In this document: piece by piece, positions 1 through 64,000 of the stretch
Layout: each line of letters begins with the position of its first letter
Position numbering within the stretch: position 1 is the first letter of the stretch
Assembly: GCA_026874595.1 (NCBI GenBank)
Contig: CM049308.1
Coordinates: 24,206,367-24,270,366, forward strand
DNA length: 64,000 nucleotides
Direction: 5' to 3'
From: Sipunculus nudus
Lineage: Eukaryota; Annelida; Sipuncula; Golfingiida; Sipunculidae
Made by a program: the position numbers and the translations under genes
Notes under the pieces: generated by a model
What the model was told of the DNA's origin: nothing
Seen by the model: only the letters and a program-made list of their open reading frames with translations
The model's database searches: none

Positions 1-800
1 AAAAAGTACAAGCTACCTTGACCACACGTGTAGATGACGATAACTAGATGCATCATAGACCTCTATATATTTGATAAAACTTTGAGAATATTTTCGAGTT
101 TACAGCTGTTCACTGCATGGTAACGGAATGAAAACAAAGGGCAGCCATATCATCGATTAAAGATAACGGCAGTAAGCACATAGAATCAAAATAGCTGGCC
201 GGAAGCATAAATGGTGAATACTGTAAATGAGGAATTTTTCGCAAGTATGCATATTTCGCTAACTTCGAAATCATGTATTGATTGGTGTAAAATATGTGTT
301 AGCGAAAACTGCGTTTTAGAAGATGTACAAGAAGGGGTGACACACAAACAGATGGACAAACACATCCGTTCACTCCCTTGTACATTGATGGATAAAAAAC
401 CCATTAAGACCGTTTGAACATCACAATGAGCCTGTTGACTCAAGACGATAGATAATTGAGCAACTAATCGTGAGAGCCTAGTTTACACATTCATTATGCT
501 TTTACCGCCAGGCAGCGCCGGTTTGTGTAAACGCAGTTAAATGAGTAACCAGCTTGACCTGCCAATCAATATCAGTATTGGTTCTCTTTTAATTTCCAGG
601 CGATTCACGCAAGTTACATGTTCTCGAAAAAATAATCCATATAAATTCGCGAAATTTGCGTTTTGCGAAAATAAGAGGTTCTATAGTATCTCATTTGGAT
701 TATAGTGTTCAGATGTTGAACCATGGTACGTCAGACCTATCCATTTTTTTCCTTCCGTGCCCTGATCGACTACCGTCAAGGATTGTCCGGTGTGAATGAG
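1..800. repeat. Diverged 0.8-kb duplicate, copy A
   Basis: This stretch matches 12147-12925 along its length, starting from a shared block around 'cacacgtgtagatgacgat' and ending at a shared 'ccctgatc..ctaccgtc..gtccggtgtg'. The two copies differ by substitutions and small indels. No coding frame is shared: the short open frames on both strands are broken in the other copy. It is the left end of a larger direct duplication that continues through the 1.2-kb unit and the 2750-3033 block. Confidence 0.8.
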
Positions 801-891
801 TTCTAAGATCTTATTGTTATGTTCTGGTCTGATATGTTTCTCCAGTTAAAACGAGCATGGGACACTTCACACGTTTTGTATGTCCGCATGG

Positions 892-952
<61 letters not shown>
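892..952. repeat. (CA)n/(TA)n compound microsatellite
   Basis: About 12 CA units run directly into about 19 TA units. It accounts for the Ile-Tyr/Cys-Val open frame on the minus strand. Confidence 0.95.
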
Positions 953-956
<4 letters not shown>

Positions 957-1017
957 CGTTCATCGAAATGAATAAACAACATCGCGCCATTTCATTTTCT
1001 AGGATATAACGTTTCAC

Positions 1018-2270
1018 ATTATGGGTCTAATCAATTAAGGGTAACGCTCGTTGATATTTTGGTGTGCAGGGCAAAAATTACATGCCAAATTTCAAGGTTC
1101 AGAGTTCAAAATTTATAATTGTGTAACAAATCACACCAGGATTAAGAGCAAAAATCACCGTCATAGGTCAGGCCGGATTGTTTACAGTAGGTGTCTGCAT
1201 GGTAACTTCATTTATCTGATCAATTGATTTTTAATTTTGCATACAATCATGTGGTCATTATTCAGTCCCTTGACCCTCAGTCTGGTCCAGCCGATGCAAT
1301 GATTAAGAAATAATTCCTTACGCTGACTGAGCCATTAAGGTCGCTCTGACTGTGTCGCTACGCAGGTACTGCCACCTGGAGGCAAATTACATAACTAATG
1401 ATAGGCGCTCTGACCGACTGCTTGATCTGTTTGAGACAAATTAAGAGGTTATCACCAAGCTCGGCTATCGATACATGGAATAACATCTGATAAGGCAATA
1501 ATAAAAAAGTAACCGATAAACCTCGTCAGCGCTGAGTATGCATCTACTATTTATCTGCATAAAGGCAAATTCATAACACAGAAGACGTCGGTAATCTATG
1601 AACAATTTATTTTAAATTACTTTTATCTTTGAGATACTGTGCTCAAAGAAATCATCGACTGTTTGTTTTAGCTGTCTCTGTACTTCAGTAGGTCCAAATG
1701 CCTCATAAGCACGATCATCCCTGTGATTTCGAGAAAGATCAAGCATATTCTCTTTGAGATATTGCTCTCGAAATAAATCGCCTATTGTGCTCTGGTGGTC
1801 GTTTTGGAATTTCGATAGGTCTGTGATCCGAGAAGTCTGTAGCCCTTATAGGCACCAAAATTTTTTTATCGGTGAAATTGAGAAAGGTAAAATGTATTCT
1901 CAATGAGATAATGCGTGCAAAAGAAAGCATCACCGAGGGACGGATTGAAAGACGGATGGAGAAGGCGAACACTACACGGCGCCGCTGTTCAAGCTGGGCC
2001 ATAACAAGGCTCCGGAAGTTTAAATTGGAATACAATTCAACTGGAAAAAATGATAAATATCCTCATTAGCTGGGGGAAACTCGAACAGTATACAGAATAT
2101 TGAGGTGCCTAAATAAACTGAAAAACAGTCCCACTGCAAAAAAAAAAATCTACAGGTGCCCGCTTTGGCTAAACATAACGAAGAGAAGAAAAACGTGATT
2201 GCCCGAAAGTGCCGACTTTAGATATGACAACTTTATGGAGATGTCCACTTAGAGAGGTTCACCTGTAGAC
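1018..2270. repeat. 1.2-kb repeat unit, copy A
   Basis: It starts 'attatgggtctaatcaatta' and contains a GC-richer block (about 1968-2010, 'acacggcgccgctgttca'). The same unit recurs, with deletions, at about 14035, 14960 and 16017. Only one copy is present here, against three in tandem in the other arm of the duplication. No protein or RNA family is recognised in it. Confidence 0.8.
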
Positions 2271-2349
2271 GCCAAGCTGCAGCTCCTCGTCGGACATTTT
2301 ACCGATACCTCATGACCAAAACCTCAACTGCAAGATGTCCAATATATCC

Positions 2350-2447
2350 AAAATAACCAAAATAAAAATGTTTGATCCGGGGGTCAAAGTTGTACGGGCG
2401 GTGCCTGAGAACCATACCGTTTATTTTTCTTTTGCCATTACATTTTA
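2350..2447. repeat. Partial copy of the 314-bp MITE
   Basis: The block '...aaaataaaaatgtttgat..gg' followed by 'cgggcggtgcctgagaacca' matches the right half of the complete element at 45948-46261. The opposite inverted terminus is missing here, so this is a truncated copy. Confidence 0.6.
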
Positions 2448-2749
2448 GATTTTTCAACACCATCTTGAAAAATGGATTATTACCGGCCTCTCGGAGCAAA
2501 GCTATAATTTTGTTAATTGACCAAGAGTCCCATCACAGGTGTTAAAAAGTAAATGGAATTTCTTCACAAAATACGGAAAATGTTAATAAAATATTAGCAA
2601 ATATATTTCAAATTTATATAAAAAAGCTGGAATATTTTGTCAAGCCCAACCTGGGAACAGAAAATGACATTCAACATTAGATAATGCATTTACTTTTAAG
2701 TCAGTAGTGCAATGATATATAACCAAAAAGAGAAGACATTATTGTTATA

Positions 2750-3033
2750 TTTTTGTTGATTTTCAAGCCTTTTAATACATTTTCAGTATGATGTATTATG
2801 TAATATGTTGTTACGCCTGGGATGAAAGGATAAATTCACAGATACCCGGTCAATATATAAACAAATGAACCATGGGTGCTTACATTAGATGGGATAAAAA
2901 TACTATTATTATTATTAGTTTATCGAACTTTCATGGGCATTACAATCCACTTTCATTGCAGTTCCGGGAATTGGAACCCAAGTCGTCAGCTGAGACTGTC
3001 GGGCGCATTACCACTCAACTGTTCATGCAGGCA
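2750..3033. repeat. Duplicated block, copy A
   Basis: Matches 16843-17103: shared 'cagtatgatgtattat', 'gtttatcga', 'ccatgggca', 'atccactttcat' and 'accactcaactg'. It forms the right end of the 1-3.0 kb arm of the direct duplication. The similarity stops exactly where the gypsy RT fragment begins. Confidence 0.75.
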
Positions 3034-3300
3034 TAGGTTCTGGATCGAATATGACCGAATGGTTCAACTTACGGTTATTGATCACGAATCTGATCTTTCC
3101 GTCTCGTTTATGCAGCAAAATACAAGGTGACGCAACTCAAACATTTCAGATCGCATGGTCTCTTTCATCTCAAACGGAACACGATACGGTTTTGACTTCA
3201 CCGGCAGTATTATTATATTATATTCGATGACATCGGTGGGGTTTGAGACCTTTGTGAATACTTCGCCATACTGGTTCAACAGATCCCGTATCCGCGCCGT
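3033..3300 (-). pseudogene. Ty3/gypsy reverse transcriptase N-terminal fragment
   Basis: Read on the minus strand, the segment first gives a frame with NQYGEVFT and PYRVPFEM, the lead-in typical of the gypsy RT. It then switches frame to KRDGKIRF..NRKLN..FDPEPM, the start of the RT finger region. At least one frameshift separates the two parts, and the catalytic DD motif is not present. The fragment ends abruptly at a repeat boundary. It is a dead retroelement remnant. The family is clear from the paired motifs; the exact lineage is not. Confidence 0.7.
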
Positions 3301-3875
3301 TGTTGCTTGCCTAGCTCGTCATTAACCTGGACGTCACTTTCAGTTTGGCTGCGCACCGCTGATACTAACGACACGTGGGAGGTTTCGTCTACTCCCTCGA
3401 GGTATAGTTCTCAGGCTAAGGTAAATTCGGTTTAACAATTCGGATTATCCGGTTCACGTACGGATTAGTTCGTACACAAGGTGACCACCGCTAAGACATG
3501 CTGAGGTTCAGCTCTAGTCTGGCAAATTGTACACGACCTTCAGAACTCTGCAACGTCGCCGTACATCCCTTTCCAGTCGAACTCGGCACTTGCACGCTCG
3601 TGTGGCCCATCTTCATAACATCAGTCCGTACCATGGAGTACCACTGGAGTACCACGATCCTTGATCCATCCAGATCGCCGCGATTATACAGACTAAGAAA
3701 TCGTCCATATAACCTGAAAAGTTACATTCACATTTTTATGCCGTAAAAATTGTGTAAGCCGTGGGCCTTCGTATACCTCCCGGCCATCTCCGCCATGCTA
3801 TCTATATCGCGACACTGTCTCTCTTTCTAAAAAAAAAAAACAGAGAGATCTTTGCTGCACCAGTTCAAATACTGT
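3300..3875. other. Unassigned sequence between gypsy fragment and TRIM
   Basis: GC-richer than its surroundings, with an 82-codon open frame on + (3498-3746). On the minus strand it may be further degraded gypsy protease or linker, but no motif was convincing. I assign no gene. Confidence 0.4.
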
Positions 3876-3932
3876 TGTTACGGGGTGACATTAAAGCGGA
3901 CCGAACTGCCTCGTTAGTGAAGCTTGCTTTGC

Positions 3933-3986
3933 TAGTGAAGCGGTTGAAACTCCGGACTTGTGCGCCACCGACATGGGTTCGAATCC
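3933..3986 (+). promoter_or_regulatory. tRNA-like Pol III A and B boxes inside the TRIM LTR
   Basis: Within the 5' LTR, TAGTGAAGCGG (3933-3943) fits the A-box consensus. GGTTCGAATCC (3976-3986) is a perfect B box, with 32 bases between them, as in a tRNA gene. A pairable T-arm surrounds the B box. In the 3' LTR (4149-4304) the corresponding boxes are partly decayed (CAGCGAAGCGG, GGTTCAAAACC). Transcription by Pol III is inferred, not shown. Confidence 0.65.
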
Positions 3987-4033
3987 CGGATCGGCCCAGA
4001 TTTTCCCCTGAGTACTTTGTCTTCGTAACAAAA

Positions 4034-4046
4034 TGGGGGCACGTCC
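4034..4046 (+). other. Primer-binding site (tRNA-Pro-like) of the TRIM
   Basis: TGGGGGCACGTCC follows the 5' LTR after three bases. The second copy reads TGGGGGCTTGTCCG. Both are one base from TGGGGGCTCGTCCG, the start of the classical proline-tRNA primer-binding site. Confidence 0.7.
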
Positions 4047-4137
4047 AATGTGATGGTAAACTTTGTGGCCCAGGAATAAGCTCACCAAAGTGTGACTTCT
4101 GGGATAATTAGTCTTGTTCTGATAGCAGTACGCTCTT

Positions 4138-4148
4138 AAGAGGGGGTG
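4138..4148 (+). other. Polypurine tract of the TRIM
   Basis: AAGAGGGGGTG abuts the TG that opens the 3' LTR. The same tract precedes the 3' LTR in the second copy. Confidence 0.65.
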
Positions 4149-4304
4149 TGTTACGGGATGACATAAAAGCGGACCGAAGTGCCTCGTTAGTGAAGCTTGC
4201 TTTGACAGCGAAGCGGTTGGAACGCCGGACTTGTGCGCCACCGGCATGGGTTCAAAACCCGGATTGGCCCAGTATTTTCCCCTGAGTACTTTGTCTTCGT
4301 AACA

Positions 4305-5565
4305 CTGTTCACGCAACAGCAAGTCAACTAACAGGTTTGATGTCATCGCCTATACCCGCAATCTTGTTCCAATGGTCAAGATAACCACTTAGCCGCAACG
4401 CGAACGGGCTGGGAGTGTCGCAACGCTGTGTCCTACAAGTACGAAACTTGTTACGATAACCCTCCTCAGTCATCTTGTAACGCTCTTAAGAGATAACATT
4501 AGCTAATCATAGTCCATGGCTTCTCTAACTGCAAACTGCGCGTAAGTATCAAACGCCTTACCACAATCTACATATGTAGAATTACCTTGGAGGAGCGCAT
4601 CTCCTTTTAAAAATAAACATAATTGTTTTCACTCTGCATGAGCAGAGTTTAGCTATTAGTTATATAATAATATAGAAGTATACAGTATTTAAGTAATAAC
4701 TCGGCCCTACCATTCCGGGTCATCATGATAATCTAATTAATCAAATTGGTGGCCACCAAAAATTTGAAGTATGAAGATGTTATTTATACAGATATATATA
4801 AAATCCCGCTCGACGACCACATAACTATTATAGACATCGGGCTCTTAAGGTTTAAGCTTAAATTACAATGATATCGATGATATCCCATACACGGATATAA
4901 TAATAAGTAAGCAAACTGCCATTTAGATTTGCGCCCCGACTCATTAACGTGTCTAGTATCCAGTAGGGGGCGCCAGCGTTGTTAAAGAGTCTATTGATTC
5001 AAAGAACTTCGCGCCTCTGTAACATTTATAACACTGGTGCAAGGTTTAAAATATTTCTTAATATGTGAGAAACTATGTCAATATGAACACACTTTTACAT
5101 AACTGCGAGTCATGCATTTCATTTACCTTTTACAAAATGTGCACATTTTTTTTTAAAAAAGTGCTGAAGGAAAGTCGAGTTAAATTATGGCATACATTAT
5201 TGTCAAGTGAAATGATGTGTGCGGAGTCCAATTCTGCCGTATGCCTAGCTCGCAGGTGAACACAAGTGCCTCAAGGTGCTGGTTTTCATTGGAACCTGGG
5301 TAAAATTCAGCAAAAACATATGACGTTGAAATAAATTGCCATAACTATATAGCGTTGTAGTAAACTCAAAAATGCAGCAAATTCAAATATTGTTCCTACA
5401 TTATTATGACATTGCATAACTTGCATATTATGCTGTATGCAAATATATAAAACTTTTATGGTGAATTTATACTCTAAAAAATATCTTTAAATCCATCCTC
5501 CGTTTAATATATATAACTTTCTTTAGGGTTCCGATTTTGGGGGAAAAGACCTTGTCTATTACATG
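4305..5565. other. No gene seen
   Basis: AT-rich DNA. Short open frames (for example 5065-5259 +) have no recognisable domain, splice context or repeat partner. Confidence 0.5.
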
Positions 5566-5569
5566 TAAT

Positions 5570-5930
5570 TGAATAATCGGTTTCTGTGGTACTGGGTAGA
5601 GCACATGACATAGAGCTGGGAGATCATGAGTTCCTTCAACCGAGAATGGCTGGCATTGTCGGTCCCCTCCAAAGATGAGCTTAGTGCAGGCAAATGGGAA
5701 GGCTGTGCTCCACAGCCGTTTTACTCTCACAAACGAATGTGAACTAGAAATAATGATATAATGACCCAGCGATGTTGATGATTACACAACCGGGATCCGT
5801 AGGTGTGGTAGTTACCTAGCCAGGGTGACACTAGGATGTTAACAAGAGGAGTCGTGTGCCGCCGGTAACACTCGTCTGCCATGGTCCAGCATCCAAACAT
5901 GGCAACGTTTCCTAAAATGCCAAATGATCG
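5570..5930 (+). mobile_element. tRNA-derived SINE, diverged
   Basis: Contains a tRNA-like head ('tactgggtagagcacatgac' with a D-arm and A-box character, then 'gagttccttcaacc' in place of a B box). A GC-richer body follows, with 'atgacccagcgatgttgat' and 'gccgccggtaacact'. The head resembles the better-preserved SINE at 6664. Confidence 0.55.
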
Positions 5931-6261
5931 GACAGGAACCTAGCCTCTGAGACTGAAATAGCTTTTTATTAATTTTATCATGTTAAACGTAAAAAGTATA
6001 ACCAATATAACCAACTGCAACCCTTAGCGCCAGTTATGGCCAACAGACTGGAAAGGTCCATTTACACGTAACCTGCACTACGTTCGGTATTGGTGCTGCA
6101 GCTAAAGAATTGGGCGGACCTCTTAACTGTAAATCACTCCTCAGGGAGAGCGGCTGCTGTAGATACATATTTGATATGGATAGTTCACAGGGAGATTATG
6201 GAGGGTTATCATTCCTTGCACATTTGATAAAAAGAACTGATATTGAGATTTCACAATGTTT

Positions 6262-6560
6262 GCCTCCGCCAAGAGCGTATGCATTCATCCCAATTCGTGT
6301 ATGTGTGTGTTTGTTCGCAACACAACTCATGCAATCATGAACGGAATCTCAGGCATTTCGGGAATGTGACAATGAATAACCGATTAGACTTCCATATAGA
6401 TCCGGCACATGATCCAGATTCCAGGATGTCATCAATGAATATTTACAAATGTACAGTTACTTAAGTACGAAAGAACCTTGGAACCTGGGCCAAATAAGTG
6501 GATGCAAACATGCACAGGTTGGGGAGCGTCCCGCAATGGGGACCCCCACATGGCGGAGGC
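6262..6560. mobile_element. MITE with GCCTCCGCCA termini
   Basis: GCCTCCGCCA at 6262 is answered by TGGCGGAGGC at 6551-6560. About 299 bp separate the outer ends. Related one-ended copies lie at about 29350 and 33770, with 'cctccgccatgtgg' and a shared 'tgtttgcatccacttattcg'-like block in opposite orientation. Open frames here are not conserved between copies. Confidence 0.65.
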
Positions 6561-6663
6561 TTGCATTCAGCAGAATGCAGATTCATAGTTTCTATAAAAG
6601 TTTTAAAGAACCTAACGGGTTGACTTACTTTAAACTTGGCATGATGATCAAGTATGGGTATCA

Positions 6664-6950
6664 GGCCCGGCTTCTGCGGCTCTTGGGTAGAGCACAGGAC
6701 TCAAAGCCGAGAGATAGGGAGTTCGAATCTCTGCCGAGGCGTTTAGATTTTCAGGGTCGGCCCTCATCCAGGGTGAGTGCTCTACAGGCTTAATGGCCGT
6801 GCCGAACGGCCGTAGTCAACCCAAACTTCGAGTGCGCCTTTCGGGGGTTCCTCGGTGGTATGACCCAGCAAATTGGACGATTAAGCACCCAGGGCCCGCA
6901 GATGGAGTAGTCACGGGGCCTGGTTAACACCAGGGTATAAAATAAAAGGA
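6664..6950 (+). mobile_element. tRNA-derived SINE
   Basis: The head has a clean D-arm (GCTC-TTGGGTA-GAGC), an anticodon-arm-like segment and GTTCGAATC as B box at about 6721. It is followed by a GC-rich body of about 200 bp and an A-rich end ('ataaaataaaagg'). It is not called as a functional tRNA gene because the acceptor stem does not pair well and the sequence runs on into a SINE body. Confidence 0.7.
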
Positions 6951-7387
6951 AACGTGTGATACTGCCCTGTCAAGTAGTCGAAACCGGGATGGTATTATGC
7001 AGATGTGCATATACTTAGTTAAGTTTGCATAAAAATTGGAGGTGGTAACCTCCATCAAAACTACTTTAAAAAAGTATGCTTATCAGCGGTTTAACATACT
7101 TCAATAATTTATACCACAGAAATTGATAAAGACAAATGTAGCTGGCCCAAAGATATGTGTCTATAATATGCGTACAATGGAAGATCAACTGCACAGAAGG
7201 ACATAACAGGGTCAGCTTTATTTGCAAAATTTTAAGACATGCAAAAAAAAATTAAAAAAATATTTTAAACAAAATTTTCGTAATGATTGAATAAAATAGA
7301 ATTACAATTCATGTCTTAAATGTTGACAGCGATCGCACAGAAACAAATAAGAAATTATTCAGAGGCCCTTGCTAGCATTTGACAAAA

Positions 7388-7390
<3 letters not shown>
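6951..7390. other. No gene seen
   Basis: AT-rich sequence with A/T homopolymers and nothing recognisable. Confidence 0.5.

Positions 7391-7460
<70 letters not shown>
7391..7460. repeat. (AT)n microsatellite
   Basis: About 35 AT units, uninterrupted, upstream of the cysteine-rich peptide gene. Confidence 0.95.
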
Positions 7461-7462
<2 letters not shown>

Positions 7463-7757
7463 TTCTTTAGGTACGTGTCCCGAAGAACGCATTCTCCTGA
7501 CGTTCCCACACCTTGTTACCAATCTAGATCAAAAGGTCAGGAGCTTTTAACAAAAAGGCGTCCCAAATAACACGTCTGTGCCTCTCTATTTTAAGATGAT
7601 ATTAGCATTTCTGTGGCAACCACATGCTTGTTTCTCTGAGAGACCTGCTGTTTTCCCAGGGTTGACTTTGCTTCATATACAAGGGGGACGGCTAAACAGG
7701 ACATTCAAAAACTTTGAAACTTTGAAGCCTGAAGACAACAAAAAGAGATTCTTCATC

Positions 7758-7794
7758 ATGAAGTTCGTCATCGTCCTTGCTGTACTGCTTGCCG
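7758..7794 (+). CDS. Cysteine-rich secreted peptide, exon 1 (signal peptide)
   Basis: The ATG at 7758 opens MKFVIVLAVLLA, a typical start and hydrophobic core of a signal peptide. The exon ends G|GTACGT at 7794, a strong phase-1 donor. Joining to the acceptor at 8828 restores an alanine and runs into VLAE. The start was chosen because it is the only ATG that gives a signal peptide in frame with the cysteine exon. The segment before it ('cctgaagacaacaaaaagag') is probably 5'UTR. No clear TATA box is placed. Confidence 0.75.
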
Positions 7795-8721
7795 GTACGT
7801 GTGCATCATTTTCAATTGTTGTTGTATTACATTGAATCAGAGAGTTTGGATATCTAGACCTGTATAGCCGTTGGTAATTATGTTTTCCATTAAAATATAT
7901 GAAAACAAAACGTAATCCCATAAGGCGATTATAAACGATTAACCGGTTTCCCCGGCCTTCAAGGTCCCGTGATATATAAATATGGAATTTCAGCAATCCC
8001 ACGATGTCAAGGACATTTTTCCAAAATATTCAGTTAAAAAGTTCCCATGAATAACACAGGCTTGATTCAAATTCCATATCACTATCTTCCGCGCAAGGTT
8101 TGCGTCCCCATATCGGACGCATTTCTACACCAGCAGCGTAGGTATAAATATAGTGAAAAGTACAAAATAGTCCGTTCGAGTGTGCTACATAATCATTGTT
8201 CTAAGGCAATTTACATAAACATTGGTGTTTTCGTGGTAAAGACTTCATGGAATAAGTTTTGTAAGCATGCGCATGTTGAATGTAAACAGAAAATGCAACC
8301 TTGAAATGTAACATATTTTAATTTTAAATTTGACATTTAAGATAAGATGATCAGCCCGTTCAACAATGTTCAAACATAAGAGGTTCGTTTCGAGTGTGAA
8401 AGTTATCTGGCGGAAGGGGTCCTTATGGACAAGGGTGTCCGTAGAAATCGGGCAAAGTATATGTGAAATATCATGCAAGGTTTGAGCAAGGGTTATCTCG
8501 AAAAGGTGTAGCAGGCGGCGTTTTAATAAGACATCAAAGCATGGCTACAGTAGCAAAGTATCAAATAGTATCAGTGGCAAGCGAAGGCTCTGGATGATCA
8601 CCGCACTTGGAAAATAAAATGTGTGTGTGTGTCGGGGGGGGGGGGATGTCAGAAAATGCTTCCGACACTAAAATTTATGATGTTTATGAATGAAATATGT
8701 ATGACTATATGGCTATGTGGC

Positions 8722-8723
<2 letters not shown>

Positions 8724-8816
<93 letters not shown>
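8724..8816. repeat. (AT)n array abutting the splice acceptor of exon 2
   Basis: About 46 AT units with one interruption (about 8767). It ends only 12 bases before the AG at 8827-8828, so the array supplies most of the branch-point and pyrimidine-tract region. It also gives a long false Ile-Tyr open frame fused to the real exon. Confidence 0.95.
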
Positions 8817-8818
<2 letters not shown>

Positions 8819-8828
8819 TTAATTATAG

Positions 8829-9007
8829 CTGTCCTAGCCGAGCAGCAAGATTTTCATCAATGTGGGCCGGACCGTAATGGCGAATGTCGGCCATTTACTT
8901 GTGATGTCAATGAGCGTGCCTGCATGAGCCGTGATGCGGCTCAATGTGAACGTGAAGAGTTGTGCTGTTACCCCGCGGATCGTCTACCGCGTGAATGTTA
9001 CCCGTAA
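8829..9007 (+). CDS. Cysteine-rich secreted peptide, exon 2 (mature eight-cysteine peptide)
   Basis: After an AG at 8827-8828, this exon encodes VLAE and then a small mature peptide with eight cysteines spaced C-X7-C-X4-C-X6-C-X7-C-X5-C-C-X9-C, ending TAA at 9005-9007. The spliced product is 71 residues: a signal peptide of about 16 and a charged mature part. Ignoring the fourth and eighth cysteines, the spacing (C-X7-C-X4-C-X14-C-X5-CC) resembles beta-defensin or big-defensin domains. An antimicrobial or other extracellular role is therefore possible but inferred only from spacing. The extra two cysteines could add a fourth disulfide. A paralogue with identical spacing is at 18453-18631 (minus strand); 32 of 58 exon-2 residues match. 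A non-coding exon follows. Confidence 0.75.
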
Positions 9008-9038
9008 CAGACATTCTGCTTTTCAACATCACCATTAC
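9008..9038 (+). other. 3'UTR part of exon 2 with donor site
   Basis: The stop codon is followed by 31 bases and then AC|GTACGT at 9039. The same donor lies at the same distance in the inverted paralogue (18421), making both exons 210 bp long. The junction is closer to the stop than the usual 50-55-base limit for nonsense-mediated decay. Confidence 0.6.
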
Positions 9039-9336
9039 GTACGTATTCAAGTATAAAACATGGATGAAAAAGGACAAGCCTTCCATCTTAAAAAAAGAAT
9101 GACAGATAAACATTGATATACCTTCTGCTGGTGCTTAAAATGTTTAAACCGGTATTTAATAACACAGGAAATAATAACAATATATATAATTATGTATATA
9201 TATATTATTAACAATATAAACATGATTATTATTTAATAAATCTATGGCAAAATGCAACATTTTCATTTCTCTTTTCCATAATGACTTTGGATTATATATT
9301 TAAATTTAACTACATCAATTTTATTATTAATTTCAG

Positions 9337-9385
9337 GTGGAATGAATCAAGCATTATAAAGTGAAAAATAAAATATACATTAGTA
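9337..9385 (+). other. 3'UTR exon and polyadenylation signal of the peptide gene
   Basis: The acceptor TTTCAG|GTGGAATG starts the exon, and AATAAA lies at 9367-9372. The inverted paralogue has TTTTCAG|GCGGAATG and AATAAA in the same relation, which supports a real terminal exon. The 3' end is approximate. Confidence 0.55.
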
Positions 9386-9469
9386 TTCATTGAAGTTTAT
9401 CGCATTATGTATAAGGATTAAAGTGACGACTTTTTCCAAGCAGCTTGATTCAAAATGTGTAACGCACCT

Positions 9470-9700
9470 TGGTCTCACTAGGGCTGAATACCAATGATGC
9501 CCCAGCCTGATATTTTATCACACAGGATTCCTCTATTAATCAGCTTTATTACATAAATAAAGGCCTGACACAGATCCCGTTAATTAGAATTAAAACAGCC
9601 CAAGACTAGAATAAAAGCCTATGCTTTAGAACACCATCTCAAGACGTACCAATCGGGGTTGAGCTGAAAGTGCAAAACAGTGATGTCATAAGTTACTGAG
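9470..9700. repeat. Downstream block of the segmental duplication
   Basis: 'taccaatgatgccccagcct', 'caggattcct', 'attaaaacagc' and 'ttgagctgaaagtgcaa' recur on the opposite strand at about 17540-17770. This marks the outer limit of the inverted copy. Confidence 0.8.
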
Positions 9701-10390
9701 CCTTTAATGGACATTAAGATATTATAGCATACCTATGAACTGTGGTCATCCGTCGGTTTTTTTTTCAGTCATGGCTGGGCAGACCCTCATAAAATTATTG
9801 TACACTGGTATGTTTGGCGATATGCACCGCAAGTCCAATTTGAATTTCTTCAAGTCCTTTCGAATTTCTGGTTCCGCCACTGATCATGGCCCCCTCCCCT
9901 CCCTCAATACTTGCTACGACCCTGCCTGTTACTGTCTTTCAAAGCCACTTTCCTAAAGCCTTGATCTAAACTTTTTACTATGACAACCCTGCCGCCTTTC
10001 TTCAGGTGATGATTTCTTCGTATTCTCACATATCTTCCGTCCCCGGAGCTGGGGCATTTATCTCTCCTTCCACTGCAAGCTACCAAACCTAACAAATACA
10101 TGTTATTTGTATGAAGCGAAAGACACCAAGCTACTCGCCGGTAATGAGTACGAAAAGTAAGATTACCACTTTCATCGTGTTGTAGCTTTCAAGACTTCAC
10201 TGTTTGCTTGATTTCAGTAGAGAGACGCGAGCACTAAATGTTCTGTATATACACCAAGAAACTTTAAAAAGGAACACCTGGTCCATGAGATAGAAATGCA
10301 TAACTTTCCACAGATTTTGTCTCATGTGGGTCTCGTTTTCAGCAGAGGTTACCAGGGCATCGCATAACACGTATGTACAGAGGCGACAAT
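9700..10390. other. No gene seen
   Basis: Mixed-composition sequence; no conserved frame or repeat partner was found. Confidence 0.45.
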
Positions 10391-10740
10391 TTATCTTCAA
10401 GGGTGGGGGATGACCCGAAGGCGTGGTAGGGTAAACAAAGTTGGGACAACCTGTTTACAAACACACACACATATATAAATATATATATAACTGCTACTAT
10501 CTGTGTGACATATTTCAAACATATTACTATGGTTTTCAAAAATAAGTTATTATGTTTCCAGTAAATGTTATTCTAACCAAGATTTAGGACTTTTACATTT
10601 CAGCGTAAACTCAGAAAGGGATCCAAAGTCTATAATTCTCGTTAATAATATATATAAATATTATTCTCTGAATATAAGAGGGATGATTATATTGACACCC
10701 TGCTAAAGTGTGATTGGGATATAGTCCGGGAGATAATTGC
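10390..10740. repeat. Dispersed repeat shared with 55660-56060
   Basis: Shared blocks: 'tatcttcaagggt.ggggatga', 'ctgtgtgacat.t.tcaaa', 'atataaatattattctctga' and 'attgac.ccc..caaagtgt'. It includes a short CA/TA tract. Related G-rich ends occur near 47970 and 62610. Confidence 0.65.
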
Positions 10741-10776
10741 TGCATGGGCACAAATAAACGCAATCGTCCAACCGAT

Positions 10777-11956
10777 CAGGGACGGATTAAGGTTCCAATT
10801 GGCCATTAGCTCCCAAGCAAGCAAGCGACCCTTACATCAAAGTGATTATGTTTGCACAAATAAACAAGAAATTCTTTAAAAGCAAATTGTAATTCTAATG
10901 ATATACATCCATATTATAACATGCGGTGTAATGCGAAATCGGTCACTGTGTTACATACAAATCCATATGCCCTTAAACCCCGGCAAAAAAAAATTAAATT
11001 TTTTCAAACGATTTATGCTGAAATCGGAATTTTCAAACGGAAATTTGATGACTTGCAAAGGTTGGGAGACCAGGTAAAGGAATTTATCAATCAGTATTAT
11101 CATAAAATGTTAACAATTACCGCAATTAGAAGGTATTAATATTAAATATAAAGTATGAGAAGAAGTAATATACTTGTATATTCCAAAGCTAAATCACACG
11201 GATCTGCTGACTAAATCTGAGGTTCAAAAGGTACTACAGGTCGAGTGAAATGGCAACCTCGGGGGGGGGGGGGGGGGCTGATGTAAGGTTCCGTTATGCT
11301 ATACTGACTTTATTTTTTTCAAATGAGATCGTTTCCAGTTTTTTGGCAAAGGCGGTTTAAACCCGAAGGGACAATTTTTTCGAAATTGGGAGCTCCAAAA
11401 TTACTTCAATGTTCTTTACGTGACACGGTTTCCTTTCTCACAAAAGGTTTTCACATTAATTCATTTTAAACACTTTCTCCCTTTTCAGTAGCTCATTCGC
11501 AGTGATATGGAATAAAAATCAGCATGCATTTTGTTCAACCGCATACAGCATGGGTGAAATGAAACAACATTTTGATTTGTGGTATCTGGTAACAACAGCC
11601 AAACAGCAAGGGTATTACATATGGGTTGCCAGGTAAAACATCTTAGCATAAACACAGGAAATATAATAAACGTGAGTGCTGTCCTTTCAATTTCGCGAAT
11701 TATTATTATTTTCAATAATCAAATCAAGGAATAAGTACATTGCAACATCAAATAAGAATTCTATAATTAAGATTTAATATCGAACCCGAATCTCATTGCT
11801 GGCATTCAGCTTACTCCGTCCTCATAAAATCAATCAATTATATTCCTTTTACATTTCTTTGTAAACTAATTCGGGGGGGGGGGGGGGGGGGAGGGGCTAA
11901 ATAACTGGGGCCAATGGCTCTAGCGCAGTCAGCTACCCTATCTTAATCCGGCCCTG
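10777..11956. mobile_element. hAT-like non-autonomous DNA element
   Basis: Left end CAGGGACGGATTAAG (10777) and right end CTTAATCCGGCCCTG (to 11956) form imperfect terminal inverted repeats of hAT type, about 1.18 kb apart. No clean 8-bp target duplication was visible and there is no transposase frame. The pairing of these two ends as one element is therefore inferred. It contains G homopolymers at 11263-11278 and 11874-11891. Confidence 0.5.
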
Positions 11957-12146
11957 TCCACTAGCAGCGTATACAGAAAAGTCAGGCTTACTGGTAATGA
12001 ACATATATAACTATCAATTTCTAAGGACTCCCTTAATCGTTATTGCATTCACCTATTCGGACCATATTCGAAGGTTCATTCTTTTTTCATTAGTGAAATA
12101 TTAAAGTAGAACACGAAACTCTAGCAGAGGGCAGGGCGTCTGAACA

Positions 12147-12925
12147 AAAAAGTACTAGGTACCTCGGCCACACGTGTAGATGACGATATCTAGATGCATC
12201 ATTGACCTCTACATTTGAAAAAAAACTATGAGAATGTTTTCGAGTTAAGAGTTGTTCACTACATGGTGGATAGGGCAGCCATATCATCGGTCGAAGACTA
12301 CAGCATTAAGCACTTAAATCAAATCAGATTTCCGGAAGCAAAAATTGTGAATATTGTTAATTAGGAAATTTTCGCGAGAGAGCGCTTTTCGCTGACATCG
12401 AGAGCGTATATGTTGATTGGCGGAAAATAAATTTTCTCGAAAATTGAATAATGGAAGATGTACCATAAGTGTGACTCAAAAACAAATGAACAAACAAATA
12501 CGTTCAACTCCATTGTACTTTGATGGCTTAAAATCTCCATTAAGACCCTTTGAACATCAAAATGAGCCTGTTGACTCAAAACGATAGATAATTGATAAAT
12601 TAAACGCGAGTGCCTAATTTACACATATATTATGCTTTAACCGCCACGCAACGTCGGTTTGTGTAAGCATAATTAAATGAGTAACTGACTTGACCTTTCA
12701 GCCAATATCAGTGTTGAATCTCGTTCAATTGGCAGGCGATTAACGCAAGAAATATGTTCGCAAAATATTCATCCATATAAATTCGCAAAATTTGCGAAAT
12801 TTGTGAGTAACAGGTTCCCCAGTTGTATTATAGTGTTCAAATTTTGAAACCTGGTATGGCCAAACCTGTCCATTTTTTTCCTTCCGTGCCCTGATCCTCT
12901 ACCGTCCTGAATCGTCCGGTGTGTT
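12147..12925. repeat. Diverged 0.8-kb duplicate, copy B
   Basis: Partner of 1-800 in the same orientation, the start of the second arm of the direct duplication. Confidence 0.8.
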
Positions 12926-13091
12926 TTTGTTCTCACTGTACTGTTCAGTCCTCCAACACTTGATCCAAACCTTTTTGTGTAACCTATTTCTTTAAAATAA
13001 CAATTCTAATTCAGTTTAAAGAAACGCAAATATTCATCTTCGTAATGCCACCAATAAAAGTGTATTTACTGTGTTATACATACCTCCCATC

Positions 13092-13099
13092 TATCTATA

Positions 13100-13155
<56 letters not shown>
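13092..13155. repeat. (AT)n microsatellite
   Basis: About 30 AT units with one G interruption at the start. Confidence 0.95.
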
Positions 13156-13158
<3 letters not shown>

Positions 13159-14030
13159 GACATTTTGTGTGAAGCACATCTGCGTCCAGTTGGTGATGAA
13201 AAAAAAGGGGGGGTGGTTATTCATGCCCAGTCGTAACTGCATTTTCTCCTTTCCGCTTTCTTTCTAGAAGATCACTTTTCGTATTAGTCATTGTTGCTAG
13301 TTGTGCAAACCAAGTAAAATCAATAACGTTTAAATATTACATTTTTTTAGTCGTAAGCGGTCATAACCCCTAGTGGGACTAAGCGCAAACAATATCACAT
13401 CTTTTGAGGCGACCATATTGTCCAAGATTTAGTCCTCCACGGGTGTAACCGAAGGTGACTACCAGTTTTGAATCATGATATGACCAAAATTGCAATTATT
13501 TACCTCAAATGATGTACCCTTTATAGTTTCCCTCCTGAAACAAATCAATTGTCCGTTTTCCTTCAAACTGATCCTGCAAATGTTCATTCAAGCAAAGAAA
13601 GTTTTTGTTGTTGAGCTGCATACCGTTTGGGTACAGTATCAACTCGTTTATTCGCCAACCCTAAGGCTTAGACAATTATTGGAGGTGTTCGAGGGCGGCG
13701 GATGATCGAGGGACCTTATTTCTTCACACCACCTGGCCTTTTAGTCAAGTTATATTTATAAGCAATGGAAAAACCGGACTGAAATAGCAAGACTTCAACA
13801 TGACAACAAAAATCCTCAATTTACTATACAATCTTAATCAAAATTAATTGTTAATTTATTCTAGATGTAAATTTGAAGTAACAAAATTTCTAAGGACAAA
13901 GTATTATTAACAAAATAGGTACAAATTTAAAAAAAAATGTTAAGTGTATTTCTTTCGAACGACAGGGGTTGCTGGTGTCGTTCATTGAAATTGTAAACAA
14001 AATAACCCCATTTGCTGGGATATTCCTTTT
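13156..14030. other. No gene seen
   Basis: AT-rich. A 71-codon open frame at 13490-13705 (+) lacks any recognisable motif. Confidence 0.45.
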
Positions 14031-14034
14031 CAAA

Positions 14035-14940
14035 TTATGGGTCTAATCAATTAAGGAAAATGCACGGTGATACTGGGGTCGGCAGGGTAAAGTTACATGC
14101 CAAAGTTATGAGTTCAAAATTTATATTTATGTGTCGCATCACAGTAGGATTTAGGGCATAGGGTGAGGTTGTTCACAGTAGTTGTTTGAATTGTAACTCC
14201 ATTAAGCTGATCAATTTTTTTGATTTTACATAAAATCATGTGGTGTGGCCATCGGTCATTATTCAGTCCCTTGGCCCTCAGACTAGCCCAGTCGATGCAG
14301 TGTCTAAATAATTTATCCCTTACTCTGACAGAGTCATGAAACTTGCTCTCACTGTGTCGCAACGCAGGTACTGCCACCTTGAGGCAAATTATATAATTAA
14401 TTGTAGGCGCTCTGCCCAACTGCTGATCTCTTTGAGACAAGAGGTATCACCGAGCGCGGCTATCTGCATAAAGGCTAATTCATAACACAGAAGATGTTAG
14501 TTATCTGTGGACATTTAAATTTTTTTTTAATATTTGAGACTCTGTGCTACAAAAAAAATATCACCGATTGTGCTGTGGTAACCAAGTTGGTTTTAGATGT
14601 TTCTGTAATTCAATAGGTCAAGATGCCTCATTGGCACCTATTATTCCTGTGATTATAAGAAAGTTCAAGCTATCTTTGAGATATTGTTATTGAAATAAAT
14701 CACCTATTCCGCTCTGGTGGTCGTTTTGAAATTCGGATAGGTCTGTAATCCGTTAGGTCTGTAGCCCTTATTGACACAATTTTGGTATCGGTGACATGCA
14801 GATATGTAAAATGCATTATCTACATTGGCTAAACATAATAAAGAGAAGAAAAATATGGGACTGTCCGAAAGTGCTCACATGATAGATATGCCTACTTTAT
14901 GGAGATGCCTACTAAAAGAGGTTGCATAGATTTAACAAGT
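14035..14940. repeat. 1.2-kb repeat unit, copy B (internally deleted)
   Basis: Begins 'attatgggtctaatcaatta' like copy A. It lacks the GC-rich 'acacggcgccgctgttca' block and rejoins at 'ttggctaaacataat'. Confidence 0.8.
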
Positions 14941-14959
14941 AACTACAGAGCTATCAGTT

Positions 14960-16012
14960 TTCATATTCTGGGTTAAATTTTGTATACAATCATGCTGTGT
15001 GCCCATTGGTCATTATTGAGTTCTTTTGCCATGATAGACTAGTTCAGCCGATGCTGAGGTTAAGACTAAATTCCTTACGCTGACAGGGCCATGAAACATG
15101 CTCTCATTGTATCGCAACGCAGGTACTGCCACCTAGAGGCAAATTTTATAATTAATGGTAGGCGCTCTGACCGACTGCTGGATCTTTTTTGAGACATGAG
15201 GTATCACCGAGATCGGCTATCGATACATTGAATCCGGTTTTTTTTTGGCAATAATAAAATAGTTACCGATAAACCTCGTCAGCGCTGAGTATACATCTAC
15301 TATTTATCATCATAAATGCTAATTCATAACACAGAAGACGTTGGTAATCTATGAACAATTTTGTTTTTAAATTTGTTTTATTTTCGAGTAGCTGTGCTCA
15401 AAGAAATTCACCGATTGTGCTGTGGTAGACATCTTGGTTTTATCTGTCTCTGTACTTCAGTAGGGCAGATGCCTCATTGGCACCAATCATCCCTGTTATT
15501 GCGAGAAAGTTCAAAAATATTCTCTTTGAGATATTGTTCTCAAAATTAATAACCTTTTGCGCTCTGTTGGTGTTCTGGAATTCGGATAGGTCTGTAATCC
15601 GAGAAGTCTGTAGCCCTTACAGACGATAACTTTTTATCGGTGAAATTTTGAAAGATAAAATGTATTCTGTATGGATAATGCGTGCGAAAGAAAGCGTCAC
15701 TGACGGATGGACGGAAAAAGAGGTTGGAATGCGATCACTACACGGCGCCGCTGTTCACGCTGGGCCATAACAAGGCTCCGGAAGTTTAAATAAGAATTCA
15801 CTTCAACTGGAAAAAAATATGTCATCTCATCAACTGAGGGAAACTCCAACAGTCCCACTCTAAATAATCTACGGGTGCCCACATTGGCTAAACATAATAA
15901 AGAGAAGAAAAATATGGGAATGCCCGAAAGTGCTCACATGATAGATATGCCTACTTTATGGAGATGCCAACAAAAAGAGGTTACATAGATTTTACAAGTA
16001 ACTACAGAGCTA
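14960..16012. repeat. 1.2-kb repeat unit, copy C
   Basis: Begins part-way into the unit ('catattctgggttaaatttt') and contains the GC-rich block at about 15740-15780. It is very close in sequence to copy D, with long identical runs around 15255-15400 and 16515-16660. Confidence 0.85.
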
Positions 16013-16016
16013 TTAC

Positions 16017-16842
16017 TTTTCATATTATGGGTCTTATCAATTAAGGAAAACTCTCGTTGATATTGGGGTGAGCAGGGCAATAATAACATGCCAAATTTCA
16101 AGGCTCAGAGTTCAAAATTTATAATTCTGTGACAAATCACAGTAGGATTCAGGGCAAAATGTAAGCGGCATATCTCAGGGTTGTTCACATTTGGTGTCTG
16201 AATGGTAACGCATTTTATCTGATCAATTGGTTTTAAATTTTGTATACAGTCATGTTGTGTGCCCATTGGTCATTATTGAGTTCTTTTGCCATGATAGACT
16301 AGTCTAGCCGATGCTGAGGTTAAGACTAACTTCCTTCACTGACAAGGCCATAAAACATGCTCTCATTGTATCGCAACGCATGTACTGCCACCTAGAGGCA
16401 AATTTTATAATTAATTGTAGGCGCTCTGACCGACTGCTTGATCTTTTTTGAGACATGAGGTATCACCGAGATCGGCTATCGATACATGGAATCCGGTTTT
16501 TTTTTTTTGCAATAATAAAATAGTTACCGATAAACCTCGTCAGCGCTGAGTATACATCTACTATTTATCATCATAAATGCTAATTCATAACACAGAAGAC
16601 GTTGGTAATCTATGAACAATTTTGTTTTTAAATTTGTTTTATTTTTGAGTACTCGAAGAAATTCACCGATTGTGCTGTGGTAGACATCTTGGTTTTATCT
16701 GTCTCTTTACTTCGGTAGGGCAGATGCCTCATTGGCACCAATCATCCCTGTCATTGCAAGAAAGTTCAAACATATTCTCTTTGAGATATTGTTCTCGAAA
16801 TAAATAAACTTTTGCACTCTGGTGGTCGTTTTGCATTTTTGT
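16017..16842. repeat. 1.2-kb repeat unit, copy D
   Basis: Matching points in C and D (for example 'cgctctgaccgactgct' at about 15163 and 16424) are about 1261 bp apart, indicating a recent tandem duplication. It is cut short at its right end by the 16843 block. Confidence 0.85.
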
Positions 16843-17103
16843 AAATTTTCAAGGCTTTTAATAGCTTACAGTATGATGTATTATATAATATGTTTTATGT
16901 ATGGGATGAAAGGAGGGATTCACAGGTCTATGTATAAGCAAATGAATCATTGGTATTACAAACGATATTTATATTATTAGTTTATCGACTTCCATGGGCA
17001 CTACGATCCACTTTCATAGCACTTCTGGGAATTGAACCTTTAAGTCGCCACTCGCGGGCTGAGACAGTGGACCATTTTACCACTCAACTGTCCGTGCAGG
17101 CCC
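16843..17103. repeat. Duplicated block, copy B
   Basis: Partner of 2750-3033, same orientation. It closes the second arm of the direct duplication. Confidence 0.75.
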
Positions 17104-17535
17104 TTATAACTCAACAGGGTTCACCCTAAAGTGATGGTTTACATCTATGTGTCATCTAAATCTTATAAATCAATACAGAGATTTATGTAAGTGGTGAAAA
17201 GAGAAAAAATACACATCGTTACAAATGTAAATGGTGCCATCTTATTCACCACTTGGCATATATTTACCATGGTTAATACATAAGCCTTTTTTCAGAATTC
17301 TCCTGCTGATAAAAATGAATTAGTTCTGTCTTAAACCATAGAGAAATATCGATAATTCAGGCCATTGATCAAGGTCTCTGGAACGGTTCTAAAAAAAACG
17401 GATACGTCAATACTTCAAAAAGGTAAGCGTATCGATGGAAACATTTTTGAGATTTGTAAAACCATGATCACTTGTTTTCTGTTGGCAAAATACCCAAAAT
17501 AACACAAATTCCAAAGAGAAAAAAAAACACATTAA
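17104..17535. other. No gene seen
   Basis: AT-rich sequence between the two duplication blocks; nothing recognised. Confidence 0.45.
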
Positions 17536-17834
17536 GTTATGACAACACTGTGTTGCACTTTCAGCTCAACCACGCTTGGTACGTCTGGAGGATGGTGTTT
17601 TATAACATAGGCTTTCATTGTAATCTTTCGCTGTTTTAATGCTGATCAACGGCATCTGCGTCAGACTTTTATGTATGTTATATATTTAATTAATAAAGGA
17701 ATCCTGTAGGATTAAATATCAGGCTGGGGCATCATTGGTAGTTAGCAGTAGTGAGACCGAGAGTTAAAGTACAGTTTACATCACACTGCTTGGGAAGAGT
17801 TGCCACGTTTATTCTTAAACATAATAAGGTAAAC

Positions 17835-17889
17835 TTTAATGGATGATGATGTTTATTGTATTCACTTAATAGTGCTTGCGCCATTCCGC
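17835..17889 (-). other. 3'UTR exon and polyadenylation signal of the inverted paralogue
   Basis: Minus-strand acceptor TTTTCAG|GCGGAATGG at 17889, followed by AATAAA (complement at 17852-17857). It mirrors the terminal exon at 9337. Confidence 0.55.
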
Positions 17890-18031
17890 CTGAAAAGGAA
17901 AAGACATGATATTACTGATATTGTTTAATATAATTATATTGATTATTGCCTATATTCACTGGGTATAAGGATAATCTATACGTTGCTTTTACCAACAGAT
18001 TTATTTGTATTTATTATTTATATTTATATTG

Positions 18032-18074
<43 letters not shown>

Positions 18075-18079
18075 TATAT
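18032..18079. repeat. (TA)n microsatellite
   Basis: About 20 TA units in the 3'UTR intron of the inverted paralogue. Confidence 0.9.
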
Positions 18080-18452
18080 TATACTTTCGTGTTTTAAAAT
18101 ACAAGTTTAAACATTCGAAACATCAGCAGAAGGTATATCAATGTTTAATTAGCTGTCATTCCGCTGCCCTGAAATATATATCTTCATAATCATTATATTT
18201 GCATTAACGTTTAACATATGAAATGTCTTTACATATGAATGTAGTATAAAGGATTCTATGGCCTTCATAATACTGATATAATAACATATTAAAAAATAAT
18301 ATATTGTCGAATATACAAAAACAAAGGGAATTCCATTTATTCCGGGAATGAATTTATAGATGTTAAGTGATTTTGATGTCGATGGACTTTTTCCATACAT
18401 GTTTTACACTTGAATACGTACGTAATAGTGATGTTTAAAACCAGAATGTCTG

Positions 18453-18631
18453 TTAGAGATCACATCTCTCTGGTGCACGATTAACGGGGTAGCAGCACAC
18501 CTCCTCACGTTCACATCGAGCTGCCAAAGTGTTCCTGCATGCTTGCTCGAAGTCTTTACAGGAATATCGCCTACATTCGCCATTAAGGTCCGGCCCACAA
18601 TAATGCGAATGTTTCTCCTCGGCAAGGACAG
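18453..18631 (-). CDS. Cysteine-rich secreted peptide paralogue, exon 2
   Basis: The minus-strand acceptor ATAG|CTGTCCTTGCC at 18631 opens a phase-1 exon of 179 coding bases, the same length as its partner at 8829-9007, ending TAA (18453-18455). It encodes VLAE and then eight cysteines in exactly the same spacing (C-X7-C-X4-C-X6-C-X7-C-X5-CC-X9-C). The invariant pieces are CGPD, NGEC, CEREE and CCYP, while the loops between cysteines have changed. The frame is intact and the donor after the stop is conserved. That pattern fits selection on the cysteine framework. No signal-peptide exon was found on the minus strand nearby, so the copy is either missing exon 1 or uses a distant, unrecognised one. 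Confidence 0.7.
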
Positions 18632-18667
18632 CTATAAATTATAACAATCATTGTATTATATATTTTA

Positions 18668-19953
18668 CAGTCAATGTGTAAAATCAGTCAATCTGTAAAA
18701 TGCCTGAAATTTTCAGTCAATTTACAAAGTGCCTGATTCACTCCTGAGTTTACAAATTGAAAATTCAGTCAGTTTATTTGTCACATTGTCTGAAATGGTT
18801 TTTTGAAGAAATACTACTGTGAGAAGGTAACAAAGATTTAAATGACATTTAATATGCTTTAACACCTTTCTCTTACAAAACATTCAAACATTTTATATCA
18901 TATCATTGCAATTTTGAAGGAAATTAACAGCAATTTTGAAGCAAATTGGGTCTTGAAAACATGGAATATTCTCGCTTCTGAAACCAACAATATATAAAAT
19001 TGTTACACATAAAACAGCAACGTCCCCTTGGAACCTCACAACGCCCCCCCCCCCCCCCCCCCCCCACCACCACCACCACCAACCAACATCTTAGACCGCC
19101 TTTGGTTATTTCACAAAATAACATAGGTTCATGTTTAAAATTTCGAATTGACCGATATTTTTATTTGCACTTTTATATTAGGGTTCAACAATGTCCGGCC
19201 ATTTTCACAAAATTGTTTCACATTTTTGGAAATAACTCTTTTTCTATTCCAAAATGCATTTTTTATTTGTCAATATGAAGGAGGGGAATATAGTAAATCC
19301 ACTAAGGTTCTCAACCCCCTGTTTCCCACCATCAATCACAGTTTTGGTCCACTCAAAGAATGAAGATTGTAAACAATTTAAAAGTAACAAATGCAGTCGG
19401 TATATTTGTGATTAAACACGACCCTTTGTAATTGACTTAAGCATATCTAAATCATGTATTTGATTAAACAAACATATAACTGTGGATATTCTTCAACGTT
19501 CTACAATCTACATCATTTATTTTACATATTATTGCACAAGTTAATGTTTTAATGTTTTATTTAATCAAAGATTTAGTTAGACTCGTTTCTCATTCTGACA
19601 AAGATGAAGCCATATGAGATGTAAAATATAGTGTGCACATTTCTTAAGTTATTATGGTCTACATATTTCATATATATGATTCTGGTTGACCCTCACCAGT
19701 CTGCATGTGCATTTTAGTCTTATTACATCATCCGTTTTCTTTATAAATGACCCAGAGAGAGGAAAGAAACGGGCATAAGATTCGGTTTTTGACAATGTCT
19801 GTCTCAAAATAGTGAGATATTTGGAACAAAAAAAACTATGTCATACAGATTCAGTCAATGTGTCAAATAAACTGGCTAATTTTTTCAAGCAATTTGTAAA
19901 TTAACTGAAAATTTCAGGCAATTTACAAATTATCTGATTTTACACATTGAATG
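18668..19953. mobile_element. Non-autonomous DNA transposon with TTA target duplication
   Basis: Terminal inverted repeats CAGTCAATGTGTAAAATCAG (18668) and the complement of CATTCAATGTGTAAAATCAG (ending 19953) match at 19 of 20 bases. Further 'gcctgaaattttcag' repeats lie inside both ends. TTA flanks both sides as a 3-bp duplication, which is typical of the PIF/Harbinger group. No transposase frame exists in the 1286 bp. One end of a related element is at about 28970-29060. It contains a poly-C/ACC tract at 19045-19080. Confidence 0.7.
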
Positions 19954-19956
19954 TTA

Positions 19957-20000
19957 CATACATACATACATACATATATATATATATGTGTGTGTGTGTG
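19957..20000. repeat. (CATA)n/(TA)n/(TG)n compound microsatellite
   Basis: Short compound array directly beyond the right end of the 18668 element. Confidence 0.9.
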
Positions 20001-20205
20001 TACTGCGTAGTTCCTTGATACAAGGGCATTTGAATTTTCCCATGGGCCATAATGTCATACATATATTTATTAATAATCAAATCTTTATCATAATAAGCAC
20101 AAGTGTCCGGAGCCTTTTCTTATTCATCTCCCAACTTTATATAAGGGCTGATGCCCGAGAGCCTTCGCTTTCCACTGACAGTAATGCTTAGATATTGTAG
20201 CCACG

Positions 20206-20345
20206 ATTTGGCAGAAGCGGATCCGGGGGAAGGGGGTGTCCTGCGGGTTTAACCCACACTTTTTAAGCCGTCGTAACCTTTTTTAAGGGTTTCAGACCAA
20301 TTTGCGCAGCTTGGACCCCAACCCCACTTTTCCGGACAATGGGAC
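20206..20345. repeat. GGATCC-type MITE fragment
   Basis: 'gcggatccgg', 'aagggtttcagaccaatttg' and 'ttggacccc' match the element at 50860-51015 in the same orientation. Confidence 0.5.
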
Positions 20346-20749
20346 CTTTTTGAGGCTTTGTTTTTACCCGTATACGTGTGATCTTTCTCTTCTTTCCAAA
20401 TTAAAATTAAAGCACGGACAGCCTGCATGGTCTTTAATGGGATTCAACCTTCCGCCAGATGTCGTCCCTCTCGAAACGAACTTCTTCTGTTTGTATAATA
20501 TGGAACGGCCGAGACTTCTTTTCTATATTTTAAATCTGTAAATTTCAAGATTATTTTCACATAAACATGCGCATGCTTATTAAACATTACTTATTCCGTT
20601 AGTCTTTGCCACAAAATCCCCCATGTTTTACGTAATTTGCCTCGAAGCATATTTTTCTCGAGTAGTTCTCGAACGGACTATATTGTCTTCTTCACTTCAT
20701 TCATACGTCCGCCGCTGGTGTATATAGAAGCTCCGGTGCATTTGGGGGT

Positions 20750-21430
20750 CAGATTTTAACTCCAACAATCCTTAACAGGAGGGTCATTCTCTCAATTCTC
20801 AGTCTGCGCAATGTGAGGGGAGTCTTTGCCTCTGGGCCAGTCTCAAGGCTTTGTTTTGAAGCGCTAGGCGCCGTACTAGCTGGCATTTACTGTCCATTAT
20901 CATTGCTTCTGCTTCCATAGGTCATGAATGGCCGTACACTCGCCTAGTGAAGGTATATACCGAACTGAGGGTCGGCATGCCCCCTTTTTCTGCTCGAAGT
21001 GCTTTCAAGCAGAAATATCCATACACGATCCCTCTGTGTACTAGCACACTTTTATAGGAACCAGCGAAAAACGTCACAATAGTCAGTTAGAGTGCTACCC
21101 ACTCCCTAAATTTGTACCATCCTGGAAACCAGGGCGATATTCAAACTTAAATGCAGATGCAGGATGCAACTGTCGACAAAGCAATTTTGCATGTAGCAGG
21201 GAGAACTGGTGTGGGACATATGTTATTTGAGAGAAAATACATATACATATAGATTGTCATGTACGCGCGACGCATCAACAATGAAATTGAAATGAAAATA
21301 ATACAGACAGACAGAAAGACAGACAGAGATCGAGGGGATGTAGAAACATTCATATGAATGACAATGTTGTGGGGGAGCAGAAACGAATAATACGTTTGTG
21401 TAGGCATGCTGACATTGTATAGCTGCAGAA
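20750..21430. other. No gene seen
   Basis: Mixed sequence with a short (GACA)n-like stretch at 21302-21328. Open frames on the minus strand have no family match. Confidence 0.45.
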
Positions 21431-21700
21431 CCTTCTGGTGTAAAAGTCACCGAGTTATTATATAAGCATTTCTGTGAAATATTGTGTTTTTTTCTAGTTT
21501 GAAGAGATAAGGTGCGAGGTTTGGCAAGATTTACAGTATTATCATGTTGTCAAGCGGGTTATATATTATGAAATGCCGAAAACTAGACCTGTGTGGCTGT
21601 AAAAGTTGCCGAATTATAAGTATTTTGGAGTAGTTTCATTTTTTCTCGTTTGACGAGATATGGTGCAAGATTTGGCTTAAAAATTGACTGAAAGATAGAA
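21430..21700. repeat. Local tandem duplication of about 150 bp
   Basis: 'ctggtgtaaaagtcaccgag...tttctagtttgaagagataagg' (21433-21515) is repeated as 'tgtggctgtaaaagttgccg...tttctcgtttgacgagatatgg' (21585-21665). Confidence 0.6.
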
Positions 21701-22380
21701 AAGGTAGCACTAATACTTTCAAATGATCAAGTTATAAACCAAAAAACCATGGTAACCATGGTAACCGTAGATAAAACTAGTAACATATCACTTGAAATGT
21801 CAGGGGATGTCCAACAAAATGTGTTATAATTTATGTTGGTAACTTATAAAGTTGTGGAGATATGCCTCTAAAAATTTTGTAGGGTATCGACTGCAGCGCC
21901 TCCTAGCGGTCATATTCAAAGACTGAAAAAGTGATTTCGAGTTATTGTCGTGGAAAACAAGATTAATCAGTTTCAAGATGATTCCTGCAACTTGTGGCCT
22001 CTAAGGTATCCTTATATGAAATCTCGAAATATCGCGTTTTTGATGACCTTGACCTTGACCCAAGGCCGATATTAATAAAAAATAGGCTTTCAGGACTTCG
22101 GGTTGTTCACAACCCTGTAAGCTACATCTCTATACTGATGACCCGTTTCATATGTTATGTGTAATAATGTCCTTCAGGACTACTGTGCACATGTGAATCG
22201 AATACCCTTTCTTAAAAGCTTATTGCAGTGGAGAAGTGCCAAGATTAATCTATATTTTCACAAAATTTAAACACACTTAAAACATATTTAACATATGAGG
22301 AGATATTCAACAATGTGACAAACACTTACTTCCATCTGATAAACGTTGATCAATTTACGGTCTTTGAAGATTTATGGTTT
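21700..22380. other. No gene seen
   Basis: Mixed sequence; 'accatggtaaccatggtaac' at about 21747 is a short palindromic duplication. Confidence 0.45.
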
Positions 22381-23445
22381 CACAAACCTATTTCTTCGTA
22401 TCAAACACCATGAACTGTGACCCTTCATGGTTTAGGGTTCGAACCCATGTCTCTGTAACAGCATATTCCTTCGAGGCAAACTCTAATGATTTGCCATCTT
22501 TCAAGGGTTGCAGATGGATTTCTTTGAACCAACTCTAATGAATTGCTATAGTTCAAGAAGTAGGGCTAGTCCTTATGCTTGAGTGACAAGCATTTAATTT
22601 ATTATGACAAACTGCACTGGAAAGGTTTGGATAGTAAGTATTGAGAAACTATGCTTTTATATGCTGTATTTCAATTGCGATCGTTCAAGGGGTAGGGTGA
22701 CCACGAGTTTCTCACTTCCTCAGTAACAAACATACTTTTCCATTGTAATCCGAGATGATTTGGCATATATCAATCGTTAGGGTTAGTAATTTTACCTGTT
22801 TAACTTATTTCATGTATGAAACTGTGATCAATTATTTCAAGGGTATTAGTTAATATTTGTACTGAGTGACAAGCACTTAATAGTGTGTAGTTCGATCTTT
22901 CGAAAGAAAGGTAAGTAAACCTCTCCCAGTGACAAGCACATCTCTTCGTAACAAAATGTCATGATGTGCCATCTTCCAAGGGTTAAGGGAAATACATAGT
23001 ACAGTGTGACTAAAATCAGTCCCACCTTAGTCATAAGTTAATCTTATGATTAGCACTTGTCTTTTAGTGACAAGGACATATTTTGTGAGAATAACGATCG
23101 GGGGACCCTAGCTCCATACTCCGCCTTCAGTATGGTCTTATGATGTAGCGTTACGGTCCTTCTTGTATACCAGAAGAAACAAATAAAACGTCATTAATGA
23201 TAAGCTGCTTAATCTGTTATCACTCTAACTATCTATCCTTTTTTGTCTCAGTTGTCATACATGTGGAGTGTCATTTTAAACAGGCAATTACTTTTTATAG
23301 ACAAACTCTGATCGATTGCGATATTTTGAAGGTTAGGGATGACACCCATGTCTCCGTGACTAAAACATTTCTTTGTAACAAATGTGAAGATTTGCCATCT
23401 TGCACGGGTTAGGATGATTAATTCTATACTTGAATGACAAGTTAA
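22380..23445. repeat. Highly diverged minisatellite
   Basis: The anchor 'gatttgccatctttcaaggg' or a decayed form of it recurs about nine times (about 22490, 22540, 22670, 22754, 22826, 22890, 22970, 23310 and 23390). 'gagtgacaagcac' and 'cttcgtaacaaa' lie between occurrences. Spacing is irregular, so it is an old array. Confidence 0.6.
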
Positions 23446-23449
23446 GAAA

Positions 23450-23870
23450 CTAACCCCCTCCCCCCAAATAACTTTTAGGAAAGCCGAAAAATGCTAGCAA
23501 ATTGCTACTTTGAAAGCAACCTGATCGTTCTATGTAGTCTGACTCGCAATTTGCGAACTCATCTTTTGAAGAAAAAGTTGCAAATTGATAGCAAATTGCC
23601 ACTTCAAAAGCAAGCTCTCCCCCCCCCCTATGGTCGTACGGCGGAGAAAAGGTCTTGCCAGCAAGTTGCTTGCAATTTGCGCATACCCCTGGCAATTTTC
23701 TTGTGGAAGGTAAATCCGAGGTTAAAAAAAAGGTTCTCCCTCCCCCCCCCCCCCCCCCCTCTTTCGGCCGACCGACAGATACCAGTTCTCACTCGAAAGT
23801 ACAGGGCACAGAGGAAAACCGAAGCCCCCCTACCCCCCCCCCCCCCCCCCCACCCCCCTCTTTAAATTAG
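23450..23870. repeat. Poly-C rich cluster with local duplication
   Basis: Several C homopolymers (about 23619, 23742-23759, 23834-23852) and a duplicated 'agcaaattgc.acttt..aagcaa' motif. The poly-Pro open frames here come from the C tracts. Confidence 0.8.
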
Positions 23871-23879
23871 ACCTGTCAC

Positions 23880-24760
23880 TCCTCAATTATATACAGTCAC
23901 CTGCGAGGTAACAGAATTTGTATAAGGGTATTTATTAAGGTTCATCGATACATGGGGACACAACGGCACACGACAAGATGTGACGTACGATCCTTTTTGG
24001 GAATTGTTTAGGACAATCGAAACGCTCATTAGAAGTCAAGCTCCCGGCGACCATTCACGACCACAGTGACGACAGCCTGCGACAACCGGATTCATGCTAC
24101 GTCAACCCGCGACAAGCTACGGCAAGCATTTACCATATTGATGAAAACTGAAGTAAACCGAGGAAAAATTACTCCCTTTCGAAAAGAATCGCCAAGTTTT
24201 CCTTAAACGTAGGAATGATAAGCAATAATTCTTCATCAAGACTGCTATTATATAAGTAGCAATATCAGCGTATATTAATGTTATAAGCAATAAAAGGAAA
24301 CGCTTGTGGTAGCAGCAGCCTTCATGTGAGACTGTAGAGCGTCAGATACTGAAGAAGCCAATAATGAAGGGCTTGATGTGGTCAGCGTCCTTGTCTCTGA
24401 TGGCCAATATGAAAGTAAGATTAAGAAACCTCACCTGACTTCTTCGTGAGTTCTTTCGAGGGTGGCCATTGTGTTACCTTAGAGCCATTTTACACAGCAA
24501 GGAGACCGTCGCGTGACCATAGAGCGATCAAAAACAAGCCCCATCTCTCAACGATGTCCCAAGCCTCGAAAAAAGCCTCTCATTTTTTAAGACATTTATG
24601 CGTTCGTTGGGCGATATACATTTCAGTATTTTGAAACTTTCAGAGAGCTTTGAGCGACCTTGGCTATCATTGAGCGCTCATTGAAACATCCAAACGCGAC
24701 CATTCAGACCATGAGCGCTCGGTGTATGAGGAAAAGAAAGAAAGAAAAAAAAAAAAAAAA
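23880..24760. other. No gene seen; probable old DNA-element debris
   Basis: Rich in short related words such as 'gcgaccat', 'gagcgctc' and 'gacaacc', resembling diffuse MITE families. 'cctggtcacacctgagctac' at about 25352 is similar in style. No termini could be paired with confidence. Confidence 0.4.
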
Positions 24761-24763
24761 AAA

Positions 24764-24868
24764 CGGAGAGATCGCCGAGAGATCATGCGCGACCAAGAGA
24801 GATCACTGAGATACAAGGAGAGATCACTGAGGGACCAGGAAAGATCGCCGAGACACAAAGGGAGATTA
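24764..24868. repeat. Minisatellite, period about 21 bp
   Basis: Units of the form 'agagatcactgagatacaag' repeat about five times. They produce an artificial RDQERS-type open frame preceded by a poly-A (24747-24763). Confidence 0.75.
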
Positions 24869-25533
24869 CTAATAACTCAGCTGTATCTACCTACGGGATG
24901 GAAAAAATGGCGTTTATTGACAGATTTGGAAAGTCATTGGGAGATCAATGAGAACACTGAGCGCGCCGTGACCGCTTTTAAAGCGTTGGTTGAGAGATTT
25001 CTTTCCTTGGCGATCGTTGAGAGATTGTTTTTGACCAAAATTTCAGCAGACCGCGGAAATCACTAGAAGAATATTAGGGGATGAGTGAGAGATCTTGACA
25101 ATCACTGGGCGAGAAATTTGGCCATTTATAGCGAAACAATCTCTCATCCATCAGGAACCCTGTGTTAATTTGATTGAATGACAACCGGCTATAGCACCCA
25201 CGGCAATCACCCATTCACATCACCAGTGACAGATAATTGGCTTCGACTTTTTGGGCGTCCGGGTAGACTATTTTTGACAATAACGACGACACCCTGGCAA
25301 TCAAATGTATTCCCCCTGGTCGACTAACAGGCCCATATTATGCTCTAAGTCCTGGTCACACCTGAGCTACGATGACCTCGTCGCATATCAGGCGGTCGTT
25401 CTTGAAAGTTTTATCAAATGTTTATTGTATGTAAATGCTAAGTAAAATTCGAAAGAGTACCGTAACAAAAGGTCAGATGGATGGTATGTGGTAATACATA
25501 GAAGTATAATCTAAGGTATATTATTTTTGACAG

Positions 25534-25673
25534 ATGTGAAGAAATATTTTGAAACCACTCTAAAGTACAAACTCACCAACGGTCAGTATACAAAGGATGA
25601 ACACCGCTTTCATTTTGACGTCGTCTCTGCTGTTGTCAACGCTTCTCAATATTTTCCCTATCCGGCTGCACAG
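25534..25673 (+). CDS. Candidate internal exon, unrecognised protein
   Basis: The segment runs from TTTTTGACAG|AT to GCACAG|GTATTT: a phase-1 acceptor, 46 full codons without stop, then a phase-0 donor. The encoded stretch (starting VKKYFETTLKYK, ending YFPYPAAQ) has ordinary protein-like composition, unlike the surrounding AT-rich DNA. A matching phase-0 candidate exon follows at 26984. I do not recognise the family and cannot exclude chance or a dead gene. Its downstream flank belongs to a repeat amplified several times nearby. Confidence 0.4.
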
Positions 25674-25847
25674 GTATTTATTCAGTTTCTTATCTATGAA
25701 ACAGGTGGTTTTTAGACACCCTGGGTTATATTTTATATAGATATATATCAGGGAGAGTACCAAGGTGAACAGCTGTTTTTTTAGTACATAGGACTGATGT
25801 TCAATTTTTTTTTCATTTATCACTATTTATACATATAATACTTATAT

Positions 25848-25887
<40 letters not shown>

Positions 25888-25960
25888 TATTACACACTGT
25901 GTGTTTTAGGTCTAATAGTGTAGAAAACCAAAAAGATAGAGGGATGTGCTATAGAGTTAA
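25673..25960. repeat. Amplified block, unit 1
   Basis: Shares 'ttatctatgaaacaggtg', 'gacaccctgg.ttatatttta', 'tatcagggag' and 'ttaggtctaatagtgtag' with the units at 26337, 27430 and 33370. Includes an (AT)n at 25852-25883. Confidence 0.7.
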
Positions 25961-26336
25961 ATAAACTATCGTAAAAAAAGTTTCCTCCAATATCAACAAA
26001 AAGATTAATGGAATTTTAGTTTTAGCTCATTTGGGAATATGTTCAACCTATCTTTATAATTATTTAATAATTATATTATCAAATGTACATTATACATTTT
26101 TGTTGATCAAAAATATCTTTTCATATAACTCGTAGGCCCATCAAGATTTTTTCTCATTGCATGATTACAATACAGTACTTTAAATACTTATCTGATTTAG
26201 CTTATGCTCATTTGAAAATGGAAATTGAAATTTTCTACAGCAGTTTATAAAATTCAATACATTAAACGTGTATAATTATACTTCAGCTTATCTTGACTTT
26301 CTTCCGTAAACTTTATTTTACAGGATTTCATTATTT

Positions 26337-26780
26337 CCAGTGGAGTGGCTAATACTTTTGTGACAATGGATGCGAGAGTGGCATCATCCAGATTTAAATC
26401 CGCACCCTTAAAATAGGGTATAACCATTAAAAAAAAAACTTTGGGCCGACCTAAACAAGGTCAGGTTTGGTCAGGGTCATGCACTTGAACTATATTTTGC
26501 TTCGCTGAGCATTTTTTTCAGGTTGTTATCTATAAAAAAAGTGTTGTACAGACGCCCTGGTTTATATTTTATCGATCATATATCATGGAGTATTCCGTGG
26601 GGAAGAGCTGCTGACTATCAGTACATATGACTAATGTATTTCTTTATTTTGTTTCTAGTAAAAAAATTATATAGCATATAATGTGCATATTTATACATTA
26701 TACATTGGGTGTAATAGGTCTAACATTTTAGACAAATAAAAAAATACACTGGATGGCCACACACTCAAATGAATCATCAA
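26337..26780. repeat. Amplified block, unit 2
   Basis: Carries 'ggatgcgagagtggcatcat', 'aatagggtataacc', 'tacattgggtgtaatagg' and 'ggccacacactcaaatgaat', all repeated in units 3 and 4. Confidence 0.75.
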
Positions 26781-26983
26781 AATTTTACTCCGACTTCAAC
26801 CACAAAATTCCTATGTATAATCTTATAAACCACTCTCATATTTGCGAACAGAGTCATTTTGATATCAATAAAATAAAACATAAAAGTCCCGATTACAAAC
26901 TTAAACGCAAATTGTGCAAACATGTCTTTTGTTTTTTGTTTTTTTTTTGCCATTGCTACCTTTCTAACTGAATATATTTACAG

Positions 26984-27060
26984 GTAGTGAGAAGCCTACT
27001 GGAAGCAGAACACGGAGGCCGTCAGTTGTCCGTTAGCGGGGGCAATTTGAACTATTGGAC
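26984..27060 (+). CDS. Candidate second exon of the unrecognised gene
   Basis: The acceptor TATTTACAG|GTAGTGAGAAGCC opens in phase 0, which fits the donor at 25673. It reads VVRSLLEAEHGGRQ before passing into a dispersed repeat ('tgtccgttagcgggggcaat') and a stop. A paralogous block at 32749 begins the same way but has TGA after LEAEH, so at least that copy is dead. Confidence 0.3.
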
Positions 27061-27200
27061 GTACAAAACGTGTTCGTTGGCCTGATAAGCGGGTTACCCG
27101 CCCAAGAGAAGTTCTTAAAGTAGTAAAAACGTTTGGTCTTTCCGGAGACTGTCCGTTTCAATGGATGTCCGCCCCAGAGGGGTGTCCGTAACCTGGGGTT
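27040..27200. repeat. 'gtccgttagcggggg' dispersed repeat
   Basis: The block with 'gcgggttacccgcc' and 'agaggggtgtccgtaacctg' recurs at 32790-32960. Confidence 0.65.
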
Positions 27201-27429
27201 TAACTATATTTTGCATTTGTTAAACTTTACAAAATTCAGGTGAGCACCGTGACCCATGGGTCTCTTGATGCTTGTTCGCAGTAATGCATATAATTAACTT
27301 CTTTTAACCAAATTAACTGCGTATTCACCCTTTACAGTACATGTATACACCATTTTATTACAAAGATATGATAATCTCATATTCCCTCTAAAATATATAT
27401 ACACCATTTAATTGCAAAAATATGATAAT

Positions 27430-27965
27430 TTCATATTGGCGGCTATCTTGGCGGCAATCCTGAATAACTCAAAGCCATTAAGGATGCGAGAGTGGCATCA
27501 TCCAGATTTAAAATAGGGTATAACCATAAAAAAACTTAGGGCCGACAAAAACAAGGTCAGGTTTGGTCAGGGTCATGCCCTTGAACTATATTTGGCTTCG
27601 CTGAGCATTTTTCAGGTTGTTATCTATAAAACAGGTGTTGTACAGACGCCCTAGTTTATATTTTATATATCATAGAGTATACCGTGGGCAAGAGCTGCTG
27701 ATTATCAGTACATATGACTAATTTTTTTTCCTATTTAAAAAAATTATATAGCATATAATGTGCATATTTATATATTATACATTGGGTGTAATAGGTCTAA
27801 CATTTTAGACAAATAAAAAAAAAAAATAGACGGAGTGGCCATACACTCAAATGAATCATCAAAATTTTTCTCCGACTTCAACCACAAAATTCCTCTGTGT
27901 AATGTTATAAGCCACTCTGATAATTGCGAACAGAGTCATTTTAGAGAAGAAACAAGAATACTAAC
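27430..27965. repeat. Amplified block, unit 3
   Basis: Close to unit 2: 'ggatgcgagagtggcatcat', 'caggtttggtcagggtcatg', 'gttgtacagacgccct' and 'atgaatcatcaaaattttt'. Confidence 0.8.
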
Positions 27966-28089
27966 ATAGCTCGTTGAATAGGCCTTGTATTTGAGCAGTG
28001 TTTACTACAGGCCTCATCCTCATGAAGCGATTTTATGACAAGAAAAATAATCTCAGGCAGCTTTACAAAATGCTTAAATCAGGAGCGTA

Positions 28090-28470
28090 TCAAGAAGGGT
28101 GTCTGCACTGGGCCATGCCCCCGCCCCATCCGAAATTACATCTTTTTTGAGGATAAGCTTTCCAGTCACTTACTATCTGCTAGGCAAATTATAGCAAGAA
28201 TGTTAATTTAAAAATATGAAAAAAAAATAATAGTCATGTTAACATCATGTCTGTGCACTTTCATCTGCAACAATATAACAGATATGCAACATGCAAGGAG
28301 GCCTATCCTTTGGAATTTATTTAAGAATTTGTTATGAAATAACTTTGGAACTGAAGATTATAAATCCTGTATCCCAAACGAATGATAAGTAAGTTGATTG
28401 TAAAAACGTAAATTTTCGTTGATTCTTATTTTCATTTATTTTAGCCGAGTCAAACTAGAATGCGAGATTT
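28090..28470. repeat. Dispersed repeat shared with 39600-39970
   Basis: Shared blocks 'gataa.ctttccag.cacta', 'aatttgttatgaaataactt', 'cccaaac.aatgat.agt' and a 'tatag/ttag|ccgag' end. Same orientation. Confidence 0.7.
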
Positions 28471-29063
28471 ATTTAAAAAAAGTTTATAACTCGGCTTCAG
28501 AGGCTTAATGCTGAATATTAATGTATTTGCTTCATATTTTTTTTGTTATTAATATACATCAGGGAGTGTATCGGGGTGAACAGATGGTGATAATGAGTGT
28601 ATATGACTGATATATATTGTTTTATATACTAGTATATAACATGTTTATGTTACAGACAAAATTGCTGAATTTATGAAAGATACTGTAACAATATTCCAAC
28701 ACTGAGGGAGGGGAACATCCCGCACACATCCATTCCCAAAGTGCAAAAGGAAATTGTACCCTATCGTCATATGATTATTTTATTTTTGTTCTGCAAGAAC
28801 CAGAATTTAGCCAAATGGACACTTTTGTTATATGAAACATTATATTACAATAATACGATGCTAAATTTATTTATATTTAATACGACTCAGGCATTTGAAA
28901 TAAATGAAATGTCGTTAAATCTTTGTCATTGTATAACAACAGTATTTTATTCTTTTTACATTTTAGTCAATGTGTCAAAATACCTGACTCATTTTTCCAG
29001 TCAATTCGTGAAATGCCTGAAATTTCAGTTATTTCATAGATTGCCTGAGGGTTCAATTACTTT

Positions 29064-29064
<1 letters not shown>

Positions 29065-29139
<75 letters not shown>
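29065..29139. repeat. (AT)n microsatellite
   Basis: About 36 AT units at the edge of a 'gcctgaaatttcag' fragment related to the 18668 element. Confidence 0.95.
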
Positions 29140-29140
<1 letters not shown>

Positions 29141-29344
29141 CTCTGGACTAAAAAAAAAAATAAATCGAAGGAGCAGCAAAAGACTTTTTGATGAATAATA
29201 ATTGTACATACAATTTTCAACTTTCAACTTTTCAACCTTCAACCATAAGATTTATAAATAGATTCTTATGAGCCGCTAAATTATTGCGAACAGTGGCATG
29301 TTAGAGGTTAAACAAAATAATAACATTTTAAACGAGAATGCTGC

Positions 29345-29600
29345 ATTGTAAGTCTCCGCCATTTCGGGGAGTCCCTGTTTGTGGGGTGCTCCCTAACCGT
29401 GTTTGCATCCACTTATTCGGCCAATATGCTCATGCTCATAAGATATGCTGTGCGTTTGTGAATATTCCTTAATGACGTTCTAGAATGCCGGATCCATACC
29501 AAGATCCAATCGATTCTTCATCAGCCCTCTCCCGAAAAACCCTGAAAATTTCATGAGATCCGTTATAGTTTGTGTGAGCAAACACGAGCGGGAGTGTACG
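29345..29600. mobile_element. MITE fragment (CTCCGCC family)
   Basis: Shares 'tctccgccat', 'ccgtgtttgcatccacttat' and 'cc.gatccataccaa' with 33765-34010 and, inverted, with the element at 6262-6560. Confidence 0.5.
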
Positions 29601-29939
29601 CATGTCCTCTTGACGATTTTAATTGTTATCCGTCCATTCAACGTTATTATTTAGTATTCAGACTGCCTTAAGTCTCTTTATATACACAAGATTCATTGTA
29701 TTATACCTCAACTGACAAAATTAAAGAAAAAAAATAAGTGGCCCGTGGGCCATGACGCTCAGCTAAATTTGACTGGGTGCTCATTTCTTTTATTAATGTT
29801 ATATACTGTCTGTGAGAATAGCCTATTGCTAGTGTTACTGTGTTCAGTAATGGACAGAAAATAAATATTTCAGGATTTATAGGAGACCTGCCCAGTAATC
29901 CCTTGGATTTTACAATAGACGGTTCCAAAGAAAATGGAA

Positions 29940-30391
29940 ACAATTTATACCCTGTCTATCTGGGTGCTCAAAATCAAGTTTCTGGTCCATAGCTAGCAGA
30001 TTATAGGTCACCATGATCCAATTTCAGGTGTCCAAGGAGAATTGCCGAGGACTTTCCCTAAATGTCATGTTTGAAGAGTCTAACGCTAATGAATACAATA
30101 TGTGCCTAACAAATACAATGTGTGCCCTGCCTGACTTTCTGGGTGCTCAAAATCCTGTTTTCGGCCTGTAGGTCACTGAATGTAGGTCACCATGATTTGC
30201 CTAGAACCTCCCATGATGTTGCGTTAGAAGACTCTAAGCCTAACAGAAACAATCTGTGCCCATCTGTCATTCAGGGTACTCAGAATCATGTTATTTAGCC
30301 CGTAGGTAACAAAATGTAGGTCACCATGACCTAATTTATATTTACCAAGGAGATTTGCCTAGAACCTCCCAGGATAATGTGTTAGAAGATC
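29940..30391. repeat. Three diverged tandem units of about 125-190 bp
   Basis: 'gggtgctcaaaatc.tgtttt' at 29963, 30150 and 30274, 'taggtcaccatgat' and 'gcctagaacctccca' recur in order. The last unit breaks into the peptide-gene remnant. Confidence 0.7.
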
Positions 30392-30436
30392 CGTCGCCAT
30401 CTGGGGATGATGATGATGGTCATCTTCGGCGAGGAC
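30392..30436 (-). pseudogene. Remnant of a third cysteine-rich peptide exon 2
   Basis: The minus-strand acceptor ATTACAG|CGGTCCTCGCCGAAG reads A-VLAE in the correct phase-1 frame, as in the two intact copies. A run of four histidines (EDDHHHH) follows. After that the alignment fails: about ten bases matching the first cysteine are missing, and the sequence runs into the 29940 repeat. The intron side ('aatttataacaat') also resembles the copy at 18631. Clearly broken, because none of the cysteines remain. Confidence 0.6.
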
Positions 30437-30759
30437 CGCTGTAATTTATAACAATAGGTTTAAATACATATTTTTTTTTACAAAAATTTGTTGTGAATTT
30501 CATATGTATATATAAGATATTAAATATTACATATATTCATTACATTAGGTATATGTATTCAGGTACACATATTTGTATATTGACTTAAATCAGTCTAAAA
30601 AGACTAATTAGTTGCATTATTGATAACTTTTTGTCTTGGTCTAGGGAAGCGTTGGGTTTGGATTAACAAACTTGTATTGAAGTGACAGTCCAAGGCGTAG
30701 ATCAAGTCTCTCTTCTCTCCCGCTAAGCTTCGGATCGAGTGTTGCATAATTAAGCTATT

Positions 30760-30925
30760 AAAAATGGAGACATTGCTTAACTAACTGCCTTAAGCGTGAG
30801 ACAGCGTCTTCCAATGATTTCAGGTCGGAACCAAGGGCTCGCAGGTCATTCTTGCACACCTCCTTGCAGGCAGTTGGTGTCTGCGTGATGCAACTTCCCT
30901 CCAGTAACTCTTCAAGGAGGAGGAA
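30760..30925 (-). pseudogene. Possible LINE ORF2 C-terminal fragment
   Basis: A minus-strand frame ending TAA near 30760 reads ACKEVCKNDLRAL..LKSLEDA. This resembles the 'RYKDVCKRDL..WE..ADR' tail of some LINE polymerases. Similarity is short and from memory of the pattern only. Confidence 0.35.
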
Positions 30926-31269
30926 TATTATTGTCCTGTCATACTGTGTATACAGTGGCCAGGTTACTCACTTGCCTCTGTTTCCAGATGTTACACAAGC
31001 AGTAGACCCCCGATCTCCTCAGGACGATTTCATTCTCCTACCAAAGGATGTTCAGGATGTGTCAGAGGCAACGTGCGAAAAGCGTTGGGTTTCTTTTCTC
31101 CATATGGGCATTTAGAGATCTGGGCGTGACTGATATAAACCATCGCGAATTTGCGACTGCTAGTTGTAATGTGTAAGATCTCTGAAGGCTCGCAACGTGC
31201 TGGATCCTGTCGCACGTCCCCCGCGATACTGCGATCAACCAGCTGTAGCGAACACTCGTAACCCATGTT

Positions 31270-32535
31270 CTACCAACTTGTCAATTTATTAACTGCTGAT
31301 TTAACATGTCTCGACGGATCTTTTTTGTACAGATTTTCACGTTCAAAGTCCAAATCCGCCATATATATGTTTTTTAATGTTTGATGCCCCATTGCCTGTG
31401 GCTGCACTGTATACTGAAGGAGGACAACGGTTATAAGAATGACATGTATTTATTTAAGACTGGAACTAATGTTTCATAGGCACGGGACTAGGGAAAACCA
31501 GAAGGATAACTTGTCGGTAAGTTTACACGTTCGAGCGAATCCCCCATGCCATATCGACAGTTTACGAATTTTCTTAAAGGGTCAGAGGGAGGGAAGGAGA
31601 TGGGAGGGGCGTTTTTTAACGCCGAATCCGGCGCATCCCAAATTACATATATATTTACTTTACTTTTGAATGCCTTGTAAACATCCGCAAAAGATACTTA
31701 AACATGATTATTTCACTGTTATAATTGTCATAATCATTATGACTTTATCTCATTGTGAGAAATTCGCTACATATACGGTATTTACTCGTTATTATATCAT
31801 ACATAAATTAACATGATTTATGCGTACATGCATGAATAAATAATTTGATCGTGCATCTTAAATGTTACTGTTATATAACAATTTTACAATATGATATAAT
31901 TGTTTCATAAAACCATCTAGATAAATTTATTGAATTCATCTGCAGAATGTAATGGTCATAGGAACATTTGATTTTATGCTGTTATTGTCCATTATATTCT
32001 CAAATTCTCCATACAATCATGTAGTGAAACAAAGATAGAACCATGCATGTATAAGAGATAATTAAACAACTAATTCAGTTCACGGAATACAGTAAATATA
32101 AAAGCCTGATATTAAAGATTGTTTGTTCTTGCCTAAAAACATTAAACATCTACCGTGGCTCGATTTTTCTTCTGTGCATGGATAGTGACAAAGGAGACTG
32201 GGAATGCCGCTGCGACAGATTTTTTTAAATTCGCAAACTTACGAGGGCCTGCGTCTTTGAGCCAAACTTCAAATCTTTTGAACACACCCTAAACCAGTCT
32301 GCGAGAGGTTAGCGAAGGGTTTTCGCACCATAATACCCTTGCGACATCTTTGATCATGTAGACCCAGCAGCGGTCTCACTGCTGTACAGCAGCGTCCTCA
32401 CGACGCTTGCATGACCAACTTGTATTTTAGTTCTCAGTTTGTTGTTATATCTATTTTTCAACTTAAACTCGTAAGTCTGCATACACTTGTGCTGTCACAG
32501 GGCCAACAATCAGACCAACGAGAGCTGGTGTAATT
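31270..32535. other. No gene seen
   Basis: AT-rich with no pairable repeat; a GC-richer patch at 32340-32410 has no motif. Confidence 0.45.
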
Positions 32536-32539
32536 TTAC

Positions 32540-33745
32540 TTAAGCTAATCTCCACTTTCATCCTTATTCTATAATTTACATGTTTTTCATTCATTCCAGA
32601 GGAGACGCTAATACTTTTTTGGCAATGCTTTGAATATAAATAAAAATAGTATAATAGTCCCAATTACAAACTTTAAGGCAAATTGAGCGAAAATGTGTTT
32701 TGTTTTGTGCCATTGCTACCTGACTGTCTAAATCAGATTATTTTCAAGTCGTGAGAAGCGTACTGGAAGCAGAACACTGAGGCCGTTAGTTGTCCGTTAG
32801 CGGGGGCAATTTTAACTATTGGAGGGACAAAAAGTGTCCGTTGTCCTGAATAGCGGGTTGCTCGCCAAAGAGGAGTTTAAAAGTAGTGAAAACGTTTGGT
32901 CGCCCCTGAGACTGTACAATGGGTGTCCGTCCCAGAGGGGTGTCCGCAGTCTGGGGTTTAATTGTATTTTCTGCATTTGCTAAAACTTTACAAAATTGAG
33001 CTGAGCACCGTTACCCATGGGTCCCTTGATGCTTGTTCATAATAATGCACATAATTGATATCTTTAGCAAGTTAACTGCATATAAACCATTTACAGTACA
33101 TGTATACACCATTTAATTGCAAAGATGTGATAATTTCATGTTCCCTTTACAGTGCATATATACACCATTTAATTTAAAAATATGATAATTTCATAATGGC
33201 GGATATCTTGGCGGCCATATTATGCATCTCAAAACACTCAAGGATGCGAGTATGGCATCATCCATATTTGAATTCAGCTCCCTCAAAATAGGGTATAACC
33301 TTAAAAAAAAAACTTTTGGCAGACGAAGTGAAAAGGTAAGTTCCGAAACCCCATTTTGGCACTTACATATAGCCTTGCAAGTATTTTTTCAGGTTGTTAT
33401 CTATAAAACAGGTGTTGTACAGAGTTATATATAAATGATCATATATCAGGGAGTAAATCGTTGGGGAAAAGCTGCTGATCATCAGTACATATAACTGTTG
33501 TATATCTTTATTTGTCCTAGTTAAAAAATTAAACAGCATTTAATGTGCATATTTTTATATATTTATATATTGGGTGTAATAGGTCTGACATTTTACACAC
33601 ACAAAAAAAATAAATAGACGGGTAGGCCACACACTTAAAGGAGCAATATTTCCCTCAGACTTCAACCACAAATTCATTCTATATATTCTTATTAGCCACT
33701 ATGATAATTGCGATGGGTGTCATTTTAGAGAATTCTAACAGTTTA
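32540..33745. repeat. Amplified block, unit 4
   Basis: Contains the dead exon copy at 32749 ('gtgagaagcgtactggaagc'), the 'gtccgttagcggggg' repeat, 'ggatgcgagtatggcatcat', 'gttgttatctataaaacagg' and 'attgggtgtaataggtct'. It is the longest and most distant unit. Confidence 0.75.
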
Positions 33746-33764
33746 ACTAGAAATCTGGAATGTA

Positions 33765-34010
33765 AGGAATGCAAGCCTCCGCCATGTGGTGGTTCCTATT
33801 GCAGATGCTCCCAAAACCGTGTTTGCTTTCACTAATTCGACCCATATTCCCAAGTTCATTCATACATAAATGACTTCACATTTATGAATATACTTTGATG
33901 AAATTTTTAAATCACGATCATTTGCCGTATCCACACCAAAATGTTATTTTGTGAACAGACACACAAGCACATGAACGGGGATGAACGCCCTGACAGGGCT
34001 GTTTTAACCT
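33765..34010. mobile_element. MITE fragment (CTCCGCC family)
   Basis: 'gcaagcctccgccatgtgg' matches the right terminus of the 6262 element in inverse orientation. No second terminus was found. Confidence 0.5.
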
Positions 34011-34699
34011 ATTAGGTAGGTAAAGGTTGCTAGGTAAAGAAAAAAATTGTTAAGGTGACCCATCTGCTCTGCCTGATACGTCAAGACACCACTGAATGAC
34101 AGTCTCAGGTCCACCATGCCTAACACAGCTGGGCTGGTGTTCTCATACACCCATACACATTACACCAGAATTACTGGGTATATTTTAACATGGATTTAAC
34201 CCCTACGTTGGTAGTTGTAAATCGGTAATGTGCAGTTGTAATTCTTAATATGTGCACTTCTAAAACTAAAAGTTTTGTTCTACTCTCAGATACCAATGGG
34301 ATTTTGCCAATGAGTAAATAATATAACTTTATCAATCACGCATACCAAAAATGTGCATCATTAAACTGGCTCTTGTATAATAGTAGCTCATATTTCTTTA
34401 ATAATTATTTATATAATCTGTTATAGTTTCATTCATGTAAACATTTCTATAAATATAACAGATCACATGACAAAAGTTCATGGTATTAGCGACTGCAAGC
34501 TCATACTAAGCATTACTTAATTCACTAAAACCGGGAGACTTAATATAAACCATACTTGTAGTTACTTGATAGAAATTCTTAATAATATCTTAGAAACATA
34601 AACTCATATGCAAGGATATTCAGAATTACAGCATTACAATGTGGTATACAATAAAATATCGACATTGACACTTCCATAACCAATCACATTAAATGTGAC

Positions 34700-34986
34700 T
34701 GCTCCTCTGATATGGTTCTATATAAAGGATTTGATTATGACGTCACAAACTCTCAATAACTGGGAATGAATCAACTTTTTTCTAGTGATCCTGGTCCCTT
34801 GGCTGTCAACTGCATTTGAGTCTGATTCTATTCTGTATTCAGACTGTTACATGTTAAAATAATGCAGCCTTCGCTATTCAAAATAGTTTCCCGGTATTGT
34901 CCCTGATGTGGTGACATCACTTGTATAGTTCACCTGTAATAAAGCTGTTCTTGTTCATGCCACGGACTTTCTGAAGTGTTTTAACA
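34700..34986 (+). mobile_element. Ty3/gypsy 5' LTR (left limit unknown)
   Basis: A TATA-like 'ctatataaagg' (34719), an AATAAA-type signal ('gtaataaagctg', about 34935) and a terminal ...TTTTAACA at 34986 are followed at once by a candidate primer-binding site. No 3' LTR was seen, so the start of the LTR cannot be fixed. The sequence from 34010 to 34700 shows nothing recognisable. Confidence 0.6.
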
Positions 34987-35006
34987 TGGTGGCAACGGGG
35001 TTCAAG
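34987..35006 (+). other. Candidate primer-binding site of the gypsy element
   Basis: TGGTGGCAACGGGGTTCAAG starts directly after the LTR's CA. Its complement ends in CCA and contains a TTGAACCCC T-arm-like segment, as expected of a tRNA 3' end. Confidence 0.6.
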
Positions 35007-35240
35007 TTAAAATGGACACGTGGTGGTAAGGTTAAGTCTGCTTTAAACCTGTAGACAACGCCTACAGACCCCAGAGAAACCATATTAACCGGAAATTGCT
35101 CGAACGGTCTAAGAACCCATATTATCGCTCACACGTGCCTGACGGCCCACATTTGCTTATACCAGAACGTTGGATTAAAACCCCAGTGTATGATAACGGC
35201 TTAGAATAAAATAGACAATGATCTTATCAGTCAGCCCACC

Positions 35241-37130
35241 ATGGCATATTGCACAGAGTGATTCTCACGTGGAAACTGGCAAAAACCAGCATCGGGCAAA
35301 ACATGCAAAACATGTTGCAAAATAGGACACTTTGCCAAAACATGTCACACAGCCAAGCTCAGAGAGGATAAACCTCAGAAACAAGACACTGTGCAAACCA
35401 CAGGGGATGAGGATGTAGAAGTTCTTCTCAAAATTACCCCGAATTGCACAAACTGCAAATCAATGATGGCCGACATGATTCTTGATAGCACAAGGGTCAA
35501 GTTTCAAACTGATAGTGGAGCCAGCTTCAATGTAGTACCAAGACAGCTGGTACCAAACATTGAACTCGAACCGTATACAACTAAGGTTGTTGTTTGGAAT
35601 AAGGAAGTAGAAAAACCCCTTTGGCAAATGTAGGACAACGATACAGAACTGTGGAAATGACAAGAAATATTCCGTGGAAAATTTAGTGATAGAGGAATAA
35701 AACCACTCTACTGTGCAAGCGGCACAGTGAAGCCATGAACTTGATAACAATACAATGAAAACATTGCTGGGGTTTACGAACATAAAGCTTTCAGCGAAAG
35801 ACTAGGAACTGCCTGAAGTGGTATATCTAACCATCGAAGCTGCAGCCGAACCTCATGGTGTAGCCTCCTGCAGAATACCATTCAGCCTCAAGGCCAAGGT
35901 CACGGCAAAGGTAGACGAACTGGCAGATTTAATGGTTATCGCTAAAGTTGATGAACCAACAGAATGGATCAGTCGCATATTTGCTAGCACCAAAGAAAAA
36001 TGGAGACTATATGTCCCCCCATAGACCCCCAAGTCCGCAACCTTTGGAGCGAGATCAATGAATTGCCATTTTGGGTGTCGTTTTGCGAGATTTGACAAAA
36101 GCAAAGGTGTTCTCCAAATTTGACCTCATAAATGGCTATTTGCATTGCCAACTTGATGAGCCATCCAGTTACTTGCCCTGCTTCATTGTTCCGTTCGGGA
36201 GATACCGCTGGTTGAGACTGCCCTTTGGGCTAGCGATATCAAGCGAAATTTTCCAGAAGAAACTACTTTCTGCTCTTGAAGGTCTTAAAGGAGTACCTTG
36301 CATCGCAGATGACAAACTAGTGTGTGGCATTGGAGATACAGAGGCAGAGGTCAACATAGACAAGAAAGTTGAGCAGCTACTCATCCATTGTGATCAATAC
36401 ACGATCAGGCTGTACCCTGACAAAACCGAGATGAGACACACGAGCATACCTTTCCAAGGCCACATCATTACAGATGAAGAAATCCGGCCAGAGCCTGATA
36501 AGATATATGCAATCACATACATATAAGAGACTCTAAAAGTGACTGACGTTCAGCGACTGGCAGGTATGGTGAATTACCTAGCCAGGTTTTTGCCAAAATT
36601 GTCTCAAGTCATGGAACCCATACGACGTTTGATGTCAAGTGACATTGGGTTCCAAAACAGAAGGATGCATTCTCCAAAGAGAAAGAGTTGGTCATTGGTG
36701 CACCCGTTTTGAGATACTACAGGCATGACCTAGATAATCATTCAGTGCGATGCCATCCCAAAGTGGCTTAGGAACAACGCTTCTGCAGAATGGCCAACCT
36801 TTTTCCTACACAAGCCGAGCTCTCATCTTCGCAGAGACTCGATATGCCCAACTGGAAAAGGAGATGTTGGCCGTGGTGTTAGCGCTGAACAAATTTTACC
36901 AATATACGTTTGACGAGTATACCACTGTGCTTAGTGACCATAAGCCACAACAGTCGATTATCTGAACTGAACTCCCCTTGCGTAATATTTAACCAGTCAC
37001 ATTGCAGGCACTATCTGATGTTGTTCGAGTTGCCGGGCGATTTGCATTGCGGTAGACTTTTTCTACCGCCCGTTGTAATACTAGCCGTGACAAACACGAC
37101 TCAGTTAGAGTCCTCCTTCTGAGTCGCGAC
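35241..37130 (+). pseudogene. Decayed Ty3/gypsy gag-pol
   Basis: In order along the strand: a CCHC zinc knuckle (C-X2-C-X4-H-X4-C, about 35308-35350) from the end of gag; an aspartic protease core with DSG (about 35510); RT motifs FSKFDL, PFGRYRWLRLPFG and IADD (36110-36320); then RNase H ending in SDHKP (36740-36965). Most of gag is missing, since only about 300 bp separate the LTR from the zinc knuckle. Stops and frameshifts occur between protease and RT (about 35632, 36024), between RT and RNase H (36526), and by one inserted base at about 36753. The lineage resembles the K02A2.6-like gypsy elements, which also carry ADD. It cannot be active. Confidence 0.85.
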
Positions 37131-37637
37131 ACAACCCAAATTGAGGACTGTCCTGCAAACCAGGCCATGCTTTATAACCGTACCTCCGCATACAGTCAAC
37201 ATTTTTTTTATTTTCTCTTCCAAACTTTTGTTCCCATCAAAAGCAATGTCCGAATGCACCAACCTGACCAATAAGGTCCCCATTTACAAGTCTTAATGAG
37301 AGCATAAAATGTGCTCTCATGATGTAATGGCGGCAATTTGCTGCTAAGCGCAACTGAATGAGATCTGGGTATGAGAGACTGACCTTATTAGAGTCTAAAA
37401 GTTGGAAGACCAGAAGATATTTTGGAGAGATTTTCATGGCTATTTATGCACCGATAATGAGCACAATTAAGCTTTGAAATCGACAGAAAACCTTTACCAC
37501 GTTACTCTCATATTAATTTCCACTGGTAAAGAATTAAATATTGCGTATTTAGAGCTTATTTTAAAATGTGTCCTCGCCGAATGGACCAAATATTAATCCA
37601 GTGATTCCAGTCTTCTTTCCTAGCTGTTGTTTATACT

Positions 37638-37638
37638 C

Positions 37639-37697
<59 letters not shown>

Positions 37698-37701
37698 AAG
37701 A
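37638..37701. repeat. (AAT)n/(AAG)n compound microsatellite
   Basis: About 10 AAT then about 11 AAG units; they encode the poly-Ile/poly-Arg open frame. Confidence 0.95.
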
Positions 37702-38470
37702 ATGAGAATAAGAATAATTCTTACTTTTATCTTTACCATCATATCATTAAATGTTATACAAAATTATAAATTTATTATCAATAATATAAGAATAATATTA
37801 GATTTACACTGTTCATTTTTCTCTATTTTTTATTTTATTGGTAGTATTGATTTTCGTATTTAATTTATATATTTTATCCTAGGTTGTTATAAGTAGGATC
37901 AATATTTGCAAAATTATCATCTTAAAATAAATAAATTGTTATAGGGCTTTTTGCACAGTGACAGATATAATGATAATTTAAATTCAGTTATTATAAAATT
38001 CATAAATATTGTTTTAATTATACACGTATTGTGAATATGATTTTACAGTTATAAATATCATCCTGACATCCAAATTGAGAATTTACAATTAATTGTCATG
38101 TTATCTGATAATCAGCATAGGGTCTTCGCTGATAGCTCAAAAATAATTTTGTTGGTATTATTGATTAACTCGGTATTTTAACAGTTGAAAAAATGTGAAT
38201 AGTAATATGGTAGAATTTTCCAAGTAGTATTAAAGTTATTTTTCAAATAATTAATGCATAAGAATCCTTTAAAAAGCTCCGTGAATTCTCCAGCGCTCTC
38301 ACGGATTTTCCGCTGGAAATGATGTTTGAAGTACACACACAATGGTTTTGCTCATACACCTGGACGAGCGTCATTGACTATTCACACCGAGGAACTATCA
38401 ATTAAAACGAGAACTGCTTCTCCGCCATTTTAGCAGGAACTGAGCCAAGAGCAAGCGAGTTTTTGCTTAT
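37702..38470. other. No gene seen
   Basis: Very AT-rich spacer. Confidence 0.5.
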
Positions 38471-38726
38471 TAACCGTGAGGCTCTCTAGTGACGATGGTG
38501 AACACTACCAAGTGTTTCGGCTACCCTCATAATCAGCCAATCAGAGATGCCTTGGCAGACATACCCGCCTGTGCTCGGACGGCAGGCAGAAATCCCCCAT
38601 ACATACAGAACAATATATTGGGTTATAACGGAATATTTCACACACATGGTACGTGTCGTTGGAGAGATAAGAAACTTATTAAAAGGTCTAGTGGGTTTAT
38701 TTGATGTGACACGATACTTGTAAGCG

Positions 38727-38885
38727 ACGAAGCGTTGTCAAAAATGACGAAAATATTTGCATCCTCATGGGGTCTTATAATGCGTTTCTCAGACATAGAT
38801 GTCCAGGCACTCTGGCAGGGCAGGGGTCCGGCCGTAATGTCAGAGGGCCGATTTGGCGCTAGTTGTAATACCCACTATGCAATCA
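38727..38885 (+). repeat. Codable dispersed repeat, copy 1
   Basis: 'gcgttgtcaaaaatgacgaa' and what follows match, on the opposite strand, 51831-51975. Both copies keep an open frame reading EALSKMTKI, SSWGLIMR and VMS(E/D)GR. About three quarters of the bases agree. The family is unknown; it may be an old transposon or a duplicated exon. Confidence 0.5.
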
Positions 38886-39159
38886 TCACATTTCAAGACA
38901 GTCTCTATACTAACCTGCATGTTTGGCCTGAGGGAAGTTATCCCCCATTGTTTGCATATTTCCTTTCTTGCAGTGCTGAATGAGTTTGGCATGGATGCAG
39001 CCGTGTAAGTTTACACACCAAGCCAATGAGATTTCTTGAATAATTTTTGAATCTTTGTTTACACGCTTAGCCAATCAGATTTTAGTTTTTCCACCAAAAT
39101 CTGACTGCGTGCTTGGCATCTTACCAAACCTGAAGAAACCACTTATTTTTCACAGCGTG

Positions 39160-39545
39160 TTAGTGGGAGGTCACCGGGAGATCACCCCCTGCTCTCGTCG
39201 CACTAAAGTCACAACCTGATGAACCATTAATGAACCATGAGATTTCAGATCGCCCCTGGGAGAAGGGTGGAGTAGACCTGTTTGAAGTGAAAGGTGTAAT
39301 ATAAACTGTTACTGTGGACCATTTTAGCAATTTCTGGGAAGTAGACCGCCTTGTTATTACAACAACGACAACAGTTATCCACAAGGACATATACATGGCA
39401 TTCCTAGATTATCGCAATACCCCTACACAAGATATACGCAATACCTCTACTTTGTATATAAGGGCGTCGAACGCGTACTATGGTTCCTACTACTGCGAAG
39501 TTGCTACAACCACAAATCCTCAACACCTACATGACAAAAATAACC
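39160..39545 (+). pseudogene. Gypsy integrase remnant
   Basis: A frame with RPWEKGGVDLFEVKG, then VTVDHFSNFWEV, marks the start of the integrase core (first catalytic Asp in VDLF). It jumps directly to LDYRNTPTQ, a motif from the far end of the core. The middle, including the other two catalytic acidic residues, is deleted. A stop interrupts VTVDHF's approach (about 39303). It may be the detached 3' part of the element at 34.7-37.1 kb. Confidence 0.7.
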
Positions 39546-39599
39546 CAGGAGACTGAGAAATAGTTGCAATGAATGGTACCACGAAAAACTTTAAAGTCC

Positions 39600-39970
39600 C
39601 CATCTGACTTGCATGTTAGTTGAAGATAAACTTTCCAGACACTAACTTTCTGCTATTATATTATGAACCCAATTCTCAAAATACGAAAAAAAAGCAGTCA
39701 TAATAACATCAAATTTTCTTTCGGTACGTTCAATATGCACGTTGTAACAAATATGCAACGATGAGAGAGACCTATCCTTGGAAATTTATTTTAGAATTTG
39801 TTATGAAATAACTTAGGAAATAGAGATAATGAATCATGGATCCCAAACAAATGATCAGTTTGTTGCAAATAAGTAAACTTATCCATCCATTCTCATTTTC
39901 ATTTTTTATAGTCGCCAGTACCGGCTGGTTGGAGCCCGGTGCAGCCATTTTGCGCCGCATCCAGCCGAGT
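39600..39970. repeat. Dispersed repeat, partner of 28090-28470
   Basis: Same order of blocks as described for the partner. Confidence 0.7.
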
Positions 39971-40235
39971 TAAGATCAAGCCAAGCCTAGCCGAGTTTAT
40001 CAGGAGGTGCCACCAATATGTCATAAAGCCGATTATGTGCAGCTCAGTCTGGCATGAAAGTACTTGCTTATGAAACCACGAAGATCAACTGTACTTGAAA
40101 TTAAATCACAAACTAGTTAAATGTAAAATAGTTGAAAAATGTCACGCATAATATTTACCTTGTTTAACAGGCGCATTTGAGTGCTTGGCTAATACGGCTT
40201 CTACGGCTGGTGATTATAGTCCTATCATCATTTCT

Positions 40236-40262
40236 GTATGTCTGTCTGTCTGTCTGTCTGTC
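40236..40262. repeat. (CTGT)n microsatellite
   Basis: Six to seven CTGT units. Confidence 0.9.
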
Positions 40263-40300
40263 CATCGCTTTTCTTCCGAAAGACCAGGACAGACTATTAA

Positions 40301-40620
40301 AGAAATTCATTTGAAATCATGGGTTCCAAATTGTGGAATAGTCTATTAACAGACACTAAAGAAGCCCCGTCCCTGTATACATTTAAGAAACCAATCAAGC
40401 ACCTGATACCGAAAGGACGGCTGGCGGATATATGACATTTAGAATTTATAGTGAAATCATTTGATATTGTACATATGTAATATTACATTATTGCATGCAT
40501 GTACTCACTTTTACTTCATTTCATATTTTATTGTTTACTGTAGTCATTTTAACCAGGATCGGGCTATGCCTTAGCATGTCCCCCTGTATAAATATTTGCT
40601 AATAAATAAATAATTAAAAC
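40301..40620 (+). mobile_element. LINE 3' end (ORF2 tail and 3'UTR)
   Basis: A frame from 40301 to the TGA at 40435 reads GSKLWNSLL, then LYTFKKPIKHL. This is the LWNSLP...FK..L tail common to many LINE reverse-transcriptase ORFs. It is followed by about 180 bp of 3'UTR and an A-rich end ('aataaataaataattaaa'). The 5' portion is absent, as is usual for a truncated insertion. Confidence 0.65.
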
Positions 40621-41079
40621 GAAATAATACATTGAATAAATATAGATACATACATTACGGCCTCTAAATAAGAGAGACTTTACTGTTAACCATGGCCATA
40701 ATATTTGTTTTTAGGAGTACATAGCATTTGGATATTGTAGAATTAGGTCGAATGTCAATGATACACGGCCAATTCATTCGGACTACCTCGGCCGAATACG
40801 TTTGCTTCTAGCCTCGGAAGTATCTATTGCCCGACAATACACCACCAATCATTTTGTAGTGGTCGCCTGACATCAAAAACTTCTAGAAAAGATCACAGTC
40901 TCCACAAGAATACATTGACTTGCCATAATAAAGTGTATTATATTGGCTTGATATGTTGGTAAACATCAACTATGACCAGTTCCCGAGGTAATTTAACTGT
41001 AAAGTTCAGTTAAACACAAATGCTTCATTAATCACCCATTGAGTTGACTTAAAAGGTGGAATATGTTAGGACTGGCAGT

Positions 41080-41310
41080 CCCTGTACACAAAGTATATCG
41101 TTTTGCTCTTACAAAGTGCACAACAGGTGTGCAGTTGACCTTGCCTTGTCGGAATACCTTCCGTGGTCGACCTCTTTGTACATCCGAGCAAGAAGCCAAC
41201 AGATACGGCGGAGGTTTTCCGAATGACGGCCATTTTCCATGAGCATGCGTACAAAACACATTGATGACATCATCAGGCTGGTGTAACTTGCGCATGTCCG
41301 AGAAAATGTC
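41080..41310 (-). pseudogene. Coding-like GC-rich fragment of unknown origin
   Basis: On the minus strand, after TGTTTAG|GATGGAC, the sequence has GC-rich, codon-like texture. One frame gives MDIFSDMRKLHQPDDVINVF, and after a shift of frame another gives RMLMENGRHSENLRRICWLL. Two adjoining frames each look protein-like only over half the segment, which suggests a frameshifted exon or retrogene. I do not recognise it. Confidence 0.35.
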
Positions 41311-41316
41311 CATCCT

Positions 41317-41320
41317 AAAC

Positions 41321-41355
<35 letters not shown>

Positions 41356-41356
41356 C
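41317..41356. repeat. (AC)n microsatellite
   Basis: About 19 AC units with one interruption. Confidence 0.95.
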
Positions 41357-41359
41357 TTT

Positions 41360-42773
41360 AACAAATGTTCTGAAATAGTTTCTACTTGTCGTCACGGAGC
41401 AAAGACAAAATATGAAATGATCGTTCCATTGTAGTTTAAATCTAGTCAACAGGTAGTAACCAACGGCAGTGACTTTGTACATCCATCACAGAAAGGAATT
41501 TTCATGCTCTGTTACAAAACATAGAGCGCTATATGACCATGGAGAAAAACAACAAACAACTATCGCATATACTTTGATATGAAAACGGTTCAAACGTGAA
41601 CAGATGTCAGTCCAATACTTTATTTCATGTTTCTTTCCCGGTAAAATTGATACAGATACCTTTAACTCATTTCATTAATGCTGTTCCACATTTCATAAAT
41701 GCATATTTTCTAGGCCCTTGACATAATATCAATAAATCTAGTTTACTTCTTTTTTACATGGTTAGCATGCATGTTGATATTTTATGGTGTACGGATACCA
41801 GTTAGTGAAAAAAACACTAACATAAATGTGCTCACATTGCACTTGTAGTTTGTATTCATTCTCTGCACTTATTCATACAATGTAATCAAAATTGTTAGTA
41901 ACCTGAATGGCCTATCATATGTTATATTCAGTTACAATATTTTGCACATATATGTTTACTTTTATAGTACTGCCATGCTATTTGTAATGTTTAAAATTCA
42001 ATTTACAATCAGGGCCTAGTGAAAGATCAGTATATTCTGAACAAGCAACCCTGAATAAAGATATATTTATAAATATAATAATAATAATAATAATTAACCT
42101 GCAGACATGAGATAAAACGGACTCCACTCTGTCAAATGAGGAAATCCTGGAAATTAGGAATATTATGTTCTATCGACTTGCAATTAAGAAATTAAAAAAG
42201 TCCTGTATATGTTCACCCATGTAGTTTTTGCACAAGGTAATTTCATTTTATATACTAAACATTCTGTAAACAGCCACGGAGATACACGTCTTGTATAATG
42301 TAAATGTAACCTTAATGCACTTTTCGATATTTGCTTTATGATTTTGTGAGGAAGCATGCATGAACTTCGACGAAAACACTACAGAAAAAAAATGATAATT
42401 TGCCAGTATATAATTTTTGTATAAGACGGCTCATTTTCGATACATTCGATGAACAATATTTCCATAAAATGAAATAAAAAAGTGACATCGTTTTAAATAG
42501 GGTTTTATGATATAAGACGGAGTAAATTTTAATGAAAAATAGAAATAATAAACAATGACAAAACATGGAAAAATTACGTTAAGTGACCAGATAAATTTGT
42601 GTAGCAAACATTCATGGATTCGTGGATATTGTCCACAACGCAAATTCATTTGAACATTTTAAAACTATACACGTGCACTTGCATGTCTGCAGGACGTCGA
42701 TGACATCGAAATTATATATATATATATATTCACACGCGATAGCGAAGTCCATGGACACGTTTCAATATAATCT
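41360..42773. other. Region downstream of the nucleotidase gene; no gene seen
   Basis: AT-rich. It should contain the 3'UTR of the minus-strand nucleotidase, but its polyadenylation site could not be chosen. A short (TA)n lies at 42714-42729. Confidence 0.45.
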
Positions 42774-42955
42774 CTATATGAAGGTTGTCAATAAAAATGC
42801 CAATGTCAAGGCCAAGGCCGCTTTTGGTGCTGCAGCGCCCCCTGTATTACATCCTTGTTCGTCTGTAGTCCTTACTATAATTCTGTCCTCCAGACCATGA
42901 GTGACAGGAGAGACTTTTTGCATATATGCTGATAACGAATCTGATCCTAGAGTAC
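42774..42955 (-). CDS. 5'-nucleotidase last exon (GPI signal)
   Basis: Acceptor TTGTAG|GTACTC at 42955 and TAG stop at 42774-42776. Encodes LSAYMQKVSPV, EDRI and the GPI-attachment tail. Confidence 0.88.
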
Positions 42956-45786
42956 CTACAATACAGGGAATGAATAATAAAATGAAAATAGAAATTCGCA
43001 CCCAGAGAGCGCATACCTCCGCCAAAGCAGCTCATTACCCCCATATGTTCTTGTCTGAAATGCATCATTTTTCCTTTAAAAAATCCTGGATCTAGAACGT
43101 GATCCGGATCAACCCCAACATTTAATCAATTGTTTCTTTTATCATTGCCGAGCTATACTGAAAATTTTATCAAAATCCATCAATAACTATTCGAGTAATG
43201 TAGCTAACAGACAAACAGACATACAGACAAACAAACGCCGCCAAGAACTTAAACCCTTCCGCTTGGCGGAGGTAATAATAAAATGAAACAGCAAAGGATA
43301 TTTCAGGTTTTAAGACCTTGATTTTAAGAAAAATCTCGTTTTAAGTTAACTCCTATTTAAAACAAACAAACCTCTTTATTCTACAAACACATAAATGTTC
43401 AGGGAGTCTATGTTAACATATGTATGTGCATATATCATACATACGTTTCCGTATATCGTACATACGTATACAACGTATCGGATTCTAAATCACAAACCAT
43501 ACTAAACAAATACATTTATGTATACCATACATAATTATGCATATATGGTAGTGCGTTTGACGTTAGTGAGTTTTAACACAGTGAACTAAGAAATATAGAA
43601 ATGAAAATCGGTAAAACATCAACACCTAGAATACATATTGGTATGAAGAAAACAATACTTTACCTATATAAACCTCTCCTAGTTTCCTTTCCTTAAAGAT
43701 AGTATAGCCATCGCCACCGTTGCTGAGAAAATTACTGGTGAGAACGTTATAGATGGCGTTGTCATCGAGAGGCTGGTACGTAGGCATGTTACATGACGCA
43801 CACCGCACACGTACAGAGGTAACACGGTTTTGTCTGGGCTTATTTACATTGAATATAGTTCTTAAACCTGAAAAAAACGGACACAGATTTATTAATTGTT
43901 GTTGTAAGCATAATTTCCATACAATATTAGATCTGTAGTTGAAGGCTACATACCTCCGCCGATTATCCGTGAAAATATAATACCTCACCTGCTTGCAGGG
44001 GTATAATACGCAAAAATGATTTAGCAGATAAAGGCATGTCAAAGGCTCTATCTTTGAGCATAATTATCCCTCAGTGAAAAGTGAATCAACAAAACCTTTT
44101 ACGCGCATGCGCCGAATAATCACACCAATCAGTAAAGCATCCATCGTTTACCTACTGGTACTTTATACCCACATCGCCAGTCCTGATTTTCATTTGAATG
44201 AATCATTTAACAATATACGCTTTTAGAACACAACGCTGAGCCTTTTTATTTCTTCAGCGTACATCAGGGGGCGCTGTGTGGAGTAACCGAGTCAATTGAC
44301 GAATTCCAGAAGCAGAAAGATACCAAACTGTATTTCACAATGTGTGTCTTTGTAGTGTTTTAAAAGAAAGTCCATGGAACACATATGGAAATATCTGGTA
44401 GAGCCTTAACGATTGATCAGCATCATTAAAATCAATCAATGAGAATACTGGTGTTTGGGGGGGGGGGTTATGTACAGCGTAAAGTAAGTATTAGAAATCG
44501 TAGGCTAAATTTAGTAAGGAGAAATCAGAAATACAAGATATGAACAATATTACGTTAGGTCAGAGGTCAAACAATATCGAACTAGATGCCAACTATTAGG
44601 TTATTGTTACGTATTAAGAATTCTTTCTCGCGGACGCTGATAAGCATTTATTTTACAACATTGAAAACTAGTATTAATTTATGTGCCAAGTATTGTGAAG
44701 GATTTGTCCTGTGGAAGTAAATATTTTGTATCTGTAACATGCCTATAAATATTTTTATATAGGTAAAACGTATCCAGCAATATTTGATCAATTAATTTTA
44801 GGTGATATACTCGAAGGACAAACAGACGTCTGTGTAATCTCTGGTATTAGATATCAGTGATACAGCACTCTAGCTCAAACTCAACCCATGATTAAAAGGA
44901 TTAGGACGCGGGATTTAACTGGCAAAACTCTGTAACTCTGTAAATCTGAGGTAAGCAAAAGTGGGGATATATTAAACCACTGCAAGAAATTAGGCACAGT
45001 CTAGCAGAAAAAGAAATAAATTTCTCGTTGATTTGATAATCAATGCATTTAGAATATTAAAAAGTATGAGAAGTGTTTCTAGCCTTTACCATGGGTCCGC
45101 AAAATTGAAAAAATAGGATACAAATTATGATTTGTTGAAATGAAACATTTTCTAACAGGTATAAAAAAACTTTCATCGTTCTTCTAGAGCTGGTATTCCA
45201 TTATATGCGCATGCAGCTGGGAATCGGACACATTCTTGGATTTATTTCAAATAAGTGCGTATGCAGTACGTATGCATATATATGTATGCGTATGCAACAC
45301 GTTTCGATAGCTTATTGTAGCAATTTAAAACGCAATTACACATTTGTCTCGTGCAGTGGTTTAATATATCCCCACTTTTGCTGCAGACGTACGCAACTAA
45401 GCATACGCATACATGGAATGCAAACTTAAACCAAATATAAACTGATATATGCACGTTATATGTAAAGGTGATAAACCTTTAAATACATACCGGAGACCTG
45501 TAGAAACCGCCCTGACATGTGGTCTTCGCCGTACTGATCCACGCTGTACTCCAGGGCAGCCCGGAGGTCCGACCCTCTCAGCTTTATCATGGTCAGCTCA
45601 TTACGGAAAGGAAGCACCGTCATCACGTCGTGCTGGATCACTTTTCCTGTGGGTACAACGTATAACATACTCTCTCAATTAGTTCGCGAGGGTTTCAAAT
45701 TCGCGAATACCGCGATAGGAAAATTATCGCGAAAATAAAACAATTGTGAATGAGATGCCCCATCAGCACAGGTTAACAGTCATTTA

Positions 45787-45822
<36 letters not shown>

Positions 45823-48800
45823 ACGAAGACTAATTGCTCAGGGGAAAAGCTTGGGTCGATCCCGGTTTCGAACCCAGGTCGGTGGCATACAAGTCCGGCG
45901 TCCCAACCGCTTCGCTAGAAAAGCCAGCTTTTATGTTTACCCCGTAAGGCCAAAAAAATAAAAAGGTATGGTTCTCAGGCACTTTTTTCAGAAATCAATG
46001 CGGTCGGGCGGTATTTTATTTTTGACCTTTTTTTTGTATGTTTCGGTAAAATGTCATATGATCAGGGAAAAGCATGTAAATGAAAGGTTTCTTCTTGCTA
46101 CGCAGGAAAAAAGGTATGGTTATCAGGAAATCGTATCGAATCGTATCGAAATTGTATTATTTTACCATCTTGAATGATGAAATCAAAATAAAAATGTTTG
46201 ATGGGAGGTTGAAATTGACGCGGGCGGTGCCTGAAAACCATACCTTTTATTTTTCTTTGCCTAACACACCCCCTCTTAAGAGCGTTCTGCTAGAACAAGA
46301 CTAATTTTCCCCCAGGAGTCAAACTTTTGTGAGCTTATTCCCTGGGCCACAAAGTTTTATCGTCACGTCGGACAAGCCCCCAATTTGTTACGAAGACAAA
46401 TTGTTGAGTGGAAAAATCCTGGGCCAATCCGGGAGTCGAACCCAGGTCGGTGGCGCACAAGTCCGGCGAACCAACCGCTTCGCTAGCAAAGCAAGCTTCA
46501 CCAGCGAGACTGTTCGGTCTCCCCTTAACAATATATATATATATATATATATATAAGTGGTTGGTTACCGTTCCAGGATCAACTGACCTATCACGTTACT
46601 TGTGAATACAAGATTGATATTATAAAATAAAGAAGAAATTTTATATTATCTGCCGAATATGAACAAGAACCTTAACTATTACAATTAATCCTCGTCAAAT
46701 CGGTAAGTGAATATAAAATAACTGGTAAAATGATGGATATATTATATGTTATATGGAAGGATCCCGAAAATGGAACCTCGCGAAACGCTGAAAAACTGAT
46801 AATGGCGATCATTTAATCTCGTAAATATGAAGCCAACCTGTATCCTGCCACTGTCATTCTCCTCCTGGTTCATTTTTACAGGTTGCATATAAAAATCTGG
46901 ATGCCAATTAAGGTGCAATTTAAGTCAATAAACAATTTAACTTAGTTCACTTCACAAGAAAAAAAAATGACAAAGATTGAGCCATAGATTTTAAATCCAC
47001 TGGTAAGGATTCTTGATTCCCAAATACGCATGTCAATTTCAGTTCATGAATGTTAACTCACTTGTTGAGTTACATAAGGTTTCTCAGTGATTTAGACACT
47101 GAATCAATGCACAAAGGGAAAATGAATGCTTTATCACTGAGAGTAATTTTAAGGCAATGTGCTTGAGACCCGTGACACTTTCCCTCATTTAGAAAATACC
47201 CCCCCCCCCCCCCCCCCAGCAAAAAACTGTGATAAGTAACACTTCAAGGGTGAAACAAGGGGCCACCACAGACAACCATGACAAACAGTGACATCCATTT
47301 CATTGATATTTGAACAGATGTAAATATATGTGGCCTACAATTAATATACTTTACAAAGTTACCACACTTTGCTTATACGATATGGGTACCTCATATCAGG
47401 GATCTGTTCATTTATAAAAAAAATCCGCTTCTTGTGTATTTCCCGTAGTTCCAGATAAGTGGCGCTGCAACAGCCCCTCCACGAGAAAAATCATATTTCA
47501 AAGGATTTTCGGGAAATATTGTAAATTACCCTTCATCAGGACTGACATTGCACTGTTCCCGACAGTTCAAGACTAATAAACGGATATACAGAGGAGTAGT
47601 GAGACAAAGGTCACGTGGTACCACCGTCAATTAATATACAGTATTGATGTGACACTACACCTTGCTGGATGGATGCCCGGATACCGCCTCCGTTCCACAC
47701 AGCCACAGAGGCGTTGGTCCAGCCCGTGGCCACTTGACCCGTCAGACTGCTGTGGATCATGGCGTCCGTGATTATGTTACCTGATATGAAAAAAAACTTT
47801 TATGTAGGTTATGTTATGAAATCAACCAGTGGTTTTACACAAATAACAAAGGTAGCGAAAATTGAATAAGAATTTAATAGACCATTACATACATCGACCA
47901 TATATAAAACAAATTGTTTCCGTATCGTTTTCGTTGTCAATATCCGATTAAAGTATATTCAGAGGCGTCAATGTAGGGGATATATATCCCCCCACCTCAC
48001 TTTTTGGCAAGGTAGAACATTTATATATTGCAAATGAAATTTATTAATAAATATAATTATAGACTTTACTTCCATTTGTGAGTTTAATATGAAATACTAT
48101 ATCTTAACCTGGTTTAGAATGAGCTTAACTGGACATGATACCTTATTTAAAAAAAAAAAACCTTATACTTAATTGTAATATATTTGAAATGTGATTAAGT
48201 ACTTATATTTGAAATAATTTGTCACACATACGCTAAAATGCGTTTCCTGGGTGCCCATACTCCTTTTAGTTTACAAGCGATTCCGGGGGTATCCCTGTGC
48301 GATCGTACACCTATTTTTGCATGACATAACAAAGAGCTGCGAACACGGAGCGCGGAAGCTTCCCTGTGACCTATGTGTTTGTTGTATTAAAGTGTGTATC
48401 CTCACTTTTCTATATGCGTTTCAGGGCGTTATATGGCGTTTTGTTGCGGTTTTTAGGCGTTCACCTGCATGAAATATTGGGAATTTTTCTAAAGTATGTT
48501 AACACATCGCCTCCCTGTCCACGTTGTCACGCGTTGTGTGCGCATCCATGCGTTGTGCGTTCGATCAGGCTTTTTTGAGATGATTATACAGAGCGAGTAA
48601 AATGTGAGGAAACGTTAGGAAAAAGCTGCAGTGCGAGGAACCCACAAAGGAAAACGCATATGTAAGCAATTCATGATCTTGTACGATCAGCCATGAGCAG
48701 AAAAAAGGGGTCTCCATCGCAATGTTGATACTGTCATCGCGGTGGTCGGGAAGATGGGATGTGAAGAGGGACTGTAAATCCAAAAATAATTGATCTCCCA

Positions 48801-49984
48801 AGTTTTCCCAAATAAAAACTTTGTATTCCGATTTTCACAAGAATTTTGCCTATTTTGAGATCAAGCCGCTTCGACATATTTTTTTCAAGGAAACAAATTT
48901 GTTATAATTAAATTCTGATATAATTTTTTTTTTATTTTGCGCTTTTGCCTGTTCAGCAATAACATTATTTCATGTTATCATTAAGCATATGAAATTCTAT
49001 CGAACATTTATAAAATAAAACGATAAAAAATAGTCGATAAAAGTGACTGAGAAACCAACCTTATTTCGGCCTAAGCTATGATAAACTAAAGTTACCTACC
49101 CAAGTTACACTCCTGGTATCTGCACGTGTCTCTCTCGCCATTCAGAAAAACTCGGGTCTCTCCTACTTCCTGTTGGCCGAACTGATCGACTTTTTTCTTC
49201 CATTCGTTCACTTCCGCTAACACAGCGGGATCTGTAAATACAGAGCGAGTGAGCGAGTGACGTAATTGAATCCACACCATCCGAGTACGAGTGCAAATTC
49301 TAATATTCCCCCCCCCCCCCCCTCCCCCCCCCACCCCCCCCCCCACGAGTCATTTGGAACCTGAGTCAAAGTCCGAGTTCAATACAAATCTCCTTATTTA
49401 AGAATTAAAATGGAATTATGAGATTATCGTGTGTGACTTTCGCGTTAGTTATACTTTACCTTTACTTTATTATTTAATTACATTTGGCTCTCTTGTGGCA
49501 GTGAGAGGCCTGAGTTACAGCTGAGCGGTAAAACGCTCGGTCTGCTCCGCTGGCGACCCGGGTTTGGTCCCAGGTGCTGCCATGAGAGTGGGTTGTTGTG
49601 GCCCATCCAAGGTCGGTGGTTCTCTCGGGGTTCTCCGGCTTCCTCCACCTCTCTCACTACGATCTTAAACTCTATCATTATCTTCTATTTTCGCCTTAAA
49701 TATCTAACTGTATACCGACTCGATCTGTCAAACTTTGTCTTTGCTGAGAGAGTCAGTTCGGGCCGTCAGATCATTTTCATTCGGTCAATCTCCTGATGCA
49801 GAGCTAATACTTGGTTTTCCGTATGTATAGTTCTTTAAGGTATATATTGCAGAAACTCGTTACGGAACTCGAGATGGATTAGGTCTGATTTCTAGAGACC
49901 ATAGATGAGAGGACGTGTAAATTCGAGTTCAGAGAACGAATCAGAGTCCTTCAAAAGTGGAATCGACTCCAGATATACAATGCA

Positions 49985-50045
<61 letters not shown>

Positions 50046-53000
50046 AAATGCCAGATAATTAAGAGAGAGTAAAATGGGGGTTTGTAGGGTCCCGACAACA
50101 CATTCTGCTGCTGTTGCTGTATACCTTCTGCAAATGAAGAATTCAGCAGGATAGGGTTTCCTCCTGTTGTTTTCAGTTCCCCGTTATCGTCAAAAACCAG
50201 GTTAAGCTCCCCCAGGTATTTGCCGTACGCGAAGGCTTGTACCACTGGCACCCTTCTCCCGCTGGTCTGCGTCACAATCAGCGGATACTCGCCTTCAGGT
50301 CGCTCCGATGATGGTGGTGTACCTGGGGTAGAAAAAAAGTCAACAAATATACATAAATTTATGTATTCAGTGCAATTCACATATACACGAGTATGCGCAC
50401 TGTACGTGCTTGGCAGTTAGTGTCTGCATGTATTCGCTCAAATGATCAACGGCAGTGGGTGATCAAGTAGGACACGGGACCACAGACAACATAGATAATA
50501 AGTGATCTTGATCCGTCGATGTCCGATCCAGTGTCAGTTTTCGATGATAGATGTCGCTCATTTGGTGGGACTAGTCTGTTCTGTCGACAAAGGTTTATTT
50601 ATCATATTTCATAACAAGTCTGTCCTCATTATGTGATTTTCCTGAAATCATTTTGTTTAGTTATTAAAAAGATACCTTAAAAATGTTGGCACTTTAATTG
50701 GTAGTTAAGGTGTTTTGGCACGGACTTAAAATAGTTTTGACGAGCACAGCAACGCCGTGTATCAGAGTAAAGCGCTACCTTTCGTCAGTATAAGAGGTTA
50801 ATGAAGATGGATGGTACTGAACATGGTTGAATGATGGATACAGATGGGTCATCAGCATTCCAGGAACGGATCCAAAGCCTCCTTATTTAAGGGTTTCAAA
50901 CCAGTTTTTGCGACCTGGACCCCCCTTTTTCTGGACCCAGCTACCTTTCATTAGGTCATTTCATTAGAACTCCTGAGTTGGACCCCCCTTTCCTAAATCC
51001 TGGACCCGCCCCTGCATTCTTTTCGTAAACGAATGCTCTTGATAATTTGGATAGATAACAGCAAGAAAGGTACTAAAGGTACCTGGAACGTATTCGTGAA
51101 TACATGGCGATAAATAAAGCAAATGTCTTACCTGTGTACAGGAAAGTGTTCGTATGGCCGCCAACCACAACATCAATATCAGGGACATTTGCTGCCACCT
51201 GTCGGTCAACTTGAAAACCAGAATGCCCTAACGCAATTAGAATATTGATCCCCTGAGCTTTGAGTCGGCTGGCTTCTTCTCTGACGGCCTGTATTTCTTC
51301 GGAGAAAACCACGTTGTCTCCTGGTAATAAAGATCAACTATACTAATATCGCCTTGAATAACTTATACCTAAAAATCACAACAGCATATTTTTTTAACGG
51401 GAAAAAATGCAGCATCACAAAAAAAAAACAAAGTCAACAAACAATGTATACATACAGTGTCAATTGCATTTGTGTCAAATGACTTTAAAGCTGCCCATTC
51501 ACTTACCTTTTGAAAAGGAATTTATGTTATTTCTGGCTTCCTCTTTGTATATTTAAATGATCTTAATGTCATTCTGTTTGTGAAAAGTTCATATGAAGTC
51601 TCCGTGAAGGATGTATGAACTTGTTTATTAACAAGGTGTTTGTTAACACAGCAATGTTGACAAATGGGGAAAAACATGTAACCTAAGGTTATAGGCTGTT
51701 GCAAAACACCATTTGCAAACCCTTTTGCATATCTGATTTGCCGCCAGATTCCCTCGTTGAATTTGTTTAAATTATTCTGGCGGGCCGCCATATATAATAA
51801 ACATGTTGATATAAACAAAACAAGCAGCCTGTGAACGTAGCGGCATATCGACCGTCTGACATTACGAACAGATTACTGGCTTGCAAGAGTGTCTTTACAT
51901 CTAGGTCTGAGGAACGCATTATAAGGCCCCATGAGGATGCAATTATTTTCGTCATTTTTGACAACGCCTCATGGCCTACAGGTACATTGTCAATTAACAT
52001 AAACCAAATCAATCGTTAGCATTGTTTGTATACTTTCTAATGACATCAAACATGAGCGAGAAATGGATCGATTTAACTCAGCATATTTGTAAATCCCTCG
52101 GCATGTTGTTGAATTTATGACCGCAAGAACACAATCATGGCTCACACGGGTTACAGGACGCAGGCAACTTGCAGGCGATACAGGAAATGACTCCTTACCA
52201 TAGAGACGGGGTTTCAGTTTGGGTTGTGAGTTCACTTGTATTCTTTTGTGTTAAATAATCATCCGTAGCATAATGTTAGGATTATGAATGCACCATGATG
52301 AAAACCACTGCGATACATTCCTGTATATTTCTTGTATCACGAATAAAGAAGGCTTACCAACCAAATTATCATTGCCTACTGGGTCGGGTTGTCACGGCTA
52401 CATGTGAACGGCGATATCCATGTTTTCTTGCCTATTTTTATAAGAACTCAAAGGGATTACCTTTAGTTTATAAAGGTCAGATAGGTGATTAGGCCCCTTA
52501 AACAAAATACCTAAAACGATTTTCTGTTTTACACTAATTTTTTAAACAATTTACTTATATCCCCTCTCTTTGGGGCATTCTCAGATTTAATTCCATGTGA
52601 CCAAGATTTTCTTCTTAACGTAAGCCCCGGATATATCACATTCAGTGTACGTCTGTGACCGCGTCCAATTCATATAATATGATATCCCAGTGACCTAGAC
52701 TCAAACATTATTAATCATAAATGTGTTATAATGCATGTCACAGATAAGGTAAACATTATGTTAAGCTGGATAAGAATTACTGGGTAACGGAAGTATGGAG
52801 TTACATGGACAGATACATGTAGAGCAAGGTGTCAATCATAATCAGTACTTCCCTCGTTTATCTCACTTTCTAAAAGGGATCCTTTTTTTAAATCCTATTT
52901 CATTGTTGTGAATGCTCGGTCTCACATGACGACACTGTGCAATCATTCAGCGCTGATAACACTCACTGTAGGCTCTGACAGAGACTATGCATTATAAAAT

Positions 53001-54230
53001 TCCTCACTGTAAAGATATTGTACACCGTTTAGCTTTATTAACTGCTTTATTAATTTTTGCTAGCTTAAATGTTTAAATCAGTATCGCACACATACATATA
53101 AATTACAACATATACAGGCAGCAGTTGCAACTGTAAAATTAAAAAAAAAAAAAAAAAAAACGAAAATTATAGTAATATGTATGCATGTTAAGATTGTTCA
53201 TGCATGTGACAGCCTTAAGTTAACAATTGACCTATCCATGAACTCTATGCGACCTTAATCGCATATTTATTTAATGTATAAACATTAAGAATGGGACTAA
53301 GGAGCAACCAATCAGGTGACCTTATCATTGTAAAGCGTCAATCATCTGACAAAAACAAATTTTGCATAATTTGACAGTGCTCTGTCAAACAGAACACGTG
53401 TAGTCTGTAAATGCAACCAGTATCCATGTCGTCATGTTTTCCGGGATATTTTATTATACGAAGCAGACAGTATAAAAAGTTTCTAGGCTTTAGGTTGTGG
53501 GAGCCATTCCTCCGACTACCGAGTGAATAATAATGTCTTACCTGGCACATAATTCGTATGGGACAAATAATCCAATATATTGCAACACAGTTCACATATG
53601 ACTGCGATATAGTGAACAATGGTCAGGTTATACAAGTTTATGACGTCAGTCAATACGACGTCATGCGCCATCGCCCTTTGTGACGTCATTATTGTGTTAT
53701 AATCAGCTCTCGCTACCATGGCCATGGACGTCCATATGTGTAGGAGCGTTTCGGGGGCTCATTATAATAATAAGTTAAAAGGGCGGAGCATTTTGGCTGT
53801 GGTGGATAGGTCAATTGTGTCATCGGAATCGCCACCAAAATTGACTAAGGTTTACTATTATTCATGATCAATTATACAATAGTGTATGTTTAGAAAAATG
53901 CGAGTAATCTTATCAGATAAGAAACACAAACGCAGGTGAAACCATAAGGCCCACCTCCTCGGCATAGGCAATTTGCAGGGCTTTTATAATAAATATAACA
54001 TATATAAGCAACCTACCTGGACTGGAGACGAAGTGGGTGTCTTTCAAAGTATAACCGATGATTCCTATTTTTGTCCCACTCTTTGTGACGACGACAGATT
54101 TGTTGAAATACCCAGCAATATGCGGTTCCCGGGACCCGTCCGTGTTGGCGCTGACAACAGGAAACGTGATGTTCCTCAGAAAGCGGCCCAGAGCAGCAGG
54201 ACCGAGGTCAAACTCGTGGTTACCTATTGT
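42774..54230 (-). CDS. Ecto-5'-nucleotidase (CD73 family), eight C-terminal coding exons
   Basis: Eight exons with GT-AG borders join into 464 codons in one frame. The family enzyme hydrolyses extracellular AMP to adenosine as a GPI-anchored dimer. Visible are GNHEFD (residues 3-8, catalytic His and metal ligand), GHS (103-105), GGHTNT (125-130), YGKYLG, NGGGIR (274-279), LPF (296-298) and NFLSNGGDGY (382-391), which bind metal or stack and hold the nucleotide. Cysteine pairs TCRYQEC and CASC match the family's disulfides. The tail has small residues (CNTGGAAA) and then a hydrophobic end (ALALTLAFLL), a GPI signal. About 110 N-terminal residues (signal peptide, first Asp/His metal motif, second metal Asp) are not in the window: the intron 5' of 54230 is at least 9.7 kb. 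All seven visible introns are phase 1. No stop or frameshift was seen. Confidence 0.93.
43016..43272. mobile_element. TA-flanked MITE with CCTCCGCCAA termini
   Basis: CCTCCGCCAA at 43016 and TTGGCGGAGG ending at 43272 are perfect inverted ends, each flanked by TA. That fits a Tc1/mariner-type target. Near the right end is an 'acagacaaacagaca' run. It lies in the last intron of the nucleotidase gene. No coding frame. Confidence 0.7.
43664..43867 (-). CDS. 5'-nucleotidase exon (NGGDG nucleotide-binding region)
   Basis: Borders TTTCAG|GTTTAAG (43867) and ATATAG|GTAAAG (43664); 204 bp, phase 1 at both ends. Contains CASC and NFLSNGGDGY. An alternative donor GAGAG|GTTTAT lies nine bases earlier, but it would break the phase. 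Confidence 0.9.
44954..45382. mobile_element. 429-bp element with perfect 31-bp inverted termini
   Basis: The 31 bases 44954-44984 (beginning agcaaaagtggggatat) are repeated without a mismatch in inverted orientation at 45352-45382. The interior has palindromic 'gcgtatgca' and 'tgcatacg' words, and parts resemble 58624-58695 and 63420-63545. No clear target duplication. It lies in a nucleotidase intron. Confidence 0.65.
45491..45646 (-). CDS. 5'-nucleotidase exon (LPF motif)
   Basis: Borders CCCACAG|GAAAAG (45646) and TCTCCG|GTATGT (45491); 156 bp. Encodes VIQHDVMTVLPFRNELT, with the Phe that stacks on the base in the family, and FLQVSG at its end. Confidence 0.92.
45790..45818. repeat. (AT)n, left half of a split microsatellite
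   Basis: About 14 AT units ending exactly at the TRIM boundary; the other half is at 46531. Confidence 0.85.
45819..46530 (-). mobile_element. TRIM-like miniature LTR retroelement, copy 2, interrupted by a MITE
   Basis: Reading on the minus strand: 5' LTR 46530-46386 (begins TGTTAAG, ends CGTAACA), primer-binding site TGGGGGCTTGTCCG (about 46383-46370), a short interior shared with copy 1, purine tract AGAGGGGGTG, then the 3' LTR ending CGTAACA at 45819. The 3' LTR is split after its first five bases by the MITE at 45948-46261. Without the insert the element is about 395 bp. (AT)n DNA lies on both sides, so it landed inside a microsatellite. The tRNA-like boxes read TAGCGAAGCGG and GGTTCGACTCC in the 5' LTR. 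Confidence 0.82.
45948..46261. mobile_element. 314-bp MITE with TAA target duplication
   Basis: Ends GGCCAAAAAAATAAAAAGG (45948) and the complement of GGCAAAGAAAAATAAAAGG (to 46261) form inverted repeats of about 34 bp including 'ggtatggtt.tcaggcac'. TAA flanks both sides (45945-45947, 46262-46264). The uninterrupted sequence in TRIM copy 1 has a single TAA there. A PIF/Harbinger-like mechanism is suggested by the 3-bp TWA target. A half copy lies at 2350-2447. Confidence 0.8.
46531..46555. repeat. (AT)n, right half of a split microsatellite
   Basis: About 12 AT units starting at the TRIM boundary. Confidence 0.85.
46560..47655. other. Nucleotidase intron; no other gene seen
   Basis: AT-rich, with a C homopolymer at about 47200-47217. 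Confidence 0.5.
47661..47780 (-). CDS. 5'-nucleotidase exon (NGGGIR motif)
   Basis: Borders ATCAG|GTAACATA (47780) and CAGCAAG|GTGTAG (47661); 120 bp. Encodes NIITDAMIHSS and VAVWNGGGIR, with the Asn and Arg that contact substrate in the family. Confidence 0.92.
47781..49095. other. Nucleotidase intron; no other gene seen
   Basis: AT-rich. Contains 'gaggcgtcaatgtaggggat' (47968), an end of the G-rich dispersed repeat also at 10390 and 55660. Confidence 0.5.
49100..49231 (-). CDS. 5'-nucleotidase exon (linker and disulfide)
   Basis: Borders TTTACAG|ATCCCG (49231) and AACTTGG|GTAGGT (49100); 132 bp. Encodes VNEWKKKVDQF and DTCRYQECNLG, the latter with a conserved cysteine pair. Confidence 0.9.
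49306..49345. repeat. Poly-C tract
   Basis: C homopolymers with single interruptions in a nucleotidase intron. Confidence 0.9.
49497..49800 (+). mobile_element. tRNA-derived SINE with conserved central domain
   Basis: The head 'gctgagcggtaaaacgctcg' and B-box-like GGGTTTGGTCC (about 49560) are followed by 'ctcggggttctccggcttcc', similar in style to the central domain shared by a widespread animal SINE superfamily (MetaSINE-like, from memory). The tail is CT/AT-rich. Confidence 0.65.
49986..50042. repeat. (AT)n microsatellite
   Basis: About 28 AT units in a nucleotidase intron; source of a Tyr-Ile open frame fused to the real exon upstream. Confidence 0.95.
50125..50322 (-). CDS. 5'-nucleotidase exon (domain linker)
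   Basis: Borders CCCCAG|GTACACC (50322) and GCAGAAG|GTATAC (50125); 198 bp. Encodes GEYPLIV, VPVVQAFAYGKYLG and GNPILLNSS, all strong family segments. Confidence 0.92.
50860..51015. mobile_element. hAT-like MITE, GGATCC type
   Basis: CAGGAACGGATCC at about 50871 and GGACCCGCCCCTG ending 51015 are imperfect inverted ends of a common hAT form. A related piece is at 20206. No clean 8-bp duplication was visible. Confidence 0.5.
51132..51320 (-). CDS. 5'-nucleotidase exon (GHS and GGHTNT motifs)
   Basis: Borders TACCAG|GAGACA (51320) and TACACAG|GTAAGA (51132); 189 bp. Encodes IALGHSGF and VVVGGHTNTFLY with metal-binding histidines. Confidence 0.94.
51831..51975 (-). repeat. Codable dispersed repeat, copy 2
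   Basis: Minus-strand partner of 38727-38885 with the frame EALSKMTKI...SSWGLIMR...VMSDGR still open. It lies in the intron between the first two visible nucleotidase exons. Confidence 0.5.
51980..54010. other. Nucleotidase intron; no other gene seen
   Basis: AT-rich with a poly-A at about 53140-53160. Open frames have no motif or partner. Confidence 0.5.
54017..54230 (-). CDS. 5'-nucleotidase exon (GNHEFD motif)
   Basis: Borders TCACCAG|ACAATAGG (54230) and AGTCCAG|GTAGGT (54017); 214 bp, starting in phase 0 and ending in phase 1. Encodes TIGNHEFDLGP, FPVVSAN and GIIGYT. It is the most 5' exon recognised. Confidence 0.94.
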
Positions 54231-54935
54231 CTGGTGAACAAGTAAAACAAAGTTATTTCAGCTTAGCTGTACATGCAGCAAATCATTAAATTAAAAATAA
54301 CATCATGACAATAATTCAAATGTCAACTGAATGTGACAGTCTTACTAAAATGTGAAAAAAAACTATCATTCGTTATCGTAAGGTTATTAAATAAAGTTTC
54401 GTATGCACGACTCGGCATTTTATGTCACATCACTCTGAAGTCATGCCGAAAACTGCACTTCAAAGGCTTAACACGATATCGGCCGACTAAGCCAACGCTT
54501 TTTATTCTCACGACACAAAATTAAACACTATAATGAATAAGCGACCCTTAACTATACTCACTGCCTTCCTAACGCTGAAAAATATACAATTCAAGTGCAG
54601 CGAGATTATAAATGCATTGTTGAATTATTCCCGCACAAGCATGGTATGGGTACCATTAGAAAGAAATAAACACATGTAGAAATTGAGAGATTAAACTTTT
54701 TTTCATCGATATCTATTTTGCCGCAGTTTTCAATTTGACTCGTTCTGTCATTCATACGCGGACGGAAAACCCTAATCGGTAGAGAACAAAGCTGTAAAAC
54801 ATCAATATTGACTAAAATTGCCACTGATGGTCGACAGACTATATGGCAAACCGTCGTAGATGCAATACTATCATTGTGTCCCCAGACAAAGTCGGGGGAT
54901 ACTGTGTTTTCATGACGGTCCCGCCGCCGCCGCAT
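54231..54935. other. First visible (long) nucleotidase intron; no exon seen
   Basis: No sequence resembling the missing N-terminal motifs was found here or further to 64000. Confidence 0.45.
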
Positions 54936-54939
54936 ATAA

Positions 54940-56560
54940 ATCTTGCTGGCGCGATAACTCAAACAATATTTCACGGATCTTTACCAAACTTAGTATATGT
55001 ATAGAAATGGATGAGAGGACGACGCCTATTTAAAATGAGGTCATGGCCTTAACTAGGAGAGTGTCCTTGACCTTGAATAGGTCCAATTTTGGGGAAAATC
55101 ACACAAATTCTTAAATATATCAATAAATCTTGCATGGATTGATCCCAAAATCAAGTTGGTCGAAGATCATGGATAGGGTTGTCATGTTACAGAAACTGGT
55201 TGCGCCACCTATTATTCTTTACTTGTTTTCGTGCCTTTTAATAGCCCCAAAATTGCCACTTGACAGTACTGTGAGCATTATAAGTCAAAAACTAATGGAC
55301 AGTTTCTTTTATATCATGCCTATACATAGAATGGGTTATGGGATGATGTTTATTTAAATTTGGGTCACGACCTTTCCTATTAAAGTGGCCTTGACCTTAT
55401 ATATCCCATATTTGGTGAAATTCACGAAAAATCATTAATATCTCAGTAAGGGATACATGGAATGACCCAAAAATCAAATTGACCGAAGATCTTGGATAGC
55501 TTTGTCTTTTGCAGAAGATAGGTGGCGCCACCTTGTGTCGTTTTCTTGGCAAAATGATTTCAACGCAATAACTTTGTTAGAATTTGAGGTACAGTCACCA
55601 AACCCACAGGTTTGATGCATCTTATCAACGGCTAGGTCAAATTCGAACAGTGCCGTCAATTTATCTTCAAGGGTTGGGGGATGACTCGCAGGGTGGGGAG
55701 ATCACTCGCAAGGGGGGGGGGGGAGGGGGGGGGGGGGTTGACAGGCATGGGTCGGGGGGGGGGGGGTTGACAAGCATGAAGGGTAGTCAAAATTGGGATA
55801 AACAGACATATATATGTATGTATATTTATATACCTTTTATTGTCTGTGTGACACATATCAAATATATATATCAATTAAGTATAAGGTTTAAAAAAGGAAA
55901 TGTTTATTCTAAACAATTTAGATATGGATATTTCATAGTCAACTCATAAATGGAACATTTGAAATATATAAATATTATTCTCTGAATAGAGGGGGGGGGG
56001 AGAATAACATTGACCATCCCCCTTGCAAAAAAGTGTGGGGGGGATATATACCCCAATCCCCCTATATTGACCCACCTGAGTTCGAACATGGATGACCTTG
56101 ATGCATTTTTCAAGGTCTGAGCAGCGATTATGCTCAAATGATATTAGGGCAATAACTCAAAATGAATTTGTGGTGCAGTCATCAAACCTACAGTTTAGAT
56201 GCATCTTATCATGGGCTAGGCCAAGTTCGAATATGGATGACCTTGATGCATTTTTCAAGGTCAAAGTGGCGATAACACTGAAATGATGTTAACTTTAATG
56301 TCTCACTGAGGGATGCATTGATTGGTCCAAAAATCAAATTGACATGACATCTTTGATAGCATTGTTTTCTGCAGAAGACAAGCGGTGCCACCTTATGTTG
56401 TTTTCTTGCTAAAATGATGTTTTCTTTCATAACATGTATTTAGACATGGGTTACGGAATGAGATATATTTCAATCTGGATCATGACCTCTCCTATGAGAG
56501 TGACCTTTACCTTAAATATGCCCATACTTATAAGAAACCATGGTGGCTTGCCAAGTGTCA
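54940..56560. repeat. Three diverged copies of a 0.35-0.4 kb repeat
   Basis: The block 'gaagatc.tggatag..ttgt' leading to 'gcagaa...ggtggcgccacct' recurs at about 55160, 55485 and 56345. 'tgaccttga' and 'tcaaggtc' words lie between. Copies two and three are separated by the G-rich repeat at 55660-56060. Confidence 0.6.
55660..56060. repeat. G-rich dispersed repeat, partner of 10390-10740
   Basis: Contains long G runs (55708-55765), 'atataaatattattctctga' and 'gaccatcccccttgcaaaa'. The G runs are on the + strand. Confidence 0.65.
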
Positions 56561-56605
56561 GTCTCTGCATCTGAATTCAAGATGGGATCCTATTCTTCGA
56601 GGCTG

Positions 56606-56625
56606 GGGGGGGGGGGGGGGGGGGG
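56606..56625. repeat. Poly-G tract
   Basis: About 20 consecutive G. Confidence 0.95.
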
Positions 56626-56931
56626 TAATTGTCTGGGGATACTATGGCACCGCAATATCTAGTTATTTTCGTTATGAGTAGCGGCAGTCTGTCACATAAA
56701 CGTTTATTTTTAATTAAGTGAAGACGTTGGGGTGTCAGTACAAGCTTTAGGGTCCGGATCAATTCCATTATAAGTAGATTTGCACCCCATTACTAACAGT
56801 ATTTTTTCATTTTCATCTGCTTGTTGAGCAGCCATTTTTCAAAGGTTAAACAAAAAGTGACATTATTCTGTTATGAAAAACATTCACGGTTGACTTCCGT
56901 GTATTCATACAGCAGTTGTTAATAACGAGGG

Positions 56932-57135
56932 CCCTGTATCTCGAAGCTATCGGAAGCGTAACGAGAGCTTAACGAACTCGGATTCTGTTCGTTAATCTTA
57001 ACTCCGGTATCTCGAAGCTTTCGTTAGTTCGGCCGGTATCTCGAAGCTATCGGAAGCGTAACGAGAGCATTAACGAACTCGGAATCTGTTCGTTAATCTT
57101 AACTAAGGTATCTCGAAGCTTTCGTTAGTTAATTA
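56932..57135. repeat. 100-bp tandem duplication with DNA-transposon-like end
   Basis: 'tatctcgaagctatcggaag' at 56937 and 57037 gives a period of 100. Each unit holds two copies of 'tatctcgaagct' in a GTAACGAGAGC/TTCGTTAGTT context. The outer end GGGCCCTGTATCTCGAAGC mirrors GCTTCGAGATACTGGCCCC at about 63873-63891. Confidence 0.7.
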
Positions 57136-57284
57136 CCTTCGCTATTGGTCCCTTTTTCCTCTCGTTAATAACGGACGGTCTGAGGCATCCGTTAGGGCTT
57201 CGGTTACTTACACTTTACATTTCCTAGGTAAATTGGGAGCAATTATACATGCCTGATACAAGCAAGATCTCTCTCTTTCTCTTC

Positions 57285-57288
57285 TTCT

Positions 57289-57329
<41 letters not shown>

Positions 57330-57337
57330 TCACCCTC

Positions 57338-57397
<60 letters not shown>
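57285..57397. repeat. Poly-C, (CT)n and (AT)n compound tract
   Basis: C run at 57288-57299, about 14 CT units, then about 28 AT units at 57341-57397. Confidence 0.95.
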
Positions 57398-57399
<2 letters not shown>

Positions 57400-58620
57400 G
57401 GTTTTGTTGAGGGTATATGGGATAGGTTGACAGCTTCAAACATCATTTTGAAAGACAATTCACTGTGGAATTTTAAAGTAGAACCTTTCTCAGGGTTTCT
57501 TCAGTTTTGTTTAAAAAGAATATAACAGTTCAGCCTTTAAAAAATAAACTTCAAATTTATTTCCTTAAAAGTTTATCTTTTTTTAGTGTCATAAGTAAAT
57601 GATATCATATTTATTTTTGCTCCGCTGACCATATTATGCAAAATATACGTGTTTTACGTAATTTGCACCAACATTATAGTATTACAGACTGTTCAAGTCA
57701 CCTGAACGTCATGGCCCATGGATCACTTTTGTTAAATCGAAAATTTTAAATTTCAGATTGACTTAGAAACATTTTATTTGATAAACCCACTTTCAAAGGA
57801 TACTTTCTTATATTTCATGATAAAGGTTTCATATTCAAAATTTGTAAACTGTAATCTTAAATATGGCGTGTGATACCTGAAAGCCTCTGTGTGTGAATGG
57901 TCCCTGTCCTGGGGTAGCCCACAACCCAAATTTTCATTCATGTGTTCCGCCAGTTCTTTAATGCAAAAGTACTCGTACACTTGATTGTATTCCCGTATTT
58001 TGTCCATATTTCTCAGGTTCATTCGTGCATAAGTTAGTATACGTCTGCGAATATTCCCGGGAAAAAAGCCTTTGTGGATGCTCATGATAAGGCAGAACCA
58101 CACCAAAATCTAACATTCTAAACATTACCGAGGTGCACTGAAACATTCATGATTGTCATATATTATAACAAGGCCTACAGGCATAATGCGAACATGTGCA
58201 ATGGGATATACATTAGTTATAATGGTTTCCTGATTACATGCTTGACCAATAAATGAAATATACTTGATTGTTTTTAAGATTAATCATGTATACATATCAA
58301 AAATACTAAAAAATTGCTGTATACAGATGCAAAATTTCAGGCTGATATGTCAAATACCTGCTGAAAAGTAAGCAGGCATATACGCTGCGCAAATCTGACG
58401 CCACAGGTCTTGTATCAGGCTGATATGTCAAATTTCTCAACTAAGGAATCATTCATAGTAGGTTGAAATATTTTTAAACAGATCTAGGGGTTCCGACCAT
58501 GGAAACAGCCCAAAAATAAAATAAACAGTATTTTTTTTAAAACACAAACAAAATAAAACTTAAAAATTATGAAGAAGAATAGTACGTATTATTTTCTCAG
58601 ATGATTAAATTTATACAGTA
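57400..58620. other. No supported gene
   Basis: AT-rich. A 110-codon minus-strand open frame (57774-58106) has ordinary composition but no recognisable motif or splice support. Confidence 0.4.
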
Positions 58621-58686
58621 GTGTATAAACCTATACGTATGCTGCGTATGCAGCTTGTTTCGATCGCTCAGGGTAGCGAGTGAAAA

Positions 58687-58687
<1 letters not shown>

Positions 58688-58731
<44 letters not shown>
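58688..58731. repeat. (AT)n microsatellite
   Basis: About 22 AT units, next to a 'gctgcgtatgcagc' palindrome related to the 44954 element. Confidence 0.95.
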
Positions 58732-58734
<3 letters not shown>

Positions 58735-59175
58735 GAACAGGAAATTCTGGAGAATAACGTATCATAAGTCCCCAAAACTCCTATTTGGGAGAGTCATTTA
58801 ATTTGATGATTTTAATTGGCTAATTAACTATAAGGTTTTACTTTACTTATCTGTATATTGTCATATTAAGCTTTCTCTGTACCACTATGAGGGACCACTT
58901 ATTTGAAAAATCTCTTCATTACCTATTTCTGAATCTGACTAAGAAGTAAATTTACCAATAGTACTAATTTCAAGCATATTTTTTTAGGGCAGGGCTCAAC
59001 AATAACATTTGCCCACTCGCCGAAGGGGTTTGAAATGTAGTGAGAACAACTTGCCCCAAAGTCGAAGAGTTGCCAGCTAGGCTTGCGATATATCAGACAA
59101 TGCCCTTTAATCAGTCCAAGGGTATATCACAAACATGATAAATCATATAGAAATAGGAAGAGGTTTTTTTTTTTT

Positions 59176-62005
59176 TATCACGATATGGATCATAAGGGAT
59201 AGAGGATTATCGACCTCAGGGAATCTTTTTGCATTTAAATGGTGTTCGACCCAATGTCTATGAAATGCTAAATAATATATACGGGACCTTTCTAATTCTC
59301 CCCTTATAGGAAAGCTTTGTTTATTATGCTAACTTAAATAACCTTGTTAAAACATATGAAAATTTCAGTTATATTTATGACTTAATTCATGTTAATAATT
59401 TAAGGGCATCTGTGTGCCATCGTGGTAACCAATATGACGTCACACCTTTAACAATTTTATTAAGGTCTGTTAGTGGGCTTAAGTCCCATGTAAGATTTTT
59501 GTAAAAGACGGTTGGTCTATGTGTTCAAAACTGTGCATCATTAGCAAGACATACATTAGAATGCCCAAGAATCAAAGGAAAGTTCAAATGAATGCTAGGA
59601 TTTTCTAACCGTCACAACCATCGAGCACAATATCGGGTATGGCAAACGGGTTTGATACAGTAACCAAAGACTTTAATATTTAACTTACAGAATATTATTA
59701 AAAATCATTCAAGTACACATTATTTTTGACTGTTACCAACAGGAACCGGCATTAACAGAAAGGAAGCACACACCCAGAAGACTTGTTCAGAAAAATCGAA
59801 GTACCGGTCGTCTACAAAATGTTAATATTTATTCAGTTATAAATTGAATATATGAAGCTAAGCTTAATTAATACATCTGTCCTGTTGCATAGACTGATGA
59901 AATTAACGTTATGGGTATAATCTGACATTTTAACATTTTGTTGTTTAATCTGACATTTGTTATATTCAGTTACTGAGTCTATGTGAAGAGTAAATATGAA
60001 AAAAAAACGATTTATTTATTTAGTCTTGACTGTTCATCAGGGTTGGAGTCAAATACAGTGTGCCAAATACAAATACAAATATAAATACGATAGCTAGTCT
60101 CCCCAAATACAAATACAAAAACAAGTGACTGAAGATAAATACAAATACAGAACATCAAATACAAATACAATTACAAATACGCAATTGTAGGTTATACAGA
60201 ATGTTTATTTATTTTCAGCACCATAAATATTCATAATGTCTAAGGGAGAAGTGAAATGCTTGACTTGATGCTGTCTTTAGGGTTGTTCAGAAGATAGGTA
60301 GTAGTTAATTTTTTTTAAATTATGGCAGATATGAATATGTATTTGTACATATGTATTTGTACAGTTTTTGATCAAATACACCAAATACATCAAATATTGA
60401 GATCAAATACAAATACAAATATTATCATTTTGCATAACACAAATACAAATACAATATAAATACAAATACTTACTTTGACTGTATTTAAATAAAAATACAA
60501 ATACTAATACGTATTTGACCCCAACCCTGTTGTTCATCTGTCTCATGTGTACAATTCACATGCGATGTAATATTTCAAATCAGATACTCATACCCAGTTC
60601 CCATTTACATGGCAGGTTGGTTTTATCACTTGATCATATTTATGTTGTACTTTCTTATATTTCTGACGATTTTTGGTTAATTTTGACTAAATCTTTCTTC
60701 ACTGCTCAGGATTACCTGTGGGACTCTCTCGATCAACCTTCATTTCATGATACACCATGTCCTAGACTGATTTCGGCTATGAGTTCTCAGGTTATGTCTT
60801 CCTGTTTCATTTATCCCTTTCAACAAGGATGCCTAGATACAAAATCGAATTATAAGGCTCCACATAAATTTTGTAAGCCATAAATTCCATTAAATTCAAA
60901 GCAAACTTTTCCACCGTCCTTCCTGACGGGGAACTGGTTCCCTTGCCAAGATTGCCTGCTCATTTTCATTTTTCCTTATATTATCTTGACAAGATACTCT
61001 GCAAATGTTCAATTCTAAGGCTTTTGAGTAAAAAAAAGTAAATCAATGAACGGTTTTTTATATTTCTTCCGGAAAAATACACCAGGAATACTAGACCGTA
61101 TTCACTGACTTCAGACCATGGTTTGTCACATTTAACCATGTTTAATCATATGTAACCTATTTCTGAGGTTTCAGCAAAGATTCTCTATCTATTATAACTT
61201 TGCTGGAATATAGAACATCTATAATTATATCTATAATTCGGTAGTAACTGATTTTTATAAGAGAATGTGAATTCAATTATTTCTTTCCATTGGCTGTAAT
61301 CAGTATTTGTTCAAGGATAATCCACATACTAGTTACGTTTAGAAAGTAAAGAAAATGCCTCGTGAATGAATCTACTTTAGTAAAGAACTGGATATTATTA
61401 AACAACAGCTTTTTTTAAAATAATTCCAAGATGAGAATGTAATATGTAATTTTCTGAACTTTGCTTTGTTTCTAATTGCTTGCTACCAAATATTCTTGGA
61501 GCGGTCTGCCTCAAGACAAATATCACAATAAATTGCTAGGACCAGATTATATTTGAAATATTTCGTGACCTCTTAGTCTTGTTTAAAGCATTCAGTTATG
61601 AAAAGAGTATATGAATATATATGATTTTAATTTCAGGAAAATATAATTATATAATAAGATCTACAACAAATAAAGATATATATTTATACATCTATTATTA
61701 AGCCCCTCTCCTTTTTTATTAATGCTTTAATTTGTTTAAATTACTTAAAAATAGGAGCACTGACTAAGAGTTGAAGGTAAAAATAAGTAGTGTTATTCTT
61801 TAGTCCTGTCTAACTGTTTAGTGTTGCATCCTGTCTCGAAGGTTACTTTTTTGCGTACAACAAAACCCTTCAAAGGGAAGAATTAGCAATAAATTGAAAT
61901 TCAATTGATTGAAATGGGGTTGAACACCATTTAAATGCTATAAAATCCCTGATGTTGAAAACCCTATATCCCTCATGATAGGCCTACATATCGTGATATC
62001 AAACA
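59176..62005. repeat. Inverted pair of about 80-bp repeats, 2.7 kb apart
   Basis: 'tatcacgatatg...gcatttaaatggtgttcgac' at 59176-59255 is found inverted at 61913-62005 ('gttgaacaccatttaaatgc...catatcgtgata'). They could be termini of a non-autonomous element or two independent insertions. A hAT MITE sits between them. Confidence 0.5.
60038..60529. mobile_element. hAT MITE rich in AAATAC repeats
   Basis: Ends CAGGGTTGGAGTCAAATAC (60038) and GTATTTGACCCCAACCCTG (to 60529) are inverted repeats. The flanking octamers CTGTTCAT and TTGTTCAT differ in one base, a near-perfect 8-bp hAT duplication. The 492-bp interior is largely (AAATAC)n near both ends, inverted between halves, with a short unique middle. 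No transposase frame. Confidence 0.85.
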
Positions 62006-62110
62006 TCCCCTGCACCCATATTTCTATAAAATTTATCCTGTATGTGATACTTTCTTGTACTCTCTCAGGGGCATAATCTGATTTATCGCAGGCCCAGCTG
62101 GGAGGCCTAA
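60530..62110. other. No supported gene
   Basis: A 122-codon + open frame (60515-60883) overlaps the MITE edge and lacks motifs. The rest is AT-rich. Confidence 0.4.
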
Positions 62111-62114
62111 AGGC

Positions 62115-62260
62115 GGTTTCACACGGGATAGGTCCGAACGAATGTTACGTCCGAACGAAATTTGCTATCCGAACGAAAATAAAATAGAACGTTATTTTTT
62201 GTCGTTCGTATCGGACAAGAATGGCGCTTTTCACCTTCAACACAAAAGAGCTGGAACATT
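62115..62260. repeat. Short 'gtccgaacgaa' repeats after 'ggcggtttcacacg'
   Basis: The end-like word 'aaaggcggtttcacacgggat' is followed by three variants of 'ccgaacgaa'. This looks like one end of a MITE; no second end was found. Confidence 0.4.
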
Positions 62261-62599
62261 TATTAGTACGACTTGTTCATTAGTACGTTACCAATTTAAT
62301 ATATAATACTGTACAACAAAGAAATGTTGTTTTCTTGTCCACTGTTCTTAAATTATGTGATAAAAGAAAAATATAAAAAAGGGATTATATTTATTGCAAT
62401 CAAATTTATTTGATTTAAACAGATATTTATAGATTTTTTTAGCTCCAATCATTTTTCCCCCATTAAAATCAGACTTCTTTTTATATAATATGTATATTTC
62501 CTTGGAGTCCACTTATTTTAATTTACAATCGAAAACAAACATTTAGACTTTTAAACCAGGTTAATCAATAATATTTCCTGGTAAATTCTAATTCTTTGC

Positions 62600-62700
62600 A
62601 ATTTATTACAGTTATTCTCTGAAAGGGGGGGGGGGGGGGAGGGATGATTACATTGATCATCCCCCTAGCCCCTCCCCCCTTATATTGACGTCCCTGAATA
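62600..62700. repeat. G-rich dispersed repeat fragment
   Basis: 'ttattctctga' then about 14 G and 'gatcatccccctagcccctc', related to the ends at 10390 and 55660. Confidence 0.55.
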
Positions 62701-63740
62701 TAAGTCAGCTGTATAAGCGATATGTACACAAATAAGCAACATTATCCAGGACTTGGTGTACATTACCTAACCCCTCCCACGAAAATAAAATGCTCAGCGA
62801 TAAATTAAGAAAGAAAAAATCATGAAACAATAATATTTTTTTTATTACAAATATATTATTTTTAGTTAAACATTTTGCATATAAACAGAGGTTTCAAAGC
62901 TTTGGACAGACTGTTCTAAATCATATTGGCAGATATGAAAATCAAATACAAATCAAACTAAACTAGTGATTCAAACTTTAATTTAACTTGAAATGCATGA
63001 GTTTCAATGAAATATGTTCTGTGGAAACAACATATTGCACTAATATTTTTAAAGGCATGTTCAAGTGGGAGTCTGGGTCCAGTCAGTGGTATAAATAAAT
63101 GTCACCTGTGAACTCATGACTATAGACTCGGGTACCTAGCAAGGCCCAATAACTTTCAATTATACAGTCAGTACACTCAGAGGTAAACTTTTTAAAATTA
63201 TCAAATTAAATAACTTTTTCCCAATGGGAATTTTTGTTACTTTTGATATATTATTTTCAAGTATTTTCTAAATAAAATGCAGTTGGTTTTTTTTGTTACT
63301 ATTTGTTCCGAGTTCAACCCCATTTTTACTACACGAGTAACCGATGGGGGAATTCCAAAGTTTGAGTCAGTGATAGGGTATTCCTCTGGCAGATGACTTC
63401 TCAACTCCTACGTACAGCTCTATACTATAGGTCCGATTTTGCTGCATAAGCACTGCATACGCATACGTAATTAATGGAATCACAGGCGTTTTCTAGATGC
63501 ATTACGCTTACCTATGCATACGTACCGCATGCACACGCACATATGGACTGCTAGCTTCATAAGGGAAAGCCGTAGGGCCAACATGCTTTATAGTGAATAC
63601 AGGCATTGCATTGTGTGCTGAACTTAATACTATTTTTAGTAACACTGGAACACTTTTTAGGGATGAGCCGTGGAAAAACCGCTTAGCGAGCCGTTTAAAT
63701 AAAGTTCGGAAGCACACCAAACGGAAAGGTAATGGTGAGT
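62700..63740. other. No supported gene
   Basis: AT-rich; 63420-63545 carries 'gcatacgcatacg' words related to the 44954 element. Confidence 0.45.
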
Positions 63741-63893
63741 TTACGAGTGAATTCCGACTGCTTAACTAACCCTTTACGAGAGCTTCGAGATACTCTAGTT
63801 AACCGCTCGTTTTGTCAATCGCTTTGCAATAGTTAGGCTCTCGTAAATGAATATAACGAACAAATAAGCGAACGCTTCGAGATACTGGCCCCA
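63740..63893. repeat. Inverted partner of the 56932 terminus
   Basis: 'gcttcgagatactggcccc' closes the segment. Upstream are 'acgagagcttcgagatactc' and 'ttaaccgctcg' words, the complement of those at 56932-57135. Confidence 0.6.
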
Positions 63894-64000
63894 GGTCTAC
63901 TCGGAAAGTTTTCTCTCCGTCCCTCATGACAGCTCGACAGTGGAAACTGCGGTAGCCGAAACTGCTTTTAACCTCAGTTCTTACCAGGGTAACCACCACA

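What the first reader, a model, noticed from the sequence alone, without database searches (positions are those of the whole stretch)
3876..4304. A 429-bp LTR retroelement whose LTRs contain a tRNA-like Pol III promoter
Seen: two LTRs of about 155 bp with TG...CA ends, a tRNA-Pro-like primer site, a polypurine tract, CTGT target duplication, and inside the LTR consensus A (TAGTGAAGCGG) and B (GGTTCGAATCC) boxes at tRNA spacing. Known: TRIM elements are tiny non-coding LTR elements, and the plant Cassandra TRIMs carry 5S rRNA promoters in their LTRs. Inference: this would be an animal counterpart with a tRNA-type promoter, a hybrid of SINE transcription and LTR retrotransposition. I know of no described animal family of this kind, but cannot search.
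Basis: partly seen in the sequence, partly recalled or inferred. Interest (0 to 1): 0.88.

Follow-up and report, generated by a model that had tools for sequence, protein, structure and literature searches.

The report
tRNA-promoter mini LTR retrotransposon (Helenus type)
This is a real, tiny, non-coding retrotransposon whose end repeats carry a tRNA-type promoter motif; elements of this kind were described in 2024 under the name Helenus, so it is most likely a new family of a known kind and not a new kind of element.

Summary
Window 3876-4304 is a 429-bp LTR element: LTRs of 155 and 156 bp (91.7% identical), a tRNA-Pro-like primer site, a polypurine tract, a 4-bp target duplication CTGT, and A and B boxes at tRNA spacing in the 5' LTR. 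The host assembly (1.43 Gb) gave 51 matches with only 40 of 3,555 candidates scored. Of 40 distinct loci read, 36 had both ends. An exact 4-bp duplication flanks 25 of 36, and 18 of the 26 not lying in (AT)n, against 1.04 expected by permutation. Of 89 LTRs, 66 keep the A box, 74 a relaxed B box, 55 both. So it is one mobile family, not two SINEs. The claim of novelty fails: Kojima 2024 (PMC10886601) described 'Helenus', TRIMs with tRNA-derived sequence in their LTRs, from six animal phyla, with 4-bp duplications in animals and a tRNA-Pro primer in some bivalve families. The features I could test agree, except that tRNA likeness beyond the boxes is weak: Rfam's tRNA model gave no match in the 15 loci and two LTRs searched. 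Pol III transcription is inferred here, as in the paper.

The parts
3872..3875 (.). target site duplication CTGT, left copy
3876..4030 (+). 5' LTR, 155 bp, TG...CA
3933..3943 (+). box A of a type-2 Pol III promoter (TAGTGAAGCGG); a weaker A-like copy lies at 3915-3923
   Evidence: TRGYNNARNNG at this LTR position in 66 of 89 LTRs; at the upstream A-like copy in 1 of 89
3976..3986 (+). box B (GGTTCGAATCC)
   Evidence: GGTTCGANTCC in 54 of 89 LTRs, relaxed GWTCRANNC in 74 of 89
4001..4004 (+). TTTT, possible weak Pol III terminator (inferred)
   Evidence: T4 here in 78 of 89 LTRs; about 2.6 runs of four or more T per element are expected by chance, so not significant by itself
4031..4148 (+). 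internal region, 118 bp, no coding sequence recognised
   Evidence: no Pfam match in the three frames of 80 aa or more that overlap the element
4034..4046 (+). primer binding site, tRNA-Pro type (commonest in the family TGGGGGCTCGTCC)
   Evidence: match to tRNA-Pro from recall
4138..4148 (+). polypurine tract AAGAGGGGGTG
4149..4304 (+). 3' LTR, 156 bp, boxes partly decayed
4305..4308 (.). target site duplication CTGT, right copy
46267..46519 (-). second, broken copy of the family: LTR (positions 24-155) and internal region
45819..45930 (-). LTR piece (positions 45-155) 336 bp further on, perhaps the rest of the 3' LTR of the same broken copy; it ends in (AT)n
   Evidence: the link to the copy above is inference

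Best explanation
A non-autonomous LTR retrotransposon (TRIM) of the Helenus type. Shown: LTR-internal-LTR anatomy, primer site, polypurine tract, 4-bp target duplications, dispersed copies, tandem LTR-internal arrays, and A/B boxes at tRNA spacing in 55 of 89 LTRs. Inferred: RNA polymerase III starts about 12-18 nt upstream of box A in the 5' LTR (distance recalled from tRNA genes) and reads through into the 3' LTR; the short RNA is packaged and copied by the proteins of an autonomous Ty3/Gypsy-type element with tRNA-Pro as primer, then integrated with a 4-bp duplication. The promoter lies inside the transcript, so every new insertion carries it, as in a SINE.
For: Anatomy. 51 matches in the host assembly, a lower bound (40 of 3,555 candidates scored). 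Duplications: 25 of 36 loci exact; outside (AT)n 18 of 26, permuted mean 1.04, maximum 6 in 10,000 permutations; other lengths 3 bp 0, 5 bp 0, 6 bp 1 of 26. Boxes. Box-defining positions are slightly more conserved than other LTR positions (0.965 against 0.932; 2.75% of random position sets reach this). Primer site and tract kept in 51 internal regions. No Pfam match in three frames. Kojima's description of animal Helenus agrees.
Against: No Rfam tRNA match in the 15 loci given (of 41 held, E up to 1) nor in two single LTRs (E up to 10; best hit mascRNA 15.9 bits, E 0.63, in L008). Of 10 local alignments (two LTRs, five tRNAs) only three reach a score seen in 11 or fewer of 2000 shuffles: window LTR with tRNA-Lys (2, over the T arm), L008 LTR with tRNA-Thr (2) and with tRNA-Met (11); the Thr comes from a small contig, C121, that may be bacterial. 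TTTT runs inside the LTR, after box B (78 of 89) and just before box A (51 of 89, not in the window's LTRs), could stop Pol III early. Whole boxes (11 positions each) are barely more conserved than the rest (0.942 and 0.940 against 0.934). The copies are best hits to the window's element, so conservation and shared boundaries are partly selected for. No autonomous partner and no transcript data.
Confidence: 0.9

Rival explanations
1. An ordinary Pol II TRIM (deletion derivative of a Gypsy element) whose LTR carries tRNA-like boxes by chance or as a dead relic of a SINE that once landed in an LTR.
For: No Rfam tRNA match in the 15 loci and two LTRs searched; ARAGORN finds none in 41 loci; whole boxes barely more conserved than the rest of the LTR.
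Against: Both boxes at tRNA spacing in 55 of 89 LTRs, a pair expected in about 4 of 100,000 random LTR-like sequences; box-defining positions slightly more conserved.
Confidence: 0.08
2. Two separate tRNA-type SINE insertions (or a satellite) that happen to lie 118 bp apart.
For: Tandem arrays of LTR-internal units, period about 275 bp, exist.
Against: The LTR-internal-LTR unit recurs at dispersed loci (40 distinct loci read, all chosen by similarity to the element), with 4-bp duplications at the outer ends; TG...CA ends; primer site and polypurine tract lie at the LTR edges.
Confidence: 0.01

Closest known systems
Helenus (Kojima 2024, PMC10886601), animal families
   Same: TRIM (311-1263 bp); A and B boxes in the LTRs; primer site and polypurine tract; 4-bp duplications in animals; tRNA-Pro primer in some bivalve families; tandem arrays noted for LTR-11_DR; large copy numbers in some families
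   Different: Not compared base by base: Repbase and the paper's supplements were not available. Box A begins TAGCG (commonest here) or TAGTG (window copy) where the paper gives TRGCY for most families. The host could not be named.
Cassandra (plants) and Ajax (nemerteans)
   Same: TRIM with a small-RNA-gene promoter in the LTRs
   Different: 5S rRNA promoter, not tRNA type; Ajax makes 5-bp duplications (PMC10886601)
biv-TRIM (bivalves, PMC6934838)
   Same: Animal TRIM with solo repeats and tandem arrays
   Different: Repeats 202-218 bp, internal 77-80 bp, tract GGGGAGA in most, no unambiguous primer site
tRNA-derived SINEs (SINE2), from recall
   Same: Type-2 Pol III boxes; dispersed short non-coding copies
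   Different: Here LTRs, a tRNA primer site and 4-bp duplications of integrase type

Membership tests
Helenus | Short non-coding element with two LTRs (TRIM) | tested here: met
   429 bp; LTR-internal-LTR unit in 40 distinct loci, a few with pieces missing; no Pfam match in three frames
Helenus | A and B boxes in the LTRs | tested here: met
   both in 55 of 89 LTRs, mostly 44 bases apart. The paper's usual TRGCY in box A is only partly met (TAGCG commonest here); YGG and GGTTC are met
Helenus | LTR sequence recognisably derived from a tRNA beyond the boxes | tested here: inconclusive
   No Rfam tRNA match; some alignments to tRNAs beat shuffles, others not
Helenus | Primer binding site and polypurine tract at the LTR edges | tested here: met
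   primer as tRNA-Pro from recall, among those PMC10886601 lists for bivalves
Helenus | 4-bp target duplications (animal families) | tested here: met
   25 of 36 loci; 18 of 26 outside (AT)n, 1.04 expected
Helenus | Mobilised by Gypsy (shared primer site) | not tested
   No search for a partner was answered or run
Helenus | Sequence match to a named Repbase Helenus family | not testable with these tools
   Repbase not held; supplement look-ups capped at 0
Helenus | Transcription by RNA polymerase III | not testable with these tools
   No RNA or ChIP data; the paper states it is not validated for Helenus
biv-TRIM | Repeats of 202-218 bp and internal domain of 77-80 bp | tested here: not met
   155-156 bp and 118 bp
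Cassandra / Ajax | 5S rRNA sequence in the LTR | tested here: not met
   No Rfam 5S match in the window (gathering), in 15 loci or in two single LTRs

The most novel reading that the evidence does not exclude
A Helenus family in a mollusc lineage outside Pteriomorphia (a lucinid- or thyasirid-like bivalve with a sulfur-oxidising symbiont), from which the 2024 paper lists none, in which two TTTT runs, one just upstream of box A (51 of 89 LTRs) and one shortly after box B (78 of 89), set the R region of a Pol III transcript much as the terminator does in Cassandra.
Probability: 0.2. Interest if true: 0.4.

Novelty: new member of a known kind. Interest (0 to 1): 0.22.

Why it matters
It supports independently, with duplications counted at 36 loci and boxes in 89 LTRs of one genome, that animal genomes carry LTR elements with SINE-style promoter motifs. 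That bears on tRNA gene annotation and on how a Pol III transcript could enter the LTR replication cycle. The idea itself is already published.

Tried and rejected
Two separate SINEs: rejected. biv-TRIM: rejected on lengths. A true tRNA gene in the LTR: not supported (ARAGORN does find tRNAs in the seven other loci given to it).

Host identity: not settled. Contigs C1-C17 all appear among matches, and the 14 lengths seen lie between 63.5 and 98.5 Mb; whether there is a C18 of that size I did not see. Bacterial contigs carry nine COX1 loci of 577-578 aa with nearly the same score, of which I read two proteins, nearly identical; that they are SUP05-like is recall. An intronless HSP70 has no near relative: among the 120 hits listed (8,000 candidates scored) those of the same length reach about 80% and include bivalves, gastropods, an annelid and many insects. 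Conchocele bisecta has 17 pseudo-chromosomes and SUP05-like symbionts, and a lucinid has 17 chromosomes (passages of PMC9993606 and PMC11830101), but their assembly sizes (1.9 and 1.58 Gb) differ from this one. A sea cucumber assembly of 1.43 Gb (passages of PMC10764150) differs in exact size and chromosome range. A text search for the assembly size listed 20 of 214 papers, none relevant. Searches were seen as listings.

Planned counts of the LTR-primer site junction, the host tRNA-Pro gene and a partner Gypsy were not obtained.

Full report
Observation. LTR identity is 91.7%, so this copy is not young. The boxes of the 5' LTR fit TRGYNNARNNG and GGTTCGANTCC; those of the 3' LTR have decayed. 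Random 155-mers from a first-order Markov model of the LTR give the A box with a relaxed B box, starts 40-48 bases apart, in 8 of 200,000 tries.

Is it a mobile family? The host assembly (1,426,538,692 bases, 153 contigs) gave 51 matches with 40 of 3,555 first-look candidates scored, so the number is a lower bound and the sample leans towards copies like the window's. I read 41 stretches, 40 of them distinct. Each holds the LTR-internal-LTR unit; some are arrays with a period of about 275 bp, and in a few, pieces are missing. In the 36 with both ends, 25 have an exact 4-bp duplication. Ten of the 36 lie in (AT)n, where a match means little; of the other 26, 18 match, against 1.04 expected when right flanks are permuted (maximum 6 in 10,000). 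Outside (AT)n, arrays do worse (3 of 7) than single elements (15 of 19). LTR identity averages 92.2% within loci (59 pairs, arrays included; range 82.1-99.4%) and 89.0% between loci (3,857 pairs).

Promoter. Of 89 near-complete LTRs, 66 fit the A box, 54 the strict and 74 the relaxed B box; 55 hold both, mostly with starts 44 bases apart. The commonest A box is TAGCGAAGCGG (40 of 89 with the following T). Positions that define the boxes are a little more conserved than the rest (0.965 against 0.932; 2.75% of random sets do as well), whole boxes hardly so (0.942 and 0.940 against 0.934). Beyond the boxes the tRNA likeness is slight: no Rfam tRNA match in the window at gathering score, in 15 of the 41 loci at E up to 1 or in two single LTRs at E up to 10. 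ARAGORN finds 0 genes in 41 of 41 loci, though it does find Lys, Met, Asn, Thr and Leu tRNAs in seven other stretches of the assembly (the Asn, Thr and Leu lie on small contigs C115 and C121 that may be bacterial). Ten alignments of two LTRs to five of those tRNAs were set against 2000 shuffles each; the shuffles reaching the observed score were 2, 235, 130, 37 and 736 for the window LTR and 57, 11, 126, 2 and 451 for L008 (Lys, Met, Asn, Thr, Leu), so the likeness is uneven; the window's Lys match covers the T arm.

Replication signals. The commonest primer site is TGGGGGCTCGTCC, three bases after the LTR (49 of 51 have the T that this copy lacks), and the tract AAGAGGGGGTG abuts the 3' LTR. 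That the primer is tRNA-Pro rests on my recall of the tRNA-Pro 3' end and agrees with Kojima's list for bivalves; the host's own tRNA-Pro was not obtained. TTTT runs occur in the LTR after box B (78 of 89) and just before box A (51 of 89, not in the window's LTRs); the internal region has them in 4 of 51. They could be terminators, but about 2.6 such runs per element are expected by chance.

What is known. PMC10886601 (I read parts 1-4 of 6 and the figures and tables section, and passages; not its supplements) defines Helenus as TRIMs with tRNA-derived sequence in the LTRs, in fungi, plants and six animal phyla. Animal families make 4-bp duplications and share primer sites with Gypsy; bivalve primers include tRNA-Pro; the molluscan families listed are all from Pteriomorphia; tandem arrays are noted for LTR-11_DR. 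A 2026 meeting report mentions the finding (passages of PMC12859917). A search for 'TRIMp3' or 'Helenus and Ajax' held five papers, of which only these two are relevant; a wider search lists 20 of 75 papers, with the word Helenus only in PMC10886601. Of PMC6934838 (biv-TRIM) I read parts 1-2 of 5. The element meets the structural features that I could test; tRNA origin beyond the boxes is inconclusive, and the Repbase comparison, the Gypsy partner and Pol III transcription are untested.

Verdict. Real, correctly read, and of a published kind. What is left is a family in a host that I could not name.

Noticed in passing
G000 contigs C60, C61, C62, C66, C72, C74, C75, C89 (two loci): The host assembly includes bacterial contigs (GC 0.37-0.38 in the stretches read) with nine COX1 loci of nearly the same score, as if several strains of one symbiont were assembled; C123 (GC 0.515 in 10 kb) looks like a further bacterium.
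   Followed up: partly
G000:C9:40605435-40699894: A tandem array of tRNA genes about 1.67 kb apart; in the three stretches checked they are tRNA-Lys(TTT) with tRNA-Met between.
   Followed up: no
L001-L041; window 45815-46560: Copies of the element often sit in (AT)n (10 of 36 loci with both ends), and ATAT makes up 9 of the 25 exact duplications.
   Followed up: partly
window 36062-36526: Reverse transcriptase fragment (Pfam RVT_1, E 5.7e-12) of a broken retroelement; a frame at 35262-35633 looks like a zinc knuckle by eye, without a Pfam match.
   Followed up: no
window 49892-54257, minus strand: Three frames look by eye like exons of a 5'-nucleotidase; Pfam gave no match to them singly.
   Followed up: no
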